Below are positions 1-64,000 of a stretch of 64,000 nucleotides of DNA, in pieces (within the stretch, counting starts at the first letter, position 1; the number at the start of each line of letters is the position of its first letter). The notes under the pieces are model-generated. The model had not been told where the DNA came from. It did not search any database and saw only the letters and a list, made by a program, of their open reading frames with translations. The translations under genes and the position numbers were made by a program. Source of the stretch: Catenulispora sp. EB89 (lineage in GTDB: Bacteria > Actinomycetota > Actinomycetes > Streptomycetales > Catenulisporaceae). The stretch covers positions 682,001 through 746,000 of the forward strand of contig NZ_JBGCCU010000001.1 of the NCBI RefSeq assembly GCF_041261445.1, given 5' to 3'.

Positions 1-11
1 AGGAGTCTTAC

Positions 12-2540
12 ATGGGCCGCAAGCGCGAAATTTCGGTCATATCGAGTCTCGCGGTGGCAGGCGCGGCCTTCGGCGGGACCATGGTCTCGGCACCCAGCGC
101 CTCAGCCGCGAGCATCACGGTCTCCGCGTCCGGTTCGGACGTGGTGGCGATCAATCCGTCGGTCTTCTCCGGCGGCGCCCCGACAGATCTGGTCAGCACC
201 CAGACCGCGCAGGTCCTGAGCAACTCTGCGCGCTACCTCGCGACCACCTGGTACAACACCACCTACAACAACGGCAACAACGTGGCGTCCGACGGTTATC
301 TGAACCTGGACATCGCCGGCGCCGTCCCCGAGCAGAGCTTCCGGCTCCCGGGCATGGCGGCGCTGTCCATCGCGACCGCCGTGAAGCTGGGCGACTGGGA
401 CCAGTACGACTCCGGCATCACCCCGGACGAGGCCGAGAACCGCGCGGCGACCATGGTGCGCGCGCTCGCGCACCGTTACTACGCCAACAACTCGCTGGCC
501 GGCGTGTCCACGTGGGGCAACAGCTGGCAGTCCCCGCTGTGGGCGTTCTACACCGGTCAGGCCGCCTGGCTGGTCTGGGACAAGCTCTCGCCGTGGGACC
601 GGGACGCCGTGGCCCGGATGATGGCCGACGAGGCGAACCGGCTGATCACCGGCAACGACGTCTTCCTGACCTCGGACCAGGGCAGCCAGCAGCTGTACCA
701 GTACAACAAGTCCGGCACGGACGTCACCCCCGGCGACACCAAGGCCGAAGAGGACAACTACGAGGCGCAGCTGCTCGGGCTGGCCGTGGCGATGATGCCC
801 AACCACCCGAACGCCGCCAAGTGGCAGCGCCGCAACGAGGACCTGCTGATCGCGGACACCGCGACCCAGGCCGACCTGTCCAGCACCAAGGTGGTCAACG
901 GCCGCCAGCTGAACCAGTGGCTCCAGGGCTGGAACGTGCAGCCCGACGGCACCGTGCAGAACCACAACATCCTGCACCCGGTGTACATGACGGCGCTGGA
1001 CCAGTCGCTGCAGCAGGTCGGGACCTTCGCGCTGGCCGGGAAGTGCGCGCCGCAGGCGGTGACGGACAACGTCGGGCTGGTCTACAACGCGCTGACAAGT
1101 GTGACGACGTTCAAGTACGCACCGGACCCGAACAACCTCAGCCAGGACGTCACCCTCGCCAACCCGAACAACGCGCCGATCTACAACCCGTGGAGCGGCG
1201 GCAACACGGCCCAGAACGCGCAGATCAACTACCCGCAGGGCAACGACTGGGGCACCCAGTTCCCGGCCTACTACGGGTCCTTCGACGCTCTGGTCAGCGC
1301 CTACAACCTGGCGCCGAGCGCCGGGCACTACTCCGCGGCGCACAACGCCATGGAGCTCCAGCTGCAGGGCCGGTTCCACACCGGCCAGACTTACAAGCCG
1401 TGGAACCCGGCGACCACGCCCGGCGACCAGGCCGAGAACTCCTACGTCGGTGCCGAGCAGCGCGTCGGCCAGATCGCCGCGCAGGCCTACATGGCGCTGT
1501 GGCTGAACCACTCGCACACCGCGTGCTTCGACAACTCCGGCACCCCGACCCCGCCGAACGTCCCGCCGGCGCAGCCGACCGCCGTCTCCCGGCTGGCCGG
1601 CAGCGACCGCTACGCGACCGGCGTCGCGGTGTCGCAGAGCCAGTGGTCCAACGCCGGGGGCGACAACACGCCGCGGGCGATCGCCGACGCGGTCGTGCTG
1701 GCGCGCGGCGACAACTTCCCGGACGCGCTGGCCGGTGTGCCGCTGGCCAAGCGGGACCGCGGTCCGCTGCTGCTGACCGAGCCCGGGGCGCTGAACGGGG
1801 CCACCGCGGCGGAGATCCGCCGGGTCCTGCCCAAGGGCAAGACGGTCTACATCCTCGGCGGCAACCAGGCGGTCTCGCCGAAGGTGCAGCAGCAGCTGCA
1901 GGGCATGGGCTACAACGTCCAGCGCTTCGGCGGTGCGGACCGCTACGGCACCGCGCTGCAGATCGCGGAGCAGGGTATGGGTTCCCCGCACCAGGTCGTG
2001 GTGGCCACCGGCCAGGACTTCGCCGACGCCCTGTCCGCCGGCCCGCTGGCCGCCGACGAGGGCAACGCGATCCTGCTGTCCGACGGCAAGACGCTGGACC
2101 CGAACACCAAGGCCTACATCGCCGCCGCCGAGCGCAAGGACGGCGCCGCCGACCCGGCCTTCCACCTCAACGCGGTGGGCGGTGCGGCGGTTGCGGCGAC
2201 CAGCTACCTGGGCGGCGCGGCGCACACCCTGATGGGCGCGGACCGGTACGCGACGGCGGTGGCTGTGGCGCAGCGCTTCGCGGCCGACATGCCGGTGACA
2301 CAGTTCGGTGTGGCCACCGGCATGCAGTTCGCGGACGCCCTCACCGGCGGCGGCTACATGGCCAACGCCGGCGAGCCGCTGATCCTGACGCCCCCGACGG
2401 GCCTGGCCCCGGCGGACGCCAATCTGCTGCACACGATGCAGAGCCAGATCTCGACCATCACGCTGTTCGGCGGCCCGGTGGCCCTCAACAAGGCGGTGAT
2501 GGACCAGATCGCGCACGCGGTCGGTGGTGTGGAGCGCTAA
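12..2540 (+). CDS. Secreted protein with C-terminal cell-wall-binding type 2 repeats
   Basis: A protein of 842 residues preceded by AGGAG at 1-5. Residues 1-33 are a Sec signal peptide (KR-rich start, hydrophobic core, ASA). Residues about 34-500 form one large domain rich in Trp, Asn and Tyr with many helix-like stretches. It may be an alpha/alpha-toroid of the polysaccharide-lyase or heparinase kind, but that is inference and I see no catalytic motif. From residue about 526 three repeats begin with RLAGSDRYATG, RFGGADRYGTA and LMGADRYATA, each with a later FPDALAG-like FADAL block. These are the cell wall binding repeat 2 (CWB2) signature, which anchors proteins non-covalently to the cell wall. 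The likely role is a wall-attached enzyme or adhesin. It is followed by a T-tailed terminator. Confidence 0.85.
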   Translation: MGRKREISVISSLAVAGAAFGGTMVSAPSASAASITVSASGSDVVAINPSVFSGGAPTDLVSTQTAQVLSNSARYLATTWYNTTYNNGNNVASDGYLNLDIAGAVPEQSFRLPGMAALSIATAVKLGDWDQYDSGITPDEAENRAATMVRALAHRYYANNSLAGVSTWGNSWQSPLWAFYTGQAAWLVWDKLSPWDRDAVARMMADEANRLITGNDVFLTSDQGSQQLYQYNKSGTDVTPGDTKAEEDNYEAQLLGLAVAMMPNHPNAAKWQRRNEDLLIADTATQADLSSTKVVNGRQLNQWLQGWNVQPDGTVQNHNILHPVYMTALDQSLQQVGTFALAGKCAPQAVTDNVGLVYNALTSVTTFKYAPDPNNLSQDVTLANPNNAPIYNPWSGGNTAQNAQINYPQGNDWGTQFPAYYGSFDALVSAYNLAPSAGHYSAAHNAMELQLQGRFHTGQTYKPWNPATTPGDQAENSYVGAEQRVGQIAAQAYMALWLNHSHTACFDNSGTPTPPNVPPAQPTAVSRLAGSDRYATGVAVSQSQWSNAGGDNTPRAIADAVVLARGDNFPDALAGVPLAKRDRGPLLLTEPGALNGATAAEIRRVLPKGKTVYILGGNQAVSPKVQQQLQGMGYNVQRFGGADRYGTALQIAEQGMGSPHQVVVATGQDFADALSAGPLAADEGNAILLSDGKTLDPNTKAYIAAAERKDGAADPAFHLNAVGGAAVAATSYLGGAAHTLMGADRYATAVAVAQRFAADMPVTQFGVATGMQFADALTGGGYMANAGEPLILTPPTGLAPADANLLHTMQSQISTITLFGGPVALNKAVMDQIAHAVGGVER

Positions 2541-2577
2541 GCGCCTTTCACCGCCTCGCTCACGTTAGGCAAGGCGG

Positions 2578-2618
2578 CGCCCGCCGACTGAGGAATCCCC
2601 TTAGCCGGCGGGCGTTTT
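2578..2618 (+). terminator. Terminator after the CWB2 gene
   Basis: CGCCCGCCG at 2578-2586 pairs with CGGCGGGCG at 2606-2614, followed directly by TTTT at 2615-2618. It is the only hairpin in the window with a clear T-tract, so intrinsic termination is likely. Confidence 0.8.
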
Positions 2619-2621
2619 CCG

Positions 2622-2644
2622 TTGACTTGAGCTTTACTCAAGTC
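2622..2644 (+). promoter_or_regulatory. Inverted repeat overlapping a TTGACT box, upstream of the secreted protein gene
   Basis: GACTTGAG (2624-2631), spacer CTTTA, CTCAAGTC (2637-2644) is a perfect 8-bp inverted repeat. A -35-like TTGACT at 2622-2627 overlaps its left arm. The layout suggests a repressor site on the promoter of the gene starting at 2727, but I see no convincing -10 hexamer. Confidence 0.45.
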
Positions 2645-2726
2645 TCCATTTACAGAAGTCTGATATTCCAGCACATTCCTTCGTGAGGCCCATCAGGCCG
2701 TTCTCGCCACCCCACGAAGGAGACCC

Positions 2727-3650
2727 ATGCGCACGATCCGTCTGGCCGCGCTCACCGCTGCCGCCGCCACGGCTTTCACGATGTCGATATCGACCTCGTC
2801 GGCCGTCGGGGTGAGCCACTTCGGAGCGAAGCCCATCGCCAAGGGCGCGGTCGCCAGGGCGACCCCTCAGGCCACCGGCCCCGACACCCTGTCGCTGCAG
2901 ACCAACGGCAAGTCCGGCGTGGTGTCGCCGACGCCCAAGGTGTACCTCGTCTTCTGGGGTTCGCAGTGGTCCAAGGACCCGGCGAAGGTCGCGCCCGACA
3001 TGCAGAACCTGTTCAAGGGCCTGTACGGCGCGAAGGACACCTGGGGCACGATCCTCACGCAGTACTGCGAGAACGCGCCGGTCGGGACCACGACGTGCCC
3101 GTCGAGCGCGACGTTCGTGAAGCACCCCAGCGCCTCGATCCTCGGCGGCGTCTGGTTCGACAACGGCGCGGCCGCGCCGGCGAACGCCACGCAGGCGCAG
3201 ATCGCCTCGGAGGCGAGCAAGGCCGCCGGGCACTTCGGCAACAAGACCCAGGCGCCGAACCTCAACGCGCAGTACGTCGTGCTGTCGGCCACCGGCACCC
3301 ACCCGGACGGCTTCCCGAACAGCGGCTTCTGCGCGTGGCACGACTTCACCAGCACCAGCTACGGCAAGCTCGCGTACACCAACATGCCGTACGTGCCGGA
3401 CCTGGGCGCCGGAGCGTGCACCACGCTCACCGACGGGCGTCTGCTCTCCGGCATCGAGTCCACCGAGACCCACGAGTACGCCGAGACGGTCACCGACTTC
3501 TGGCCCACCGACGGCTGGAACAACACCGCCAACGGGGAGATCGGCGACGAGTGTGTGAACCTGGACGCGTACGAGACGCTGACCACCGGCAAGTTCGACG
3601 TGCAGGGGCTGTGGTCCAACAAGGCGAACGCCTGCGTGACGCACGGCTGA
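2727..3650 (+). CDS. Secreted protein of unknown function with an HEYAE motif
   Basis: A protein of 307 residues with GAAGGAGAC as ribosome binding site. Residues 1-26 are a signal peptide ending near SSAVG. The mature part carries features of an actinobacterial family of secreted proteins: VYLVFWGSQW near residue 72, QYCENAPVGTTTC, GVWFDNG, NAQYVVLSATGTHPDGF, FCAWHDFTS, YTNMPYVPDLG and THEYAETVTDFWP. Cys residues occur in pairs suited to disulfides. The HEYAE near residue 249 resembles a metal-binding HExxE/HExxH core, so a metalloprotease-like activity is possible but unproven. The C-terminus (VQGLWSNKANACVTHG) is also typical of this family. It is monocistronic, between two hairpins. Confidence 0.8.
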   Translation: MRTIRLAALTAAAATAFTMSISTSSAVGVSHFGAKPIAKGAVARATPQATGPDTLSLQTNGKSGVVSPTPKVYLVFWGSQWSKDPAKVAPDMQNLFKGLYGAKDTWGTILTQYCENAPVGTTTCPSSATFVKHPSASILGGVWFDNGAAAPANATQAQIASEASKAAGHFGNKTQAPNLNAQYVVLSATGTHPDGFPNSGFCAWHDFTSTSYGKLAYTNMPYVPDLGAGACTTLTDGRLLSGIESTETHEYAETVTDFWPTDGWNNTANGEIGDECVNLDAYETLTTGKFDVQGLWSNKANACVTHG

Positions 3651-3685
3651 ACCTGTGCTGAGCTGAGCTGAGCTGATCCAAGCCT

Positions 3686-3733
3686 GTTCGGCCGCGGCGT
3701 GCGACCATCTGGGGAGACGCGCCGCGGCCGAAC
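3686..3733 (+). terminator. Terminator hairpin after the HEYAE protein
   Basis: GTTCGGCCGCGGC at 3686-3698 pairs perfectly with GCCGCGGCCGAAC at 3721-3733, with a 22-nt loop and no T-tract. Just upstream the sequence repeats GAGCT three times (3660-3675). Confidence 0.65.
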
Positions 3734-3768
3734 CATGGGCAGGTCGTGACTCCGGCGTCGGAATACCA

Positions 3769-3820
3769 CTAGCTTTCCGGGGCGTTGCCCCCACCAAGGC
3801 AATGCCCATAGGAAAGCTAG
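3769..3820 (+). promoter_or_regulatory. Long two-part stem-loop in the leader of the DUF1684 gene
   Basis: CTAGCTTTCC (3769-3778) pairs perfectly with GGAAAGCTAG (3811-3820). Inside it GGGCGTTGCC (3780-3789) pairs with GGCAATGCCC (3798-3807) with one G-U pair, leaving an 8-nt loop. The hairpin ends immediately before the GGAGAG ribosome binding site (3821-3826) of the gene starting at 3833. A separate terminator already serves the upstream gene, so this one is more likely a leader structure or a large operator. Confidence 0.6.
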
Positions 3821-3832
3821 GGAGAGTCCAGC

Positions 3833-4651
3833 ATGCCCGAGACGGAGCCGACCACGAAGACCCGCCCCGCGCCGGCGGAGTGGAATCAGTGGGCTGAGAA
3901 GCGCGACGCGTCCGTCTCCGCCGAGTTCGGGGTCCTCGCGCTGGTCGCCACGCACTGGCTGGAGGACGGCGCCGCGACGCGGATCGACGGGCTGCCGGGC
4001 GTGTGGGCCGCCGACGAGGCGCGGGCGAGCGTCACCGTCACCGCCACGTCGGGTGACGCGTTGCTGGTCGAGGACGTTCCGGTCGACGGCGTGCGGCTGC
4101 TGAACCCCGACCTCGCGGCGGATCCGACCGTGCTGTTCCACCACGGGCGCAAGCTGGTGCCGATCGTGCGCGAGGGCGCCCTCGCGGTCCGGGTGTACGA
4201 CCCGGAGGCCGCGAACCGCCGCGGCTTCGCCGGGATCGAGCGCTTCCCCTACGACCCGGCGCTGGTCTTCGAGGCACGATACGAGCCCTACGTCCACGGC
4301 CACGTCGAGCGCGTGCTGAACGCCGACGGCAAGGAGCGCGGGCTGGCGCTGGACGGCGACCTCGTCTTCGAGCACGACGGCGCGGAGTATCGGCTCGCGG
4401 TGACGGAGGGGAGCGACGGGTTCGACGTCACCTTCGGCGACGGCACCAACGGGCCCGACACGTTCGGCTTCCGCCAGCTCGCCGTCGCCGCGCCGGAGTC
4501 CGGAAGCGGGACGACGCGTTTGGACTTCAACCGCGCGCAGCTGCCGCCGTGTGCCTTCAGCGACCACTTCATCTGCCCGGTGCCGCCGGTCGGCAACCGG
4601 CTGGAGCTGGCGGTGGCCGCGGGGGAGAAGCGGCGCGCGGCACGGCCCTGA
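3833..4651 (+). CDS. DUF1684 domain protein
   Basis: A protein of 272 residues without a signal peptide, so cytoplasmic. The DUF1684 family is recognised from the N-terminal EWNQWAEKRDASVSAEFGVL and the very conserved C-terminal block LDFNRAQLPPCAFSDHF-ICPVPPVGNRLELAVAAGEK (residues about 226-268). The middle holds the usual NRRGFAGIERFPYDPA and FGDGTNGPDTFGF segments. The biochemical role of the family is unknown. It is monocistronic, with an unusually long hairpin directly before its ribosome binding site. Confidence 0.85.
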   Translation: MPETEPTTKTRPAPAEWNQWAEKRDASVSAEFGVLALVATHWLEDGAATRIDGLPGVWAADEARASVTVTATSGDALLVEDVPVDGVRLLNPDLAADPTVLFHHGRKLVPIVREGALAVRVYDPEAANRRGFAGIERFPYDPALVFEARYEPYVHGHVERVLNADGKERGLALDGDLVFEHDGAEYRLAVTEGSDGFDVTFGDGTNGPDTFGFRQLAVAAPESGSGTTRLDFNRAQLPPCAFSDHFICPVPPVGNRLELAVAAGEKRRAARP

Positions 4652-4735
4652 CGCCGCGGCGGACGGCGGCGCGCGGCGGCGCTCGGCGGCGGCCGCGAGC
4701 CCCCGCGAGCCCCGGACGTCCCAATTCCCAGGGAA

Positions 4736-4761
4736 CCGGTGGGTATACCGGCTGTTAGCAT
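4736..4761 (+). promoter_or_regulatory. Probable promoter and autoregulatory site of the Rrf2 gene
   Basis: CCGGT (4736-4740) and ACCGG (4747-4751) form an inverted repeat; a second palindrome, TTCCCAGGGAA, lies just upstream (4725-4735). A TAGCAT -10-like hexamer (4756-4761) sits only 7 nt before the GTG start, which fits a leaderless transcript. Rrf2 proteins often repress their own promoter, but that they act here is inference. Confidence 0.4.
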
Positions 4762-4768
4762 CGGCACC

Positions 4769-5224
4769 GTGCAGATCTCAGCAAAAGCCGACTACGCGGT
4801 CCGGGTGATGCTCGAGCTCGCGGCCCACGGTCCGGAGCTGGTGAAGTCCACGGTCCTGATCGACCACCAGGGCCTGCCCCGCAAGTTCGTCGAGTCGATC
4901 CTGGTCGAACTCCGCCGCGCCGACCTGATCCGCAGCCACCGCGGCGCCGAGGGCGGCTACAGCCTCGCCCGCCCGGCCAGCGCCATCTCCATCGGCCAGG
5001 TGATCCGCGCCGTCGACGGCCCCCTGGCCGAAGTCCGAGGCCTCCGCCCCCACGAGACCGAATACAGCAACGCCGCCGAGCACCTCTCGGACGTCTGGGT
5101 CGCCGCCCGCGCCGCCCTCCGCAAAGTGCTCGACGAGACCAGCCTCGCGCACGTACTGAGCGGGAAGCTGCCGGCGCACGTGCGCCGGATGGCGGAGTCG
5201 CCGGAGGCTTGGCTGCCGCGGTAA
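4769..5224 (+). CDS. Rrf2-family transcriptional regulator
   Basis: A protein of 151 residues. I place the start at GTG 4769 because Rrf2 proteins begin M-x-ISAKADYAVR, and here VQISAKADYAVRVMLELA follows directly; the frame is open further upstream. Residues 1-75 form the winged helix-turn-helix, including LPRKFVESILVELRRADLIRSHRG and GGYSLARP, as in IscR, NsrR and RsrR. The mature sequence contains no cysteine at all, so it cannot bind the Fe-S cluster that IscR and NsrR use. It must sense something else or act constitutively, like the CymR-type members. No target operon is evident downstream. Confidence 0.85.
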   Translation: MQISAKADYAVRVMLELAAHGPELVKSTVLIDHQGLPRKFVESILVELRRADLIRSHRGAEGGYSLARPASAISIGQVIRAVDGPLAEVRGLRPHETEYSNAAEHLSDVWVAARAALRKVLDETSLAHVLSGKLPAHVRRMAESPEAWLPR

Positions 5225-5280
5225 GGCGGGTGCGGTGAGGTGGGGCGCCGGTTTCGGCGCGCTTGCTCGCGGCCGGACTG

Positions 5281-5427
5281 CTGGCACACTTGCTCGCCGC
5301 CGAGCCGCCGAGCCGCCGAGCCGCCGAGCCGCCGAGCCGCCGAGCCGCCGAGCCGCCGAGCCGCCGAGCCGCCGAGCCGCTGGCACACTTGCTCGCTGCC
5401 AAGCGGCTGGCACACTTACTCGCTGCC
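5281..5427 (+). repeat. Three direct copies of a 21-bp unit flanking the 8-bp arrays
   Basis: CTGGCACACTTGCTCGCCGCC (5281-5301), a copy with one change (5380-5400) and a third with two changes (5407-5427). They flank and separate the two 8-bp arrays, so the locus looks as if it expanded in steps. Confidence 0.8.
5297..5380 (+). repeat. 8-bp tandem repeat array, CCGCCGAG type
   Basis: Ten uninterrupted copies of CCGCCGAG (period exactly 8, CGAG at 5301, 5309 and so on to 5373). Because 8 is not a multiple of 3, all frames read as period-8 peptide repeats such as RRAAEPPS. These frames lack any other protein-like sequence, so I do not call genes here. Confidence 0.9.
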
Positions 5428-5494
5428 GAGCTGCCGAGCTGCCGAGCTGCCGAGCTGCCGAGCTGCCGAGCTGCCGAGCTGCCGAGCTGCCGAG
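5423..5494 (+). repeat. 8-bp tandem repeat array, CTGCCGAG type
   Basis: Nine copies of CTGCCGAG, one base different from the neighbouring CCGCCGAG array, with no mixing between the two variants. Together with that array it fills the 486-bp space between the Rrf2 gene and the small secreted protein. I see no gene in that space. Confidence 0.9.
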
Positions 5495-5710
5495 CCGCTG
5501 GGCTGCCGGGCCGGTCAGTTGCCGAGCCGGCGTTCGTGTTCGGCTTGCGGCGCCCGCTGCGGCCGAGCATCGCGAGCCGCGGCCCGGCCTGGCGCAGACT
5601 TTCTTAGTCGGCCTGCGCGCGGGCCGCAGCCCCAGAGATTCGCATTCGCATTCGCGTTGAGCTTCTGAGCCCACGCGCTCGGCGAGGGCTCGAACCGCTC
5701 CGCGATCTGC

Positions 5711-5959
5711 CTACTGCGCCGGTGTCCCCGACTCGGCCGTCGGCGCCTGGTGGTTGTCGCAGGCCTGCCCGGTGGTCCACTGCCAGGGCGCGCCGCACCA
5801 GTTGTTCGCGAAGTCCGTGCTGACCGGGGCCGGGGCGGTGGTGGTGTCGTCCGGGACCGGGTTGCCGAGGTTGATGGCGGCGTTGGCGGAGGTGGCGCCG
5901 CCGGCGAGGACGGTTCCGGCGCTCAGCGTCAGGACGGCGAGGGTGGCGAGCTTGCGCAC
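5711..5959 (-). CDS. Small secreted protein with one Cys pair
   Basis: 82 residues from GTG 5959, with TAGGAGTC as ribosome binding site. Residues 1-28 are a clear signal peptide (VRKLATLAVLTLSAG to SANA). The mature part is about 54 residues and acidic, with a Thr/Pro stretch and a core NWCGAPWQWTTGQACDN whose two Cys probably form a disulfide. It resembles small exported proteins common in spore-forming actinomycetes, but it lacks the chaplin domain pattern and I cannot assign a function. A strong hairpin separates it from the protease gene on the same strand, so it is probably transcribed alone. Confidence 0.75.
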   Translation of the reverse strand: MRKLATLAVLTLSAGTVLAGGATSANAAINLGNPVPDDTTTAPAPVSTDFANNWCGAPWQWTTGQACDNHQAPTAESGTPAQ

Positions 5960-5998
5960 GGCCGACTCCTATCAATGGCAGTTCGGTGCTGGTTCGTG

Positions 5999-6028
5999 GT
6001 GATCGGCCGCTTCATCGCGGCCGATCAC
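5999..6028 (-). terminator. Terminator after the S53 protease gene
   Basis: GTGATCGGCCGC (5999-6010) pairs perfectly with GCGGCCGATCAC (6017-6028) around a 6-nt loop. It lies between the stop of the protease gene at 6088 and the start of the small secreted gene at 5959. Confidence 0.7.
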
Positions 6029-6087
6029 GTCGCCCAACCTCGCGTGCGCTCGGGTGGTCACGGGCCTTGACCCCATCGGGCGAATAG

Positions 6088-8688
6088 TCAGGCGGCCGGT
6101 CTTTTCTTCTTTCCGCTGCCGCCTTTGCTCGGGGCCGGCTTGAAGGAGGTGATGTACGCCGCCGTCGGCGAGCCGAGCCCGGTCGCCGTGTCGTAGCCCT
6201 TGCGGGCGCTCAGGCCGTGGTCGGAGCCGAGCTTGAACAGCCGTGCCTCGTGCACGTCGCCGAACATTCCGTGGTCCACGACGGCCGAGATCGGGTTCGG
6301 TGCGCCCTTCGGGTGGGCGACGATGTCGGTGAACTGCTTCGTGCCGGCCCGCTTGTACAGCGCGGGGTTGGCGAAGCCCAGCGCCCCGCCGGCCGCCTGC
6401 TCGGCGTCGGCCTGCACCGCGGCGAACATCGGGGCCGCGACCGACGTGCCGCCGACCACGTCCTGGCCGTAGCCGCCGAGGGTCGGGTCGGTGTGGCCGG
6501 TGAGCACGGCGGTCAGCAGGTCTCCGTCCATCGCGATGTCGGGGACGGTGCGCTTCGCGGGGCTGGCGGGCGGCGTCGGAGTCGGAGTCGGAGTTGGCGT
6601 TGGCGTTGGAGTCGGCGTCGGGTTCGGAGCTGGCGTTGGGGTCGGGGTCGGGGTCGGGGTTGGAGTTGGGGTTGGGGTTGGGGTTGGCGTCGGAGTTGGC
6701 GTCGGGTTCGGAGCTGGCGTCGGCGTCGGAGTGGTCGCGGCGGGCGGGGTCGGCGTGGCGGGCGGAGCGGTCGGGCCGACCGGAGCAGCCGGGCCGACCG
6801 GGCCAACCGGACCGGCCGGGCCCACCGGACCAGGCGTGCTGGCCGCGCCGCCCGATCCCGTCGGCCCACCCGCGTCGGACAAACCGGTCATCCCCTTCGT
6901 GCCGGTCGAGCCACCGGTCGAGCCACCACCGGCCGCGACCGCGACCTGCGCCAGATCCTTCGGTACCACACCCTTCTGATACGCCGGCTGCGCGAAGTCC
7001 GCACTGGCGCCCCCGCCTCCGCCGAAGAAGAACCGGCCGGGCATCGGCGTCCACGTGCTCCCGTCGGCCGACAGGTCCGAGCGCAGGTCGCCCATCGGCA
7101 CCTCCCAGTGCCGCGTGCCGGTCGGCCCGAGCGCCAGCGCCGTGCCGCCGACCGCGGTCACCCACGGCGACGCCGCCGGCCACTCCACCTGCGTGCCCGC
7201 CGATCCCGCGTCGCATCCCGGCCCGATCAGACCTGGCGCCTGGTCGCCGCAGTCCCCGGTGGCGAACGCGAACCCGATGCCCTCGGCCGCGCCGGTCGTG
7301 AAGATCTTGTTCTCCTGGTCGACCACCGCCGGATCGACGCCCTGGTCCGAGGAGTGCATGAGCTCGCCGAAGGACCCGGTGACGGTGTCGGCCAGGTGCT
7401 TGTCCACGATCGAGGCCAGCGTCGCGGCGATGTCCTGGTCCTGGCACGAGGCCGCGCCGAAGTAGTGCACGACCGCGTCCGGCGCGAGCCCGTGCGCCAT
7501 CTCCACGTCCAGCGCCTCCTCCCCGCCCCACGCCGCGGGGGTCTCGCACACGCCGTCGCCCAGGTGCTTCCACGCCCCGCGGTCCACGGACTCCGTGTAC
7601 TGCCCCGCCCCGAACGCCTTGTCCCCGACCGACGTCGCGAACTGGTTCGCGTCGGCCCGCATCGTCGGCGAGCCGTAGGCGTCGACGACGCCGATGATGA
7701 CGCCCTTGCCGGTGAAGCCGGACGCGGTGATCCCGTACGCGGCGCGCAACTGCTTCGGCGAGTAGCCGCAGACGACGAGCGGATCGGGCTTGTTGTAGCC
7801 CTGGGGGACGCCGGTCGCCGGGGAGCCGCCCCAGTCGGACGAGCACGCCGTGGACGTGGTCGACGGCAGCGTCGGGTCGCCGGGATCCAGCGGCAGGCTG
7901 CGCTTGATCGGCCCGCCGACGACGATGGGAAAGCCCGATCCGATAGGCCCCGCCGATCCGACCGGCCCCGACGGCTGCATAGGGCCGCCAGGATTGACCT
8001 GCGTGGTCGGGGCCTGAGGCCCGGCAGGCTGCATCGGCCCGCCCGGGTTCACGCCGGCCGTCGGAACGCTCGGCTCATCGGGACCGCCGACGCTGCCGGG
8101 CCCGGCAGGCCGCATCGGCCCGCCCGGATCAACCCCGCCCCCACTCAACACCCGCCGCCGCGCCCCCGCCGCGACCCGATAAGAGAACTGCCGCACCCCA
8201 TGCGTCTCCGGCACCAGCCCGGCCACGCTCGACACCGCCCCGACCAGCGCCGGCGGTACCTCCGCGGCCGCCCGCGCCGCCAGCCCCTCGCCCGGGTTGC
8301 TCCGCAGCCGCGGCAGCTGTCCGAACGCCTTCCGGATCTTCGCCGACGTCCCGGCCACATCGATCCAGTGGCTGTTCTCCCCGGCGACGGTCAGCCCGCC
8401 GTCGGCCAGCCACGTGTGCACCTTCTTCAGCTGCGCCGCCGTCGGCCCGAACTGAGCCTGGGCCTCCTCCGGCGTGAGGAAGTGGCGGTACTCCGCGCTG
8501 TGCGGATCCGACACCGCCGCCGCGAAGCGCTGTAACCCGTCCGGGTCAGCGCCGGCCAACCCGATCCGCGCAGTAGTAGGACCATCCACAACCGTCGCCG
8601 CCGTGGCCGTGACCGACAGCGAGCTCGGCCCCGTCACCAGCGCCGTGGCCACCAACGTGGCCGTCAGGTGCTTGAACCGCCCAACCAT
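6088..8688 (-). CDS. Secreted S53 (sedolisin/kumamolisin) serine-carboxyl protease with repeat insertion
   Basis: 866 residues from ATG 8688. This start gives a clean signal peptide ([17 protein letters not shown]) and has AGAGGG upstream; the frame opens 18 codons earlier but without a ribosome binding site. Order: signal peptide, pro-kumamolisin activation domain (about 35-165, with [20 protein letters not shown]), a Gly/Pro linker with three PGGPMxPxGP units (187-240), then the catalytic domain. Catalytic residues by motif: E390 and D394 (EEALD), oxyanion D479 (ATGDCGD), nucleophile S749 (GGTSVAAP), and a C-terminal Ca-site region ([22 protein letters not shown]). Between D479 and S749 there are about 270 residues rather than the roughly 120 usual in the family. 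The extra part is a collagen-like GPxGP tract and a long Pro-Thr repeat (about 650-700). Confidence 0.9.
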
Positions 8689-8707
8689 GGAGACTCGCCC
8701 TCTGCTC

Positions 8708-8733
8708 GTCCTACCCGGAAGACCGGGTAGGAC
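8708..8733 (-). terminator. Hairpin between the MFS and S53 genes
   Basis: GTCCTACCCGG (8708-8718) pairs perfectly with CCGGGTAGGAC (8723-8733) around AAGA. It follows the MFS stop by about 57 nt and ends 19 nt before the S53 start, so it may terminate the MFS transcript or lie in the protease leader. Confidence 0.5.
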
Positions 8734-8789
8734 ATTAGCCATGGAGGAGGGCGAATCACCGGATTTTGATAGCTAGCGTGTCGGTCTGT

Positions 8790-10352
8790 TTAGACCTCCG
8801 CCGCGATGGTCACGACCTCAGCCCCCGACCACTCCGCCGGCCGCTCCTGTCCCCCACCGTGGCTGCCACCGTGCCCGCCGCCAGGCCGCCGCACCAGCGC
8901 CAGCACCGCGAGCCCGCCGACCAAGCCCATCACGGCCGCCGCCAGGAACGCCGACCGCAGCCCCGAGGCGAACGCCGCGTGCACCACGTGCTCCAGCCCG
9001 GCCCGCCGGTCCGCGCCGCCGGCCGCCAGCACGCCCTGCGCCTGCCCGGCCGCCAGCGCGTCGGTCACCGCCGCCGGCCGCGCGACGCCCGAACCGTGCA
9101 CCGACGACGCCAGCCCCGCGTGGAACACCACCCCGAGCACCGCGATGCCCAGTGCGTTCCCCAGCTGCCGCGCGGTGTTCACCGCGCCGCTGGCCATCCC
9201 CGCGCGCTGATACCCGACCGCCGCGACCGCCGTCGAGACCAGGCTCGGCGTGGCCATCCCGACCCCGACCCCGCTGATCGCCAGCCCCGGGACCAGCACC
9301 GTCCAGCTCGATCCGGCGCCGACCGCCATCTGCGCCGCCGACCCCGCCGCGATCAGCAGCAGCCCGCCGCCGATCATCACCCGCGGCGAGATCCGGTCCT
9401 GCAGCAGCCGTCCGCCGAGTCCCGCGGTGAGGAACGACATGAAGCTCATCGGCAGGAAACACAGCCCGGCCGTCACCGGTCCCATCCCCCGCGCCGACTG
9501 GAGCCACAGCGACTCGTAGGCGAAGTACGAGAACGCCGCCCCGGACAGCAGCAGCGCGCCGATCATCACACCGGTGAACGTCCCCTTCCGGAACAGCCCC
9601 AGGTCCAGCATCGGCGTCTTCCCGCGCAGCTCCGCCACGATGAAGGCGATCAGCGCCACCGCCGCCCCGGCGAAGACCCCGATGGTCCGCGTCGAGCCCC
9701 AGCCGTAGTCGTTGCCCTTGATCAGCGCGTACGTCGCCAGCCCGGCCGCGGCGGTGAACGTCACCAGGCCCGGCAGGTCCGCCCCCGGACGCCGCTCGCT
9801 CCGCGACTCGCCGACGTACCGCAGCGTCATGGCCACCGCCACCACGCTGATCGGCAGGTTGACGAAGAAGATCCACCGCCAGTCCAGGTGCTGGGTCAGC
9901 AGCCCGCCCATGATCGGCCCGGCGGCCGCCGCGGCCCCGCTGACCGCGCCCCAGACGCCGAAGGCGGTCCCGAGGTCGCGCCCGGAGTACAGATGGCTGA
10001 TCAGCGCGACCGTGGTCGCGAGCATCGCCGCGCCGCCGACACCCTGCACCGCGCGGAACGCGATCAGCACGCCGGGGCTGGTGGCCAGCCCGCAGGCGAG
10101 CGAGGCGCCGGCGAAGACGACGAGCCCGGCGACGTAGAGCCTGCGGTGCCCGGACCGGTCGCCGAGCGACCCGGCGGCCAGCAGCAGCGCGGCCAGCACC
10201 AGCGCGTAGACGTCCATGACCCACTGCAGGTCGGCGAACGTGGTGTGCAGGTTCCGTGCCATGTCGGGCAGGGCGACGGTGACGATGGTGACGTCCACCA
10301 ACAGCATGAACGTCCCCAAGCAGACCGCGACCAGCGGCAGCCACTTGCGCAT
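8790..10352 (-). CDS. MFS drug exporter, 14-helix DHA2 (EmrB/QacA) type
   Basis: 520 residues, with GAGGAGGACTC before the ATG. The first helix has the family start (WLPLVAVCLGTFMLLVDVTIVTVALPDMA), then DLQWVMDVYALVLAALLLAAGSLGDRSGHRR (motif A loop) and VQGVGGAAMLATTVALI (motif B). About 14 hydrophobic segments are visible. Motif C is present as AVSGAAAAAGPIMGGLL. These mark proton-driven efflux of drugs or a secondary metabolite. It is divergent from the Lrp-type regulator gene at 10483, which is the obvious candidate for its control. Confidence 0.92.
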   Translation of the reverse strand: MRKWLPLVAVCLGTFMLLVDVTIVTVALPDMARNLHTTFADLQWVMDVYALVLAALLLAAGSLGDRSGHRRLYVAGLVVFAGASLACGLATSPGVLIAFRAVQGVGGAAMLATTVALISHLYSGRDLGTAFGVWGAVSGAAAAAGPIMGGLLTQHLDWRWIFFVNLPISVVAVAMTLRYVGESRSERRPGADLPGLVTFTAAAGLATYALIKGNDYGWGSTRTIGVFAGAAVALIAFIVAELRGKTPMLDLGLFRKGTFTGVMIGALLLSGAAFSYFAYESLWLQSARGMGPVTAGLCFLPMSFMSFLTAGLGGRLLQDRISPRVMIGGGLLLIAAGSAAQMAVGAGSSWTVLVPGLAISGVGVGMATPSLVSTAVAAVGYQRAGMASGAVNTARQLGNALGIAVLGVVFHAGLASSVHGSGVARPAAVTDALAAGQAQGVLAAGGADRRAGLEHVVHAAFASGLRSAFLAAAVMGLVGGLAVLALVRRPGGGHGGSHGGGQERPAEWSGAEVVTIAAEV

Positions 10353-10482
10353 GAGTCCTCCTCGAGGACGTGTGGGGATGATCGGTCATGCCGACAGTCC
10401 CAGCTGCTGGCGGTATCTGCTTATTCAGATCGCAGATCACGGCGGTTTTCAATAATCACTGCGCCTGACATGATGGATTTCC

Positions 10483-11526
10483 ATGTCGACGATGCAACGC
10501 AGCGACACCGCCCCACCCCGCGCGGCGGTGGAGGAGTTCGACGCGCTCGACCGGCAGCTGGCCCAGGCCCTGATGCTCGACGGCCGCGCGTCCTTCAGCC
10601 GGCTGGCCGAGGTGCTGGGCGTCACCGACCAGACCGTGACCCGCCGCTACCGCCGGCTGCGGGGCGACGGTCTGCTGCGGGTGATCGGCCTGCCGATGAG
10701 CAACCGGGTCGGCCACTACGAGTCCAACGTCCGGGTGCAGTGCGTGCCCGGGGCGTCCGGCGCGATCGCCGACGCGCTGGCGCGCCGCCCGGACATCGCC
10801 TGGGTGACGATCAACGCCAGCGGCACCGAGGTGTCCTGCATGACCCGCTCCCGCAGCCGCCGCGAGCGCGACTCACTGCTGCTGGACAAGCTGCCCCGGA
10901 CCCGGCAGGTGACCGGGGTGTCGGTGAAGTCGATCCTGCACGCCTTCGTCGGCGGCCCGGGCGGCTGGCCCGGCCTGGCCGCTGGCCTGGCCCCGGACCA
11001 GGTCGCCGCGCTGCGCCAGGACTTCCCCACGGTGTGGGGGGAGTACGAGCTCGACGACGCTGACCGCGCGCTGCTCGCCGTCCTGGCCCGGGACGGCCGC
11101 ACGCCGTATCCGGAGCTGGCCGCCGCCGTCGGGAAGTCCGAGTCGACCGTCCGGCGCCGGATGGAGCAGCTGACCGAGAACGGCGTGCTCTACTTCGACG
11201 TCGACGTGCTGCCGGTGCACCTGGGCTACCACGTCGAGGCCATGATGTCGGCCTCGGTCGCGCCCTCGGCCCTGGACGCCGTGGGCCGCGCCATCGGCAC
11301 GCACCCCGAGGTGCCGTTCGTCGCGGCGACCACCGGGGCCACCAACCTGACGACCGTGGTGGTCTGCCGCGAGATCGAGGACCTGTACCAGTACATGACC
11401 GGCCGGCTCGGGGCGATCAAGGAGGTCGCGCAGCTGGAGGTGGTGACGGTGCTGCGGACGGTGAAGCGCGCGGGGCTGCTCACCGACGGGCTGCGGCTCT
11501 ACGACCCGCCCGAGGTCGTGTACTGA
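10483..11526 (+). CDS. Lrp/AsnC-type regulator with two fused Lrp units
   Basis: 347 residues, twice the usual Lrp length. It contains two helix-turn-helix parts (FDALDRQLAQALMLDGRASF near 17 and LDDADRALLAVLARDGRTPY near 190), each followed by an AsnC-type ligand-binding half. The second includes FVAATTGATNLTTVVVCREIEDLYQYM. Such fused Lrp regulators usually control a neighbouring transporter or catabolic gene in response to an amino acid or similar ligand. The 130-bp gap to the divergent MFS gene contains a TTATT/AATAA inverted pair at about 10420-10455. Control of the exporter is therefore likely but inferred. Translation could also start at the ATG three codons later. Confidence 0.88.
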   Translation: MSTMQRSDTAPPRAAVEEFDALDRQLAQALMLDGRASFSRLAEVLGVTDQTVTRRYRRLRGDGLLRVIGLPMSNRVGHYESNVRVQCVPGASGAIADALARRPDIAWVTINASGTEVSCMTRSRSRRERDSLLLDKLPRTRQVTGVSVKSILHAFVGGPGGWPGLAAGLAPDQVAALRQDFPTVWGEYELDDADRALLAVLARDGRTPYPELAAAVGKSESTVRRRMEQLTENGVLYFDVDVLPVHLGYHVEAMMSASVAPSALDAVGRAIGTHPEVPFVAATTGATNLTTVVVCREIEDLYQYMTGRLGAIKEVAQLEVVTVLRTVKRAGLLTDGLRLYDPPEVVY

Positions 11527-11567
11527 GTCGGGTACTGAGATGACACGCTGCTTCCGGAAAGCAGAGC

Positions 11568-11595
11568 GGGCCGCAGATTCTCGCCTCTGCGGCCC
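11568..11595. terminator. Bidirectional terminator between convergent genes
   Basis: GGGCCGCAGA (11568-11577) pairs perfectly with TCTGCGGCCC (11586-11595). It lies between the convergent Lrp gene and the gene ending at 11617 and is flanked by two TCCGGAAAG copies. Confidence 0.7.
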
Positions 11596-11616
11596 GGTCC
11601 GGAAAGTACAGCGTTC

Positions 11617-12282
11617 TCAGGAAGCCGGACCCTCAGCCTCGGTCCAGGCCAACTCCGCGACCGCCTGGTCGAACCGCGAGACCGCGGCGTCCACCTTCGC
11701 CTCGTCGGCGCCCGGGCCGGCCTGGCCGGTCAGCGCGATCGAGAGCCAGCGGTGGTCCGGGTCGCCGGCCACCGGGACGACGTACTCGATGTGCCGGGGG
11801 CGGGGCGGCTGCGGGTCGTCGTCGTCCGCGTCCTGCTCGGCGGCCTCGGCCTCGGGGTCGAGCCCGGCGCTGCGGTCGATGCGCACGGCCGGCATCCCGG
11901 CGATCACGCCGGTCCGCGCGGTCGGGTTGGAGGCCGCGACCCGGGCCACCACGTCCGCCGGCTCCGGGACCGCCGCGCTCGGGATCTTCACCTCGGAGGC
12001 CATCACGGTCAGCGCCGGCGCCGGCCCCGCGCCGGGCGTCGGGATGTAGAAGTCGATGCCGCCCTTGGCGCGTCCGGCGACGATCTGGGTGTTCAGCCGG
12101 CCGGCGATCAGGCCGCGGCCGGCCTCGGCGGCGTCGGCCGGCACCGCGGCGAAGGCCAGGTCGAGGAACGCGCTGACGTCGGCCTCGGCGTGCTCGTCCA
12201 GGCGGATCCGGGTCCACCCCTCGCCCAGGTCGAGACGGTAGGTGATGGGCTTGCTGTTCGCCGTGTCGGCGGCCGTGGACAT
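11617..12282 (-). CDS. Hypothetical cytoplasmic protein
   Basis: 221 residues from ATG 12282, which has GGGGGA upstream; the open frame extends further but without protein-like sequence. There is no signal peptide or membrane helix. The sequence begins STAADTANSKPITYRLDLG and has a mixed alpha/beta look, then an acidic low-complexity segment (DPEAEAAEQDADDDDPQ, about 148-165) before a second ordered part with HRWLSIALTGQ and DQAVAELAWT. The N-terminal 'YRLDLGEGWTRI' style recalls proteins found near type VII secretion loci, but no WXG100 or ESX gene is present, so I give no function. Confidence 0.7.
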   Translation of the reverse strand: MSTAADTANSKPITYRLDLGEGWTRIRLDEHAEADVSAFLDLAFAAVPADAAEAGRGLIAGRLNTQIVAGRAKGGIDFYIPTPGAGPAPALTVMASEVKIPSAAVPEPADVVARVAASNPTARTGVIAGMPAVRIDRSAGLDPEAEAAEQDADDDDPQPPRPRHIEYVVPVAGDPDHRWLSIALTGQAGPGADEAKVDAAVSRFDQAVAELAWTEAEGPAS

Positions 12283-12476
12283 CCTGTGGTTCCCCCGTGC
12301 GCTGAAGGTGTTATGGCAGCTTTCGAGTCTACAAAGGCGAACACGTCTTCGCCTATCCCGTTCCCTCGTGCGGCCTCGCTGCGGATGCGGTCCGCCATCG
12401 GGGCTTGCAGGCTCGTCACGGACGGCCGCCGCCCGGCGGTCGCACATCAGAGCGATGCGAAAGGATGGTGCCGCGC

Positions 12477-12584
12477 ATGCCCGTGCCGCCCTCCCCGGTC
12501 CCGCCGGTCCCCCCGGTCCTGCCCCGCGATCCACGCGACCAGGCGCTCGAACGCTGGTTCCGACATGACGGCCCGATCCGGTGA
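12477..12584 (+). CDS. Possible 35-residue protein coupled to the next gene
   Basis: ATG 12477 opens a 35-codon frame that ends in TGA 12582-12584 and overlaps the GTG start of the next gene in a GTGA overlap. AAAGGA lies about 10 nt upstream. The peptide has a Pro/Val-rich start (VPPSPVPPVPPVLPRDP) and then DQALERWFRHDGPIR. The four-base overlap is the standard coupling geometry in this genome (see sdhCAB and cvnABCD), which supports real translation. The proline repeat could equally be noise in GC-rich DNA. Confidence 0.4.
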   Translation: MPVPPSPVPPVPPVLPRDPRDQALERWFRHDGPIR

Positions 12585-13300
12585 CCGGCATAAGCGGGCC
12601 GAGGCTGCTCCGGGTGGGTGCGGCCGCGGCGATGACGCTTCTCGGGCCCGCGGCTGCTTCCGCAGCGGCGGACGCCACCCCGGCCGTCATTCCGACGCCG
12701 GCCGCCGGCGTGACCGTCGCGGTCCTCGGCGGCAGCACCCCGGCCGACGAGCACGCGGCGATCGACTACACGATCGAGCTGCACGACGCCGCGAGCGTGC
12801 CCTACCGGCACCTCGCCGTCACGGCGGTGCTCCCGCCCGGCTTCCACGTCCTGCGGGCCAGCCCGGCGGCTGCCAAGGCCCCGGCGTCCACGTCCGCCCC
12901 CGCGTCCACGTCTGCCACCGCCTCAATGCCGACCTGGACCACGGACCTCGCCCCCGGCCAGTCCGTGGACATCCGGGCCCAGATCGCCGCCGGCACGGTC
13001 CAGGACCTGGCCGCCGCCCCCGAGCCGCTGACCGGCCCCAGCGACGTGATCGACGGCTCCGGCTCCGGCTCCGGTCCCGGCGGTTCCGCCGCCATGGCCT
13101 GGTACTCGCTCTCGGCCTGCGCGCAGCGCGGCCCGGACGACGTCCCGGTCTGCGGCCTGTCCCGGCAGCTGCTGGTGAAGACCGACGACGACACCCGCCG
13201 CGGCATCGAGGCGATGGTGCTGATCCTCGGGGTGCCGGCGGTCGTCGGCGGCCTGGGCGTCTACGCCTGGCGTGCGCGTCGGGAGCCGGAGCCCGGGTGA
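12581..13300 (+). CDS. Secreted, C-terminally membrane-anchored protein
   Basis: 239 residues from GTG 12581. Residues 1-30 are a signal peptide. About 40-150 is a beta-rich domain of the DUF11/adhesion type (IDYTIELHDAASVPYRHLAVTAVLPPGFHVLRA), interrupted by an Ala/Ser/Thr/Pro stretch. Residues about 150-205 include a GSGSGSGPGG linker and a Cys pair (LSACAQRGPDDVPVCGLS). A single membrane helix follows (GIEAMVLILGVPAVVGGLGVYAW) with a short basic tail (RARREPEPG). The protein therefore faces outward, anchored by its C-terminus. Function is unknown. It ends at a strong hairpin facing the convergent gene at 13410. Confidence 0.7.
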   Translation: MTGISGPRLLRVGAAAAMTLLGPAAASAAADATPAVIPTPAAGVTVAVLGGSTPADEHAAIDYTIELHDAASVPYRHLAVTAVLPPGFHVLRASPAAAKAPASTSAPASTSATASMPTWTTDLAPGQSVDIRAQIAAGTVQDLAAAPEPLTGPSDVIDGSGSGSGPGGSAAMAWYSLSACAQRGPDDVPVCGLSRQLLVKTDDDTRRGIEAMVLILGVPAVVGGLGVYAWRARREPEPG

Positions 13301-13338
13301 GGGGTGCCAGAAGCCCGAAGGCTCGGCGCCCACACACC

Positions 13339-13374
13339 CCGAGGCCGCCGGGCGAAGATGCCCGGCGGCCTCGG
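13339..13374. terminator. Bidirectional terminator, 15-bp perfect stem
   Basis: CCGAGGCCGCCGGGC (13339-13353) pairs perfectly with GCCCGGCGGCCTCGG (13360-13374) around GAAGAT, between two convergent genes. Confidence 0.8.
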
Positions 13375-13409
13375 AGGGGAGATGTTCGGTCGAGCTGTCA
13401 CACCCGGCG

Positions 13410-13946
13410 CTACCGCACGGTCTGCGCGCTGCGCGCCGCGGCCCCGGCGTGCCCGATGAGCGCGGCCCGCCGCTTGGCGGCCAGCGTCCCGGTCCGGCCC
13501 AGCAGCATCGTGATGGCCATCACGACCAGCGCGTCGGTCAGCGCGTTCACCGAGATCTGGTGCTGGAACATCCACCGGCCGAGCTGGGCGTTGAACCAGT
13601 GGTTCGAGCCGTAGACGAACAGCAGCCGCGCGCCGATGACCGCGGTCCACAGCGCCGCGTACGGGGCCCCGGCCTTGGTGTAGACGGCGCCGTCCTTCGG
13701 GTCGTGGTGCACCTTCAGCAGCGCCGCGGCGCCGAGCCCGAGCAGCAGCCCGAGGGCCGCCGCGGCCAGCTCCAGCACCAGGCCGCTCCCGGAGGTGGCC
13801 GGGTGCTTCACATACAGCGGGATGATCACCGCGGCCACGATCGCCGGCCGCAGCAGCCGCCCCGTCCCCACCTTGCGGCGGCCCAGGTCGGTGCCGAGCA
13901 CCGAGGCCAGAACCGCGATGTTGACGATCCACACGCTGGCGTCCAT
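13410..13946 (-). CDS. Integral membrane protein, CcdC/DUF1453-like
   Basis: 178 residues from ATG 13946, chosen because AGGGGAAAAG lies 5-10 nt before it. About five hydrophobic segments alternate with short loops: VWIVNIAVLASVLG, PAIVAAVIIPLYV, LVLELAAAALGLLLGLGAAAL, PYAALWTAVIGARLLFVYGS and ALTDALVVMAITMLLGR. The order and the loop GAVYTKAGAPYAALW fit the DUF1453/CcdC family of small membrane proteins. Its function here is not known; in Bacillus CcdC sits with cytochrome c biogenesis genes, which are not present here. Monocistronic as far as I can see. Confidence 0.7.
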   Translation of the reverse strand: MDASVWIVNIAVLASVLGTDLGRRKVGTGRLLRPAIVAAVIIPLYVKHPATSGSGLVLELAAAALGLLLGLGAAALLKVHHDPKDGAVYTKAGAPYAALWTAVIGARLLFVYGSNHWFNAQLGRWMFQHQISVNALTDALVVMAITMLLGRTGTLAAKRRAALIGHAGAAARSAQTVR

Positions 13947-14068
13947 GATCTTTTCCCCTCTTGACCTGCCCGTTCTTGCTGACAGTGCAAGATTCGCAGC
14001 CGGCCGGTTGGAGCCGCTTCCATCCGGGGGTGGAAGGCGGGTGGAACGCAGGTGGGTGGAGTGGAGCC

Positions 14069-14341
14069 CTACTCCCGCCCGAGCTGTTCGGCGCTGAGCC
14101 CCAGCAGCTCCAGCGCGACGCGGTAGTCGTCGAACCCGGCGCCGTTCGCCAGCCCCAGGCTGATCGCGGTGCCGATGGCGTCGGCGAGCCCTGCGACGGT
14201 CGACCCGTGGCTCCCGGCCATCAGCGACACCTGCGGCGGCCGGTCGTCGGGCCGCACCACCGTGACCCGGCCGGCGTACCCGCCGACCAGAACGCTGACG
14301 GTCTCCGACGAACGCTGACGCGGCAGCCTGACCTGGGCCAT
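14069..14341 (-). CDS. Small TSCPD-domain-like protein
   Basis: 90 residues, with AGGAG before the ATG. The core VSLMAGSHGSTVAGLADAIG-TAISLGLANG strongly resembles the TSCPD domain found at the C-terminus of B12-dependent ribonucleotide reductases, where the pattern is KxGSTLAGLxDAxAxxxSLxLxxG. Here the domain stands alone and lacks the TSCPD cysteine signature itself, having no Cys at all. It could be a small nucleotide-reductase accessory protein or an independent fold user; no reductase gene is in the window. It is 110 bp downstream of, and on the same strand as, the transglutaminase-like gene but faces a separate ribosome binding site. Confidence 0.6.
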   Translation of the reverse strand: MAQVRLPRQRSSETVSVLVGGYAGRVTVVRPDDRPPQVSLMAGSHGSTVAGLADAIGTAISLGLANGAGFDDYRVALELLGLSAEQLGRE

Positions 14342-14450
14342 TGCACGGCTCCTGAGGTAGCGGCGCCAAGGGCGGGCCCTGGCGCGGACGGGTGGAAGAG
14401 GGAAGGCTATCGCCCCCTGCCGCCAAATCTCAGCACCCTGCGGGAGCCCC

Positions 14451-15065
14451 TCAGCGCAGCATCTCCGCCGGCACTTCGAACGCCGGGTTCCGGTACAACT
14501 CGCTCAACGCCGCGGGCTCGTCCGCCTCGCACACCGCCGCCAACTCGTCCAGCAGCGCGTCGTAGTCCGCGCCGGTGCGGCCCGCGAAGGCGTCGGTCAT
14601 GCGGCCCCACTCGTCCCACGGCAGGCTCTCGACCTTGTTCAGGGCCGCGAGGTCCTTCACGGCGTTGCCGCGGATCTCCGCCGGGCCGAAGTTCTCCGTG
14701 CCGTAGACGCCGAACGTGGCGCCGTCCACCTCGCCGCGGCGGTAGGCGGCCCACGCCTCGGCGCCGGTGAGGAAGTCGCCGGGCTTGAGGTCGCCGGGCT
14801 TGAGGCCGGCGGGGAGCGGGAACGCGCCGCCGCCGAGGTGTTCGGGGTCCAGGCGGATCCAGCGGTCGTCCTCGGCGCCCCGGTACTCGATCACCCAGTG
14901 GTCGAGCGCCTGGCCGGGCTGGAAGTACGTGGCGAAGCCGCAGCGCACCCGCGCCGCGTAGCCCGCGTTCCGCAGCAGCGCGCAGGCCAGAACGGCGAAG
15001 TGCCGGCACGTCCCGACCACCCGCAGGCCGGCCTCGCGCTGCTCGCTCAGCGGCGCGGGGTCCAC
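14451..15065 (-). CDS. Transglutaminase-like protein lacking its N-terminal part
   Basis: 204 residues. The papain-like transglutaminase core is visible at once: VVGTCRHFAVLACALLRNAG holds the nucleophilic Cys, and QALDHWVIEY holds the His followed by LDP for the Asp. The later GAEAWAAYRRGEVDGATFGV and EIRGNAVKDLAALNKVESL match actinobacterial family members, which normally carry about 90-100 residues before the catalytic Cys. Here only about 19 are left. Translation must start at GTG 15065, three bases after the stop of the hydrolase gene upstream. The N-terminal part is thus missing, and the gene may be translated only by coupling to the hydrolase. It may be a decayed gene, though the rest of the frame is intact. 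Confidence 0.7.
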   Translation of the reverse strand: MDPAPLSEQREAGLRVVGTCRHFAVLACALLRNAGYAARVRCGFATYFQPGQALDHWVIEYRGAEDDRWIRLDPEHLGGGAFPLPAGLKPGDLKPGDFLTGAEAWAAYRRGEVDGATFGVYGTENFGPAEIRGNAVKDLAALNKVESLPWDEWGRMTDAFAGRTGADYDALLDELAAVCEADEPAALSELYRNPAFEVPAEMLR

Positions 15066-15068
15066 CGC

Positions 15069-15995
15069 TCAGCGATCGCGGTCCAGGAAGTCAACCAACG
15101 CCGCCGTCACCTCGTCGGGCCGCTCCTGCTGAACCCAGTGCCCTGCGTCCAGCCGCACGACGCCCCGCAGATCCGGCGCGTGGCTCGGCAGATCGTCGAT
15201 CAGCGCCGAGGCGTAGCGGCTGAACGCGTCCCGCGTCCCGTAGACGAACAGGGCCGGCGCCTGGATCGGCGCGTGCTGCCATGGGGCGGTCAGCTCCCAG
15301 TTCCGGTCCATGTTCCGGTACCAGTTGAGCGCCCCGGTGAACCCGGTCCGCTCGAACGTGGTCGCGTGCGCGTCGAGATCGGCCGGGGACAGCCAGTCCG
15401 GGATCCCCTTGTCCGGCAGGCAATCCAGCCAGCCGCCGCCTTCCGGGACGACCGGATCCCACGGCTCCGACCCGGATCCCAGGACCCCGCGGAACGTCGC
15501 CGGGACGTCCCGGGCCAACTCCCGGTCGGCCGGGCCGTGCTCCTGGAAGTACTGCATGTAGAAGGAGTCGCCGAACCGCTCCCGCATCGCCGTCAGCAGG
15601 CTGATTTCCCCGCGCGGGACATACGGCACGCTCATCCCGACCACGCCCCGCACCCGGTCCGGCCGCATCAGCGCGGTGTTCCACGCCAGCATCGAGCCCC
15701 AGTCGTGCCCGACCACGGTCGCCCGCTCGATCCGGAACGCGTCCAGCAGTCCGACGACGTCGCCGACCAGGTGCAGCACCGAGTACTGCCCGGCGTCCTC
15801 CGGACGGCCGGTCTCCCCGTAGCCGCGCAGGTCCGGCGCGAGCACGTGGTAGCCCGCGGCGGCGAGGTCGCGGACCTGGTGCCGCCAGGAGTACGAGTGG
15901 TTCAGGAACCCGTGCAGCAGCACGACATCGGGGCCGGTTCCGGCCTCGACCACGTTCATCCGGAGTCCGCCGACCACTAATGACCGCTTGTTCAC
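15069..15995 (-). CDS. Alpha/beta hydrolase, epoxide-hydrolase-like
   Basis: 308 residues from GTG 15995. Motifs in order: oxyanion HGFLNHSYSW (about 28), DLRGYGETGRP, nucleophile D in VVGHDWGSMLAW (about 104), and catalytic His in LDAGHWVQQERP (about 288). An Asp nucleophile in GHDWGS and the cap-region RNMDRNWEL fit soluble epoxide hydrolases and related dehalogenases rather than Ser esterases. It would act in the cytoplasm on an epoxide or halide. The start codon lies in one of two direct repeats shared with the divergent TetR gene, so TetR control is likely. It overlaps nothing but is followed after one codon by the truncated transglutaminase gene. Confidence 0.85.
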   Translation of the reverse strand: MNKRSLVVGGLRMNVVEAGTGPDVVLLHGFLNHSYSWRHQVRDLAAAGYHVLAPDLRGYGETGRPEDAGQYSVLHLVGDVVGLLDAFRIERATVVGHDWGSMLAWNTALMRPDRVRGVVGMSVPYVPRGEISLLTAMRERFGDSFYMQYFQEHGPADRELARDVPATFRGVLGSGSEPWDPVVPEGGGWLDCLPDKGIPDWLSPADLDAHATTFERTGFTGALNWYRNMDRNWELTAPWQHAPIQAPALFVYGTRDAFSRYASALIDDLPSHAPDLRGVVRLDAGHWVQQERPDEVTAALVDFLDRDR

Positions 15996-16029
15996 CAGTC
16001 CACGGTACCGCTAATGACCGCTTGTACAC
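15977..16029. promoter_or_regulatory. Twin direct repeats: probable TetR operators with a leaderless promoter
   Basis: CTAATGACCGCTTGTTCAC (15977-15995) and CTAATGACCGCTTGTACAC (16011-16029) differ at one base and start 34 bp apart. The first contains the hydrolase start codon. The second overlaps the extended -10 box TGTACACT, whose TACACT (16025-16030) sits 6 nt before the TetR GTG start. Binding there would block both genes. Confidence 0.7.
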
Positions 16030-16036
16030 TAGGGCT

Positions 16037-16600
16037 GTGCCGCACCGGATACGTGACCCCCGAGCCCACCGCGCCGCCATCCTGGAAGCCGCCCGCGCCA
16101 GTTTCACCGAACGCGGCTACGCGCGCACCACGATCCGCGAAGTCGCCGCCCGGGCCGGGGTCACGCACGGTTTGGTGATGCGCCATTTCTCCAGCAAAGA
16201 AGAGCTCTTCGTCGCCGCGATGCCGGGCCCGGCCGATCTCGACGCGCTCGTCGCCGGCGACCGTGCCACGCTCGCGCGCCGGCTGGCCGAGGCGTTCGTC
16301 GACGAGCTGGACTCGGGCGAGGCGCCGTTGATAGCGCTGATCCGCAGCGTTGCTTCGGGGGAGGAGTCGGCTCTGCGCCTCCATGAGCAGATGCAGGCGC
16401 GCAGCCGCGCCGCGTACCGGCAGATCGTTCAGGTGCCCGATGCCGACACCCGCATAGAGCTGCTGCACGCACACCTCACCGGCATCGCCTTCCATCGGCG
16501 GGTCAGCGGTGTGGGCCCGCTCGCCGAGATGCCCCGCGAAGAGCTGGTCGGGCATGTGGAGCGGGCGATCCGGACCATCCTTCTCGACGACGCTTCCTGA
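16037..16600 (+). CDS. TetR-family repressor
   Basis: 187 residues from GTG 16037. The helix-turn-helix is typical: HRAAILEAARASFTERGYARTTIREVAARAGVTHGLVMRHFSSKEELFVAAM (residues 10-62). The upstream in-frame ATG at 15980 would put operator sequence into the coding region. The GTG has no ribosome binding site but a -10 box immediately before it, so leaderless translation is likely. The ligand domain is short and ends RAIRTILLDDAS. It is divergent from the epoxide-hydrolase-like gene and probably represses it and itself. Confidence 0.85.
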   Translation: MPHRIRDPRAHRAAILEAARASFTERGYARTTIREVAARAGVTHGLVMRHFSSKEELFVAAMPGPADLDALVAGDRATLARRLAEAFVDELDSGEAPLIALIRSVASGEESALRLHEQMQARSRAAYRQIVQVPDADTRIELLHAHLTGIAFHRRVSGVGPLAEMPREELVGHVERAIRTILLDDAS

Positions 16601-16681
16601 GTCTTCACGCTGTTGGCGGCGTCGCGGTCGCACCGACCGCGACCGGCGAAAACGCGTTGACGTGTCGGAGATCGTGAAGAC

Positions 16682-17425
16682 ATGTGTATCGAGACGCACC
16701 GCGACTTCCCCGCGGAGGAACTGCTCACCCTCACGGCCGGCGACGGCACGACCTTCGGCGCCTTCCACGCCCGGGCCGAGAACCCGTCCAGCGGCCGCAT
16801 CATCCTGCTGCCCGACATGGGCGGTCTGCGCGGGGACTACGTCAGCCTCGCGCGGCATTTCACCGGGACCGGCTGCGACGTCGTCGCCATCGACTACTAC
16901 GGCCGCACCGCGGGCGTGGGTCCGCACGCTGAGGACTTCGACTACAAGCCGCACATGGCCGAGGCGCGCCGCGAGAACGTCCTCGCCGACATCGCCGCTG
17001 CCATCGCCTATCTCGACACCTTTGGTTCCGGCCCGACCTACACCCTGGGCTTCTGCGTCGGCGGCGCCCACGCGCTCTACTCCGGTACGGCCGCGCCGGA
17101 GGTGCTCGGCGCCGAGCTGGCCGGCGTCGTCGCCTTCTGCCCGTGGACCGGTGCCTACGGCCACGCCGAGGCGCTGCCGGACGACTTTATCAGTGCCCTG
17201 CGTGTGCCGGTGCTCGGGCTGTTCGGCGGGAGCGACAAGGAGGTCCCGGTCGCCGTCCCGGAGTCCTTCGAAGCTCAGCTGACCGCCGCCGGCCGGCCCC
17301 ATGAGATCGCGGTCTATCCCCACCAGCCGCACGGTTTCTACGAGTACCACCATCTTGGTGAGACAGGTCACACCGAAGCGGCCGAGGACGCGTGGCAGCG
17401 GCTGGAATCCTTCACCAAGGCGTGA
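16682..17425 (+). CDS. Dienelactone hydrolase family protein
   Basis: 247 residues. The family triad is readable: Cys in LGFCVGGAHAL (about 120), Asp in GGSDKEVP (about 180), and His in HQPHGFYEYHH (about 220). The early ILLPDMGGLRGDYVSLARHF provides the oxyanion side and the RTAGVGPHAEDFDYKPHM segment the usual lid. These enzymes open lactones or thioester-like substrates in the cytoplasm. It lies 81 bp after the TetR gene on the same strand and may be co-transcribed, perhaps in the same detoxification response as the hydrolase. A GC-rich hairpin (17430-17467) follows the stop. Confidence 0.85.
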   Translation: MCIETHRDFPAEELLTLTAGDGTTFGAFHARAENPSSGRIILLPDMGGLRGDYVSLARHFTGTGCDVVAIDYYGRTAGVGPHAEDFDYKPHMAEARRENVLADIAAAIAYLDTFGSGPTYTLGFCVGGAHALYSGTAAPEVLGAELAGVVAFCPWTGAYGHAEALPDDFISALRVPVLGLFGGSDKEVPVAVPESFEAQLTAAGRPHEIAVYPHQPHGFYEYHHLGETGHTEAAEDAWQRLESFTKA

Positions 17426-17994
17426 TTTCGGCGGCGGCGAAGATGAAACCTTGTCACCTCCGCCGCCCCACCTCGATCTTCCCCTGTGGTCCAGACCAAT
17501 CTGCCACTTGTCGCAAATCAGAGGTCTGTATATAGCCGTCCCAAAGGTTTGTCCGGCGGCGTAGCCGGTTTTCCGAAGTCTTTACGCCCCGAACCTGTTC
17601 GAACCCGCCGAACCCCGCAAGGCTGAAGCCGCCCGCGTAACCGATCGCGGGCTCGCGCGTTGGTAAGGGCGTGGGTGGGAACTTGTGTGCGGAGCGCGGG
17701 CTGCGCCGGTGTGTCGTTCACCGGCACGCCGCCCCGGCGGCTCCTCGCGATCCGCCCGGCGGCGTATGATCCGGCGCTGACGAACCCCCGCGGACCCGGC
17801 GGTCCGTCCTCGCGCGGGTACCTGCGCGCGCGGCGTGAAACCCTTATCCACGCCCTCAGATATCGCCTCGCGGGCGTCTCCTGATGTAATGGGCTCAGGG
17901 TCGATCATGGCACATCTTTGTCAGGTTTCTGATATGTTCTTCGAATTCGAGCCGGTATCCACTTCGTAATCGACTCAGAACGTAGGGTTGGCAT
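17426..17994. other. Intergenic region without a recognisable gene
   Basis: About 570 bp between the dienelactone hydrolase and the conservon. Apart from a weak hairpin just after 17425 and an A/T-richer zone from about 17885 that should hold the conservon promoter, I see nothing. The short open frames here lack ribosome binding sites and protein-like composition. A TAGGGT hexamer (17983-17988) lies 6 nt before the leader frame at 17995. Confidence 0.5.
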
Positions 17995-18048
17995 ATGGCT
18001 TCCGTATCTGCTCGCAGTCGCAGCCACACCGGTGGTGACGTCCGGTGA
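17995..18048 (+). CDS. Possible 17-residue leader frame overlapping the cvnA start
   Basis: ATG 17995 reads 17 codons (ASVSARSRSHTGGDVR after Met) to a TGA at 18046-18048, which overlaps the cvnA GTG in a GTGA overlap. It begins 6 nt after a TAGGGT box, which could make it leaderless. Translation of this frame would then deliver ribosomes to cvnA, which has no good ribosome binding site of its own. It has no family resemblance. Confidence 0.4.
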   Translation: MASVSARSRSHTGGDVR

Positions 18049-20456
18049 CCGCGGCGGACCGCGTCCAGGAGGCACCGCGTCCCCACGGCGCACCCGGCCG
18101 GCACTCGGCCTTCGGCGCCGCCTCCGAGCGCCGGGCCGCCGGCCGGCGGCCGACCGCCTGGATCGTGGCCCCCTCGGTGTTCTCGGCGGTGCTGGCGGCC
18201 GCGGCGATCTTCATCGTGGTGAACGGCGCGCACTCGGCGGGGTACCGCATCAGCGGCGGCACGATGACGACCGTCTACGTGCTCGGCGCCCTGATACTCG
18301 CGGTCGTCGTGGCCACGCTCGCCCTCGCGGGGCGTCCGGGCCGCACGGCCGAATTCGTGTCCTACCCCGAAGCCGAGCGCCGCCAGCCGCCGCAGGCACC
18401 GCACCAGTCGCACCAACCGCACCAACCGCACCAGCAGCAGCCGCCGATGCCGCAGCAGGCCCCGGCCCCGCTGCCGCAGCGGGTCCCGCCGCAGGCTCCG
18501 CCGCCGCCCCCGGTGTCCCCGCAGGTCGTCGCCAACGCGACCGAGGCGGCCGCGACGCTGGCCGCGGCGACCCGGGCCGCGGCCGGTCCGGCGTCCGTCT
18601 CCGACGAGGGCGTGGACCTGCAGGTCATCTTCGCGCAGCTGGTGCGCCGGCTGCTCACCCTGGTGCTGCAGCAGATCAACCGGCTCGACGAGCTGGAGAA
18701 CGAGGTCGAGGACCCCAAGCTCCTCAAGTCCTTGTTCGGCATCGACCACCAGGCCACCCAGGTCCGCCGGTACGGCGAGAACATCGGCGTCCTGGTGGGA
18801 GCGCTCCCGCAGCGGCAGTGGACGCACCCGGTGCCGGTCACCGTCGCGCAGCGCTCCGCGGTCTCCGAGACCCCCGACTACCCGCGCGTGCAGGTCATCC
18901 CCCGGGCCCCGGGCCGCATCCACGGCCACGCCGTCTCCGATGTCATCCACATCCTGTCCGAACTGGTCGAGAACGCCACCAACTACTCGAACCCGACCAC
19001 CAAGGTCACGGTCGGCGCGCACCGGGTGTCCGCGGGTCTGGCGATCGAGATCAACGACCACGGCATCGGTATGGAGCCGGACCAGTTCCGGCGGCTCAAC
19101 ACCCTGCTGCGCGACCCCTCCGGCGCCAACGTCAGGGACCTGCTCTCGCAGGGCCGCATCGGCCTGTCCGTGGTCGCGAAGATGGCCCAGCGGCACGGGA
19201 TCGCCGTCGAGCTGGCGCCGAACGTCACCGGCGGCACCATGGCCCTGGTGGTGATCCCGGACGCGCTGCTGGCGACCGAGGAGCTGCCGGCCGACCGGAA
19301 CCGCCAGCCGCGCCGCGGCATCGACACCACGCAGCTGCCGGCCCGCCCCGCGCTGGTCTCGCTGCCGGACGCGGTCACGCCGGCCCCGGCAGCCGCCCCG
19401 AGTTCGGCCGCCTCGCTGTCCCCGGTGGCCGCCTCCACGCTGCCGCTGCCCGCGCCGGCCACGTCGCAGGTGCCGCCGCTGCCGACCGCCGACGACACGT
19501 ACCGCCTGGGGCAGCAGAACTCCGTGCGGGCGGCGTCGCAGGACACTGCGCAGGCGGGCTCGTCGGTCTCGTCGGGCTCGTCGGGTCCGTCATGGGCCGC
19601 CGCGCCGCCGCTGCCGACCGCACTGGCCGGCGGGTCCGAGACGTCGAGCTCGGGCTTCTCCTGGGACGCGCTGTCGACGTCGACCAACGCTGCCGACGAG
19701 GCGTCGAGCTCGGGTTCCGGCTGGGACGCGCTGTCGAGCCCGTCGACCACTTCGAGCCTGTCGGGCACCGCGGACCAGTCGTCGCGCCCGGCCCCGGCCA
19801 CCTCGGTCTGGCCCGCTGAGCCGCGGCAACCCCAGCACTCCCAGTCGGCCTCTGCGACGCCGGCGTCCCCGGCGTCCCCGGCAACCTCGTCCGGGTCGCA
19901 GCCGAGCTACTCCCAGTCGGCCCAGGGCCTGCCGATCCGGCCGCAGCCGGCCCCGGCCGAGCCGCAGTGGCCGTCCACCACCCCGCCGACGGCGACCGGC
20001 GGCCCCGCGCCGGTCCAGGCCGCGCCGGTGCCGCGCCCCACCGGCTCCGCCGCGTACCCGCAGCCGTCGGCCGGCCAGTACCCGGGCCAGGGCCCGGGTG
20101 CCGGCGCGCCGCCGTGGTCCCAGGCCGGTGCGCCGCAGCAGGCCGGCCAGCCGGGCTCCCCGCAGGCTTCCCAGCCGGGCCCGCAGCCGCAGCCGGGCTC
20201 CGCGCCGGGCCTGCTGCCCGACGGCCGCCCGCAGCTGCGCCGCCGCACCCCTCAGGGCCACATCTCCGCGCGCCTGATCCAGGCTGAAGGACAGGAGAGC
20301 CGGCCGCACGACGGCGGTGCCCTGTCGCCGACGATGATGTCGGACTTCTGGCAGGGCCTGTCCTCGGGTACCGCGCCGGCCGACCCCCCGGCGGCCGGAC
20401 CGGACCCTTCGCAGCACGATCGCACCACCGCGAACCGTCAGGAGTGGAACCAGTGA
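18045..20456 (+). CDS. cvnA: Conservon sensor-kinase-like protein CvnA
   Basis: 803 residues. It has two membrane helices (about 39-59 and 76-95) separated by only about 16 residues, so there is almost no external sensor domain. A His/Gln/Pro-rich stretch follows (119-131, HQSHQPHQPHQQQ) and then a Pro-rich linker. A helical dimer region (about 185-240) precedes a HATPase domain with N box LSELVENATNYS (about 303), G1 INDHGIGM (about 336) and G2 GRIGLSVVAKMAQ (about 370). There is no convincing phospho-acceptor His box. About 380 residues of Ser/Pro/Gln-rich disordered tail complete it. Known CvnA proteins form a membrane complex with CvnB, C and D, akin to a eukaryotic G-protein-coupled system. 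The start follows from the GTGA overlap; the stop overlaps cvnB. Confidence 0.88.
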   Translation: MTAADRVQEAPRPHGAPGRHSAFGAASERRAAGRRPTAWIVAPSVFSAVLAAAAIFIVVNGAHSAGYRISGGTMTTVYVLGALILAVVVATLALAGRPGRTAEFVSYPEAERRQPPQAPHQSHQPHQPHQQQPPMPQQAPAPLPQRVPPQAPPPPPVSPQVVANATEAAATLAAATRAAAGPASVSDEGVDLQVIFAQLVRRLLTLVLQQINRLDELENEVEDPKLLKSLFGIDHQATQVRRYGENIGVLVGALPQRQWTHPVPVTVAQRSAVSETPDYPRVQVIPRAPGRIHGHAVSDVIHILSELVENATNYSNPTTKVTVGAHRVSAGLAIEINDHGIGMEPDQFRRLNTLLRDPSGANVRDLLSQGRIGLSVVAKMAQRHGIAVELAPNVTGGTMALVVIPDALLATEELPADRNRQPRRGIDTTQLPARPALVSLPDAVTPAPAAAPSSAASLSPVAASTLPLPAPATSQVPPLPTADDTYRLGQQNSVRAASQDTAQAGSSVSSGSSGPSWAAAPPLPTALAGGSETSSSGFSWDALSTSTNAADEASSSGSGWDALSSPSTTSSLSGTADQSSRPAPATSVWPAEPRQPQHSQSASATPASPASPATSSGSQPSYSQSAQGLPIRPQPAPAEPQWPSTTPPTATGGPAPVQAAPVPRPTGSAAYPQPSAGQYPGQGPGAGAPPWSQAGAPQQAGQPGSPQASQPGPQPQPGSAPGLLPDGRPQLRRRTPQGHISARLIQAEGQESRPHDGGALSPTMMSDFWQGLSSGTAPADPPAAGPDPSQHDRTTANRQEWNQ

Positions 20457-20887
20457 GCAGCAACCAGACCGAAGAGAATCTCAGCTGGCTGATCAACCGG
20501 ATGCTGCAGAGCATCCCGGCCGCCCGCAGCGTGCTGCTGATGTCGACGGACGGTTTGGTCCGCGCCTACACCACCGGTCTGAGCAAGGACGAGGCCGACA
20601 CCCTGGCCGCCGCCGAGAGCGGCATGTGGGGCATCGTCACGGCCATCGGCAGGACCGTGCACGCCGGAAGCGTGCGCCAGGTCGTGGTGGAGCTCGACGG
20701 CGCGTTCCTGTGCGTCGGCGCGGCCGGCCCCGGCACCTGCATCGGGGTGCTCGCCGACCGCGGCGCCGACCCCCGGCAGATCGGGTTCGAGATGCAGCGC
20801 TGCGTCACCGCCGTCGAGCGGGAACTGTCCACGGCCCCGCGCGGCGCCGCGGACGGGGCGGTGGCAGCAGCGCGGGCCCGGTCGTGA
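20453..20887 (+). CDS. cvnB: Conservon roadblock/LC7 protein CvnB
   Basis: 144 residues from GTG 20453, overlapping the cvnA stop in GTGA with CAGGAG upstream. It is a single roadblock/LC7 fold: LSWLINRMLQSIPAARSVLLM, STDGLVRAYTTGLSKDEAD, then VRQVVVELDGAFLCVGAAGP. LC7 proteins act as regulators or exchange platforms for small GTPases such as MglA, and CvnB is thought to work on CvnD. The C-terminal tail is Ala-rich. Confidence 0.92.
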   Translation: MSSNQTEENLSWLINRMLQSIPAARSVLLMSTDGLVRAYTTGLSKDEADTLAAAESGMWGIVTAIGRTVHAGSVRQVVVELDGAFLCVGAAGPGTCIGVLADRGADPRQIGFEMQRCVTAVERELSTAPRGAADGAVAAARARS

Positions 20888-21255
20888 GCCGGGGCGATCC
20901 CGATGCCTTCGTCGACTCCGCGGCCGGCCGGCTCATCCGGCCGTACGCGGTCGCCGGCGGCCGGACGGCGCCGAACGCCGACTTCCACCTGGTGACCTAC
21001 GTGGTGGCCACCGGCCGGGCCCTGGGAGACCTGGGCCCGGACCACGACGACATCCTGAGCCTGTGCGACCGGCCGATCTCGGTCGCCGAGGTCTCCGCGC
21101 TGTCCGGGCTCCCGCTGGCCGTCACCAAGATCCTGCTGTCCGACCTGCTCGGCTGGCGCGCGATAGACACCCGCGCGCCCGTGCCCGTCTTCGAACGGGC
21201 CCGGCCGAGCACAGACCTTCTGGAGAAGGTGCTGGATGCCCTCTACAAGCTCTGA
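20884..21255 (+). CDS. cvnC: Conservon DUF742 protein CvnC
   Basis: 123 residues from GTG 20884, again a GTGA overlap with the preceding gene. DUF742 is marked by RLIRPYAVAGGRTAP, FHLVTYVVATGR and the C-terminal winged-helix-like SVAEVSALSGLPLAVTKILL-SDLLGWRAID. In conservons this protein interacts with CvnB or CvnD. Its last 20 nt overlap the start of cvnD. Confidence 0.92.
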   Translation: MSRGDPDAFVDSAAGRLIRPYAVAGGRTAPNADFHLVTYVVATGRALGDLGPDHDDILSLCDRPISVAEVSALSGLPLAVTKILLSDLLGWRAIDTRAPVPVFERARPSTDLLEKVLDALYKL

Positions 21256-21856
21256 GCTGCCCGGCGGTCTCAAGCTCCTGATAGCCGGCGGCTTCGGCGT
21301 CGGCAAGACCACGCTGGTCGGGGCGGTCTCCGAGATCGCGCCGCTGAAGACCGAGGCGACGATCACCGAGGCCAGCGTCGGCTACGACGACATCGCGCTC
21401 ACCGGCGGCAAGACCACCACCACGGTGGCCCTGGACTTCGGCCGGATCAGCATCGCCAACGAGTACGTGCTGTTCCTGTTCGGGATGCCCGGCCAGGAGC
21501 GGTTCTGGTTCATGTGGGACCAGCTGTGCATCGGCGCGCTCGGCGTCATCGTGCTGGTCGACACCCGCCGCATCGAGGACTCCTTCGAGGCCGTGGACTA
21601 CTTCGAGCGCACCGGGATCCCGTTCCTGGTCGCGGTCAACGAGTTCGAGGGCGCGCAGTTCGCCTACACCGCCGTCGAGGTGCGTGAAGCGCTCCAGCTG
21701 CGCGCCGAGGTCCCGGTGGTGATGTGCGACGCCCGCTCGCGCACCTCGGCCGTGAACGTCCTCATCGCGTTGGTGAAGCACCTGCAGAGCACCGACTACC
21801 GGACCGTCCGGCCATCCGCCCCCGAGCTGGCCGCGCATGAAGGAAGCTACATATGA
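21236..21856 (+). CDS. cvnD: Conservon GTPase CvnD
   Basis: 206 residues from ATG 21236, overlapping cvnC by 20 nt. The P-loop GGFGVGKTTL (about 17-26) and the switch/G3 region GMPGQERFWFMWDQL (about 83) mark a small Ras-like GTP-binding protein of the MglA/CvnD group. The G4 position reads VAVNEFEG, lacking the Lys of NKxD, as is usual for CvnD. It would be the output GTPase of the conservon, at the membrane through its partners. Its stop overlaps the next start (ATGA). Confidence 0.92.
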   Translation: MPSTSSELPGGLKLLIAGGFGVGKTTLVGAVSEIAPLKTEATITEASVGYDDIALTGGKTTTTVALDFGRISIANEYVLFLFGMPGQERFWFMWDQLCIGALGVIVLVDTRRIEDSFEAVDYFERTGIPFLVAVNEFEGAQFAYTAVEVREALQLRAEVPVVMCDARSRTSAVNVLIALVKHLQSTDYRTVRPSAPELAAHEGSYI

Positions 21857-22821
21857 CAGAGCGCGACGACTTCCAGACCCCGGCCCTGCGGCTGGGCCGG
21901 CCGGCGCCCTCCGACGCCGCCGCGCGCGCGGCCCGCCAGCGCGAGCTGGGCCTGGCCAGCACGCCGGACTCGGTGTTCGACGAGGTCGCGCGCAGGGCGG
22001 CCGAGGCCACCGGCGCAACCGCGGCGATGGTGAACCTGGTCGGCGAGTCCGGGCAGTACTTCGTGGGCCTGTACGGCAAGGAGCCGGCCAGCGGCGACCC
22101 GGCGTTCCTGGGCGACCCGGGCCGGTTCATGGACATGGACCAGGGTTTCTGCGTGCACGTCGTGGGCCGCAAGGCCGCGCTCACCCTGGACGACGTCTTC
22201 GAGTTCTCCCGCTTCCGCGGCAACCCGGTGGTGGACGAGCTCGGCGTGCGCAGCTACATCGGCGTGCCGCTGATCGACGACGACGGGACGGTGATCGGCA
22301 CGGTGTGCGCGATCGACCCGGCGCCCCGAAGCGAAGCGGAGGGGAATTCCTGGGGCAATCAGGGCCTCCAGGTGCTCAAGGCGGCGCGCGACGAGGTGCT
22401 GGCGGAAATCAGCGGTCGGCAGAAAATCGCCGGGGTGTTGGAGGGCGCCGGCGGCACGGCCATGATCGCCGCGCGCCCGGGCCTGGAGGTGCTGTACGCG
22501 AACACCCTGCACGATCAGCTCTTCGGCGTCGTGGAGATGCTCGGCACGCCGGCCCCCGAGGCGTTCCCGCACCTCGCGCCGGTCGGCATCCTGGCGGTGA
22601 TCGAGCACCTGGACCGCGGCGGCGAGCCGACGGCCACCGCGCCGATCCCGTTGAACGAGCCCGCGACCGGCTCGGTGATCTTCGCCGCGGTCCCGGTCCG
22701 GGTCCCCGGCCACGACGCCGCGGTGCTGACTCTGGGGCTGCGGGACAGCGACGGCGCAACCGTCCTGAGCCGGGCCAGAGCACTCGCCTCGGACATCGGG
22801 GACCTTGCGGACACAATCTGA
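21853..22821 (+). CDS. GAF-domain protein, fifth gene of the conservon
   Basis: 322 residues from ATG 21853, overlapping cvnD in ATGA, so certainly in the operon. After a disordered start, residues about 35-165 form a GAF domain (FDEVARRAAEATGATAAMVNL, GFCVHVVGRKAALTLDDV, IGVPLIDDDGTVIGTVCAID). A second, PAS-like part follows (about 200-320). It has no kinase, phosphatase, cyclase or DNA-binding domain. GAF domains bind cyclic nucleotides, haem or other small ligands, so this protein could be the sensor missing from CvnA; that is inference. Conservons often end with cytochrome P450 genes, and none is here. Confidence 0.85.
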   Translation: MTERDDFQTPALRLGRPAPSDAAARAARQRELGLASTPDSVFDEVARRAAEATGATAAMVNLVGESGQYFVGLYGKEPASGDPAFLGDPGRFMDMDQGFCVHVVGRKAALTLDDVFEFSRFRGNPVVDELGVRSYIGVPLIDDDGTVIGTVCAIDPAPRSEAEGNSWGNQGLQVLKAARDEVLAEISGRQKIAGVLEGAGGTAMIAARPGLEVLYANTLHDQLFGVVEMLGTPAPEAFPHLAPVGILAVIEHLDRGGEPTATAPIPLNEPATGSVIFAAVPVRVPGHDAAVLTLGLRDSDGATVLSRARALASDIGDLADTI

Positions 22822-22980
22822 TTCGCAGGAGTAACACGTACCCCAGAGGGAAACGGCATATACGAGCCAGGACACTGTATTGCCCGGCGATGATCACGTG
22901 ATAGGTATGAGTGCGCGCGTGCTCTGGCGATCACTAGCGAGCCCGCGCGGGAACGCCGTACAGCGGTGAGGAGAGAGTCG

Positions 22981-24195
22981 GTGTCAGCACTCATGAACCA
23001 GGTCTTCACCAACGACCGGCATGAGGCGGTGCGGGAGGAGGTCCGGGCTTTCGCCGAGCAGCACGTGCGGCCGCGGGTGGCGCAGATGGAGGACTCCCGC
23101 GAGGTCGACCACGAGCTCTCCGCGGCGATCGCCCGGCGCGGCTGGATCGGCGCGACCATCCCGGTCGAGTACGGCGGGATGGAACTCGGGCACCTCGGCA
23201 AGACCATCATCATCGAGGAGCTGTCCCGGGTCTCGGCGGCGATGGGCGCCATGGCGCAGGCCTCGCAGCTCGGTGTGGCCAAGATCCTGCACTTCGGCAC
23301 CGAGGCGCAGCGCCGAAGATGGCTCCCGCCGATCGCCACCGGGAACTGCCTGCCCACCATCGCGGTGACCGAGCCGGAATCCGGCGGGCACGTGCTGGGC
23401 ATGTCCGGCAACGCGGTGCGCGAGGGTGACCACTACGTCCTGAACGCCCGCAAGGTATTCGTGGGCAACTCGCACGTTGGGCACGTCCACGGCGTCGTGG
23501 TCCGCACCGGTCCCGGCTCCAAGGGCCTGAGCGCCTTCCTGGTCGAGTACGACCGCCCCGGCGTCCGCCTGGAACCGCTGGACCCGACCATGGGCCTGCA
23601 CGGCTTCAGCTTCGGCGAGATCGTCATGGAGAACTGCCGAATACCGGTGGAGAACCGACTCGGACAGGAGGGCGAGGGGCTGGACGTGGCCTACTCGTCC
23701 AGCACGCTTTACGGGCGCCCGAACCTCACCGCGGTGGCCCTGGGCATCCACCAGGCGATCGTCGAGGACACGGTCGCCTACTGCCAGCAGCGCCGGCTCT
23801 ACGACGCCCCGATCCACGAGATCTCCTCGATCAAGGTCCGGCTCGGCGACATGCAGTCCCGGCTGATGACGGCGCGTCTGGCCGCGTACCACGCCGTCTA
23901 CCTGCTGGACCAGGGCCTGCCCTGCGACACGGAGCTGATGAACGCCAAGCTGGTCAACGTCGAGTTCGCCATCGACTCCGCACGCGCGGCGATGGACATC
24001 GTCGGCGCCCGCGGCCTGCAGACCCGGTACCGGATCGAGCGGTATCTGCGCGACGCCTATCACGTGCTCGCGCCCGCCGGCACGGCCGACATCCAGCGGC
24101 TGCGCCTGGCCGAGGCGGCGCTGAACGTCGACCGCGGGCAGTGGTCGGCGCGGTTCTCCAAGGAAGTGCGGGTCCGGGATTCCGGGCTGGTGTAA
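22981..24195 (+). CDS. Acyl-CoA-dehydrogenase-like flavoprotein lacking the catalytic Glu
   Basis: 404 residues from GTG 22981, with GAGGAGAGAG 3-12 nt upstream. The order is that of the acyl-CoA dehydrogenase fold: N-terminal helices (FAEQHVRPRVAQMEDSREVD), GATIPVEYGG, the flavin-binding TEPESGGHVLGM, KVFVGNSHVGHV, and the C-terminal helical domain with RRLYDAPIHEISSIKVRLGDMQ. Where these enzymes carry the catalytic base (YEGTxxIQR), this protein reads APAGTADIQRL, so the Glu is Ala366. The alternative base position used by isovaleryl and long-chain enzymes also lacks Glu. It may be a flavin monooxygenase-type or ACP-acting relative, as in some biosynthetic clusters, or use another residue. 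It is 160 bp downstream of the conservon and could be its target. Confidence 0.8.
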   Translation: MSALMNQVFTNDRHEAVREEVRAFAEQHVRPRVAQMEDSREVDHELSAAIARRGWIGATIPVEYGGMELGHLGKTIIIEELSRVSAAMGAMAQASQLGVAKILHFGTEAQRRRWLPPIATGNCLPTIAVTEPESGGHVLGMSGNAVREGDHYVLNARKVFVGNSHVGHVHGVVVRTGPGSKGLSAFLVEYDRPGVRLEPLDPTMGLHGFSFGEIVMENCRIPVENRLGQEGEGLDVAYSSSTLYGRPNLTAVALGIHQAIVEDTVAYCQQRRLYDAPIHEISSIKVRLGDMQSRLMTARLAAYHAVYLLDQGLPCDTELMNAKLVNVEFAIDSARAAMDIVGARGLQTRYRIERYLRDAYHVLAPAGTADIQRLRLAEAALNVDRGQWSARFSKEVRVRDSGLV

Positions 24196-24206
24196 CGGGA
24201 TCCGGC

Positions 24207-24974
24207 TCAGGACTGGTGCTCGACCAGGTTCCGCAGATCCACCATGACCTTGCCCATGACCTCCGGGCCGGTGCCGAAGACCATCTGCTGGTGGTCCGGC
24301 TTGGGGTAGTACGTGACGGTGCCCATCGTGGTGGCCGTCATCCACATGCAGACGGTGCTCTCCGCGGCCAGGCCGCCGGACTGGACCGCGCTGGAGACGC
24401 AGCCGGCCTGGCCGCCGTGCGGTCCCGCGCCGATCATCACGTGGTTCTCCACGAGGTGGTCGCCCGTGCCGTCGGTGGTGTAGAGCGGGGCGACGTCGAA
24501 GACCGGCTTCATCTTGTCCGGTACGAAGCCGCTGCCGTTGTAGCCGGCGAAGATGACGTAGACGTCGTGGGTCGGGTCGTCGTAGACCGCTATGACCTGG
24601 GATCCGGTGACCCCGAGCGGGGCGGCGCCCTTGGCGAGTTCGGACTGGATCGTGCCGAGCGTGGCGGCCTGGGGCTGGATCTGGGCGAAGCCGAAGACGG
24701 ACTTCGGCGCCGACAGCACCCATCCGCTGCCGCCCGGATCGGCGCCGCCCGGATTGACGCCGCCCGGATTGACGCCGCCGGCCGGGGCCGTTCCGGTCGC
24801 CGGCGGCCGGCCCGCAGTGCTCTGATCGCTGTTCCCCACCGCCGCGACGCTCTGGCTCGACACCGGAGCGGAGCCGGTCGTGCCGGTGGTCCCCGATGCA
24901 CCGCCGCACCCCGCGAGCGCGACGGCACTTATGCCTATGATCCCGACGAACGGGATAAAATGTATCCGCGTCAT
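24207..24974 (-). CDS. Secreted lipoprotein of unknown function
   Basis: 255 residues from ATG 24974. It has a lipoprotein signal (FVGIIGISAVALAGCGG), so it is attached outside by Cys22 or so. A Ser/Thr-rich linker follows with GGVNPGGVNPGGADPGG at about 67-83. The globular part (85-255) has no helix-turn-helix or enzyme motif; it contains a Cys pair (GGQAGCVSSAV, STVCMWMTATTMG) and the phrase FGTGPEVMGKVMVDLRNLVE. It is convergent with the flavoprotein gene (11 bp between stops) and divergent from the LysR gene at 25054. Confidence 0.75.
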   Translation of the reverse strand: MTRIHFIPFVGIIGISAVALAGCGGASGTTGTTGSAPVSSQSVAAVGNSDQSTAGRPPATGTAPAGGVNPGGVNPGGADPGGSGWVLSAPKSVFGFAQIQPQAATLGTIQSELAKGAAPLGVTGSQVIAVYDDPTHDVYVIFAGYNGSGFVPDKMKPVFDVAPLYTTDGTGDHLVENHVMIGAGPHGGQAGCVSSAVQSGGLAAESTVCMWMTATTMGTVTYYPKPDHQQMVFGTGPEVMGKVMVDLRNLVEHQS

Positions 24975-25053
24975 GGCCGCCAGACTCGCACAGCGTCTCA
25001 GAAACCGGCCCCGAGATTTGCTAAGCGGCGCATGTAGCGGCGCTAATGGACGC

Positions 25054-26019
25054 ATGGATCTGGACCCGCGGCGCCTGCTCCTGCTGCAGGCGATATCGGA
25101 GACGGACAGCCTCGCGCAGGCCGCCCGCCGGCTCGGGCACACGCCCTCGGCGGTGTCCCAGCAACTGGCGAAGCTGGAGCGCGAAGCCGGCCTGGCGCTG
25201 GTGGACCGGGGCGCGGGACGGCTGGAACTGACCGAGGCGGGCCGGATCCTGGCCCGCGCCGGGAGCCGGATCGGCGAATCGCTGGCCGACGCCGAGCGCG
25301 AGCTGACCACCCTGACCGGCACGGTCGCCGGGCCGGTCACGATGGCCGTCGCGCCGGGCGGGACGGTGCTGGTGGCCGCCGGCGCGGTGTCCGTCCTGGC
25401 CAGGCGCCACCCCGAGCTGCGGCCGACGATCGTCGAGGTCGAAGAAGCCGAGGGGCTGCGGATGCTGCGCGCCGGGAGCGTGGACGTCATGCTCGTCGCG
25501 GACGACCGGGACACCGCCTTCCCGCTGCCTCCCGGCTACGTGTCCCGGGTGCTCATCGAGGACGAGTACCGGATCGCCGTCCCGGTCTCCTGGGACCTCC
25601 CGGCCAGTCCCGCGGACCTGTCGGACAAGCCCTGGATCACCGCCCTGCCGGGCACGGCCCGCGGCCGGTGCTTCCGCCGCCTGGCCGAGCTCCACGGCAT
25701 CGTGCCGTCCCGCGAGCACCTGGCCTTCACCCCGGCCGCCTTGGAGATCATGGCCGCCGCGGGCCTCGGCGCGGTCATCGCGCCCCGGTTCCACGCCGAC
25801 TGGTTGCAGAACTGCACCGTGCTCGACCTGCCGGTGCCCGGCTCGCTCATCGCCCGCGCCATCCACCGGGCCACCCCGGGTGCCGAGGCGGTCGCCATCG
25901 CGGTCGCGGAGTGCTCGCTCATGCGCGCCGAGGAGCTGGTGGAGACGGGGATCCACAAGCGCGACATCATCATCCGGCGGTTGCACGATCCGGGGATGCC
26001 GTCGGCGTCGAGCCGGTGA
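25054..26019 (+). CDS. LysR-family regulator
   Basis: 321 residues from ATG 25054. The helix-turn-helix reads LLLLQAISETDSLAQAARRLGHTPSAVSQQLAKLEREAGLALVDRG (6-52), followed by the usual linker helix and an effector domain (TVAGPVTMAVAPGG, LRMLRAGSVDVMLVADD). It is divergent from the lipoprotein gene, with a 79-bp gap containing a repeated AGCGGCGC (within 25022-25046), a plausible binding site. Target and effector are unknown. Confidence 0.85.
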   Translation: MDLDPRRLLLLQAISETDSLAQAARRLGHTPSAVSQQLAKLEREAGLALVDRGAGRLELTEAGRILARAGSRIGESLADAERELTTLTGTVAGPVTMAVAPGGTVLVAAGAVSVLARRHPELRPTIVEVEEAEGLRMLRAGSVDVMLVADDRDTAFPLPPGYVSRVLIEDEYRIAVPVSWDLPASPADLSDKPWITALPGTARGRCFRRLAELHGIVPSREHLAFTPAALEIMAAAGLGAVIAPRFHADWLQNCTVLDLPVPGSLIARAIHRATPGAEAVAIAVAECSLMRAEELVETGIHKRDIIIRRLHDPGMPSASSR

Positions 26020-26079
26020 TCCCGCGCTGAGCCGGTAGCGCGGGGCCGAGCTGGTGACGCGGCACCGGACGGCAGCGCC

Positions 26080-27618
26080 TCACCGGCTCTGCGGCAGGCC
26101 GCCGATCTGCTGCACCACTCCCCGCATCGCGAGCGTGTCAGGATGCTGCGGACCCAGCATCCGCTCCTCGTCCTGCAGCACCCCGATCAGCACCGGCCAC
26201 GCGTGCCGCGGCTGCCCGGTCGCGACCAGCAGCCGCCCGATCCGGTCGCGCATCGCCAGCGCCTTGCGGGCGTCGTGGTCCGGCAGCGCCGTGTACGCCG
26301 GCAGGATCGCCTGGTACTCGGCCAGCGCACCGGCCAGATCCCCGGTCTGCTCCCGGCATTGCGCGGCCTGGTACCGGAAGCCGAGTGCCTCCTCGCTGCC
26401 CGGTCCGTGATCGGCGGCGGCCGTGCGGGCTAGCCGGTCGAACTCGGTGAGCGCCGCGCCGGGTTGGCCGTCGAGCATCAGGATCTTGGCGTACTGCTTG
26501 CGCAGGGCGCGCACGACCGGGCCGTGCGGGTCGTGCTCGCGTTGTGCGAAGGCCAGCGCCGAGCCGAGGATCTGCACGGCCGGGGCGTAGCTGCCCTCGC
26601 CGACCAGCCGCTCCGCCTCGGCCAGCGCCGTCGCGAGGTCGACCTCCGGACCGCTGCGCTCGGCGGCCCGCGCCGCACGGTTCGCCGCGGGGCCCGGGCC
26701 CGGCGGCGGGGCCATCGGCGAGTGGAACGGCCGGAAGGGGTCGAAGGGGAGGTCGCCGTGATCGGCCGGTCCCTTCGGCAGCACCGCCGCGAGGCGGCCG
26801 TACACCTCGTGCGCCGACGCCGGCCGTGACTGCGCCTGCTTGGCCAACAGTTCCAGGATCAGCTGCTCCACCACCGGTGGGACGTCGGGACGCAGCGTAC
26901 GGACCGGAGTCGGCGGTTCGGTCGCGTGCTTGGCGAACAGCGCATAGGGCGTCGGGGCCTCGAAGACCGGCCGGCCGGTGAGGACTTCGTGCAGCACGCA
27001 GCCCAGCGCGTACAGGTCGCTCGCCGGCCCGGCGACCCCGGAGGCCGCCTGCTCCGGCGCCATGTAGCCGGGGCTGCCGAGGGATTCGCCGGTCCGTGTC
27101 AGCTTGCTGAGATCCGGGTCGAAGACCGCGGCGATGCCCAGATCCAGCAGGACCGCGGTCCCGTCGGGGCGCAGCATCACGTTGCCCGGCTTCAGATCCC
27201 GGTGCACCACCGGGATCGCGTGCACCGCCGCCAGTACGGTGGCGATCTGCGCTCCCAGCGCCGCCGCCTGCGGCCACGGCACGTCCTCGCGCTCGGCGAC
27301 GAAGTCGGCCAGGCTCATGCCGTCGATCCGCTGCATCACCAGGTACAGCTCGCCGCTGTCCGGATCGCCGTCGACCCCGGCGTCGTGGATGGCGACCACG
27401 CCCGGATGGTCGATCCGGGCCAGGGCCCGGCACTCCCGGGAGAAGCGCTTGGCGAGCACCGGCCGGTCCGGCCGGCGCGCGGCGCCGGCCGCGATCAGCT
27501 TGACCGCGACGTGCCGGTCCAGGCGCTCGTCGTAGGCCCGCCACACCTCGCCCATGCCGCCGCGGCCCAGCGGGACGTCCAGGCGGTAGCGGCCGGCGAT
27601 CACCCGGCCCCGGGTCAC
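26080..27618 (-). CDS. Ser/Thr protein kinase with C-terminal TPR-like repeats
   Basis: 512 residues from GTG 27618, whose GTGA overlaps the stop of the membrane gene upstream. Kinase domain (7-270): LGRGGMGEVWRAYDERLDRH, AVKLIAAG, catalytic HRDLKPGNVML, LLDLGIAAVFD (DLG for DFG), GSPGYMAPEQA. A Pro-rich linker follows, then helical repeats (about 335-500) such as ALAEAERLVGEGSYAPAVQIL, ALAEYQAILPAYTAL and HAWPVLIGVLQDEERMLGPQHPDTLAM. There is no membrane helix and no PASTA domain, so this is a soluble kinase whose repeats probably dock a partner. The co-transcribed small membrane protein could be that partner or its substrate. Confidence 0.9.
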   Translation of the reverse strand: MTRGRVIAGRYRLDVPLGRGGMGEVWRAYDERLDRHVAVKLIAAGAARRPDRPVLAKRFSRECRALARIDHPGVVAIHDAGVDGDPDSGELYLVMQRIDGMSLADFVAEREDVPWPQAAALGAQIATVLAAVHAIPVVHRDLKPGNVMLRPDGTAVLLDLGIAAVFDPDLSKLTRTGESLGSPGYMAPEQAASGVAGPASDLYALGCVLHEVLTGRPVFEAPTPYALFAKHATEPPTPVRTLRPDVPPVVEQLILELLAKQAQSRPASAHEVYGRLAAVLPKGPADHGDLPFDPFRPFHSPMAPPPGPGPAANRAARAAERSGPEVDLATALAEAERLVGEGSYAPAVQILGSALAFAQREHDPHGPVVRALRKQYAKILMLDGQPGAALTEFDRLARTAAADHGPGSEEALGFRYQAAQCREQTGDLAGALAEYQAILPAYTALPDHDARKALAMRDRIGRLLVATGQPRHAWPVLIGVLQDEERMLGPQHPDTLAMRGVVQQIGGLPQSR

Positions 27619-28220
27619 CGGGCGTCCTCGCCGCCGAGGAGGCCTCGCAGTTCCCTGAGATCGGCCTGGATCTCCGCGGCCATATCCTGCGCGGCCCCGG
27701 ATCCGGTCGGGGCGGCCAGGATCGCCGCCGTGGGCGTTGGAGCGACCGTCGCAGCGGGTGCCGGAGTGGGCGCCGGAGCCGACATGGGAGCAGGCGCTGG
27801 AAAGGGCATGGGAGCGATCGTCGGAGCGGCGCCGTACCAGGGCTGCGGCGGGACCGGCGGCGAGACCGGCCGCAGTGCCGGGAGGTCCGCGCCACAGCCT
27901 CGCCACGCGTAGACAGTCGCCGTGATCAGGTAGCCGAGGACGACAGTGTCGCCGATGAAGCTCTCCTCGACGTTGGCCTTCTTCGGAATCAGCTCAACGA
28001 CCACGAATTCGGCGACCGTCGAGGCCGCCAGCGCCGCCACCCACCACCACGCCTCCCGAGTCCGCCGGCGGCGCGCGATGTGCACCGCCGGCGCCCACCC
28101 GGCGATCCCGACCGTCCAGAACGGGACCGCCGCCCACAGGATCCGGGCGGCCAGTCCCCGCGTCCGCGTGCCCCGGGAAGGCGGCGGAAACGGTGCCGAA
28201 GGCGGCAGGGGAGCGCTCAT
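27615..28220 (-). CDS. Membrane protein with Pro/Ala-rich tail, paired with the kinase
   Basis: 201 residues. Three hydrophobic segments (WAAVPFWTVGIAGWAPAVHI, WWWVAALAASTVAEFVVVEL, VVLGYLITATVYAW) are followed by a long cytoplasmic tail of Pro-Ala-Thr repeats and a C-terminal amphipathic helix (MAAEIQADLRELRGLLGG) that looks like a coiled coil. Its stop overlaps the kinase start (GTGA), so the two are made together. I know no function; a membrane anchor or substrate for the kinase is the simplest reading, with Thr residues of the tail as possible targets. Confidence 0.7.
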   Translation of the reverse strand: MSAPLPPSAPFPPPSRGTRTRGLAARILWAAVPFWTVGIAGWAPAVHIARRRRTREAWWWVAALAASTVAEFVVVELIPKKANVEESFIGDTVVLGYLITATVYAWRGCGADLPALRPVSPPVPPQPWYGAAPTIAPMPFPAPAPMSAPAPTPAPAATVAPTPTAAILAAPTGSGAAQDMAAEIQADLRELRGLLGGEDAR

Positions 28221-28279
28221 AATGCGCTCAGATTACTGAGGTTGGCAGCGCCGAACCAGCCGCGTGAACACCCCTCGGG

Positions 28280-30205
28280 TCAGGGCTGTCCCTCGCCGGC
28301 CGAAGGGACCACGGTGCCCTCGGCGAGCGCGTCGGTGATGCCCTGAACCAGCCGTTCCCCCGCCTCGGCGGCCTGCCGCAGGACGTCGCTGAACTCCGCG
28401 ATCCGCCGGAACGCCTCGGCGTACCCGCGCTGCCGCTCCAACGGAAGCCGCGGCAGCGGCGCCTTGCGCAGGTCCATGCGGCTGCTGGTGGACGCGTGGC
28501 TCACCGCCTGCCGGGCCACGGCGTCGCTGCGCAGGTATCCCGCGACGAACCACGGGTCCAGGCGCGCCGGATCGGTTCGGACCACGGCCGTCCCGCGCCC
28601 CGGCAGCGTGCCGACGGCCGCGTCGCCCGCGCCGACCACCCGCGCCTGGCCGAGCGCCCCGCCCAGGACCGGCACCACGACGTCGCCGACCGCGATCTCG
28701 GTGTCGCCGCCGATGCTCAACGCCCCGGCCCGGGCCAGATCGCCGAGCGTGGTCAGCGGCCAGGTGGCGGCCGGCGCCGTTTCGGTGCCCAGCGGCGGCA
28801 GGAGGCCGGTCAGGCGCTCCAGCACGTCCTGTGCGGCTGTGCGGTACTCCAGGAGGCGGCCGTAGCCCAGACCGGTGTCGGGACGCGGCACGTGGCGTCC
28901 GGGGCTGAGGTCCACGGCGTCGTCGAGCAGATCGATGATCGGCAGCGCGACACTGAGCCCTGATTCACCCTCGAACGCGTCCGGGTCCCGGTCGAAAGCC
29001 CGCCAGGCGGCCAGAATCCGCTCGGCGGCCGCCACGGACGGCACCCGCTCCGAGCGCTCGGCGTCGCTCTGGTCGACGAACAGCACCCGGCTCGGCGAGG
29101 GATCCGCGAGAGTGGGGCGTCTCAGGACCCAGAGATGCAGCGAAAGCCCATACGGCGCCGCGCTTCCCGCCGGCAGCCCGACGACGGCGCGCAGCACCCC
29201 GCGCCGCAGCAGCTCCGCCCGGACCCGGCGGCCCGGCCGGCGCGCGGCCACCGCGGGCGGCAGCAGGACTGCGGCGGTCCCGCCGACCCGGAGCCGGGCC
29301 ACCGTGTGCTGCACCCACGCGAGCTCGGCTTCGGCGCGCGGCGGCATGCCGAACTCCCAGCGCGGATCGTAGGCGAGCTCGTCATAGCCCCAGTCCCGTT
29401 GCGCGGAGGGCGGCTGGCACAACACCGCGTCGGCTTCGAGGCCGGGGTGGGCGTCGGCGAGCAGCGCGTCGCCGGGGGAGACCGCGACGACGCGGCGGCT
29501 GCCGGCGGCCGCGATCGCGAGCCGGGCCGCGGCCAGCGCGGCGAGGGCGGCGTCGTCGGTCTGGCCGATGATCGAGCTGGTGCTGGTGCTGGTGCTGGTG
29601 CTGGTGCTGGTGCCGGTGCCGGTGCCGGTGCCGGTGCCCGCGCCCGCAGACTCGGCCGCGAGCAGAAGCGTTCCGATGCCGCAGCAAGGGTCGTGGACGA
29701 CGGTCCTGTCGGCGCCGTCCCGGGGCATCGCCACGGCGGCCATCAGACCGGCGAGGGCCGGCGTCGCCGAGCCGGTGTCGCGATCGCGGGCGTAGACGTC
29801 CAGATAGCGCCCCAGAAGGTCTTCGAAGACCGCGCCGGCGCTGGTCGTACCGGCGATCTCAGCGGCCTGATCCAGGAGCTCGGCATCGATGCCCGCCGCC
29901 TGCTTCCGGCTCGCCGCCAAAGCCGTGCCCAGCATCGCGAGCACCCCGGCGGTCCCGGCCTCGTTGCCGCCGCCGGCGCCGTCGACCGCGCGCCACAGGC
30001 GCTCGCCGGCCGGGATCTCGGCCAGCTTGCCCTCGGCCCGCAGCCACTGCTCGACCTCGGCCAGCGCGAACGTCGGGCTGGTGTCGCTGCCGCCGACCGG
30101 GGCGGGGAATCCGGAGTGCCGCCGCCGCCAGTTGCTCACGGCGGCGCGGCCGACGCCGGCGAGGCGGGCGATCTGGGCGGCGGTGACTTCGGTCTGCTCC
30201 GTCAT
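28280..30205 (-). CDS. N-6 adenine DNA methylase with a specificity-like C-terminal domain
   Basis: 641 residues. An N-terminal helix-turn-helix (TAAQIARLAGVGRAAVSNWRR, 9-29) is followed by a HsdM-like methylase: motif I DPCCGIGTLLLAAE (about 168) and motif IV LCQPPSAQRDWG (about 263) where NPPF/Y is usual. AELAWVQHTVARLRVGGTAAVLLPPAVAARR is typical of the actinobacterial family. The C-terminal third (TLGDLARAGALSIGG, WFVAGYLRSDAVARQAVSH, RMDLRKAPLPRLPLERQRGYAEAF) resembles half of a type I specificity subunit with its helix. No restriction gene is nearby, so it is solitary. A hexamer repeat in the gene encodes a Thr-Gly/Thr-Ser linker between motifs I and IV. Asn to Gln and Phe to Ser in motif IV may lower or abolish activity. 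Confidence 0.85.
   Translation of the reverse strand: MTEQTEVTAAQIARLAGVGRAAVSNWRRRHSGFPAPVGGSDTSPTFALAEVEQWLRAEGKLAEIPAGERLWRAVDGAGGGNEAGTAGVLAMLGTALAASRKQAAGIDAELLDQAAEIAGTTSAGAVFEDLLGRYLDVYARDRDTGSATPALAGLMAAVAMPRDGADRTVVHDPCCGIGTLLLAAESAGAGTGTGTGTGTSTSTSTSTSTSSIIGQTDDAALAALAAARLAIAAAGSRRVVAVSPGDALLADAHPGLEADAVLCQPPSAQRDWGYDELAYDPRWEFGMPPRAEAELAWVQHTVARLRVGGTAAVLLPPAVAARRPGRRVRAELLRRGVLRAVVGLPAGSAAPYGLSLHLWVLRRPTLADPSPSRVLFVDQSDAERSERVPSVAAAERILAAWRAFDRDPDAFEGESGLSVALPIIDLLDDAVDLSPGRHVPRPDTGLGYGRLLEYRTAAQDVLERLTGLLPPLGTETAPAATWPLTTLGDLARAGALSIGGDTEIAVGDVVVPVLGGALGQARVVGAGDAAVGTLPGRGTAVVRTDPARLDPWFVAGYLRSDAVARQAVSHASTSSRMDLRKAPLPRLPLERQRGYAEAFRRIAEFSDVLRQAAEAGERLVQGITDALAEGTVVPSAGEGQP
29576..29635 (-). 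repeat. Hexanucleotide repeat inside the methylase gene
   Basis: Six GCTGGT units followed by four GCCGGT units (+ strand). On the coding strand they encode alternating Thr-Gly and Thr-Ser pairs. Length changes by whole units keep the reading frame, so they would alter linker length rather than switch the gene off. Confidence 0.9.
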
Positions 30206-30225
30206 GGTCGCAGCCTAACCGGCCG

Positions 30226-30281
30226 GTGTTCACAAAAGCCAGCCATCTGATCCAAGGAGTTGTCTGTTGACAGTGTTCACA
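30226..30281. promoter_or_regulatory. Two GTGTTCACA repeats between divergent genes, with a TTGACA box
   Basis: GTGTTCACA occurs at 30226-30234 and 30273-30281 in the 134-bp gap between the methylase and the DUF4352 lipoprotein gene. A TTGACA (30267-30272) directly precedes the second copy, but I see no good -10 at the right distance. The repeats suggest one regulator for both genes. Confidence 0.45.
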
Positions 30282-30339
30282 GCAATGTGGTTCGCTCGCT
30301 CTGCACACGAACGAAGCCATCGAATTCAGGAGTACACAG

Positions 30340-30939
30340 ATGAAGCGTGAACACCTCAGCCCGGCTCGCGGCGCGGTGCGGACCGGCCTCGGCGCGATCG
30401 CCCTGGCAGCGGCGCTGGCCATGGCGACGTCGGCGTGCCAGAGCTCTTCGAAGGCCTCGGTGGTGGGCCAGGACCAGACGACGTCGTCGGCCGCCGCGGT
30501 CGGGGCGCCCAAGACCGGCGGCGCGGCGGCGACGAGCTCCTCGGCCGCCGGCGGCACCTTCAAGGTCGGCCAGCAGGTGAAGGTCGGGGCGTTCACGGTG
30601 GTGGTCCACAAGGTCACCTACCCGTACACGAGTGACATGGACCAACCCGACGCGGGCAAGGCCTATGTCCTGCTCGACGTCGAAGTCACGAACACCAGCA
30701 GCGACTCGCAGGACTTGTCGAGCATGGTGCAGTTCGGCCTGGCGGACTCCAGCAACACCACTTATGACGAGACCTTCGTCGTGGGCGCCAACGGCAACCC
30801 CCCGGAGGGGAGCATCGCGGCCGGCAAGGCGCTGCGCGGCCCGGTGGCCTTCGAGGTCCCGTCCGGGGACAAGGGCCTGCAGTTCAGCTTCCGGCCCGGC
30901 CTCAGCAACGACAAGATCTACATAGACCTCGGCAAGTAG
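30340..30939 (+). CDS. Lipoprotein with a DUF4352 domain
   Basis: 199 residues with a lipoprotein signal (AIALAAALAMATSACQSSS, Cys33). A low-complexity Ser/Ala/Gly linker is followed by the immunoglobulin-like DUF4352 domain (about 75-199): GTFKVGQQVKVGAFTVVVHKV, KAYVLLDVEVTNTSSDSQDL, and LRGPVAFEVPSGDKGLQFSF. The same fold is found in many secreted antigens and in proteins that assist other envelope factors. AGGAG precedes the ATG. It ends at a strong terminator shared with the convergent SUFU gene. Confidence 0.88.
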   Translation: MKREHLSPARGAVRTGLGAIALAAALAMATSACQSSSKASVVGQDQTTSSAAAVGAPKTGGAAATSSSAAGGTFKVGQQVKVGAFTVVVHKVTYPYTSDMDQPDAGKAYVLLDVEVTNTSSDSQDLSSMVQFGLADSSNTTYDETFVVGANGNPPEGSIAAGKALRGPVAFEVPSGDKGLQFSFRPGLSNDKIYIDLGK

Positions 30940-30964
30940 CCCGTCGGGCGAAGGCCTGCATCGC

Positions 30965-31001
30965 GACGGCCCCGACTCGGTCTCACCGAGTCGGGGCCGT
31001 C
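30965..31001. terminator. Bidirectional terminator, 16-bp perfect stem
   Basis: GACGGCCCCGACTCGG (30965-30980) pairs perfectly with CCGAGTCGGGGCCGTC (30986-31001) around TCTCA, between the convergent DUF4352 and SUFU genes. Confidence 0.85.
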
Positions 31002-31027
31002 AGGGGTTCGGGGCGGTCCAGAGGCGT

Positions 31028-31615
31028 TCAGGCGCCCGCCGTGGACGGCGCTGTGAACACGTCCCGGGCGCCGATCAGATTGCCGGCGAAGGTCATCGGC
31101 GGCACGGTCGCGGCCGTGGCCCGCTCCTGCTCGGTGATCGGCACCACGGTTATCACCTGCACCTGGCCCTCGCAGGTGTCGAGCCAGTTGGGCGTGTCCT
31201 TCAACAGCGGCCCGGCCAGGAACACCGCGGCGCATCCCGGGAAGGTCGGGAAGTCGTGCTCGAAGCCGACGATCTGGGCCCAGGTCACCGACCGTCCGGT
31301 CTTCCACGGGTACACGGCCAGATTCGCCAGCTGCATCGCGATCTGCTGCTCGTCCTCCGGCGCCAGCGCCCCCGAGCGCGACAGCCACAACTCGGCCCGG
31401 CCGCCCTCCTGACCCTCCGGCGCGGGCATCGGCGCGGTGGCCATCCCGACCGTCACGAACGTGGTCAGACCTGCGGGTTCGGCGGGCCGGTAGATGAAGA
31501 CGTCGAGCCGGGCGATCGGGCCCGGACCGTCTTCGAAGGTGATCGAGGCGGCCGCGTCCCCGCGGAGTTCCATCAGGGTTCTGTAAACGTCGCGCAGGAC
31601 CGGGGGAGCAGACAT
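31028..31615 (-). CDS. Suppressor-of-fused (SUFU) domain protein
   Basis: 195 residues. The SUFU fold is recognised from AELWLSRSG...EDEQQIAMQLANLAVYPW, WAQIVGFEHDFPTFPGCAAV and the conserved end VQVITVVPITEQERATAA. In bacteria these proteins are often found as polymorphic toxin immunity proteins, but here no toxin gene is adjacent, so its role is open. It is cytoplasmic. The divergent gene at 31767 starts 150 bp away, and the A/T-rich gap probably holds both promoters. Confidence 0.85.
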   Translation of the reverse strand: MSAPPVLRDVYRTLMELRGDAAASITFEDGPGPIARLDVFIYRPAEPAGLTTFVTVGMATAPMPAPEGQEGGRAELWLSRSGALAPEDEQQIAMQLANLAVYPWKTGRSVTWAQIVGFEHDFPTFPGCAAVFLAGPLLKDTPNWLDTCEGQVQVITVVPITEQERATAATVPPMTFAGNLIGARDVFTAPSTAGA

Positions 31616-31672
31616 GCAGCGAACCTACACCCGGGTCTTTCTTCGAACTCTTACTCATAAGTTATCGAGATA

Positions 31673-31701
31673 TTGCAAGAGTCTCACTCTCTTGTAACTA
31701 T
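31673..31701 (+). promoter_or_regulatory. Candidate promoter of the glycosidase gene
   Basis: TTGCAA (31673-31678), 17 nt, AACTAT (31696-31701), in the most A/T-rich part of the region; an imperfect dyad TTGCAAGAG/CTCTTGTAA overlaps it. The transcript would carry a leader of about 60 nt. Confidence 0.4.
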
Positions 31702-31766
31702 GACCCGTACGAAAGTTGCACCTCCCTGTCGGAAGAGCGTCAAGCCAGTCCCGAGGAGATACGCAC

Positions 31767-34148
31767 ATGACGGTCACACGCCGAAGATTCCTCACCACCG
31801 CCGCGGCCGGCTCGGCCGCGGCCCTGTTCGCCGGACCGGAGCTGCTGGCCGCGCCGGCGGCGAGCGCGGCGAGCCCGGCCGGCGACGTCGTCGGCAAGAT
31901 CACGGTGGGCTACCAGGGGTGGTTCGCCTGCGCCGGCGACGGGGCGCCGATCAACGGCTGGTGGCACTGGTCGCAGAACTGGGCGCAGACGCCGTCGCCG
32001 AGCAACAACGTCATCAAGGCGTGGCCGGACATGCGCGAGTACACGCACGCGTACCAGACCGCGTACTCGAACCTCGGCAACGGCCAGCCCGCGACCCTGT
32101 TCTCGTCGTACGACCAGCAGACCGTCGACACCCACTTCCTGTGGATGCAGCAGAACGGCTGCGACACCGCTGCCTTGCAGCGCTTCAACCCGAACAGCTC
32201 CGAGGGCCCGACCCGGGACGCGATGGCGACGAAGGTGCGCTCGTCGGCGGAGACCCACGGCCGCAAGTTCTACATCATGTACGATGTCACCGGCTGGACG
32301 AACATGCAGTCGGAGATCAAGGCCGACTGGACCAACAAAATGGCGGCGCTCACCGCCTCTTCGGCCTACGCGCGCCAGAGCGGCCAGCCGGTCGTGGGCA
32401 TCTGGGGCTTCGGCTTCAACGACAACAACCACCCGTGGGACGCCCCGACCTGTCTGGACGTGGTCACCTGGTTCAAGAATCAGGGCTGTTACGTGATGGG
32501 CGGTGTGCCGCGCGAGTGGCGCACCGGCACCGGCGGCTCGCGCGCCGGCTACAGCGGCGTCTACCACGCCTTCAACATGCTCTCGCCGTGGATGGTCGGC
32601 GCGATCGGCACCGCGGCCGACTCCGACAACGCCTACACCACCTACACCGTGCCGGACCTGGCCGACTGCACCGCGAACAACGTCGACTACCAGCCGTGCG
32701 TCCTACCCGGCGACGTCTCCGGACGCCAGCGCGTGCACGGCGACTTCATGTGGCGGCAGTTCTACAACATGGCGCGCGCCGGAACGCAGAGCATTTACAT
32801 CTCGATGTTCGACGAGTTCGGCGAGGGCAACCAGATCGCCAAGACCGCGGAGAACCAGTCGATGTCCCCGACCGGCTCCGGCCTGCTGGCCCTGGACGAG
32901 GACGGGACCGCCTGCTCGTCGGACTACTACCTGCGGCTCACCGCCGACGGCGGCCGGATGCTGAAGGGGCAGATAGCCGTGACCGCCACCCGGCCTACGC
33001 AGCCGGTGGTCAGCTCCGGCGGCGGATCCGGGAACCTGGCCCTGGGCAAGGCGACCTCGGCCAGCGGCACCTCGCAGAACTTCGTGCCGGCGAATGCCGT
33101 GGACGGGGATCCGAACACCTATTGGGAGAGCGTCAACAACGCGTTCCCGCAGTGGTTCCAGGTCGATCTGGGCTCGGCGGCGTCGGTCGGTTCGGTGGTG
33201 ATGAAGCTGCCGGCCTCGTGGGGTGCCCGCACGCAGACCCTGACGCTGGCCGGCAGCACCGACGGCTCGACGTTCACCACGCTGGCCGGACCCGCCGGCT
33301 ACACCTTCGATCCGTCCACGGGCAACACGGTCACGGTCAACGTCGGCACCGCCTCAGCCCGCTACCTGCGGGCCACGTTCACGGCGAACACCGGCTGGCC
33401 CGCCGGGCAGCTCTCGGAGTTCCAGGTCTTCGCGCCCACCGGCGGCGGCGACACCACACCGCCCACCGCCCCGACCAACCTCGCGGTCACCGGCCACAAC
33501 TCGACCAGCGTGTCGCTGAGCTGGACCGCGTCCACCGACAACGTCGGGGTCACCGGCTACCAGGTGCGGGTGAACGGCACGACGTCGGTGACGACGACCG
33601 GTACGTCGACGACCGTCGGCGGGCTGTCCCCGTCCACGACGTACACGTTCACCGTCGTAGCCACGGATGCGGCCGGAAACCTTTCCCAGCCCTCGGCCTC
33701 GGTGTCGGCGACGACGGACGCGGCCTCGAACTCGAACCTGGCGCTCGGCAAGGCGACCTCCGAGAGCGGCCACACGCAGAGCTACGCGTCGTCGAACACC
33801 GTCGACGGCAACGCGAACACGTACTGGGAGAGCGTGGACAACGCCTTCCCGCAGTGGCTGATGGTCGATCTGGGAGCGGTGACGTCGGTGTCCCGGATCG
33901 TGCTGAAGCTGCCGCCGGCCACGGCGTGGGCCGCCCGGACCCAGACGCTGACGGTCACCGGCGGCGCGGACAGCAGCGCGTCGTCGACGCTGGTCGGCTC
34001 GGCGGGGTATCTCTTCGACCCGGCGACCGGCAACACGGTCACGATCACGTTCCCGGCGAGCAGCGTGCGCTATGTGCGGCTGACGTTCACCGCGAACACC
34101 GGGTGGCCGGCCGGTCAGATATCGGAGTTCGAGGTCTACGCGAGCTGA
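31767..34148 (+). CDS. Tat-secreted GH71/99-like hydrolase with two F5/8C modules and an FN3 domain
   Basis: 793 residues from ATG 31767, preceded by GAGGAG. A Tat signal (TRRRFLTTAAAG, 4-15) ends near residue 36. The catalytic part (about 40-420) has GYQGWFACAGDG, INGWWHWSQNW, KFYIMYDVTGW, GIWGFGFND and a probable active-site stretch SIYISMFDEFGEGNQ, as in GH71/GH99-like bacterial proteins. Then come a F5/8 type C (discoidin) module (422-558), a fibronectin type III domain (565-650) and a second F5/8C module (655-793). The two F5/8C modules are closely similar (NLALGKATS, ANTGWPAGQ-SEF), so one is a duplicate. It presumably cuts an alpha-mannan or xylan-like polymer outside the cell. A weak hairpin (34167-34201) follows. 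Confidence 0.85.
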   Translation: MTVTRRRFLTTAAAGSAAALFAGPELLAAPAASAASPAGDVVGKITVGYQGWFACAGDGAPINGWWHWSQNWAQTPSPSNNVIKAWPDMREYTHAYQTAYSNLGNGQPATLFSSYDQQTVDTHFLWMQQNGCDTAALQRFNPNSSEGPTRDAMATKVRSSAETHGRKFYIMYDVTGWTNMQSEIKADWTNKMAALTASSAYARQSGQPVVGIWGFGFNDNNHPWDAPTCLDVVTWFKNQGCYVMGGVPREWRTGTGGSRAGYSGVYHAFNMLSPWMVGAIGTAADSDNAYTTYTVPDLADCTANNVDYQPCVLPGDVSGRQRVHGDFMWRQFYNMARAGTQSIYISMFDEFGEGNQIAKTAENQSMSPTGSGLLALDEDGTACSSDYYLRLTADGGRMLKGQIAVTATRPTQPVVSSGGGSGNLALGKATSASGTSQNFVPANAVDGDPNTYWESVNNAFPQWFQVDLGSAASVGSVVMKLPASWGARTQTLTLAGSTDGSTFTTLAGPAGYTFDPSTGNTVTVNVGTASARYLRATFTANTGWPAGQLSEFQVFAPTGGGDTTPPTAPTNLAVTGHNSTSVSLSWTASTDNVGVTGYQVRVNGTTSVTTTGTSTTVGGLSPSTTYTFTVVATDAAGNLSQPSASVSATTDAASNSNLALGKATSESGHTQSYASSNTVDGNANTYWESVDNAFPQWLMVDLGAVTSVSRIVLKLPPATAWAARTQTLTVTGGADSSASSTLVGSAGYLFDPATGNTVTITFPASSVRYVRLTFTANTGWPAGQISEFEVYAS

Positions 34149-34222
34149 GGTGGTGCGCGGCGACGGGGCGGGGCAGGGAGTGCGTGACTTCCGGCCCCGC
34201 CGCTCTCGCTACTTCCCTCTTC

Positions 34223-35077
34223 CTACCAGCGGACCTGCATGGCGTTGCGCATCATCACCGACTGCGCGAAGTCCTGCACGGCTCGAGAGTTGGCGTCGGC
34301 CACCTTCTGCATGATCTGCTTCAGCTCGTCGGGCCGCGGGTTGATCAGCCCCCTGATGAGATGGCTTATTTGTCCCTGATTTGAAGTCGGCCCTTGCCGG
34401 AGCATCCAGACCTCGTAGTACGTGATGTCCAGCCTCCCGCCCTGGCCGCCGACGCTGGCAGTCGCCTCCACGCACAACGCCCCAGGCGCCTCGACGAACC
34501 GCGACACCGTCTTCAGCACCGACCCCAAGCCGCTGGCCCAGAAACGCTGGATCCCGCCGATCGAAGCGTCCCGGCCGTAGACCACGCTGCCCGCGTTGGA
34601 GAACCTCAGGTCCGGGGCGAACACGCCGGCCAGGCCGTTCGGATCCTGCGCGCTGGTCGCGGCCCAGTAGCGCCGGTACACGTCCTGTCCCGGCGTGGGG
34701 CCCGTGGGCTGGGGAAGCGGCGACAGGGAACGCGGTGCGATGCTTCCGGTCGCGTGGAAGCGGATCCGGCCGGCGTCGATCACGAAGACGTCGTAGCTGA
34801 AAACCTGCGCGTAGGCCGTCGACTGCACCGATTCCACGCAGAAGGCGTCGCCGAGATCGACGAAGCTCTCGACCCCGGACGTCGCGATCGGCCCGGCCAC
34901 GGCGAACAGCTGCTCCAGCGTGCCGCCGATCTGTTCCACGCCGGTCAGCACCTGGCCGGTCGCCGTCGAGACCTGCACGGCGTCGGGGTGGAACATGTCC
35001 CGGATCGTCGCCGCGTCCCCGGCGGCCAGCGCCGCACACCACCGATGGTGGAACATCTGCGCAGGACTCAGCTGCAT
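34223..35077 (-). CDS. Protein with two SnoaL-like (NTF2-fold) domains
   Basis: 284 residues without a signal peptide. Two NTF2-like units: residues 5-130 (MFHHRWCAALAAGDAATIRDMFHPDAVQV, LTGVEQIGGTLEQLF) and 135-245 (VYRRYWAATSAQDPNGLAGVFAPDLRFSNAG, VYGRDASIGGIQRFW). The family has a cup-shaped fold used by polyketide cyclases, isomerases and many unknowns. A helical tail (ELKQIMQKVADANSRAVQDF) follows. The substrate is unknown. Confidence 0.75.
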   Translation of the reverse strand: MQLSPAQMFHHRWCAALAAGDAATIRDMFHPDAVQVSTATGQVLTGVEQIGGTLEQLFAVAGPIATSGVESFVDLGDAFCVESVQSTAYAQVFSYDVFVIDAGRIRFHATGSIAPRSLSPLPQPTGPTPGQDVYRRYWAATSAQDPNGLAGVFAPDLRFSNAGSVVYGRDASIGGIQRFWASGLGSVLKTVSRFVEAPGALCVEATASVGGQGGRLDITYYEVWMLRQGPTSNQGQISHLIRGLINPRPDELKQIMQKVADANSRAVQDFAQSVMMRNAMQVRW

Positions 35078-35176
35078 GACGCGATCCCTTCCGACCAGCG
35101 CGTACCTGTTCGATCAGGCTCGCACAGCCGCGCCCGGGAGAATGTGGGGATTTTCTACCTACCCTGTGTAGCGCTG

Positions 35177-35893
35177 CTAACGGATGGGCTCGTCCAGCGT
35201 CAGACCAAGGTGCGCGTGCAGCGCCCGCCTGCCGTCGGGGGTCACGGCGAGCGCGCGCGTCGTGCCCACCCGCCGCACCCAGCCGGCGGCGAGCATGTGG
35301 CTGCACAGAGCGCCGCCGACCGCGCCGGACAGATGCGTGCGCCGCTCGGTCCAGTCCAGGCACGCGCGCACCGACGGACGACGCGAGGCCGGCACTGCGA
35401 TCCCGACCTCGGCGAGCCACGCTTTCCCCGCGTCGGTCAGCCCTGGTTCGGGATCCCAGTCGAGCAGCCCGCGCTCCACCAACGCGTCCTTCACCGCCAG
35501 CGCGACCGTTCCGGCGAGATGGTCGTAACACAGGCGCGCGGTGAGCAGCGCCTCCTGCCGGCTCGCGACCGTCAGCGACCGCGGCCGGACCGGCCGCCGC
35601 GGCGCCAACTCGGCCAAGCCCTCGATCAGCTCGAAGACGCGCCGGTCGGCCATCCGCAGGTAGCGGTGACGGCCGTGCCGCTCCTCGACCAGGAGTCCGC
35701 CGTCGACGAGCAGGTTCAGGTGCGACGTCGCGGTCGACTGCGTGACGCCGCCGTAGCGTGCGAGCTCGGTCGCGGTCCAGGCGCGGCCGTCGAGCAGCGC
35801 CAGGCAGAAGGCGGCGCGCGTCCCGTCGGCGAGCAGCCGCGCCACCGCCGCCAGGTCCACCCCGACGTCCCGGGCCGCGCGCTGGTCGTCCAT
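35177..35893 (-). CDS. ArsR-type winged-helix regulator
   Basis: 238 residues from ATG 35893. Winged helix: LAAVARLLADGTRAAFCLALLDGRAWTATELARYGGVTQSTATSHLNLL-VDGGLLVEERHGRHRYLRMA (14-82), typical ArsR/MarR-like DNA binding. The long C-terminal part (about 100-238) lacks the Cys metal sites of ArsR and is rich in Leu/Arg, so the signal is not obviously a metal. It is divergent from the GNAT gene at 35966; a near-perfect 26-bp dyad lies between them. Confidence 0.8.
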   Translation of the reverse strand: MDDQRAARDVGVDLAAVARLLADGTRAAFCLALLDGRAWTATELARYGGVTQSTATSHLNLLVDGGLLVEERHGRHRYLRMADRRVFELIEGLAELAPRRPVRPRSLTVASRQEALLTARLCYDHLAGTVALAVKDALVERGLLDWDPEPGLTDAGKAWLAEVGIAVPASRRPSVRACLDWTERRTHLSGAVGGALCSHMLAAGWVRRVGTTRALAVTPDGRRALHAHLGLTLDEPIR

Positions 35894-35920
35894 GTCCCGA
35901 TTGTCACCGATGGTGCTGAC

Positions 35921-35946
35921 AACGCTTCGACGGTCGTCAAAGCGTT
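35921..35946. promoter_or_regulatory. 26-bp dyad operator between the ArsR-type and GNAT genes
   Basis: AACGCTT-CGACGGTCGTCA-AAGCGTT (35921-35946): the 7-bp outer arms match perfectly and the inner GAC/GTC also pair. It sits 28 bp before the regulator start and about 20 bp before the GNAT start, whose TACCGT box (35954-35959) lies directly beside it. Binding there should affect both genes. Confidence 0.75.
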
Positions 35947-35965
35947 CCCGACCTACCGTGTCGGC

Positions 35966-36379
35966 ATGATCCTCACCGACAGTCCCACCTCCGCCGACCT
36001 GGCGGCGATCTCCGACGCCCTGGACCGTTTCAACGTCGAAGCGACCGGCGTCGACGACCGCAGGCCGCTGGCCGTCCTGCTGCGCGATCCCGGGACCGGC
36101 GACGTGGTCGGCGGCCTGTCGGGGCGCACGTCGCTCGGGCTGTTCTTCGTGGATCTCTTCTTCGTGCCGAAGGACTTGCGCGGGAACGGCCTCGGCGCCG
36201 AGATCCTGCGCCGGGCCGAGGACGAGGCCCGGGCTCGCGGCTGCTGCGCCGCCGTGCTGTACACGATCAGCTTCCAGGCTCCGGAGTTCTACCGGAAGCA
36301 GGGCTGGACGGTGTTCGGCGAGGTGCCGTGCGATCCGCCGGGGACCAGCCGGGTCTTCATGACGAAGGAGCTCGGCTGA
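35966..36379 (+). CDS. GNAT-family acetyltransferase
   Basis: 137 residues. The acetyl-CoA site is in VDLFFVPKDLRGNGLGAEIL (about 60-79, R/Q-x-x-G-x-G/A pattern), and the C-terminal strand reads AVLYTISFQAPEFYRKQGW-TVFGEVP. The start is ATG 35966, only 6 nt after TACCGT, so it may be leaderless. Substrate unknown. It is divergent from the ArsR-type regulator. Confidence 0.85.
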   Translation: MILTDSPTSADLAAISDALDRFNVEATGVDDRRPLAVLLRDPGTGDVVGGLSGRTSLGLFFVDLFFVPKDLRGNGLGAEILRRAEDEARARGCCAAVLYTISFQAPEFYRKQGWTVFGEVPCDPPGTSRVFMTKELG

Positions 36380-36422
36380 CGGCGTTCTCCTGGCGCTTTC
36401 CTCGCGCTCGGCCCGCACAGGG

Positions 36423-36459
36423 ATGGCCGGCCGCCGCGACGAGCGCGACGGCCGGCCAT
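36423..36459. terminator. Hairpin between convergent genes
   Basis: ATGGCCGGCCG (36423-36433) pairs perfectly with CGGCCGGCCAT (36449-36459), between the GNAT gene and the Q-rich gene. Confidence 0.65.
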
Positions 36460-36497
36460 TGCCGTGACTATCGATTCACCGGCTCACGCCGGGTTTC

Positions 36498-36998
36498 TCA
36501 CTGGTTCTGCTGGTCGGAGTAGTCCTGCTGCGACCCCTGCTGCTGCCCGGACATCTGCCGGCCGTCGTCCAGCTGCTGGTCCTGGTCGGGCTCCATGCCG
36601 CGCATGCCGCCCTGGCCCTGGTCGAACTGCTGGAAGTTCTGGCTGTTCTGGTCCTGGCCGCCCATGTCGCCCATGCCGCTCTGGTTCTGACCCATGCTGC
36701 TCTGGTTCTGACCCATGCCGCCCTGGCCCATGCCGCTCTGATCGAACTGCGGCGCCTGACCGGACATGTCGCCGCTCTGGTAGCCCTGGAAACCGGGCTG
36801 GTCCTGGGCGTCGAGGTGCTGCTGGTAGTCGCCGTTCTGCAGCTTCTGCGGGTCGATCCCCATCTGCTGCAGGGTGTCCGCGTGCTGCTGGGGGTCGATC
36901 TGACCGCCCATCTGCTGCAGCTGCTGAGCCGCCTGCTGGTGGTCGCCGCCGAGCTGTCCGACGAGGTTCGCGATCTGGTTCGGGTCGTAGTTGGGCAT
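36498..36998 (-). CDS. Gln/Gly/Met-rich, probably disordered protein
   Basis: 166 residues from ATG 36998, the second of two in-frame ATGs; it has AGGAGG at a proper 7-nt distance, the first does not. The N-terminal 60 residues (PNYDPNQIANLVGQLGGDHQ and QQHADTLQQMGIDPQKLQNGDYQQHLDAQ) may form helices. The rest is low complexity: repeated SGMGQ, SSMGQNQSGMGDMGGQ, with many Gln, Met, Asp and no hydrophobic core. It has no Cys or signal peptide. The composition is like that of phase-separating or surface-coating proteins, but function is unknown. It stands alone between two hairpins or gaps. Confidence 0.7.
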   Translation of the reverse strand: MPNYDPNQIANLVGQLGGDHQQAAQQLQQMGGQIDPQQHADTLQQMGIDPQKLQNGDYQQHLDAQDQPGFQGYQSGDMSGQAPQFDQSGMGQGGMGQNQSSMGQNQSGMGDMGGQDQNSQNFQQFDQGQGGMRGMEPDQDQQLDDGRQMSGQQQGSQQDYSDQQNQ

Positions 36999-37162
36999 GA
37001 TCATGCCTCCTTCCCGTCTGGGAGCCGAACGGCCCTTGAGCAGCGAAACACGCTGCGCGCCGGTCCGCACCCGGCGCCGCTGCGGGCGGTCCCCCGAATG
37101 GTCCCGCGCCGGGAGGCGCCATTTCCGCTGTTGCTGCCCTCTATGTGGGTGCCGGTGAACGC

Positions 37163-38125
37163 TTAGCCGTTGCTGTCTTCGACCTCTGAGACATCGCCGG
37201 CCGGCAGCCAGTCGCGCCCCGGCCGGTACTCCAGCCACCGGCTCCGGCCGCCGACGTCGGCGAACGCGCGCAGCAGCGGCTCGACGCCCGGATGCGGGTC
37301 CGCCGCCCGCCACACCAGCGACCACGCGTAGAGCGGAGTCGGCCCGACCAGCGGCACGGACCGGACCCGGGTGCGTTCCGGTAGCTCCAGATCCGCCGGC
37401 ACCAGCGCGAACCGCGCCGGATCGGCCGCTACCTGCTCCAGGAAGTGGTCGATGCCGAGGTTCGCCGTGCCGGACTCGGAGCGGATGTCGAAGTGCTCTG
37501 CGAACCGTTGGTAGAAGTCCAGTCGTTCCAGTGCTGCCGGGCAAAACAGGATGCTGTCACGCAGCTCGTCCGGCCGGACCTCGGAACGGTCCGCGAGCCG
37601 ATGGTCCACACCGACCACGACGTCCACCGGCTCCAACCGCACCAGGCGGTGCGTGTACCCGGCCTCCCGCGCCCCGCCGACCCCGTGCACCCGCCCGAAT
37701 CCGACGTCGGTGGCGCTCCGTGCCAGGCCGTCCAGGACGCCGGGCAGGTCGCGCCCCGGCCCGGTCTCGACCGCGAGCACCGGCCCCACCTGGTCGATCA
37801 CCGGCGCCAGCGTCCGCATCGGCGCGAACAGGTGGCCCCAGTAGTCGATCCGCAGCGGCCGGTCGACGTGCCGGGCCGCCGCCACCGCGCGGTCGCCGTG
37901 TGCCAGCGTCTGGCGCGCGGGCTCCAGGAAACGGCGCCCGGCCTCCGTCAGCTCGACCGCGTGCCCGCCGCGCAGGAACAGCTGCACTCCCAGCTCGCCT
38001 TCCAACCGGGCGATCCGCTTGGACAGCGCCTGCTGGCTCACCGCGAGTTGCTCGGCGGCCTGCCCGAAATGCAGCAGGTCGGCCGCCGCGACGAAGGCCC
38101 GCACCTGCGCCAGGTCAAGATCCAT
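37163..38125 (-). CDS. LysR-family regulator next to an MDR reductase
   Basis: 320 residues from ATG 38125 (a GTG three codons earlier is also possible). Helix-turn-helix: LAQVRAFVAAADLLHFGQAAEQLAVSQQALSKRIARLEGELGVQLFLR. The effector domain follows with VDVVVGVDHRLAD and ILFCPAALERLDF. It is divergent from the MDR gene at 38258, with palindromes in the 132-bp gap, so it probably controls it. LysR regulators of this layout often sense the substrate of the adjacent oxidoreductase. Confidence 0.85.
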   Translation of the reverse strand: MDLDLAQVRAFVAAADLLHFGQAAEQLAVSQQALSKRIARLEGELGVQLFLRGGHAVELTEAGRRFLEPARQTLAHGDRAVAAARHVDRPLRIDYWGHLFAPMRTLAPVIDQVGPVLAVETGPGRDLPGVLDGLARSATDVGFGRVHGVGGAREAGYTHRLVRLEPVDVVVGVDHRLADRSEVRPDELRDSILFCPAALERLDFYQRFAEHFDIRSESGTANLGIDHFLEQVAADPARFALVPADLELPERTRVRSVPLVGPTPLYAWSLVWRAADPHPGVEPLLRAFADVGGRSRWLEYRPGRDWLPAGDVSEVEDSNG

Positions 38126-38143
38126 GCCTTCCACCTTGGCCTA

Positions 38144-38175
38144 CCACCGGTGGTTGTCGAAACCGGCAGCCGGTT
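38144..38175. promoter_or_regulatory. Two palindromes between LysR and MDR genes
   Basis: CCACCGGTGG (38144-38153) and AACCGGCAGCCGGTT (38161-38175) are both near-perfect palindromes with centres about 19 bp apart, a spacing usual for LysR sites. Confidence 0.55.
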
Positions 38176-38257
38176 GTTGGACCGCCCTTTCGGGCCGGTG
38201 GTCTTCTTGATCTCGCAGCCGCCGAACGCGGTCGCCAGACGTCAGAAGGGAAACGCG

Positions 38258-39187
38258 ATGAAGGCCATGACAGCCACCGGCCGGACCGGCCGGTCCGAGC
38301 CGTCCGTCGAACTCGCCGCGGTGGACCAGCCGCAGCCGCGTCCGAACGAGGCGCTGGTCAAGGTCGAGGCGTACTCCGTCAACCGCGGCGAGACCTTCCA
38401 ACTGGAGGCGCCGCGCCCGGACTGGCGCCCCGGCAAGGACGTCGCGGGCCTCGTGGTCCAGGCCGCCGCCGACGGCTCCGGCCCGGCGGTCGGCACCCGC
38501 GTCGTCGGGCATCCGCCGCAGGGCGGCTGGGCCGAATACGTCGCGGTCCCGACCGATTCCCTGGCCGAACTGACCGACGAGGTGTCGGCGGTCACCGCCG
38601 CCGCGCTTCCGCTGGCCGGTCTCACCGCGCTGCGCCTGCTGCGCGTCACGGCGTCGGCCGGCGGTCGCAGGGTCCTGATCACGGGCGCGTCCGGCGGCGT
38701 CGGCCACTACTTCGTGGAGCTCGCCGCTGCGGCAGGTCTGGAGATCACCGCGGTCAGCTCTTCGCCCGAACGCGGTGCCCGGCTGCTGGAGCTCGGCGCG
38801 GTCCGGGTCGTGCGCACGATCGACGATGCCGAGGGGCCCTTCGACGTGGTGCTGGAGTCCACCGGCGGCCCGAACCTGCCGGTGGCGCTGGCGAAGGTGG
38901 CTCGGCGCGGAACGCTGATCTGGTTCGGCCAGGCCAGCCGGCAGCCCGTGACGCTCGACTTCTTCGACTTCTTCGCCGGTCCCGAATCGGCCGCCATCCG
39001 GCACTTCCACTACGCCGACTCGGACACGACCTACGGACAGGACCTGCGGACGTTGGTACGCCTCGTCGCCGCCGGCCGCCTGCACCCCGAGATCGGCCTG
39101 GTCGCCGACTGGAGCGGGACCGCCGACGTCCTGACCCGCTTGCGGGACCGGGGCGTGCGCGGCAATGCGGTTCTCACCATCGCCTGA
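38258..39187 (+). CDS. MDR-family NAD(P)H reductase (quinone-oxidoreductase-like)
   Basis: 309 residues from ATG 38258 with AGAAGGG upstream. GroES-like N-terminal half (VKVEAYSVNRGETFQ, GKDVAGLVVQAAADGSGPAVGTRVVGHPPQGGWAEYVAVP), then the Rossmann half with VLITGASGGVGHYFVELAAAAG (about 140). There are no zinc ligands (no GHE, no Cys cluster), so it belongs to the zinc-free quinone/enoyl-reductase group. It would use NADPH on a quinone, enone or aldehyde. It is divergent from LysR and followed after 32 bp by a SnoaL-like gene. Confidence 0.88.
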   Translation: MKAMTATGRTGRSEPSVELAAVDQPQPRPNEALVKVEAYSVNRGETFQLEAPRPDWRPGKDVAGLVVQAAADGSGPAVGTRVVGHPPQGGWAEYVAVPTDSLAELTDEVSAVTAAALPLAGLTALRLLRVTASAGGRRVLITGASGGVGHYFVELAAAAGLEITAVSSSPERGARLLELGAVRVVRTIDDAEGPFDVVLESTGGPNLPVALAKVARRGTLIWFGQASRQPVTLDFFDFFAGPESAAIRHFHYADSDTTYGQDLRTLVRLVAAGRLHPEIGLVADWSGTADVLTRLRDRGVRGNAVLTIA

Positions 39188-39207
39188 CAGTTCTCACCAT
39201 CGCCTGA
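39170..39207 (+). repeat. 18-bp tandem duplication containing the MDR stop codon
   Basis: GTTCTCACCATCGCCTGA occurs at 39170-39187 (end of the MDR gene) and again at 39190-39207, period 20. The second copy lies in the gap before the ribosome binding site (AAGGAG) of the next gene, so it looks like a recent slippage event. Confidence 0.9.
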
Positions 39208-39219
39208 AGGAGAATCCTC

Positions 39220-39633
39220 ATGAGCACCATTACCGACCCGAAGTCCGTCGTCGTCCGCTACGTGGAGGCCGTTCGCGACGGCGACGGCCCGACCATCGTC
39301 GACAGCTTCGCCGAGGACGCCACCTGGCTGTACCCGGGCAGCCTGCCGATCTCCGGCCTGTGGGAGGGCCGGGACGCGATCATCACCGACTTCCTCGGCG
39401 GTATGGGCCGCTACCTGGACACCTCGGCACCGGTGGTGATCGAGCTCGTCAACGCCTTCGCCGACGGCGAGCAGGTGCTGGCGGAGTGGACGTCGAAGGC
39501 GACCGCGGCCAGCGGCGCGGTGTACGACAACCGCTGCGCGGCGGTGTTCACGGTCCGGGACGGGAAGATCACGTCGGTGAAGGAGTACGCGGACACGCAC
39601 CACGTCGCCGACGTGCTCTTCCCGTCGGTCTGA
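39220..39633 (+). CDS. SnoaL-like protein in the LysR/MDR module
   Basis: 137 residues, with AAGGAGAATCCTC upstream. NTF2-like fold: VVVRYVEAVRDGDGPTIVDSFAEDATWLYPGSLPISGLWEGRDAI, then VIELVNAFADGEQVLAEWTSKATA and a C-terminal His pair (DTHHVADVLF). It has no signal peptide. Co-transcribed with the MDR gene; it may act on the same metabolite. Confidence 0.82.
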   Translation: MSTITDPKSVVVRYVEAVRDGDGPTIVDSFAEDATWLYPGSLPISGLWEGRDAIITDFLGGMGRYLDTSAPVVIELVNAFADGEQVLAEWTSKATAASGAVYDNRCAAVFTVRDGKITSVKEYADTHHVADVLFPSV

Positions 39634-39661
39634 GGTCTGAGGTCTGAGGCCTGGCGCCTGA

Positions 39662-40141
39662 CTACGCGCCCGCGCGCGGATGGCCGCGATACGTCCCGAA
39701 CGACCAGCGGTTCCCCTCCGGGTCCCGGGCCCGGAAGTCGCGGGAGCCGTAGTCGGTCTCGTACAGCTCCTGCAGGATCTCGGCACCGGCGGCCTCGGCG
39801 CGGGCGAACACCTCGTCCGGGTGGTCGGTCACGACGTAGGCGCCGAACGTGCCGGGGGCCAGCGGCCAGGCGTCGCCGTCCGAGGCCCTGGCCGAGCCGA
39901 GCATCACGCCGCCGCCCTCGGGCCAGGCCAGCTCGGCGTGGTGGACCTGGTCGCCGTCCTGGTAGACGACGGTCGCCTCGAAGCCGAAGGCCTCGGTGAG
40001 GAAGCGGATCAGGGCGGGGGCGTCGGTCGCCCGGAGGGTGGGCCAGACCTGCGGCGGCGGTGTTGTCTCGGAGGCCGTGGTGGGCGTGGCCGCGGTGTTT
40101 GTGGTGTTCGTGGGCTGCGCGGTGGTGGATTCGGTGGTCAT
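39662..40141 (-). CDS. VOC (glyoxalase-like) protein
   Basis: 159 residues from ATG 40141, with AAGGAG upstream. A Thr-rich start (TTESTTAQPTNTTNTAATP) precedes one vicinal-oxygen-chelate unit: VWPTLRATDAPALIRFLTEAFGFEATVVY, HHAELAWPEGGGVMLGS, and the C-terminal RDFRARDPEGNRWSFGTY. Proteins of this type are often resistance or isomerase enzymes. It lies 59 bp downstream of the AraC-type regulator, same strand, so probably one operon. Confidence 0.85.
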   Translation of the reverse strand: MTTESTTAQPTNTTNTAATPTTASETTPPPQVWPTLRATDAPALIRFLTEAFGFEATVVYQDGDQVHHAELAWPEGGGVMLGSARASDGDAWPLAPGTFGAYVVTDHPDEVFARAEAAGAEILQELYETDYGSRDFRARDPEGNRWSFGTYRGHPRAGA

Positions 40142-40200
40142 GGCGGTCGGCTCCTTTGCGGTCGTCCCCCGGGTCGTCGTTCGCGCCGGCGCCTCCAGGG

Positions 40201-41157
40201 TCACTCGCCGAGTGCGGCGCCCGATTGGATATTTCGGAACTCCTCGGCCAGCCAGCGGACCGGCGGGCATCCGGCCAGGGCGTTGAACTCGCGGTCCAGG
40301 TGGGCCTGGTCGTAGTAGCCGGACTCGACCGCGAGATCCGCCAGACCGAGGCCGCGTGCCGATCCCGATCCCAGGCCTGGTTTGGGACCGCGTCGGTGGT
40401 CGGCGTCCGGCCACACATCGATCGGCCCGCTGCGAGCCCGGTCCGTCAGCCGCCGCCGCACCCGGTCGAACCGGATCACCCGGGCCGCGGCCTTGGGCGT
40501 GAGCCCGAACTCGGCGGTGAAGCGTCCGGACAGGCGGCGCGCGCTCCAGCCCAGCTCCTCGGCCAGCTCGGCGATCGGCAGCGTGCCGCCCGAGCGGAGA
40601 AGCAGGCGCCACGCGTGCGTCAGCTCGGCGGGGATCGCCGTCTCCGCTCGCTCGGCGTTCTTCGCGGCCACCGCGCCGAGCCAGTCGTCCACCGCCGCGA
40701 ACCGCGCCGGCCAATCCTCGGCAGCCCTGAGCCGGTCGTGGGCGTCCACGATGTCGTGCCCGAGCACGGCGTCCGCCGCCACGTCGATCTCGGCCAACTC
40801 CCCGGCCGGCATGCCCAACACCGTGCGCGCAGCCAACGGACTCAGCGCGATCTGCACACCGGACTGCCGTCCGCCGTGCGTGATCAGCGCGGGAGCCGTG
40901 TGCAACCCGCCGAGCAGCAGTCGGAAGTCGCCCGGCGCCTGCCCCGGATCCGGATGCGCGAGCACGGTCAGCGGATCGTCGATGGTGAGGATGAGGGTCA
41001 TGAACGGCGACGGCAGCCCCCGGTGCCGCATCGGCGGAACCCCCGCCTGCCGATACCCCGAATACCAGCCGACCAAAGGGCGCACCGCGTCCCCGGGCGC
41101 CGCGCGCACCGATTCGTCGACGACACCCGCACCGCCGGCGGCGGTCTCCGGACCCAC
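40201..41157 (-). CDS. AraC-family regulator with an insertion in its DNA-binding domain
   Basis: 318 residues from a GTG. The N-terminal part (about 25-180) is a sensing domain (FRLLLGGLHTAPALI, SGVQIALSPLAARTVLGMPAGEL). The DNA-binding part begins with AELTHAWRLLLRSGGTLPIAELAEELGWSARRLSGRF. Between the two helix-turn-helix units, RRRLTDRARSGPID and LADLAVESGYYDQAHLDREF are separated by about 30 extra residues rich in Gly, Arg and Pro. The insertion may weaken DNA binding or simply be a loop. It is probably the regulator of the VOC gene. Confidence 0.82.
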   Translation of the reverse strand: MGPETAAGGAGVVDESVRAAPGDAVRPLVGWYSGYRQAGVPPMRHRGLPSPFMTLILTIDDPLTVLAHPDPGQAPGDFRLLLGGLHTAPALITHGGRQSGVQIALSPLAARTVLGMPAGELAEIDVAADAVLGHDIVDAHDRLRAAEDWPARFAAVDDWLGAVAAKNAERAETAIPAELTHAWRLLLRSGGTLPIAELAEELGWSARRLSGRFTAEFGLTPKAAARVIRFDRVRRRLTDRARSGPIDVWPDADHRRGPKPGLGSGSARGLGLADLAVESGYYDQAHLDREFNALAGCPPVRWLAEEFRNIQSGAALGE

Positions 41158-41230
41158 GCCACCATTCTGACCGGCCGGAACGCGATCGGCACCAGCGGCG
41201 CCCCGCCCGGCCCCGATCCCGACCCCGACC

Positions 41231-41557
41231 TCAGCCGCGGACCAGCGTCCCGGTCAGGGTCGAGGCGCTGTCGGCCTGGTCCACGGCGGGCACCACGACG
41301 GTGACGGTGGCCGACGACGCCGACGACGCCGTGATGACCTGCCGGACCGCCGCGAAGCGGGAGCAGTCCGCATCGCCGCTGAACGACCCTGATATCAGGG
41401 TGAGCCGACCGGAGGCGGCCGCGTCGAGATCGTCGGCGAAGGAACAGGTCTGGTCCGAGCTGAGCGAGCCCTCGGCGACAACGGCGCTGCCCGCCCGGGG
41501 CTGGTGGATGGTCAGGCGCAGGGTGACGGGCGCGGTCTGCTGCCCGGCGAAGGACAC
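41231..41557 (-). CDS. Small beta-rich protein, possibly the split C-terminus of the adjacent kinase
   Basis: 108 residues from GTG 41557, though the frame stays open upstream into the kinase gene, where GFIGSWSGIVSF continues the pattern. It is rich in Ser/Thr/Ala/Val strands (QTAPVTLRLTI, SGRLTLISGSFSGDADCSRF, TSTLTGTLVRG-like end). Actinobacterial kinases of this sort often end with such a beta domain beginning 'W-x-G'. Here the kinase stops just before this domain, in a different frame. It may be separate, coupled, or split by a frameshift near the kinase stop. Confidence 0.5.
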   Translation of the reverse strand: MSFAGQQTAPVTLRLTIHQPRAGSAVVAEGSLSSDQTCSFADDLDAAASGRLTLISGSFSGDADCSRFAAVRQVITASSASSATVTVVVPAVDQADSASTLTGTLVRG

Positions 41558-41586
41558 GATGCCGGACCAGCTGCCGATGAAGCCGC

Positions 41587-42543
41587 TCAGGGCAGCCCCG
41601 GCATCGTGGCCGTGAACGTGCCCTGCGACCCGGTCTCCGGACTCTCGAAATCAAGAACCTGCGTAGCCAGCCGCCCCACAGCCTCAGCGATACTCGGCGG
41701 CAGCCACCCGCCCTGCTCGCCCGCCCCGAACGCCCCGACGGCCCGCAGGCGCTCGCCGACCTCCCCGAGCCCCGGCCGCCGAGCCGGATCCTTCGCCAGA
41801 CACGCCAGGACCACCTCGCGGAACGCCTCCGGCAGTCCCGCCAGATCCGGTTCCTCGTGCAGCACCCGATACAGCAGCACCGGCGCTCCGACCTCCTCGC
41901 CGAACGGCGCGCGGCCGGTCGCGGCGAACGCCAGCACCGCGCCGAGGGCGAAGACGTCGCTCGCCGGTCCCGCCGGGCGTCCCGCCGCCTGCTCCGGGGA
42001 CACGTATCCCGGCGACCCGATCAGCATCCCGGTGCGGGTCAGCGCGCTGGTCTCGCCGTCGAGCGCCCGCGCGATGCCGAAGTCGATCAGCCGCGGTCCG
42101 TCCAGCGCCAGCAGCACGTTCGGCGGCTTCACGTCGCGGTGGACCAGGCCCAGACCGTGCACCGTCGACAGCGCTTCGGCCAGGCCCGTGCCCAGCGCGC
42201 GGATCGTGACCCCGGGCAGCGGCCCGAAGGCGCGAACCGCGCTGCGCAGATCGGGCCCCGCGACGTAGCCCGTCGCGACCCACGGCACCGGCCCCTCGGT
42301 GTCGGCGTCGAGCACCGGCACCGATCCCCGCCCGCCGACCCGCCGCGCGGCCGCGACCTCCTGCCGGAACCGCCGCCGGAAGTCCTCATCGGCGGCGTAC
42401 TCGCGGCGGACCAGCTTGACGGCGACCGTGCGCCCGCCGGCGGTACGCCCCAGAAAGACCTGGCCCATCCCCCCGCCGCCGAGCCGCGCCACCAAGCGGT
42501 AGGCGCCGACCCGCCGCGGATCCTGCGGTTCGAGTGCTTCCAT
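41587..42543 (-). CDS. Soluble Ser/Thr protein kinase
   Basis: 318 residues from ATG 42543. The kinase domain is complete: LVARLGGGGMGQVFLGRTAGG, VAVKLVRREYAADEDFRRRF, HRDVKPPNVLLALDGPRLIDFGIARAL, GSPGYVSPEQAAGRPAG and CLAKDPARRPGLGEV. No membrane helix follows and the protein ends soon after the kinase fold (FTATMPGLP). A beta-rich domain lies directly downstream in another frame. It is followed upstream on the same strand by a GNAT gene (67 bp), perhaps one transcript. Confidence 0.9.
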   Translation of the reverse strand: MEALEPQDPRRVGAYRLVARLGGGGMGQVFLGRTAGGRTVAVKLVRREYAADEDFRRRFRQEVAAARRVGGRGSVPVLDADTEGPVPWVATGYVAGPDLRSAVRAFGPLPGVTIRALGTGLAEALSTVHGLGLVHRDVKPPNVLLALDGPRLIDFGIARALDGETSALTRTGMLIGSPGYVSPEQAAGRPAGPASDVFALGAVLAFAATGRAPFGEEVGAPVLLYRVLHEEPDLAGLPEAFREVVLACLAKDPARRPGLGEVGERLRAVGAFGAGEQGGWLPPSIAEAVGRLATQVLDFESPETGSQGTFTATMPGLP

Positions 42544-42610
42544 CTGCCGGCCTCCCGCGTCGATGGCCGCCACGTTCGCACAACGGCGTTCCGACCACCG
42601 CGCAGGACCG

Positions 42611-43147
42611 CTAATCAGTCTGTGAAGCGCTGCTAACGGATCCAGGGCCCGCACCCGCGGTCAGGCTCTTCTCGAACCAGTGATCCGCATACCGGCTGTC
42701 GTTGTACGCCGCGATCTCGCGATAGCCGTACCGCGCGTACATCGCCCGCGCCTCCACCAAGTCGTGCCGCGTGTCCAGCCGGATGACGCTCGCACCCAGC
42801 TCCACCGCGGCCCCGTCGGCCGCACCGAGCAGCAGCCGCCCGCCCCCGGCCCGGCGGAACCGCGGCCGGACGTACATCCGGGTCAGCTCCGCCAGATCCG
42901 GCGCGAGCATCCGGATCCCGACGCACCCCGCCGGCTCGCCGTCGAGGCTCGCCACGAAGAACACCGCCAGATCGTCGTTGGGCTCGTCGAGCATCACGCC
43001 GTCCACCTCGCCGGGCAGGCTCGGCCGTCCCTGGTACCGGCTCACCAACTCGTCGTAGTACGCGTACAACAGCTCGGCCGCGTCGGGCTGCTCAACACCG
43101 GCGCGCCGCACCGTCCACACACCTGTCGTCGTCACGACGACCATCAT
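42611..43147 (-). CDS. GNAT-family acetyltransferase
   Basis: 178 residues from ATG 43147 (alternatives three codons either side). Acetyl-CoA motif: LAELTRMYVRPRFRRAGGGRLLLGAA, preceded by VFFVASLDGEPAGCVGIR; the C-terminal part reads RLDTRHDLVEARAMYARYGY-REIAAYN. It lies upstream of the kinase gene on the same strand. Substrate unknown. Confidence 0.85.
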   Translation of the reverse strand: MMVVVTTTGVWTVRRAGVEQPDAAELLYAYYDELVSRYQGRPSLPGEVDGVMLDEPNDDLAVFFVASLDGEPAGCVGIRMLAPDLAELTRMYVRPRFRRAGGGRLLLGAADGAAVELGASVIRLDTRHDLVEARAMYARYGYREIAAYNDSRYADHWFEKSLTAGAGPGSVSSASQTD

Positions 43148-43292
43148 CACGCCGCTGTCATCCGGTTAACGGCCCAGAGCTTGACGGCCCAGAGCTCAAC
43201 GGCCCAGAGCGCCGACCGACCCCCGCAGATGCGCGGCCGCCATGCCTTCGGAGAGGATTTCCCTGTCCAACGAAAGCCACCAGGAGCTCACC

Positions 43293-43937
43293 ATGCAGCT
43301 GACCAAACACGCCCACGCCTGCGTCTCGCTGGTCGGCGACCGGGGCCGCATCGTCATCGACCCGGGGGCGCTCACCCCCGACGCGGACGCCGCGGTGGCC
43401 GCCGCCGAGGCCGTCCTGATCACCCACGAGCACTTCGACCACTTCGACGAGGAGCTGATCGCCAAGGCCCTGGAAGCCCGTCCCGAACTGCGGGTCTACG
43501 GTCCGGAGAGCGTGGTCGGCCGCTGGACGCAGGCCCGGCGCGGCCAGGTCACCGCGGTCGTGGCCGGCGACGAGTTCACCGTCGGCGGCTTCCAGGTCGC
43601 GGTGTTCGGCGATCTGCACGCCCTGATCCACCGCGACATGCCGCGCGTGACGAACGTCGGCTACTTCCTCGACGGCCGCGTCTACCACCCCGGCGACGCC
43701 TACCACGTCCCGGACGCGTCGGTGGAGACGCTGCTGCTGCCGACCAGCGGGCCGTGGACCAAGGTCGGCGAGGCCGTGGACTACGTCCGCGAGGTCGCGC
43801 CGAAGCAGGCCTTCCAGATCCACGAACTGCTGCTCAGCGAGCTCGGGCAGCAGTACGCGGTCCGCATGCTCGGCCCGGGCGGACTGACCGAGGTCCCGCT
43901 GGCGATCATCCCGGTCGGCGACACCGTCACCGTGTGA
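43293..43937 (+). CDS. Metallo-beta-lactamase-fold hydrolase, UlaG-like
   Basis: 214 residues from ATG 43293 with AGGAG upstream. It starts QLTKHAHACVSLVGDRGRIVIDPG, then the metal motif VLITHEHFDHFD (HxHxDH), and later FGDLHALIH and VYHPGDAYHVPD. Short length and the early HACV block fit the L-ascorbate-phosphate-lactonase (UlaG)-like group of MBL hydrolases. A 24-codon Ala/Thr repeat frame overlaps its stop (43937-44011), which I regard as noise. Confidence 0.85.
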   Translation: MQLTKHAHACVSLVGDRGRIVIDPGALTPDADAAVAAAEAVLITHEHFDHFDEELIAKALEARPELRVYGPESVVGRWTQARRGQVTAVVAGDEFTVGGFQVAVFGDLHALIHRDMPRVTNVGYFLDGRVYHPGDAYHVPDASVETLLLPTSGPWTKVGEAVDYVREVAPKQAFQIHELLLSELGQQYAVRMLGPGGLTEVPLAIIPVGDTVTV

Positions 43938-44023
43938 TGGAAGCGGAAACCGCGACTGCCGCAGCAACCGCGACCGCCGCAACAGCCGCAACAACCTCCA
44001 TCACCACCTGATCGCGCCACGCT

Positions 44024-44050
44024 GTCGCAGGCACCTCAGTTGCCTGCGAC
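44024..44050. terminator. Bidirectional hairpin overlapping the end of the TetR gene
   Basis: GTCGCAGGCA (44024-44033) pairs perfectly with TGCCTGCGAC (44041-44050) around CCTCAGT. The right arm encodes the last residues of the convergent TetR protein. Confidence 0.7.
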
Positions 44051-44692
44051 GGCGTCCAACTCCGCCGCGAACACCTGCGCCGGGTCGAACCCCATCCCCG
44101 CGAAGTGCCCGGCCAACTCCAGCGACAGAACCCCGTGCAGCCGCGTCCACATGATGACGGCCCGGTGCAGCCGCGGCGGATCGGCGGAGTGCACCCCCGC
44201 CCACGCGCTGTGCTCGGCCAGATGCGCCTGCACCGGTGACGCCGGCATCGCGCCGAGGTCGTCGGCGCCGGCGGCCTCGAGCAGCTCCGCCATCACCTCG
44301 TTCGCGAGCCGTGTGGTGTCCTCGGGAGCCTCGTAGCCCGGCACCGGGGTCCCGTAAATCAGTAGATAGCGCTGAGGATCCTCCAGCGCCCACGCGCGCA
44401 GCGCCTGTCCCAGACCCCTGAGACCGGAGCCGGACGCGGCGGCCGCGTGGATCGCGTCGGCCATGCTCTGGTACGCGTCCCGGATGAGCGCCGTGATCAG
44501 CTCGTCGCGATTGGCGTAGTACCGGTACAGCGCCGGCCCGCTCATCCCCATCTGCTTGGCGATGGCGTTCAGCGACAGCGCGGAGGCGCCGGCGCTCGCG
44601 ATCTGCTCCCACGCGTGCTGCTTGATCTCCTCCTGCACCTGCGCGCGATAGCGCTGGCGGGGTGTCTCGGTCTCTTTCTGAGCCGTCGCCAC
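44036..44692 (-). CDS. TetR-family repressor of an MDR/SnoaL module
   Basis: 218 residues. Helix-turn-helix: IKQHAWEQIASAGASALSLNAIAKQMGMSGPALYRYYANRDELITALI (23-70). The C-terminal part (RYLLIYGTPVPGYEAPEDTTRLANEVMAELL, HRAVIMWTRLHGVLSLELAGHF) is the TetR_C WHG type seen in regulators of reductases and transporters. It is divergent from the MDR gene at 44833, and that promoter is strong and palindrome-rich, so repression by this protein is likely. Confidence 0.88.
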   Translation of the reverse strand: MATAQKETETPRQRYRAQVQEEIKQHAWEQIASAGASALSLNAIAKQMGMSGPALYRYYANRDELITALIRDAYQSMADAIHAAAASGSGLRGLGQALRAWALEDPQRYLLIYGTPVPGYEAPEDTTRLANEVMAELLEAAGADDLGAMPASPVQAHLAEHSAWAGVHSADPPRLHRAVIMWTRLHGVLSLELAGHFAGMGFDPAQVFAAELDAVAGN

Positions 44693-44762
44693 GATCTTCT
44701 CCCTTCGAGTCGGTCCGACGTCGGTGTTGCCTCGCTCTAGTTAGAGGCTATCACTGGCGCGA

Positions 44763-44792
44763 TTGACACTCACGCGAAGAAGCTGTTATAAC
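44763..44792 (+). promoter_or_regulatory. Near-consensus housekeeping promoter of the MDR gene
   Basis: TTGACA (44763-44768), 17 nt, TTATAA (44786-44791), or 18 nt to TATAAC. A match this good is rare in GC-rich actinobacteria. GTTATAAC overlaps the -10, and CTTG/CAAG arms (44793-44809) follow, so the TetR protein probably binds here. The leader would be about 35 nt, with AGAGAAGGG before the gene. Confidence 0.75.
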
Positions 44793-44832
44793 TTGTAACG
44801 AACGCAAGAGCTTCTAGAGAAGGGCCGAGGCC

Positions 44833-45861
44833 ATGACCGATCAGACTCTCGTCCAGGTGGTTCTGCCGGGCATCGTGGAGCCGGAGGACCTGCGGGTCCG
44901 GCGGACGGCCCGGCCGGAGCCCGGCGCCGGCCAGATCACCATCGCCATGGAGGCGACCGGGGTCTCCTTCGCCGAGCAGCAGATGCGCCGCGGGCGCTAC
45001 TACGACCAGCCGCCGTTCCCCTTCGTCCCCGGCTACGACGTGGTCGGCCGGGTCTACGCGGTCGGCGCCGGGGTGGACCCGGCGCTGCTCGGCCGGCGGG
45101 TCGCGGTGCTGACCAAGGTCGGCGGCTGGGCCAGCCACGTGCTGGCCGACGCCCGGGACGCGGTCGAGGTCCCCGAGGGCCTGACCGCCGAGCAGGCCGA
45201 GACCGTGGTGGTCAACGGCATCACCGCCTGGCAGATGCTGCACCGCAAGGCGCACGTGAAGGCCGGCCAGACCATCCTGGTGCACGGCGCCAGCGGCGGC
45301 GTCGGCCAGGTCCTGACCCAGCTCGCGCTGGCCGCCGGGGTCACGGTGATCGGCACCGCCTCGGTCCGGAACCACGACGCCCTGCGCGCCGCCGGGGCGC
45401 TGCCGGTCGACCGCACCGCGAACGTGCCCGAGAAGGTCCGCGAACTGGCTCCGGACGGCGTGGACGCCATCTTCGACCACGTCGGCCTGCGCAGCGTCGC
45501 CGAGTGCTGGCCGCTGCTCCGGCGCGGCGGCACGCTCGTCTCCTACGGCACCGCCGCGACCCGCGACGACACCGGCTCCAAGCAGCTGCCGGTGCTGAAG
45601 ATCCTGGCCCGCACCACGCTGTGGACCCTGCTGCCCAACGGCCGCAGCGCCTCCTTCTTCAACATCTGGGCCGGCAAGAAGCTGAACCAGGACCGCTTCC
45701 GGGCCCGGCTGCGCGCCGACCTCACCGAGGTCTTCGGGGCGCTGCGGCGCGGCGACATCACCACCTCGGTCGCGGCCACGTTGCCGCTGGCGCAGGCCGG
45801 CGAGGCGCTGCGGCTGGCCGAGTCGGGGACGGTCTCCGGGAAGATCGTCCTGACCCCCTGA
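44833..45861 (+). CDS. MDR-family reductase/dehydrogenase
   Basis: 342 residues. GroES-like part (GQITIAMEATGVSFAEQQMRRGRYYDQPPFPFVPGYDVVGRVYAVG) and Rossmann part with ILVHGASGGVGQVLTQLALAAGV (about 155) and LRAAGALPVD. Like the gene at 38258 it lacks zinc ligands, so it is an NADPH-dependent quinone or enone reductase type. A C-terminal segment (SSFFNIWAGKKLNQDRF) is typical of the group. It is transcribed from a strong promoter opposite the TetR gene, and its ORF is followed by a secreted SnoaL-like protein. Confidence 0.88.
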   Translation: MTDQTLVQVVLPGIVEPEDLRVRRTARPEPGAGQITIAMEATGVSFAEQQMRRGRYYDQPPFPFVPGYDVVGRVYAVGAGVDPALLGRRVAVLTKVGGWASHVLADARDAVEVPEGLTAEQAETVVVNGITAWQMLHRKAHVKAGQTILVHGASGGVGQVLTQLALAAGVTVIGTASVRNHDALRAAGALPVDRTANVPEKVRELAPDGVDAIFDHVGLRSVAECWPLLRRGGTLVSYGTAATRDDTGSKQLPVLKILARTTLWTLLPNGRSASFFNIWAGKKLNQDRFRARLRADLTEVFGALRRGDITTSVAATLPLAQAGEALRLAESGTVSGKIVLTP

Positions 45862-45904
45862 ATCAAGCCCCTGATTTCCGAACCCGAAACCGAAAGGCAG
45901 CATC

Positions 45905-46396
45905 ATGAACTTCCGCCTCAAGACCACCCTGATCGCCACCGCCGTCGTCACCGCTCTGGGCGCCACCGCCGCGATGGCCAGCGACAACGGAGACGCGCAC
46001 CACTCCAAGATCGTCAACAGCTGGGCCGCCGCCTGGAACGGCTCGGACCCGAAGGCGCTCGGCGCGCTGTTCACCGCCGACGCCACCTACACCGACCACG
46101 CGATCGGCGTCACCATGACCGGCCAGCAGCAGATCTCCGGCTGGAAGGAGCGCACCGACGCGCTGATCGAGAACGTGCACGTCACCGTCAACCACGCCTA
46201 CCGCTCCGGCAGCCACATCACGATCGAGGCGGTCTACGCCGGCCACATCAAGGGCGCGCCCAAGCCGTTCGCCGTCGACATGGCCACCCTGCTGGACGTC
46301 CAGGGCCACCGCCTCACCGCCGACCAGGACTTCTACAACCTGGGCTCGGTCCTGTCGCAGTCCGGCCTGCCGGCCGACTGGAAGCCGGGTTCCTGA
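45905..46396 (+). CDS. Secreted SnoaL-like protein
   Basis: 163 residues with GAAAGGCAGC upstream. Residues 1-25 are a signal peptide (FRLKTTLIATAVVTALGATAAMA). The mature part is an NTF2-like unit (KIVNSWAAAWNGSDPKALGALFTADATYTDHAIGV, HITIEAVYAGHIKGAPKPFAVDMATL, RLTADQDFYN). It lies 43 bp after the MDR gene and is surely co-transcribed. A secreted version beside a cytoplasmic reductase is odd; it may act on an exported product. Confidence 0.85.
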   Translation: MNFRLKTTLIATAVVTALGATAAMASDNGDAHHSKIVNSWAAAWNGSDPKALGALFTADATYTDHAIGVTMTGQQQISGWKERTDALIENVHVTVNHAYRSGSHITIEAVYAGHIKGAPKPFAVDMATLLDVQGHRLTADQDFYNLGSVLSQSGLPADWKPGS

Positions 46397-46474
46397 TCGC
46401 CGCGCCGCCGCGCCGCCGAGCACCACCCGGCATCCGGCGCCCGGCACCGAGCACCCAGCACCGACCACCGCACC

Positions 46475-46508
46475 AAGCACGCCGAAGCCCCCGGGCCCCG
46501 GCGTGCTT
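46475..46508. terminator. Hairpin between the SnoaL gene and the LysR gene
   Basis: AAGCACGCCG (46475-46484) pairs perfectly with CGGCGTGCTT (46499-46508), in the 119-bp gap between convergent genes. Confidence 0.65.
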
Positions 46509-46515
46509 CGCGGCG

Positions 46516-47424
46516 TCAGCCCTCTGTGACTCTCGCCGAGGTGGTCAGCCCGAGCAACGTCCGCCGGAACTCCTGCGCCGCGTGCGGCAGCACCACATCC
46601 GTGCGGTGCGCCACCGCGATCGTCCGATGCAGCGCCGGCGGCGCGATCGGCGTCACCCGCAGATTCGGCTCCGCGTTCTGCGCCACCATGCTCGGCACGA
46701 TCGCCACGCCGAGACCGGCCCGGGCGAACCCCAGCACCGCGTCCATCTCCCCGCCCTCGACCGCGAACACCGGCTCGAAGCCCTCCGCCCGGCACGCCGC
46801 CACGGTCAGGTCGCGCAGGTCGTAGCCGTGCCGGAACATGATCAGCTGCTCGTGTTCCAGGTCCGCGATCCGCACCTGCCGACCGTCGCCCGGCGGCGGC
46901 ACGTTCGGGGCCGAGACCACGACCAGGTCTTCCCGCAGCAGTTCCTCCGTGGTCAGCGCCGGCGAGGGGGACGGCAGCGGCAGCACCACCAACGCCAGGT
47001 CCAGAGCGCCGCGCGCCAGGTCCCGGACCAGGTCGTGCGACCCGCTCTCCTGGACCAGCAGCTGGATCCCGGGATACCGCTGGTGGTAGGTCCGCAGGAC
47101 GTCGGGAAGCAGTCCCGTGCACAGCGACGGCGTCGCCCCGAGCCGCACGTGCCCGCGCCGCAGCTCGGCCAGCTCCTGCACCTCCCGCCGCGCCGCGTCG
47201 GCGTCGGCCAGGATCCGGCGGGCCATCGGCAGCAGCGCCTCGCCGGCGTCGGTCAGCGTGATGTTCCCGCGAGCGCGCAGGAACAGGTCCGCGCCGAGTT
47301 CGTGTTCCAGGGCTCTGATCTGTTGTGACAGTGAGGGCTGCGTCACATGCAGGGCCTCGGCGGCGCGGGTGAAGTGCCGGGTCTCGGCGACCGTGACGAA
47401 GTAACGGAGCTGGTGGAACTGCAT
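46516..47424 (-). CDS. LysR-family regulator divergent from sdhCAB
   Basis: 302 residues. Helix-turn-helix: FHQLRYFVTVAETRHFTRAAEALHVTQPSLSQQIRALEHELGADLFLR (3-50). The effector domain has GHVRLGATPSLCTGLLPDVL and ALDLALVVLPLPS. It faces the succinate dehydrogenase operon with a 108-bp gap; the gap contains TTGGACCAA (47494-47502), the core of a LysR-type palindrome. A LysR gene opposite this kind of sdh operon also occurs in Streptomyces. Confidence 0.88.
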   Translation of the reverse strand: MQFHQLRYFVTVAETRHFTRAAEALHVTQPSLSQQIRALEHELGADLFLRARGNITLTDAGEALLPMARRILADADAARREVQELAELRRGHVRLGATPSLCTGLLPDVLRTYHQRYPGIQLLVQESGSHDLVRDLARGALDLALVVLPLPSPSPALTTEELLREDLVVVSAPNVPPPGDGRQVRIADLEHEQLIMFRHGYDLRDLTVAACRAEGFEPVFAVEGGEMDAVLGFARAGLGVAIVPSMVAQNAEPNLRVTPIAPPALHRTIAVAHRTDVVLPHAAQEFRRTLLGLTTSARVTEG

Positions 47425-47532
47425 GGCGCGTGATCCTTTTCCGGGTCCCCCGCACCATCATAGGCTGTCTCTATCGTCACCAGCTGATCCATGTCTTGGA
47501 CCAATCGACGACCAGCTCTTAGCGTCGGTCCC

Positions 47533-48233
47533 ATGGTTACCGCAACGTGGACGGACCGGCGTCCGCCTTCCCTGCGCGCGGCTTGGGACAGCTCCGTCGG
47601 CAAGAAAGCCGTCATGGCGGTCAGCGGCCTGCTCATGGTGTTCTACCTGCTGGCCCACGCGTTCGGGAACCTCAAGGTCTTCTTCGGACCCGGGCAGTTC
47701 GACAGCTACGCGCACTGGCTGCGCACCATGGGCGAGCCGGTCATGCACTACAGCTGGACGCTGTGGGTCATCCGGGTCGTGATGGTGGTGGCCGTGGTCG
47801 CCCACGTCGTGTCCGCCTACCAGCTCAGCCGGCGCGACCTCAGGGCCCGGCCGGTGCGCTACGAGCACCGCAAGGCCGGCAGCAGCCACGCGACCCGCAC
47901 CATGCGCTGGGGCGGGGTCATCCTGCTGCTGTTCCTGATCTGGCACATCCTCGACCTGACCACGGGCACCGTGCACTCGGGGTTCCAGCCGGGCCACCCT
48001 TACGCCAACGTCGTCTCGACCTTCGACAACTGGTACGGCGACGTCATCTACATCGTCGCGGTCTGCGCGCTCGGCCTGCACATCCAGCACGGCTTCTGGT
48101 CCGCCGCCCAGACGCTCGGCGTGGGCAGCGTGAAGCGCGACCGCCTGATCCGGACCACCGGCAACGTGGTCGCCGTGCTGCTCACGCTCGCCTTCGTGGC
48201 GGTGCCGGTGGGCGTGATGAGCGGAGTGGTGAA

Positions 48234-48237
<4 letters not shown>
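47533..48237 (+). CDS. sdhC: Succinate dehydrogenase cytochrome b subunit
   Basis: 234 residues from ATG 47533. Five membrane helices: [94 protein letters not shown], and [18 protein letters not shown]. His residues in helices I, II, III and IV ([34 protein letters not shown]) can bind two haems b. One fused cytochrome subunit and the order C-A-B are those of the Bacillus-type and mycobacterial Sdh1-type enzymes. The stop overlaps sdhA (GTGA). Confidence 0.93.
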
Positions 48238-50239
<2,002 letters not shown>

Positions 50240-50243
<4 letters not shown>

Positions 50244-50989
50244 AGGTCACACTGCGCGTCTGGCGGCAGGAGAACGCGTCCCGGCCGGGCCGGATGCAGC
50301 CGTACGAGGTCGACGGCATCAGCCGCGACATGTCGTTCCTGGAGATGCTCGACGTCCTCAACGAGCGGCTGATCCTGGACGGCGAGGACCCGGTCGCCTT
50401 CGACCACGACTGCCGCGAGGGCATCTGCGGCGCGTGCTCGCTGATGATCGACGGCGAGGCGCACGGCCCGGAGAAGAAGACCACCACCTGCCAGCTGCAC
50501 ATGCGCAGCTTCCGCGACGGCGCCACCATCGACGTCGAACCGTGGCGTGCGGCGGCCTTCCCGGTGGTCAAGGACCTGGTCGTGGACCGCTCGGCGATGG
50601 ACCGGGTGATCCAGGCCGGCGGCTACATCACCGCCCCGACCGGGGCGGCCCCCGAGGCGCACGCCACCCCGATCCCGAAGCCCGCGGCGGACCTGGCCTT
50701 CGAGAACGCCGAGTGCATCGGCTGCGGCGCCTGCGTCGCGGCCTGCCCGAACGGCTCCGCGAGCCTGTTCACCGCGGCGAAGGTGAACCATCTCAACACC
50801 CTGCCGCAGGGGGCGCCGGAGCGGGAGACCCGCGTCGTCGGGATGCTCGCGCAGATGGACGCCGAGGGGTTCGGCGGCTGCACGCTGACCGGGGAGTGCG
50901 CGACCGCGTGCCCGAAGGGGATTCCGCTGGCTTCGATCGCTGCGATGAACAAGGAGTGGCTGCGCGCGCAGCGGAAGGCTTCTCGGTAG
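50240..50989 (+). CDS. sdhB: Succinate dehydrogenase iron-sulfur subunit
   Basis: 249 residues from ATG 50240 overlapping the sdhA stop. All three clusters are readable: [2Fe-2S] [15 protein letters not shown] with a following C in KTTTCQLHM; [4Fe-4S] [15 protein letters not shown]; [3Fe-4S] [15 protein letters not shown]. Electrons pass from FAD to the haem subunit. The last codons and stop are part of a 41-bp tandem repeat that continues into the intergenic region. Confidence 0.95.
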
Positions 50990-51080
50990 GGGCTCAACGG
51001 CTGCGGGCGTAGCGGAGAGCCTTGCGGTGAGGGCTCAGCGCCCGCGACCGCAGCGGAAAGCCTCGCGGTAAGGGCTCAAC
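50968..51080 (+). repeat. 41-bp tandem repeat running from the end of sdhB into the intergenic space
   Basis: Three 31-nt blocks of the type GCAGCGGAA-GCCT-CGGTAAGGGCTCAAC start at 50968, 51009 and 51050, an exact 41-bp period. The first block encodes the C-terminus and contains the stop codon (TAG) of sdhB; the others are non-coding and drift by a few bases. Confidence 0.88.
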
Positions 51081-51081
51081 A

Positions 51082-51112
51082 GCCGGGGTTCGCCATCCTC
51101 CCGAACCCCGGC
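51082..51112 (+). terminator. Terminator after sdhCAB
   Basis: GCCGGGGTTCG (51082-51092) pairs perfectly with CGAACCCCGGC (51102-51112) around CCATCCTCC, right after the tandem repeat. Confidence 0.75.
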
Positions 51113-51126
51113 GCGGCGTCCGCCTC

Positions 51127-51155
51127 TTGACGTGCTGCCCGGTGCTGCCTAATCT
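51127..51155 (+). promoter_or_regulatory. Near-consensus promoter of the GH18 gene
   Basis: TTGACG (51127-51132), 17 nt, TAATCT (51150-51155). Transcription should begin near 51162, directly at the dyad described next. Confidence 0.75.
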
Positions 51156-51162
51156 CCCGCAT

Positions 51163-51189
51163 GGAGTAAGTAAAGTTTACTAACACTCC
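51163..51189 (+). promoter_or_regulatory. Operator dyad just after the GH18 promoter
   Basis: GGAGT (51163-51167) and ACTCC (51185-51189) enclose AGTAAAGTTTACT (51169-51181), a palindrome with a single central base. Its A/T-rich character stands out from the surroundings. Its place at the expected transcription start suggests a repressor that blocks RNA polymerase, possibly linked to chitin or amino sugar sensing. It does not match the DasR box. Confidence 0.7.
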
Positions 51190-51236
51190 ATCCGGCCGGA
51201 GCACAGGTACCACCCCCACACGCCTGGAGGATCCGC

Positions 51237-52193
51237 ATGCCCAAAAACCTTCGCAGGACGCTGATATGTGGCACCGCGGCACTGCTGCCCGCCGCCGCGA
51301 TCGGCTTCGCCGCGACCGCGAACGCGGCCCCCGCGGCCCACGCCGCCGGGGCCAGCTTCCCCGCGCACTACTCGGCGCCGTATCTGCAGATCTCCTCGTC
51401 GGACGCCGGCGACATGGCCAAGGACATGGCCGCCAGCGGCGACAAGTTCTACACGCTGGCGTTCCTCACGCCGAAGTCCGGCTGCACCCCGGAGTGGGAG
51501 GACGGCGGCGACTCGGTCGGCGCGTTCACCTCCCAGATCACGGCCCTGCAGAACGCCGGCGGCAACGTCATCATCTCCTTCGGCGGAGCCTCCGGCGGCG
51601 AACTCGCGGAGAAGTGCACCTCGGTCTCCAGCCTGGAAGCGGCGTACGCCAAGGTCGTGAGCACGTACCACGTCACGCGCCTCGACTTCGACATCGAGGG
51701 CAACGACCTGAACAACAAGACCGCCAACTCCCGCCGCGACCAGGCCCTCGCCGCACTCCAGAAGGCGAACCCGAGCGTGCAGGTCGACTACACCCTCCCC
51801 GTCGACCCCACCGGCCTGGAGTCCAACGCCACGACGCTGCTGAAGGACGCCAAGAGCAAGGGCGTCGCGGTGAAGGTCGTCAACATCATGACGATGGACT
51901 TCGGCGACGGCGAGAACGCCCTGAACGACGCGGAGTCCGCGGCCAAGGCCACCGCCCCGCAGCTCCAGTCGATCTTCGGCGGCTCCAGCGCCCAGTCCTG
52001 GGCCATGCTCGGCCTGACCCCCATCGCCGGCCACAACGACGACAACGAGAACTTCACCCAGTCCAACGCCTCCACCCTGGAGAGCTTCGCCGCCTCGCAC
52101 GGCGTGCAGGAACTCGCGTTCTGGGAGGTCGACGGGTACGACAAGGGGACCGGGTACGCGTACTCGAAGATCTTCAACAAGATCACGGGTTAG
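51237..52193 (+). CDS. Secreted GH18 chitinase-like protein
   Basis: 318 residues with CTGGAGGATC upstream. Residues 1-38 are a signal peptide with Ala-rich end. The body is a GH18 barrel: YSAPYLQISSS at the start, VIISFGGASGGE (about 103), active-site strand TRLDFDIEG (147-155), VVNIMTMDFGDGEN (about 220), ELAFWEVDGYDKGTGYA (about 290). The catalytic motif DxxDxDxE is present as T147-R-L-D150-F-D152-I-E154, so the first Asp is Thr while the proton donor E154 is intact. It lacks a carbohydrate-binding module. It likely cleaves chitin or a related GlcNAc polymer outside the cell. Confidence 0.88.
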   Translation: MPKNLRRTLICGTAALLPAAAIGFAATANAAPAAHAAGASFPAHYSAPYLQISSSDAGDMAKDMAASGDKFYTLAFLTPKSGCTPEWEDGGDSVGAFTSQITALQNAGGNVIISFGGASGGELAEKCTSVSSLEAAYAKVVSTYHVTRLDFDIEGNDLNNKTANSRRDQALAALQKANPSVQVDYTLPVDPTGLESNATTLLKDAKSKGVAVKVVNIMTMDFGDGENALNDAESAAKATAPQLQSIFGGSSAQSWAMLGLTPIAGHNDDNENFTQSNASTLESFAASHGVQELAFWEVDGYDKGTGYAYSKIFNKITG

Positions 52194-52218
52194 AGCGACT
52201 GATCCTCGTGGCCCTCGT

Positions 52219-52245
52219 CCGGCCGGCTTGAAGAGCGCCGGCCGG
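52219..52245 (+). terminator. Terminator after the GH18 gene
   Basis: CCGGCCGGC (52219-52227) pairs perfectly with GCCGGCCGG (52237-52245), 26 bp after the stop. Confidence 0.65.
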
Positions 52246-52346
52246 GCGGGGACCGGTCGAGAAGGACCCACCGCCCCGTCAACCACAGACCGACGAACCC
52301 CTTACCTTCCACCCCACGACGTACCCCGCCCCTCCACCCTCAGCAC

Positions 52347-52376
52347 GGTGACCCGCCCCCGCCCCGGCGCTACGCT
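52347..52376 (+). promoter_or_regulatory. Candidate leaderless promoter of the two-component operon
   Basis: GTGACC (52348-52353), 17 nt, TACGCT (52371-52376), which lies only 6 nt before the ATG at 52383; there is no ribosome binding site. A leaderless mRNA is the simplest reading. Confidence 0.45.
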
Positions 52377-52382
52377 GCGGCG

Positions 52383-53687
52383 ATGCAGACAGCCGTGATC
52401 AGGCTCAAAGCCGCGGCGTGGTCCGCGGTCCGCCTGCTGCGTGCCCATCCCCAGGCTGTGGACGGCATCGTGGCGGCGGCGATGCTGGCCGTCAGCCTGC
52501 TCTGGCTCAGCCGCTACCCCTACGAGTCCGGCCATCGCTTCGTCTACAGCGAGCAGGACAGCCAGCGCACCCCCTTCCACCCCATCACCGCGCTCGGCTA
52601 CGCCCTGACCGTCGGCTCCAGCGCCGCCCTCGCGTTCCGCCGCCGGCGCCCCACGCCGGTGCTGTGGGCGAGCTGCGCGATGGTCGTCCTCTACGCCGGC
52701 CTCGACTACCCGCCGACCACCATCGCGTGGGGGCCGCTCCTCGTCTTCTACACGCTCGCCACGCGCGAGCCGCCGCCGCGTGTCCTGCCGGGTGCGCTCA
52801 TGGTGTTCGTGGTCTGGCTTCAGTACAGCCTGAAGCTGGTGGTGCTCGGAGTGCTGCTCGCGGTGCTGCAGACGGTGCTCGTCATCGGCGTCACCTGGGT
52901 CTTCGGCAACCAGACGCGGCGCCTCGCCGAGCGCAACGAGCGCCTGGCGCTGCTCACCGAGCAGGTGCGCAGGGATCAGGCGGCGCGCGCTCGGGAAGCC
53001 GTGGCGGGCGAGCGTGTCCGCATCGCGCGCGAGCTCCACGACGTCGTCGCGCACCACATGTCGGTGATATCCGTGCAGACCGGCCTGGCCCGCTATGTCC
53101 TGCACAGCGATCCCGCGACCGCTGGCCAGTCGCTGGGCACCATCGGCGACGCCACCCACGAAGCCATGCGCGAGATGCGCCGCATGCTCGCCGTCCTGCG
53201 CCCGGTCCCGGAGGACGGCGCTGCCGAAGCCGCCTACCGTCCCTCGGTCGAGCCGTCCCCCGGGCTGGCGCGGCTCCCGAAGCTGCTGGAGCGGGTGCGG
53301 GCGGCCGGGCTCGAGGTCGAGCTCACCGTCGCCGGCACGCCCTTCGCCCTGCACCCGGGCCATGACCTGTGCTGCTACCGCGTCGTCCAGGAGTCGCTGA
53401 CCAACGTCATGAAGCACGCGCCCGGAGCCGGCGCGCTGGTGGAGCTCGTATATCAGGATCGTGACGTCATCGTCCGCATCGTCGACGACGGCGGGCGTGT
53501 ACGCTCGCTCACTGAAGGTGGCGGCGTCGTCCCGACCTCCCTGGGACCCGCGGTGGCGGGCTCCGGGAACGGCCTGGTCGGCATGCGGGAACGAGCGCGG
53601 ATCTACGGCGGGACGCTGCATGCGGGGCCGCGCGCGGCGGGCGGCTTCGAAGTGGTCCTGGTCCTTCCGGGCGAGCAGGGGACCTAG
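52383..53687 (+). CDS. NarL-type sensor histidine kinase
   Basis: 434 residues. Four to five membrane segments lie in the first 170 residues (AMLAVSLLWLSRY, LGYALTVGSSAALAFRRRRP, VLWASCAMVVLYAGL, VFVVWLQYSLKLVVLGVLLAVLQTVLVIGVTWVF), with little outside loop. The dimerisation/phospho-acceptor box is RVRIARELHDVVAHHMSVIS (HisKA_3 type, His about 220), and the ATPase part ends GNGLVGMRERARIYGGTL and GGFEVVLVLPG. It passes phosphate to the response regulator encoded 62 bp downstream. Confidence 0.9.
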   Translation: MQTAVIRLKAAAWSAVRLLRAHPQAVDGIVAAAMLAVSLLWLSRYPYESGHRFVYSEQDSQRTPFHPITALGYALTVGSSAALAFRRRRPTPVLWASCAMVVLYAGLDYPPTTIAWGPLLVFYTLATREPPPRVLPGALMVFVVWLQYSLKLVVLGVLLAVLQTVLVIGVTWVFGNQTRRLAERNERLALLTEQVRRDQAARAREAVAGERVRIARELHDVVAHHMSVISVQTGLARYVLHSDPATAGQSLGTIGDATHEAMREMRRMLAVLRPVPEDGAAEAAYRPSVEPSPGLARLPKLLERVRAAGLEVELTVAGTPFALHPGHDLCCYRVVQESLTNVMKHAPGAGALVELVYQDRDVIVRIVDDGGRVRSLTEGGGVVPTSLGPAVAGSGNGLVGMRERARIYGGTLHAGPRAAGGFEVVLVLPGEQGT

Positions 53688-53749
53688 GCCCGGCGCCGCG
53701 CCGGCCGTAAGATCGCCGCCGGCGGATCGGTGGACCCGGGGGGTAGCGC

Positions 53750-54442
53750 GTGATCAAGGTGATAGTCGCGGACGACCAGATACTCGTCCGCGCGGGTCTG
53801 GCCGCCCTGCTGCGCGCGGCGCCCGGCCTGGACGTGGTCGGCGAGGCCGAGGACGGCGAGCAGGCGCTGGCCATCGCCGCCGAGCAGGAGGCCGACGTGG
53901 TCCTGATGGACGTCCGCATGCCCGGCATGGGCGGCATCGCGGCCACCGAGCAGCTGGTCGCGGCGCGTGAGGCGGACGGCCGCGAGACCCCCCGGGTCTT
54001 GATCCTGACCACCTTCGACCTCGACGACTACGTCTACGCCGCCCTCAAAGCAGGCGCCAGCGGCTTCGTCCTGAAGGACACGTCCCCCGAACGCCTCCTG
54101 GCCGCCATCACCGTGGTCGCCAACGGCGACATGTTGTTCTCCCCGCCGATCTCCCAGCGCCTGATCGAGGCCTACACGCTGCGCGGCGAGGCGCCCGGCG
54201 GCCCGCCGGCCGACCTGGCGGTGCTCACCGCCCGCGAGATCGAGGTGCTGCGGCTGGTCGGCAAGGGGATGACGAACCCTGAGATCGCCGAGCACCTGGT
54301 GGTCGGCGAGACCACGGTGAAGACGCACCTGAACCGCACGATGACCAAGCTCAGCCTGTCCACCCGCGCGCAGGCGGTCGTGGTCGCGTACGAGGCCGGG
54401 CTGGTGGTACCCGGCGACGGCGCGGGGTCGGCGGCGCGGTAG
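53750..54442 (+). CDS. NarL/LuxR-type response regulator
   Basis: 230 residues from GTG 53750. Receiver domain: KVIVADDQILVRAGLAALL, phospho-Asp in VVLMDVRMPGMGG, Thr in LILTTFDLDDYVYAALKAGASGFVLKD. LuxR-type helix-turn-helix at the end: LTAREIEVLRLVGKGMTNPEIAEHLVVGETTVKTHLNRTMTKL. It is the partner of the upstream kinase; its target is unknown, and the DUF4132 gene downstream on the same strand (98 bp) is a candidate. Confidence 0.92.
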   Translation: MIKVIVADDQILVRAGLAALLRAAPGLDVVGEAEDGEQALAIAAEQEADVVLMDVRMPGMGGIAATEQLVAAREADGRETPRVLILTTFDLDDYVYAALKAGASGFVLKDTSPERLLAAITVVANGDMLFSPPISQRLIEAYTLRGEAPGGPPADLAVLTAREIEVLRLVGKGMTNPEIAEHLVVGETTVKTHLNRTMTKLSLSTRAQAVVVAYEAGLVVPGDGAGSAAR

Positions 54443-54540
54443 CCGGTACCGGGCAACAAGCGATCCTCCGACCGGGCATCACCGTGTCAGGCCCCTTCGC
54501 TACAGTCCCGGGCACCAGCACCCACCCCCGGGAGTGATCG

Positions 54541-57500
54541 ATGAGTGGCGCCACCACCACGACCGAAGCGTCCACCACGACCGACGCGTCGCCGAGGGAC
54601 GAAGACACCAACGCGATCCCCGAGGCGATGCGCCGCCTGGTGATTCCCCGCCGTGGCGTCGCTGTGAGCAAGGACCCCACCGCCGCCACGAACGCCGGCC
54701 CGGAAGCCGCCGCGTACTACGCCGCATGGCTGGAAGAGAACAGCGCCGCCGTCGCCGTGGTCCTCGACAACCGGCCGACCGACCCCGATCTCACCAGGAA
54801 GTACCGCGCCTCCAACGGCGACCTGGCCACCGCGACCCCGCTCGCGGCAGGCATTGCGGCGGCCATCATGATCTCCCCGGACACCCCGGACTACGCCGAC
54901 CCGGACGGCATCATCGACGCCTGGATCGCCGTACGCGGCCATGCTTTCGCCGCCGCGGCCGCCGTCGAACTGTTCGGCGTGAAGGCCGCGGGCGACTATC
55001 ACCAGGGGTCGCGGACGTCGGCGTGGCTCTACCGGAAGCACGCCGCGTACGAGGACATGGCCGAATCGGCCAAGTACTTCGACCTCGCCATCCACCTGCG
55101 GCGACGGCTGGCGTCGGCGGGAGAGGAGGACTACGCGCAGGCCGCTGAAACCCTTGCCGGACAACGAATCGCGCTCGCGAACCCGACGACCACCGGCAGA
55201 GCCTGGTCCCGCATCCTCACGTCCTTCCTGATGCCGGAGCACGTCGACTGGGTCGAGGACGACTTCGCGCTCCTGGAGCGGGCCCACCTCGGCCTGTGGC
55301 TGGCGGTCAGCTCGATCACGACCGAGCGCCAAGTAGCCGCCTTCCCGGCGCGGAGCGTCAGCGCGTGGGCCCTCAACCAGGAGCCCGCCGTCCTGTGGAC
55401 CGCCCTCGACACCCTCGGCGCGGATCTTCTCCCGATCCTCGTCGCGTGGCGCGAGAGCAACCCGGACACCCTCCAGCGGCTGCTCTTCGTCATCGCCTGC
55501 ACGGCATCGACCGACGCCTTCCACCACCTCCTCGACAACGTCGACAAGAAGTACTACACGGACGCGATCCGGACCGCCGCCGAGAACTTCCCCCGGCGTG
55601 CTCTGCGCGTGCTCGCCGAAGCCGCACTCCGCGACACGCCGCGCGGTCTGGCCGCCGCCAACCTGCTGCGCCTGCACGTCCTCGCCAACAACGAGCTCGC
55701 CGAGGCCGAGCTGCCGACCCTCCCTCCGGCCGCACGCGAACTCGTCGAGAAGCTGCGCGCCGCCAACGTCCGCGTCCCGGAAGCCGACCCGGCCACGCTG
55801 CCGACGCTCCTCGTCAGCCCGCCGTGGCTGACCGACGCCAAGCCGGCCAAGCCCGTCGTCATCACCGGCCTGGTCGCGCCGAGCGAGTCGGCCCTGGTCT
55901 GGCAGGACGGGGAGCGCGAACGCCGAGCGCCCCAGCCGATCGTGACCAACCCGCACTGGACGCTCGGAAGCTGGGAGGACATCGCCGCCCGCATCAGCGC
56001 CACCAAATCAGCGGGCTGGTACGCCAACAGCCACTTCGCGGTCGAAGCCCCCGAGGACCTGGTGCGCTCGGTCCTCCCGGTCTGGGAGCCCGACTCGTGG
56101 CAGGCCGAGACCTGGATCCCGCGGCTCGTCGACCGCTTCGGCGCCGACGCCCTGCCGCCGATCCTGCACCTGGCGCGCAGCGAACCGGCGTCGGGGATCT
56201 TCTATCTCGCGCCGTTCGCGGCGTCCGAGGCCGCGCTGCTCGCCTGCGACTGGCTCAGCCGGCTCAAGACCGCCCGGCCGTTCGCGCTGGAGTGGCTGAC
56301 GCGGCACCCGGCCGTCGCGGCCAGAACCCTGATACCGGTAGCTGTCGGCAAGGCCGGCAAGGCGCGCAACGCCGCCGAGCTGGCCATCCGCACGTTGGCC
56401 GCTCGCGGGTTCACCGCCGAGATCACCGAGGCCGCCGCGGCTTACGGCGACGCCGTGGCGCAGGCGGTGGCCGCGATCGTCGCCGACGACGGCACCCTCA
56501 CCCTGCCCAAGGTGATGCCGGTCGTTCCGGACTGGGCCCATCCGCGATCGCTGCCGCAGATTCTCCTCAAGGGACGACAGGCCGCGCTCCCCGAGCTGTC
56601 GGTGCACTACCTGCTGCTCATGTTCGCGGTGTCGAAGCCTTCCGAGCCCTACGCCGGCCTGGAAACGGCGAGGGAGATCTGCGACCCGGCATCGTTGGCC
56701 GCCTTCGTGGCGGCGCTGTTCGAGAACTGGCGCGGCGTCGACTATCCGGCCAAGGAGAGCTGGGCTTTCGACGCTTCGCGCTGGTTCGGCGGCGACGACG
56801 TCGTGCGGCGCCTGTCCCCGATGATCCGGACGTGGCCTGGCGAGAACGGGCACCAGCGGGCCGTCGCCGGGCTCGACGTCCTGGCCGACATCGGCGGTGA
56901 CACGGCCCTGATGCACCTCTACGACATCTCGCAGAAGGTCAAGTTCAAGGCGCTCAAGGAGCGCGCCGCGCAGCGCGTCACGGAGATCGCCGACGAGCTC
57001 GGGCTCACGCCGGACCAGCTGGGCGACCGTCTCGTCCCGGACCTCGGGCTGGCGCCGTCCGGGACGCTGTCCCTGGACTACGGGCCGCGGCACTTCACCG
57101 TCGGGTTCGACGAGCAGCTCAAGCCGTTCGTCGCGGACCAGGGCGGCAAGCGTCTCAAGGCCCTGCCGAAGCCCGGGGCGAAGGACGACGCCGAGCTCGC
57201 CCCGGCTGCCTACCAGCGTTTCTCGGCGCTGAAGAAGGACGCGCGGACGCTCGCCACGAGCCAGATCGCGCGCTTCGAGCTCGCCATGGTGGCGCAGCGG
57301 CGCTGGACGTCGCAGGAGTTCCGTGAGTACTTCGTCGCGCATCCGCTGCTGCGCCACATCGTCCGGCGCCTGGTGTGGGCCACCTTCAGCGAAGACGGTG
57401 TCGAGAGCACGTTCCGCGTCGCGGAGGACCTGACGTTCGCCGATGTCGCAGATGACGAATACCTCGTCGCGGACGACGCGGCGATCGGCATCGCGCATCC

Positions 57501-57966
57501 CCTGCACCTCGGGGCGGGCGTGAAGGCGTGGTCCGACGTGTTCGCCGACTACGAGATCCTGCAGCCCTTCGAGCAGCTGGGACGGACCGTGTACGCACTC
57601 ACCGACGCGGAGAAGGCGTCGGGCACGCTCACCCGGTTCGACGGGATGGCGACGCCGGTCGGCAAGGTGCTGGGCCTGGAGCGACGGGGGTGGCGGCGGG
57701 GCGCGCCGCAGGACGCCGGGATCCAGGGCTGGATCTCGCGTCCGCTCCCCGACGGCGGCTCGCTCACCGTGGACCTGGACCCCGGCATGACCATCGGCTA
57801 CGTCAGCGAGTGGGGCGAGGTGCAGCGGTTCCGCGCGGTCTTCCTCAGCCGCCACGAAGACGGCGAGGACTACTACTCGGGGCGGAGCTACCCGGCGTTC
57901 GGCCGCCTCGACGCGCTCACGGCCTCCGAACTGCTGCGGGACCTCACCGAGGCGATGACTCAATGA
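54541..57966 (+). CDS. Large DUF4132 protein
   Basis: 1141 residues from ATG 54541. The long N-terminal and middle parts (about 60-840) are Ala/Leu-rich and helical, of HEAT-like character (GGDTALMHLYDISQKVKFKALKERAAQRVTEIADELGLTPDQLGDRL). The C-terminal part (about 846-1135) is the DUF4132 domain: LDYGPRHFTVGFDEQLKPFV, MVAQRRWTSQEFREYFVAHP and LVWATFSEDGVESTFRVAED, then GIAHPLHLGAGVKAWSDVFADYEILQPFEQLGR. The family includes E. coli YehI and MolR; function is unknown. It has its own TACAGT box (54501-54506). The last 23 bp overlap the convergent small HTH gene. Confidence 0.85.
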   Translation: MSGATTTTEASTTTDASPRDEDTNAIPEAMRRLVIPRRGVAVSKDPTAATNAGPEAAAYYAAWLEENSAAVAVVLDNRPTDPDLTRKYRASNGDLATATPLAAGIAAAIMISPDTPDYADPDGIIDAWIAVRGHAFAAAAAVELFGVKAAGDYHQGSRTSAWLYRKHAAYEDMAESAKYFDLAIHLRRRLASAGEEDYAQAAETLAGQRIALANPTTTGRAWSRILTSFLMPEHVDWVEDDFALLERAHLGLWLAVSSITTERQVAAFPARSVSAWALNQEPAVLWTALDTLGADLLPILVAWRESNPDTLQRLLFVIACTASTDAFHHLLDNVDKKYYTDAIRTAAENFPRRALRVLAEAALRDTPRGLAAANLLRLHVLANNELAEAELPTLPPAARELVEKLRAANVRVPEADPATLPTLLVSPPWLTDAKPAKPVVITGLVAPSESALVWQDGERERRAPQPIVTNPHWTLGSWEDIAARISATKSAGWYANSHFAVEAPEDLVRSVLPVWEPDSWQAETWIPRLVDRFGADALPPILHLARSEPASGIFYLAPFAASEAALLACDWLSRLKTARPFALEWLTRHPAVAARTLIPVAVGKAGKARNAAELAIRTLAARGFTAEITEAAAAYGDAVAQAVAAIVADDGTLTLPKVMPVVPDWAHPRSLPQILLKGRQAALPELSVHYLLLMFAVSKPSEPYAGLETAREICDPASLAAFVAALFENWRGVDYPAKESWAFDASRWFGGDDVVRRLSPMIRTWPGENGHQRAVAGLDVLADIGGDTALMHLYDISQKVKFKALKERAAQRVTEIADELGLTPDQLGDRLVPDLGLAPSGTLSLDYGPRHFTVGFDEQLKPFVADQGGKRLKALPKPGAKDDAELAPAAYQRFSALKKDARTLATSQIARFELAMVAQRRWTSQEFREYFVAHPLLRHIVRRLVWATFSEDGVESTFRVAEDLTFADVADDEYLVADDAAIGIAHPLHLGAGVKAWSDVFADYEILQPFEQLGRTVYALTDAEKASGTLTRFDGMATPVGKVLGLERRGWRRGAPQDAGIQGWISRPLPDGGSLTVDLDPGMTIGYVSEWGEVQRFRAVFLSRHEDGEDYYSGRSYPAFGRLDALTASELLRDLTEAMTQ

Positions 57967-58207
57967 GCTGATACGGCGAAGCCGCCTCCCACATCCGCAC
58001 CATCGCGGCCTCGTCGCCGCCGCACGCATGCACCACCGCGACCACGGCGTCGCGCGGGATCGGCGACTGCCCGGTGAAATACCGGTGCAGCGCCGACCTG
58101 CTGTACGGAACGGCCGACTGGAGCTGGGCGAAGCTCATGCCCGCGCGCACCTTCAGTCGTTCCAGTTCCGACAGCATCCGCTCCTGAGCCCCCGTACTTG
58201 CCGTCAT
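57944..58207 (-). CDS. Small helix-turn-helix protein convergent with DUF4132
   Basis: 87 residues. A single XRE-type helix-turn-helix fills most of it: LERLKVRAGMSFAQLQSAVPYSRSALHRYFTGQSPIPRDAVVAVVHACG (15-64). Its 3' end overlaps the 3' end of the DUF4132 gene by 23 bp. Actinobacterial genomes hold many such small regulators; here its target may be the large neighbour. There is no sensing domain. Confidence 0.75.
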   Translation of the reverse strand: MTASTGAQERMLSELERLKVRAGMSFAQLQSAVPYSRSALHRYFTGQSPIPRDAVVAVVHACGGDEAAMVRMWEAASPYQLIESSPR

Positions 58208-58417
58208 GGCAACCCCCGTCTGCTTCTCGGATGAGGCGACGGTATTGCGGGACGACGTGCCGATTCATCCTCCTGGCGACCGATCGGCCGTCAACTTGTG
58301 CGGTATCCGTCGGCGGGTTGGGCATCCCAGGTATGACGGGGCGTGCCAGGTGTGACGGCGCGTGCCGGGGACGGCCCGCGAGCCAGATCGGCGTCCTGGG
58401 CCGTCTCGCTCCGCCGG
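58208..58417. other. Intergenic stretch without a recognised feature
   Basis: Between the small HTH gene and the short frame at 58418-58543. I see no palindromes, promoter match or protein-like frame here beyond a GGTATGACGGGGCGTGCCA / GGTGTGACGGCGCGTGCC near-duplication (58331-58367). Confidence 0.4.
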
Positions 58418-58543
58418 TCAGGCGATGTGGTTCGTGATCCTCGGCTCCAGCAACATGCCCGGCAAGAACGCGCTGGCGGTCACGGTGTTCACCCGGAGCC
58501 AGGCCGCTTCTTCGGGCCGGGGCAGCGGCACGGCGATGTGCAC
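58418..58543 (-). CDS. 41-residue frame or gene remnant behind the TetR gene
   Basis: After the TetR stop the same frame continues, and from GTG 58543 it reads VHIAVPLPRPEEAAWLRVN then TVTASAFLPGMLLEPRITNHIA before a stop. The codons have GC-rich third positions and the residues look like a true protein end, with no Ala/Arg/Pro bias of a shadow frame. It could be a small protein, the tail of a decayed gene, or part of a longer TetR once read through. No family recognised. Confidence 0.35.
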   Translation of the reverse strand: MHIAVPLPRPEEAAWLRVNTVTASAFLPGMLLEPRITNHIA

Positions 58544-58558
58544 CGCCCGGATCGTGTG

Positions 58559-59152
58559 TCAGAGCACGGCGAGCCGGTCCACCAACAGCTCCAGCCGCAC
58601 TTCGGTGAGCTCCGGCGGCAGCCGTCCGGCTCGGGTCAGGGTGGCCAGCCCGTGGAGTGCCGCCCAGAACAGCTCGGTGAACACTCCTGGATGGACGCCG
58701 TCGCCGGCGACCTCTCCAAGGGTCTCCAGCAACGCGGCGAAGGCGTCCTTCAGCGGTGCGGGGGTGTCCTCCTGCGCGAACGCCAGGCCGCCGTCGAGGT
58801 TGAACAAGGCGTCGTAGACCGCCGGGTTGTGCTCGGCGTAGTCGAGCCAGGTGCGGGCCAGGGCGGTGACGCGGGCGCGGGCGTCCGCTGGGGAGGCCGC
58901 AACGGCCGCAGCGGTCGCCGCCCGGAGTGCCGCGGCCAGCTCGGCGGCGCCTTCGAGGGCGACGGCGCCGATGATCTCGCGTTTGCCGCGGAAGTGGCTG
59001 TAGAGGACGGGCTGGCTGTACTCGATGCTCTCGGCGAGCCGGCGGGTGGTGACCGCGTCCCAGCCCTGGTCCTCGGCGAGTTCGCGGGCCGTCGCCACGA
59101 TCAGGCGCTCGCGCTGCGCCCGTTCCCGGTGCTTGCGTTCCTGTACCGACAT
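58559..59152 (-). CDS. TetR-family repressor
   Basis: 197 residues. Helix-turn-helix: RERLIVATARELAEDQGWDAVTTRRLAESIEYSQPVLYSHFRGKREIIGAVA (13-64). The C-terminal domain is Ala-rich and contains ARTWLDYAEHNPAVYDALFN and VHPGVFTELFWAALHGLATLTR, a TetR_C_13-like type. It is divergent from the DUF1772 membrane gene at 59245, and the gap carries CTAG palindromes, so it should repress both. Confidence 0.88.
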   Translation of the reverse strand: MSVQERKHRERAQRERLIVATARELAEDQGWDAVTTRRLAESIEYSQPVLYSHFRGKREIIGAVALEGAAELAAALRAATAAAVAASPADARARVTALARTWLDYAEHNPAVYDALFNLDGGLAFAQEDTPAPLKDAFAALLETLGEVAGDGVHPGVFTELFWAALHGLATLTRAGRLPPELTEVRLELLVDRLAVL

Positions 59153-59161
59153 GGCTCGATT

Positions 59162-59225
59162 CTAGCACTGCTAGACAATCGAGCGACAGCAGTGCTAGCG
59201 TCGCAACATCAGCTAGCAACGCTAG
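59162..59225. promoter_or_regulatory. Cluster of CTAGC-type operators
   Basis: CTAGCACTGCTAG (59162-59174) and CTAGCAACGCTAG (59213-59225) are perfect palindromes with a central base or three; a half site GCAGTGCTAG (59189-59198) lies between them. They fill the 92-bp gap between the TetR gene and its divergent target. Confidence 0.75.
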
Positions 59226-59244
59226 AAATTCAGGAGGGGACACC

Positions 59245-59691
59245 ATGATCAGCACACTCGAGGTATTCACCACCGTGGCCGTCGGCGTGATGGTGGGGGT
59301 GGAGTTCGCCGTCGCCTTCGTCCTCAACCGGATCCTCGACGCGCTCCCCGACGACAGCGACCAACTCGGCCGCGCGCACGGCGGCCGCATGCTCGGCGCC
59401 GTGATGCCGTTCTGGTACATCGGCTCGGTCGTCCTCGTCGCGATCTGGGCCGCCGCCCGCTGGCACCACCACGGCACCGGCCTCGTCGTCGCCGGCGGCG
59501 CGCTGCTGATCGTGAGCGTGATCATGTCGCTCCTGCTGCTCGTCCCGATCAACAACCAGAACAAGACCTGGACCCCGGAGAACCGGCCGGCGGACTGGAA
59601 GGCGCAGATGAACCGCTGGGACCGCTTCCACTACGTCCGCGTCGCCGACATCATCGCCGCCTTCGCCCTGCTGGTCGCCGCGCTCGTCTGA
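59245..59691 (+). CDS. DUF1772-like integral membrane protein
   Basis: 148 residues with CAGGAGGGG upstream. Four membrane helices: VFTTVAVGVMVGVEFAVAFVLN, VMPFWYIGSVVLVAIWAAARW, GLVVAGGALLIVSVIMSLLLLVPI and IAAFALLVAALV at the C-terminus. The loop NNQNKTWTPENRPADWKAQMNRWDRFHYVR matches the DUF1772 family, which includes the anthrone oxygenase-like proteins. It is under control of the TetR gene opposite. Confidence 0.82.
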   Translation: MISTLEVFTTVAVGVMVGVEFAVAFVLNRILDALPDDSDQLGRAHGGRMLGAVMPFWYIGSVVLVAIWAAARWHHHGTGLVVAGGALLIVSVIMSLLLLVPINNQNKTWTPENRPADWKAQMNRWDRFHYVRVADIIAAFALLVAALV

Positions 59692-59718
59692 CGGATGGCA
59701 CCCGCGTATCCGCAAGCA

Positions 59719-59746
59719 GGTCCGCATCAGCCATCTGATGCGGACC
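59719..59746. terminator. Bidirectional terminator
   Basis: GGTCCGCATCAG (59719-59730) pairs perfectly with CTGATGCGGACC (59735-59746) around CCAT, between convergent genes. Confidence 0.8.
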
Positions 59747-59771
59747 CCGATCGTGTGTGCCAGCGGACAGG

Positions 59772-60197
59772 TCAGCTCTTGGCAGCGTCGATCGCCGCCT
59801 GCAACGACGCCATATACGCCTTCGACGTATACGTAGCCCCGCTCACCCCATCAACATGCGCCGACTGCGTCGCGACCGCCTCGCGCCCCAGAATCCCCGC
59901 CGCGATCACCGAGCGCGCCCAAGAATCGTCGTTGTCGTGCGGAAGGTTGGTCGCGGCCACGAACACGATCCGCCCGTTCGCCACAGTGATCCGCACCTGC
60001 ACGATCCCGTGCGTGATCGCGATCGGCGGCCCGGTCACGGTCACGACCGCGCTCGACCCCACCTCGTACGTGCTCTTCGTGGCCGGCGGCTCCTTCGGCG
60101 CGAGGCCGTGCGCCGAGGTCTTGGCGGCGAGCAGGCCGCCCATCGCTCCGACCGTGCCGATGACGGAAAACAGAGTTCTGATGTGAGGAATACGCAT
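59772..60197 (-). CDS. Exported FMN-binding domain protein
   Basis: 141 residues from ATG 60197 with AGGGGACG upstream. Residues 1-31 are a signal peptide or membrane anchor (IRTLFSVIGTVGAMGGLLAA). The rest is an FMN_bind domain: VVTVTGPPIAITHGIVQVRITVANGRIVFVAA and the conserved end DGVSGATYTSKAYMASLQ. In these proteins an ApbE-type transferase attaches FMN to the Thr of (S/T)GAT, here SGAT; no apbE is in the window. It works with the membrane reductase encoded just upstream (65 bp, same strand), probably receiving electrons outside the membrane. Confidence 0.85.
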   Translation of the reverse strand: MRIPHIRTLFSVIGTVGAMGGLLAAKTSAHGLAPKEPPATKSTYEVGSSAVVTVTGPPIAITHGIVQVRITVANGRIVFVAATNLPHDNDDSWARSVIAAGILGREAVATQSAHVDGVSGATYTSKAYMASLQAAIDAAKS

Positions 60198-60262
60198 TGG
60201 CGTCCCCTGATTCGACTGAATCGACGAAGGTGCCCCGGGAGAGGGCCCGAGCGAAGCTGAAC

Positions 60263-61669
60263 TCAGAAGTCGAAGATCTCGGTGTGGATCCGCCCCCGGC
60301 GCACCCCGGCCCGCCGCAGGTTCCGCACCGCGGCGGAAGCCATGCCGACCGACCCGCAGATGAACACCTCCCGGTCCTCCAGGTCCGGGATCAGGTCCAG
60401 CAGTCGTTCGACGGACAGCGGATCGTTCCGGCGGCTGCCGATGGCCGGGATGTAGATGATCCGCCCGGCCGCGTTGAGGGCTTCGAGCTCGCGGGTCAGG
60501 ATCAGGTCCCCGACCGTCGAGGCCCGCTGGATGAAGACGATGTCGTGCCGGCGGCCGTGCATGGTCTCGACGATCGCGCGCAGCGGCGTCACCCCGATCC
60601 CGCCGCCGATCATCACCACGCCGTGCTGACGGCGCAGCACCCCGGTGAAGGCGCCGTACGGCCCGTCCAGGAACACCCGGACGCCCGGCCGCAGCCGCCG
60701 CTTCAGCCGCCGGGTGTACCCGCCGACGCACTTGAACGTCAGCCGCAGCGTGTCGGCGTGCGGCGCCGCCGACAGCGAGAACGGATGCGCCTGGTACCAC
60801 AGGCTCCGGCTCATGAACCGCCACCGGAAGTACTGCCCGGCCTCGGCCCCGAGGTCGGCGACCCGGCGTCCCGTGATGTACACGCTCATCGCGTCGGGCC
60901 CGACCTCCTCCACCCGCGTCACCCGGAACCGGTGGTGCCGGTTGTTCAGGAGCGGGATCACGATGCGGTTGCACACGATCGCCGCCGCGACGATCGCGTG
61001 CAGTCCCACCCAGACGTCCGCCGCCCACGGGTTCCGCGTGAACTGCGCGCCGAGGCTGATCTGGTGCCAGAACGCGGCCGCCGCGGCCGGGTACATCAGC
61101 AGGTGGATCGAGTGCCAGCCCTCGTAACCCAGCCGCCGCCGGATGCTCCGGGCCGAGGTGAAGCCCGCCAGCAGCATCACCAGGAACCCGATGGTCGCGG
61201 CGAGGACCCCCGGATAGGTTCGCAGGATGCTGACCAGGACGGTCGACGGCGGCGCGTGCACGCTGACCGAGTACGCCGCGATCACGAACCCCGCGTGCGC
61301 AGACAACAGCAACACCAGATAGCCGCCCAGGCTGCGGTGCGCGGACGCGAGCCACGAACCCAGCCGGTGCTCCAGCCACGGCACCCGGGCCATCAGCGCG
61401 ATCTCGACCAGCAGCAGATACGCGCCGACCAGCCCGGTGATCTGCGCCAGCATGACGAGGTAGTCCGCCTCCGACTGGAGCCGGTCGGTCGGCGTCTGCC
61501 GCCACCACAGCGCCAACAGGCCCGCGACCCCCGCCGCGAGCACGCCCAACAGCACGGCCGACAGCGGCCGGCGCGGAAGAAGGGGCAGGCTGTGACGCCA
61601 GTCCCGACGGGGTACGACCCAGTCCGGGTCGGACGGCACCTCCACCCCCGCTGACCAACCCTGGACCAC
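60263..61669 (-). CDS. Ferric-reductase-like transmembrane flavoprotein
   Basis: 468 residues from GTG 61669, chosen because GAGGAG lies about 7 nt upstream; the frame opens 12 codons earlier. About six membrane helices in the first 230 residues carry His ligands for haem (SAHRSLGGYL, LSAHAGFVI, EGWHSIHLLMY, FWHQIS). Then follows an FNR-type module: FAD site YFRWRFMSRSLWYQAHPFSLS, VFLDGPYGAFTG, NAD site MIGGGIGVTPLRAIVE, and the C-terminal EVFICGSVGMASAAV. It passes electrons from NADH through FAD and haem across the membrane; the exported FMN protein downstream is the likely acceptor. Confidence 0.88.
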   Translation of the reverse strand: MVQGWSAGVEVPSDPDWVVPRRDWRHSLPLLPRRPLSAVLLGVLAAGVAGLLALWWRQTPTDRLQSEADYLVMLAQITGLVGAYLLLVEIALMARVPWLEHRLGSWLASAHRSLGGYLVLLLSAHAGFVIAAYSVSVHAPPSTVLVSILRTYPGVLAATIGFLVMLLAGFTSARSIRRRLGYEGWHSIHLLMYPAAAAAFWHQISLGAQFTRNPWAADVWVGLHAIVAAAIVCNRIVIPLLNNRHHRFRVTRVEEVGPDAMSVYITGRRVADLGAEAGQYFRWRFMSRSLWYQAHPFSLSAAPHADTLRLTFKCVGGYTRRLKRRLRPGVRVFLDGPYGAFTGVLRRQHGVVMIGGGIGVTPLRAIVETMHGRRHDIVFIQRASTVGDLILTRELEALNAAGRIIYIPAIGSRRNDPLSVERLLDLIPDLEDREVFICGSVGMASAAVRNLRRAGVRRGRIHTEIFDF

Positions 61670-61835
61670 GTGAATGCTCCTCACTTCGGGGCACTCAGAA
61701 TCCACCTCGGCGGCCGTTCGCCGGACACGTTTGTTCTAGCTTTTCTCAACCCTTTTCTGAAGCTTTACGGTAATCGCCGACGCCCCGGGCCTGGCCTGCG
61801 AAGTCCTCGCTGACCAGTCAGTTCCCGGCCGCCGG

Positions 61836-64000
61836 TCAGTTCCCGGCTTCGCCGGCCAGCGAGTCCGCCTCCTGGGACGCGGCCCGAGCCTCGCCGTCGG
61901 CGCCGTGCCGAGCGGCGATCGCGGCCAGACCGCGCAGGCTCTCGACGAGTCCGTGCCGGTCCGCGGTCTCCCGCCGCACCTCCACGCCCTCGCGCGCGTA
62001 CATCAGGGCTCGATCGGTCCGGCCCGCCTTGTCGTGCGCCTCGGCCAGGTTCTCCAGCACCGAGCCGAACCCGGCGTCGCGGTTGCCGGCCGCCCGGTGG
62101 ATGGCCTCGGCGGCCTCGCCCTCGGCGATCGAGGCGTCGAACTGGTCGAGCAGCAGGTGCAGATAGCCGAGATTGATGTGGATCCGCGCGCGGTTGATGT
62201 CTCCCTCGGTCAGCTCCAGGCCTCGGCGCAGGTAGCCGATCGCGGCCTCGGGATCGCCGTTCTGCATCGCCACGATGCCCAGGTTGTTCAACGCCTTCGC
62301 GGCGCCCGCGAACTGCCCGGCGGCCTCCCGGATCGCGACGCACACCTCCAGATGCCCGACCGCCTCGGCTTCGCGGCTGGCCGAGGACAACGCGGTCGCC
62401 AGGTTGTTGCGCACCGCCGCCTCGGCGTCGTCGCGGCGTCCGGCCACCTTGGCGAGCGCGATCTCGTTGGCCTGGACCCACGCCTCGTGCAGCCGCAGGT
62501 GGCGGAACAGGCCCCACATCGCGGTCGGCAGCTGCCACACCGGCCCGGTCAGGTCATGCTCGGCCGCCAGCCGCTGGACGTCCAGCAGGTTCACGATCTC
62601 GGTCTCGCCCCACTCGACCGCCTCCGACGCGCTCTCCGGGGCGAAGACCCCGGTGACGCCGGGCAGCGGTTCGTCGATCGCGAAGACGTGGTCCGGGGCC
62701 AGGAAGCGTTCCGAGGCGGTCATGCTGTGCACGGCCCAGCCGGCCAGCCGGGCCACCGCCGTGTGCGCGGATTCCGCGTCCTCCTCCTGTGCGGCACGTT
62801 CGGCCGCGAACTCGCGGAGCAGGTCGTGCAGCCCGTAGCGGCCGGCGCGCGGCGAGCGGAGCATGTGGACGTCGACAAGGTGCTCCAGGACGCGCTCGGC
62901 GTCGGCCAATGGGAGGCCGAGTAGCGAGGCCGCGGCAGGCAGTCCGAGGTCGCCGCCGGGCCACAGGCCGAGCAGGCGGAACGCCCGCGCCGCGCCTTCC
63001 GGGGCGCCCTCGGCCGCGGCCAGACCGGTGTAGCCGATCTCGAAGCTGGCCCGGACGTCCTGGCCGCCGTAGCTGAGCTCGTCGAGCCGGTGGCGCGCGG
63101 CCGTCAGACGCTCGGCGAGGTCGGCGACACGCCAGGCCGGCCGGGACGCCAGCCGGCCGCCCGCCACGCGGATCGCCAGCGGCAGGTCCGCGCACGCCGT
63201 GACGACGGCCTCGGCGGCGTCCGGCTCGGCCGCGATCCGCCGCGCGCCGACGATCTTCGCCAGCAGCTCCCGCGATTCGGCGCGGACCAGGCCGTCCAGG
63301 CCCAGCCGGACCGCCCCGGGCAGGCCGATCAGCCGGTTCCGGGCGGTCACCAGCGCGGCGCCGGCCGCGGTGCCCGGCAGCAGCGGCGCGAGCTGGTCGG
63401 CGTCGCGGGCGTCGTCGAGCACGATCAGGACCCTGCGTTCGGCGAGCAACGTGCGGAAGAGCGCGGCGCGGTCGGCGGTGCCGCCGGGAACCGCGTCCGC
63501 GGCCATGCCGAGCTGGCGCAGGAAGGAGCCCAGGACCTCGCCCGGATCCGCCGGGACGGCGCCGGTGCCGCGCAGGTCGGCGTAGAGCTGGCCGTCGGGG
63601 AAGCGGGGGCGGGCCCGGTGCGCGGCGCGCAGGGCCAGTGCGGTCTTGCCGACGCCGCCCATGCCGTCGATCGCGGCGATCGGTGCGGGGCGGACGTCGG
63701 GGTCGTCGGGGTAGTCGGTGGCTTCGATGGCTCCGGCGGCTCCGACAGTTTCAGCCGGGACATCGCCGACCGGATCGCCGATCAGCTCCGCGACCAGCAG
63801 CTGCACGGCCTCGTCCCGGCCCGTGAAATCGGCCGTGTCCCGAGGCAGCGCCTGCGGTCGCGGCCACAGCGCGAACACATCGACCCGAGCGCCCGGCTCG
63901 GCCCCGGCCCCGTCGGCATCCAGAATCGTCTGATGCAGGGCCCTGATCTCGGGCCCGGGCTCGACCCCCAAGTCGGACGACAACGCGGCGGACAACCCCC
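61836..64000 (-). CDS. AfsR/SARP-type regulator, 3' part (5' end beyond the window)
   Basis: The gene runs off the right edge of the window. What is present begins with LSSDLGVEPGPEIRALHQTIL, the end of a bacterial transcriptional activation domain (BTAD). So an OmpR-like DNA-binding part and most of the BTAD lie outside. Next comes the NB-ARC ATPase: P-loop AIDGMGGVGKTALALRAAH, kinase-2 VLIVLDDARDADQLAPL, ACADLPLAIRVAGGRLA, and LHDLLREFAAERA. The C-terminus has TPR repeats (AAKALNNLGIVAMQNGDPEAAIGYLRRGLELT, RARIHINLGYLHLLLDQFDASIAEGEAAEAI). This is the AfsR type that activates secondary metabolism, usually modulated by Ser/Thr kinases. Confidence 0.92.
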   Translation of the reverse strand, partial: GLSAALSSDLGVEPGPEIRALHQTILDADGAGAEPGARVDVFALWPRPQALPRDTADFTGRDEAVQLLVAELIGDPVGDVPAETVGAAGAIEATDYPDDPDVRPAPIAAIDGMGGVGKTALALRAAHRARPRFPDGQLYADLRGTGAVPADPGEVLGSFLRQLGMAADAVPGGTADRAALFRTLLAERRVLIVLDDARDADQLAPLLPGTAAGAALVTARNRLIGLPGAVRLGLDGLVRAESRELLAKIVGARRIAAEPDAAEAVVTACADLPLAIRVAGGRLASRPAWRVADLAERLTAARHRLDELSYGGQDVRASFEIGYTGLAAAEGAPEGAARAFRLLGLWPGGDLGLPAAASLLGLPLADAERVLEHLVDVHMLRSPRAGRYGLHDLLREFAAERAAQEEDAESAHTAVARLAGWAVHSMTASERFLAPDHVFAIDEPLPGVTGVFAPESASEAVEWGETEIVNLLDVQRLAAEHDLTGPVWQLPTAMWGLFRHLRLHEAWVQANEIALAKVAGRRDDAEAAVRNNLATALSSASREAEAVGHLEVCVAIREAAGQFAGAAKALNNLGIVAMQNGDPEAAIGYLRRGLELTEGDINRARIHINLGYLHLLLDQFDASIAEGEAAEAIHRAAGNRDAGFGSVLENLAEAHDKAGRTDRALMYAREGVEVRRETADRHGLVESLRGLAAIAARHGADGEARAASQEADSLAGEAGN

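Follow-up and report, generated by a model that had tools for sequence, protein, structure and literature searches.

A GAF-PAS form of the conservon accessory protein CvnF in Catenulispora, encoded beside a CvnA without an ectodomain

The window analyzed here, a 64,000-nucleotide stretch of DNA from Catenulispora sp. EB89, contains a complete cvnA-cvnB-cvnC-cvnD conservon followed by a gene for a GAF protein, together occupying positions 18045-22821 of the forward strand, with every junction of the five genes overlapping. The first gene, cvnA (18045..20456), codes for an 803-aa histidine-kinase-like protein with a Pfam HATPase_c match at residues 299-406; cvnB (20453..20887) codes for a roadblock/LC7 protein of the MglB type (Pfam Robl_LC7) and has a GTGA overlap with cvnA; cvnC (20884..21255), with a GTGA overlap with cvnB, matches Pfam DUF742; and cvnD (21236..21856), which overlaps cvnC by 20 bp, codes for a small Ras-like GTPase (Pfam P-loop GTPase-type ATP_bind_1). 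HATPase_c, roadblock, DUF742, and small GTPase thus follow one another in the cvnA-B-C-D order of a conservon. The fifth gene, cvnF (21853..22821, forward strand), codes for a GAF-PAS accessory protein of 322 aa, and AAGGAAG lies immediately 5′ of its start. The ATG of cvnF lies in an ATGA at 21853-21856 that also contains the TGA stop codon of cvnD (21854-21856), giving a 4-bp overlap that the sequence-only reading took to tie the GAF protein to the GTPase gene. This observation stands, with the same spacing (−4) and an ATG start in each of the nine Catenulispora loci read, and a −4 overlap in many Streptomyces cvnF loci; because it recurs so widely, it is not a chance arrangement. Neither a sigma-70-type promoter nor a convincing terminator was found at the locus, a negative result that carries no information for a GC-rich actinomycete.

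The source genome (11.9 Mb) has five DUF742 loci, and there is no second match to the CvnF GAF protein elsewhere in it. Three additional roadblock/LC7 loci (G000:C8:171737-172009, G000:C8:290917-291174, and G000:C56:9544-9816) have no DUF742 match nearby and are therefore not ordinary conservons. An acyl-CoA dehydrogenase gene (22984-24195) begins ~160 bp after cvnF, and in L010-L013, the four other Catenulispora loci that extend far enough, it occupies the same position; the gene may be a target of the Cvn system or its neighbor.

GAF is the sole Pfam domain of the fifth protein above cut-off (residues 38-169, E 2.4e-13), with PAS_4 below its cut-off; from Pfam and alignment, the GAF domain region as a whole spans residues 21-190 (21913..22422, forward strand). 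The gene lies directly after cvnD and four genes after cvnA, and Bednarz and colleagues (2021) gave the name cvnF to the GAF gene after cvnD8 (PMC8510531). In a maximum-likelihood GAF-domain tree, the Catenulispora and Streptomyces conservon GAF proteins form one clade (support 100/99), which includes the additional CvnF (L082, GAF-only) that one Catenulispora genome encodes; orphan GAF-PAS proteins fall outside this clade, and other GAF proteins lie further out. The fifth gene is cvnF, a published type of accessory gene. The sequence-only reading started from conservons terminating in either cvnD or P450 genes and proposed a different layout, but that premise is out of date (PMC8510531, PMC13343842) and the layout is the published cvnF layout. 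That cvnF is merely co-transcribed and has no conservon role is hardly credible, since Catenulispora, Streptomyces, and a further family all keep the overlap and gene order and the GAF proteins linked to conservons make up a clade of their own, although there are orphan GAF-PAS relatives without a cvnD directly upstream.

The GAF part of CvnF has dN/dS values of 0.09-0.34. A regular-expression scan of CvnF did not find the NKFDE motif of cyclic-nucleotide-binding GAF domains, which argues against a cyclic nucleotide as the ligand. We also considered a Cys/His metal or Fe-S site, as every member of the clade has GFCxHV and GTVC, but many outgroup GAF domains contain FCxH and GTxC too, so the motifs are not specific and the candidate was rejected.

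CvnA has transmembrane segments at about residues 39-59 and 78-96, and the hydrophobic segment, loop, and second segment read AWIVAPSVFSAVLAAAAIFIVV-NGAHSAGYRISGGTMTTV-YVLGALILAVVVATLALAG. Because only ~18 residues separate the two hydrophobic segments, CvnA has no ectodomain and no extracytoplasmic sensor domain, as the sequence-only reading had supposed, and the loop is about 16-18 aa in every Catenulispora locus where it is readable. The DHp-like histidine H235 (FGIDHQATQVRRYGEN), N box, and G box are all kept, and the protein has a long tail of low complexity. Conservons 7 and 8 of Streptomyces coelicolor, which have cvnF, also have CvnA loops of <20 residues (PMC8510531), and across 2,175 CvnA sequences Cantu Morin and colleagues (2026) report that CvnE and CvnF go with sensor-less CvnA (PMC13343842).

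We surveyed conservon regions (DUF742 loci) of Catenulispora and its relatives, four Streptomyces genomes, and other families of the class, finding cvnA, cvnB, cvnC, cvnD, and fifth genes with profiles built in this analysis, taking the CvnA loop as the gap between hydrophobic segments, and counting the 83 conservons with clear topology. Among 24 short-loop conservons, eight have a GAF gene, 15 a P450-like gene, and one neither, whereas the 59 long-loop conservons (roughly 140-320 aa) have no GAF and no P450 fifth gene. The association of a GAF fifth gene with a short loop (8/24 versus 0/59) has a Fisher p of 1.9e-5, which is indicative only, as the surveyed genomes are related and their independence is overstated; the result is insensitive to the hydrophobicity threshold. 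The sequence-only reading had called for such a survey, and the equal rate of GAF genes beside full-ectodomain CvnA that would have spoken against it is not seen. No GAF or P450 family is present among the 25 Pfam families listed for 85 ORFs 3′ of long-loop conservons, and in 21 further loci, picked for having a GAF gene and including one or two that repeat or closely resemble Catenulispora loci, all 21 CvnA loops are 12-21 aa. These data independently replicate, in another genome sample, the finding that conservon accessory genes accompany sensor-less CvnA proteins, and they lend weight to the published view of CvnF as the provider of the input that CvnA is missing.

Many CvnE proteins escaped a P450 motif scan but were recovered by a profile made from its matches, and Pfam scores are weak for most CvnE proteins tested. 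The P450-like CvnE proteins (L075, L080, L100-L101, L112-L116, L122-L136, and L150-L186) keep the heme cysteine in GPHxCP or GEHxCP, and all those aligned have Trp, Tyr, His, or Phe in place of the EXXR arginine, a loss already known for CYP157 (PMC3599690); a second P450 that often adjoins CvnE has a normal EETLR. Four ORFs 3′ of long-loop conservons match Smoa_sbd, a styrene-monooxygenase-type substrate-binding domain, and may represent a recurrent neighbor. In a single case (L177, G002:C10), an orphan GAF-PAS gene (7176-8276, forward strand) lies divergently beside a long-loop conservon (CvnA loop ~303 aa).

Relative to the GAF-only CvnF proteins of Streptomyces, the Catenulispora CvnF is extended at its C terminus by about 133 residues, and the domain that they form (about residues 198-306; 22444..22770, forward strand) is present in none of the Streptomyces CvnF proteins examined. 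AlphaFold2 predicts a beta-beta-helix-helix-three-strand-helix fold for this tail with pLDDT mostly 75-93, save for a weak loop at 224-241, in a model of the whole protein that was made from six near-identical sequences and has a mean pLDDT of 60, with the GAF part mostly <70. Foldseek matches the tail model to PAS and LOV domains with a probability of 1.00, and VIA-align gives a Z score of 9.1 to the SrrB PAS domain and 7-8.5 to roadblock proteins. The tail could alternatively be roadblock/LC7-like and pair with the roadblock of CvnB, in line with Z scores of 8.4 to p14 (LAMTOR2) and 7.3 to a Streptomyces roadblock protein; roadblock and PAS domains have a common topology, however, so similar Z scores to both are expected. 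A roadblock tail, suggested by the structural Z scores, was rejected on sequence profiles: Pfam Robl_LC7 has no match in the domain, hhalign finds no match to the CvnB alignment (profile-profile probability 0.1 on the percent scale), and a profile run against all PDB sequences picks up the Rv1364c PAS domain (E 8.6e-9) and no roadblock. The tail also carries the PAS signature YANxxxxxxFG, and elsewhere the homologues closest to it are PAS_4-type domains in SpoIIE phosphatases, so that we consider the roadblock assignment very improbable. By its sequence profiles, which decide the matter, together with its predicted fold, the C-terminal domain is a PAS domain, although single-sequence Pfam searches match PAS_4 and PAS_8 only below threshold; the sequence-only reading, which called the protein GAF/PAS-like, was right on both counts. 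The PAS part has dN/dS values of about 0.2-0.46 across five relatives and is under purifying constraint.

CvnF has been described as a single-GAF protein (PMC13343842), and the modest novelty here is a GAF-PAS variant of CvnF that is confined to Catenulispora among the genomes examined. The PAS tail is probably a second input, or a dimerization and interface module. Four Streptomyces genomes and a single genome from a third family encode orphan GAF-PAS proteins, and as these proteins branch outside the CvnF clade, a two-domain ancestor is possible, from which GAF-only CvnF proteins may have lost the PAS domain; it is also possible that the PAS domain was regained in Catenulispora, and the internal branches that bear on loss versus regain have weak support (81/55).

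CvnF8 of S. coelicolor was proposed to be the sensory input of CvnA8 (PMC8510531). It co-purifies with CvnA8 and raises its ATP hydrolysis, with a 10-fold increase in Vmax, and its autophosphorylation (PMC13343842), and the phenotypes of delta-cvnA8 and delta-cvnF8 mutants are parallel (PMC8510531, PMC13343842). The Catenulispora locus has the operon structure, the orthology, the short-loop CvnA, the intact kinase motifs, and a PAS-fold tail, and by analogy with CvnF8 we infer that its CvnF binds and stimulates CvnA, noting that CvnF8 is GAF-only and roughly 45% identical, and that the added domain may change how the protein behaves. With good confidence, then, we identify the gene as cvnF, whose protein most probably associates with CvnA in the cytosol and adjusts CvnA autophosphorylation to a cytosolic cue bound by the GAF domain. 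CvnF would bind the DHp/HATPase part of CvnA, and CvnA activity would be raised when the GAF domain holds (or loses) a putative small molecule; the signal would pass onward from CvnA to CvnB (GAP-like) and CvnC (GEF-like), roles known for the mycobacterial Mfp system (cited in PMC13343842), and then to the GTPase CvnD, with the Catenulispora PAS domain perhaps adding another input or serving as a dimer interface.

The sequence-only reading had the GAF protein delivering a small-molecule signal to the complex, and a sensory input agrees with the CvnF8 biochemistry; it had expected CvnD or CvnB as the partner, whereas the published partner of CvnF8 is CvnA8. A GAF protein that bypassed CvnA and acted directly on CvnD or CvnB, in the GTPase module, would fit the translational coupling of cvnF to cvnD and the relatedness of GAF, roadblock, and PAS as alpha/beta folds, also reflected in the Z scores of the CvnF tail to roadblock proteins. 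However, the GAF gene tracks the architecture of CvnA and not CvnD, and with the CvnF8 partnership and the parallel mutant phenotypes we regard direct action as unlikely; by analogy, CvnA is the more likely partner of CvnF. The earlier interpretation is partly supported; it is largely right but already published. Whether a two-module GAF-PAS CvnF integrates two cytosolic cues, or its PAS domain serves to dimerize and to grip the CvnA dimer, before the signal passes to the GTPase, and whether it might preserve the ancestral form of GAF-only CvnF, is a proposal to which we give roughly even chances. The Catenulispora protein offers a natural domain variant for asking what CvnF senses and how it is docked on CvnA.

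CvnF8 and CvnF7 of S. coelicolor are likewise GAF proteins encoded directly after cvnD, with a cognate CvnA that has no sensor domain, and like Catenulispora CvnF they lack the NKFDE motif. The Catenulispora GAF domain belongs with those of the Streptomyces conservon GAF proteins, but these end 3-17 aa past the GAF domain, whereas Catenulispora CvnF continues into the PAS domain. The orphan GAF-PAS proteins (L177 and L179-L182) have the same domain order, and their C-terminal domain is homologous to the Catenulispora tail (20-27% identity, with YANxxxxxxFG and PVR...VLT in common), but their genes have no cvnD directly upstream. CvnE, a CYP157-type P450, is also encoded by a fifth gene beside a short-loop CvnA, but has a P450 fold and not a GAF fold. 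The PAS domains of Mycobacterium tuberculosis Rv1364c and SpoIIE-type phosphatases resemble the C-terminal domain of CvnF, although they are found within an anti-sigma regulator or phosphatase rather than in a conservon accessory protein.
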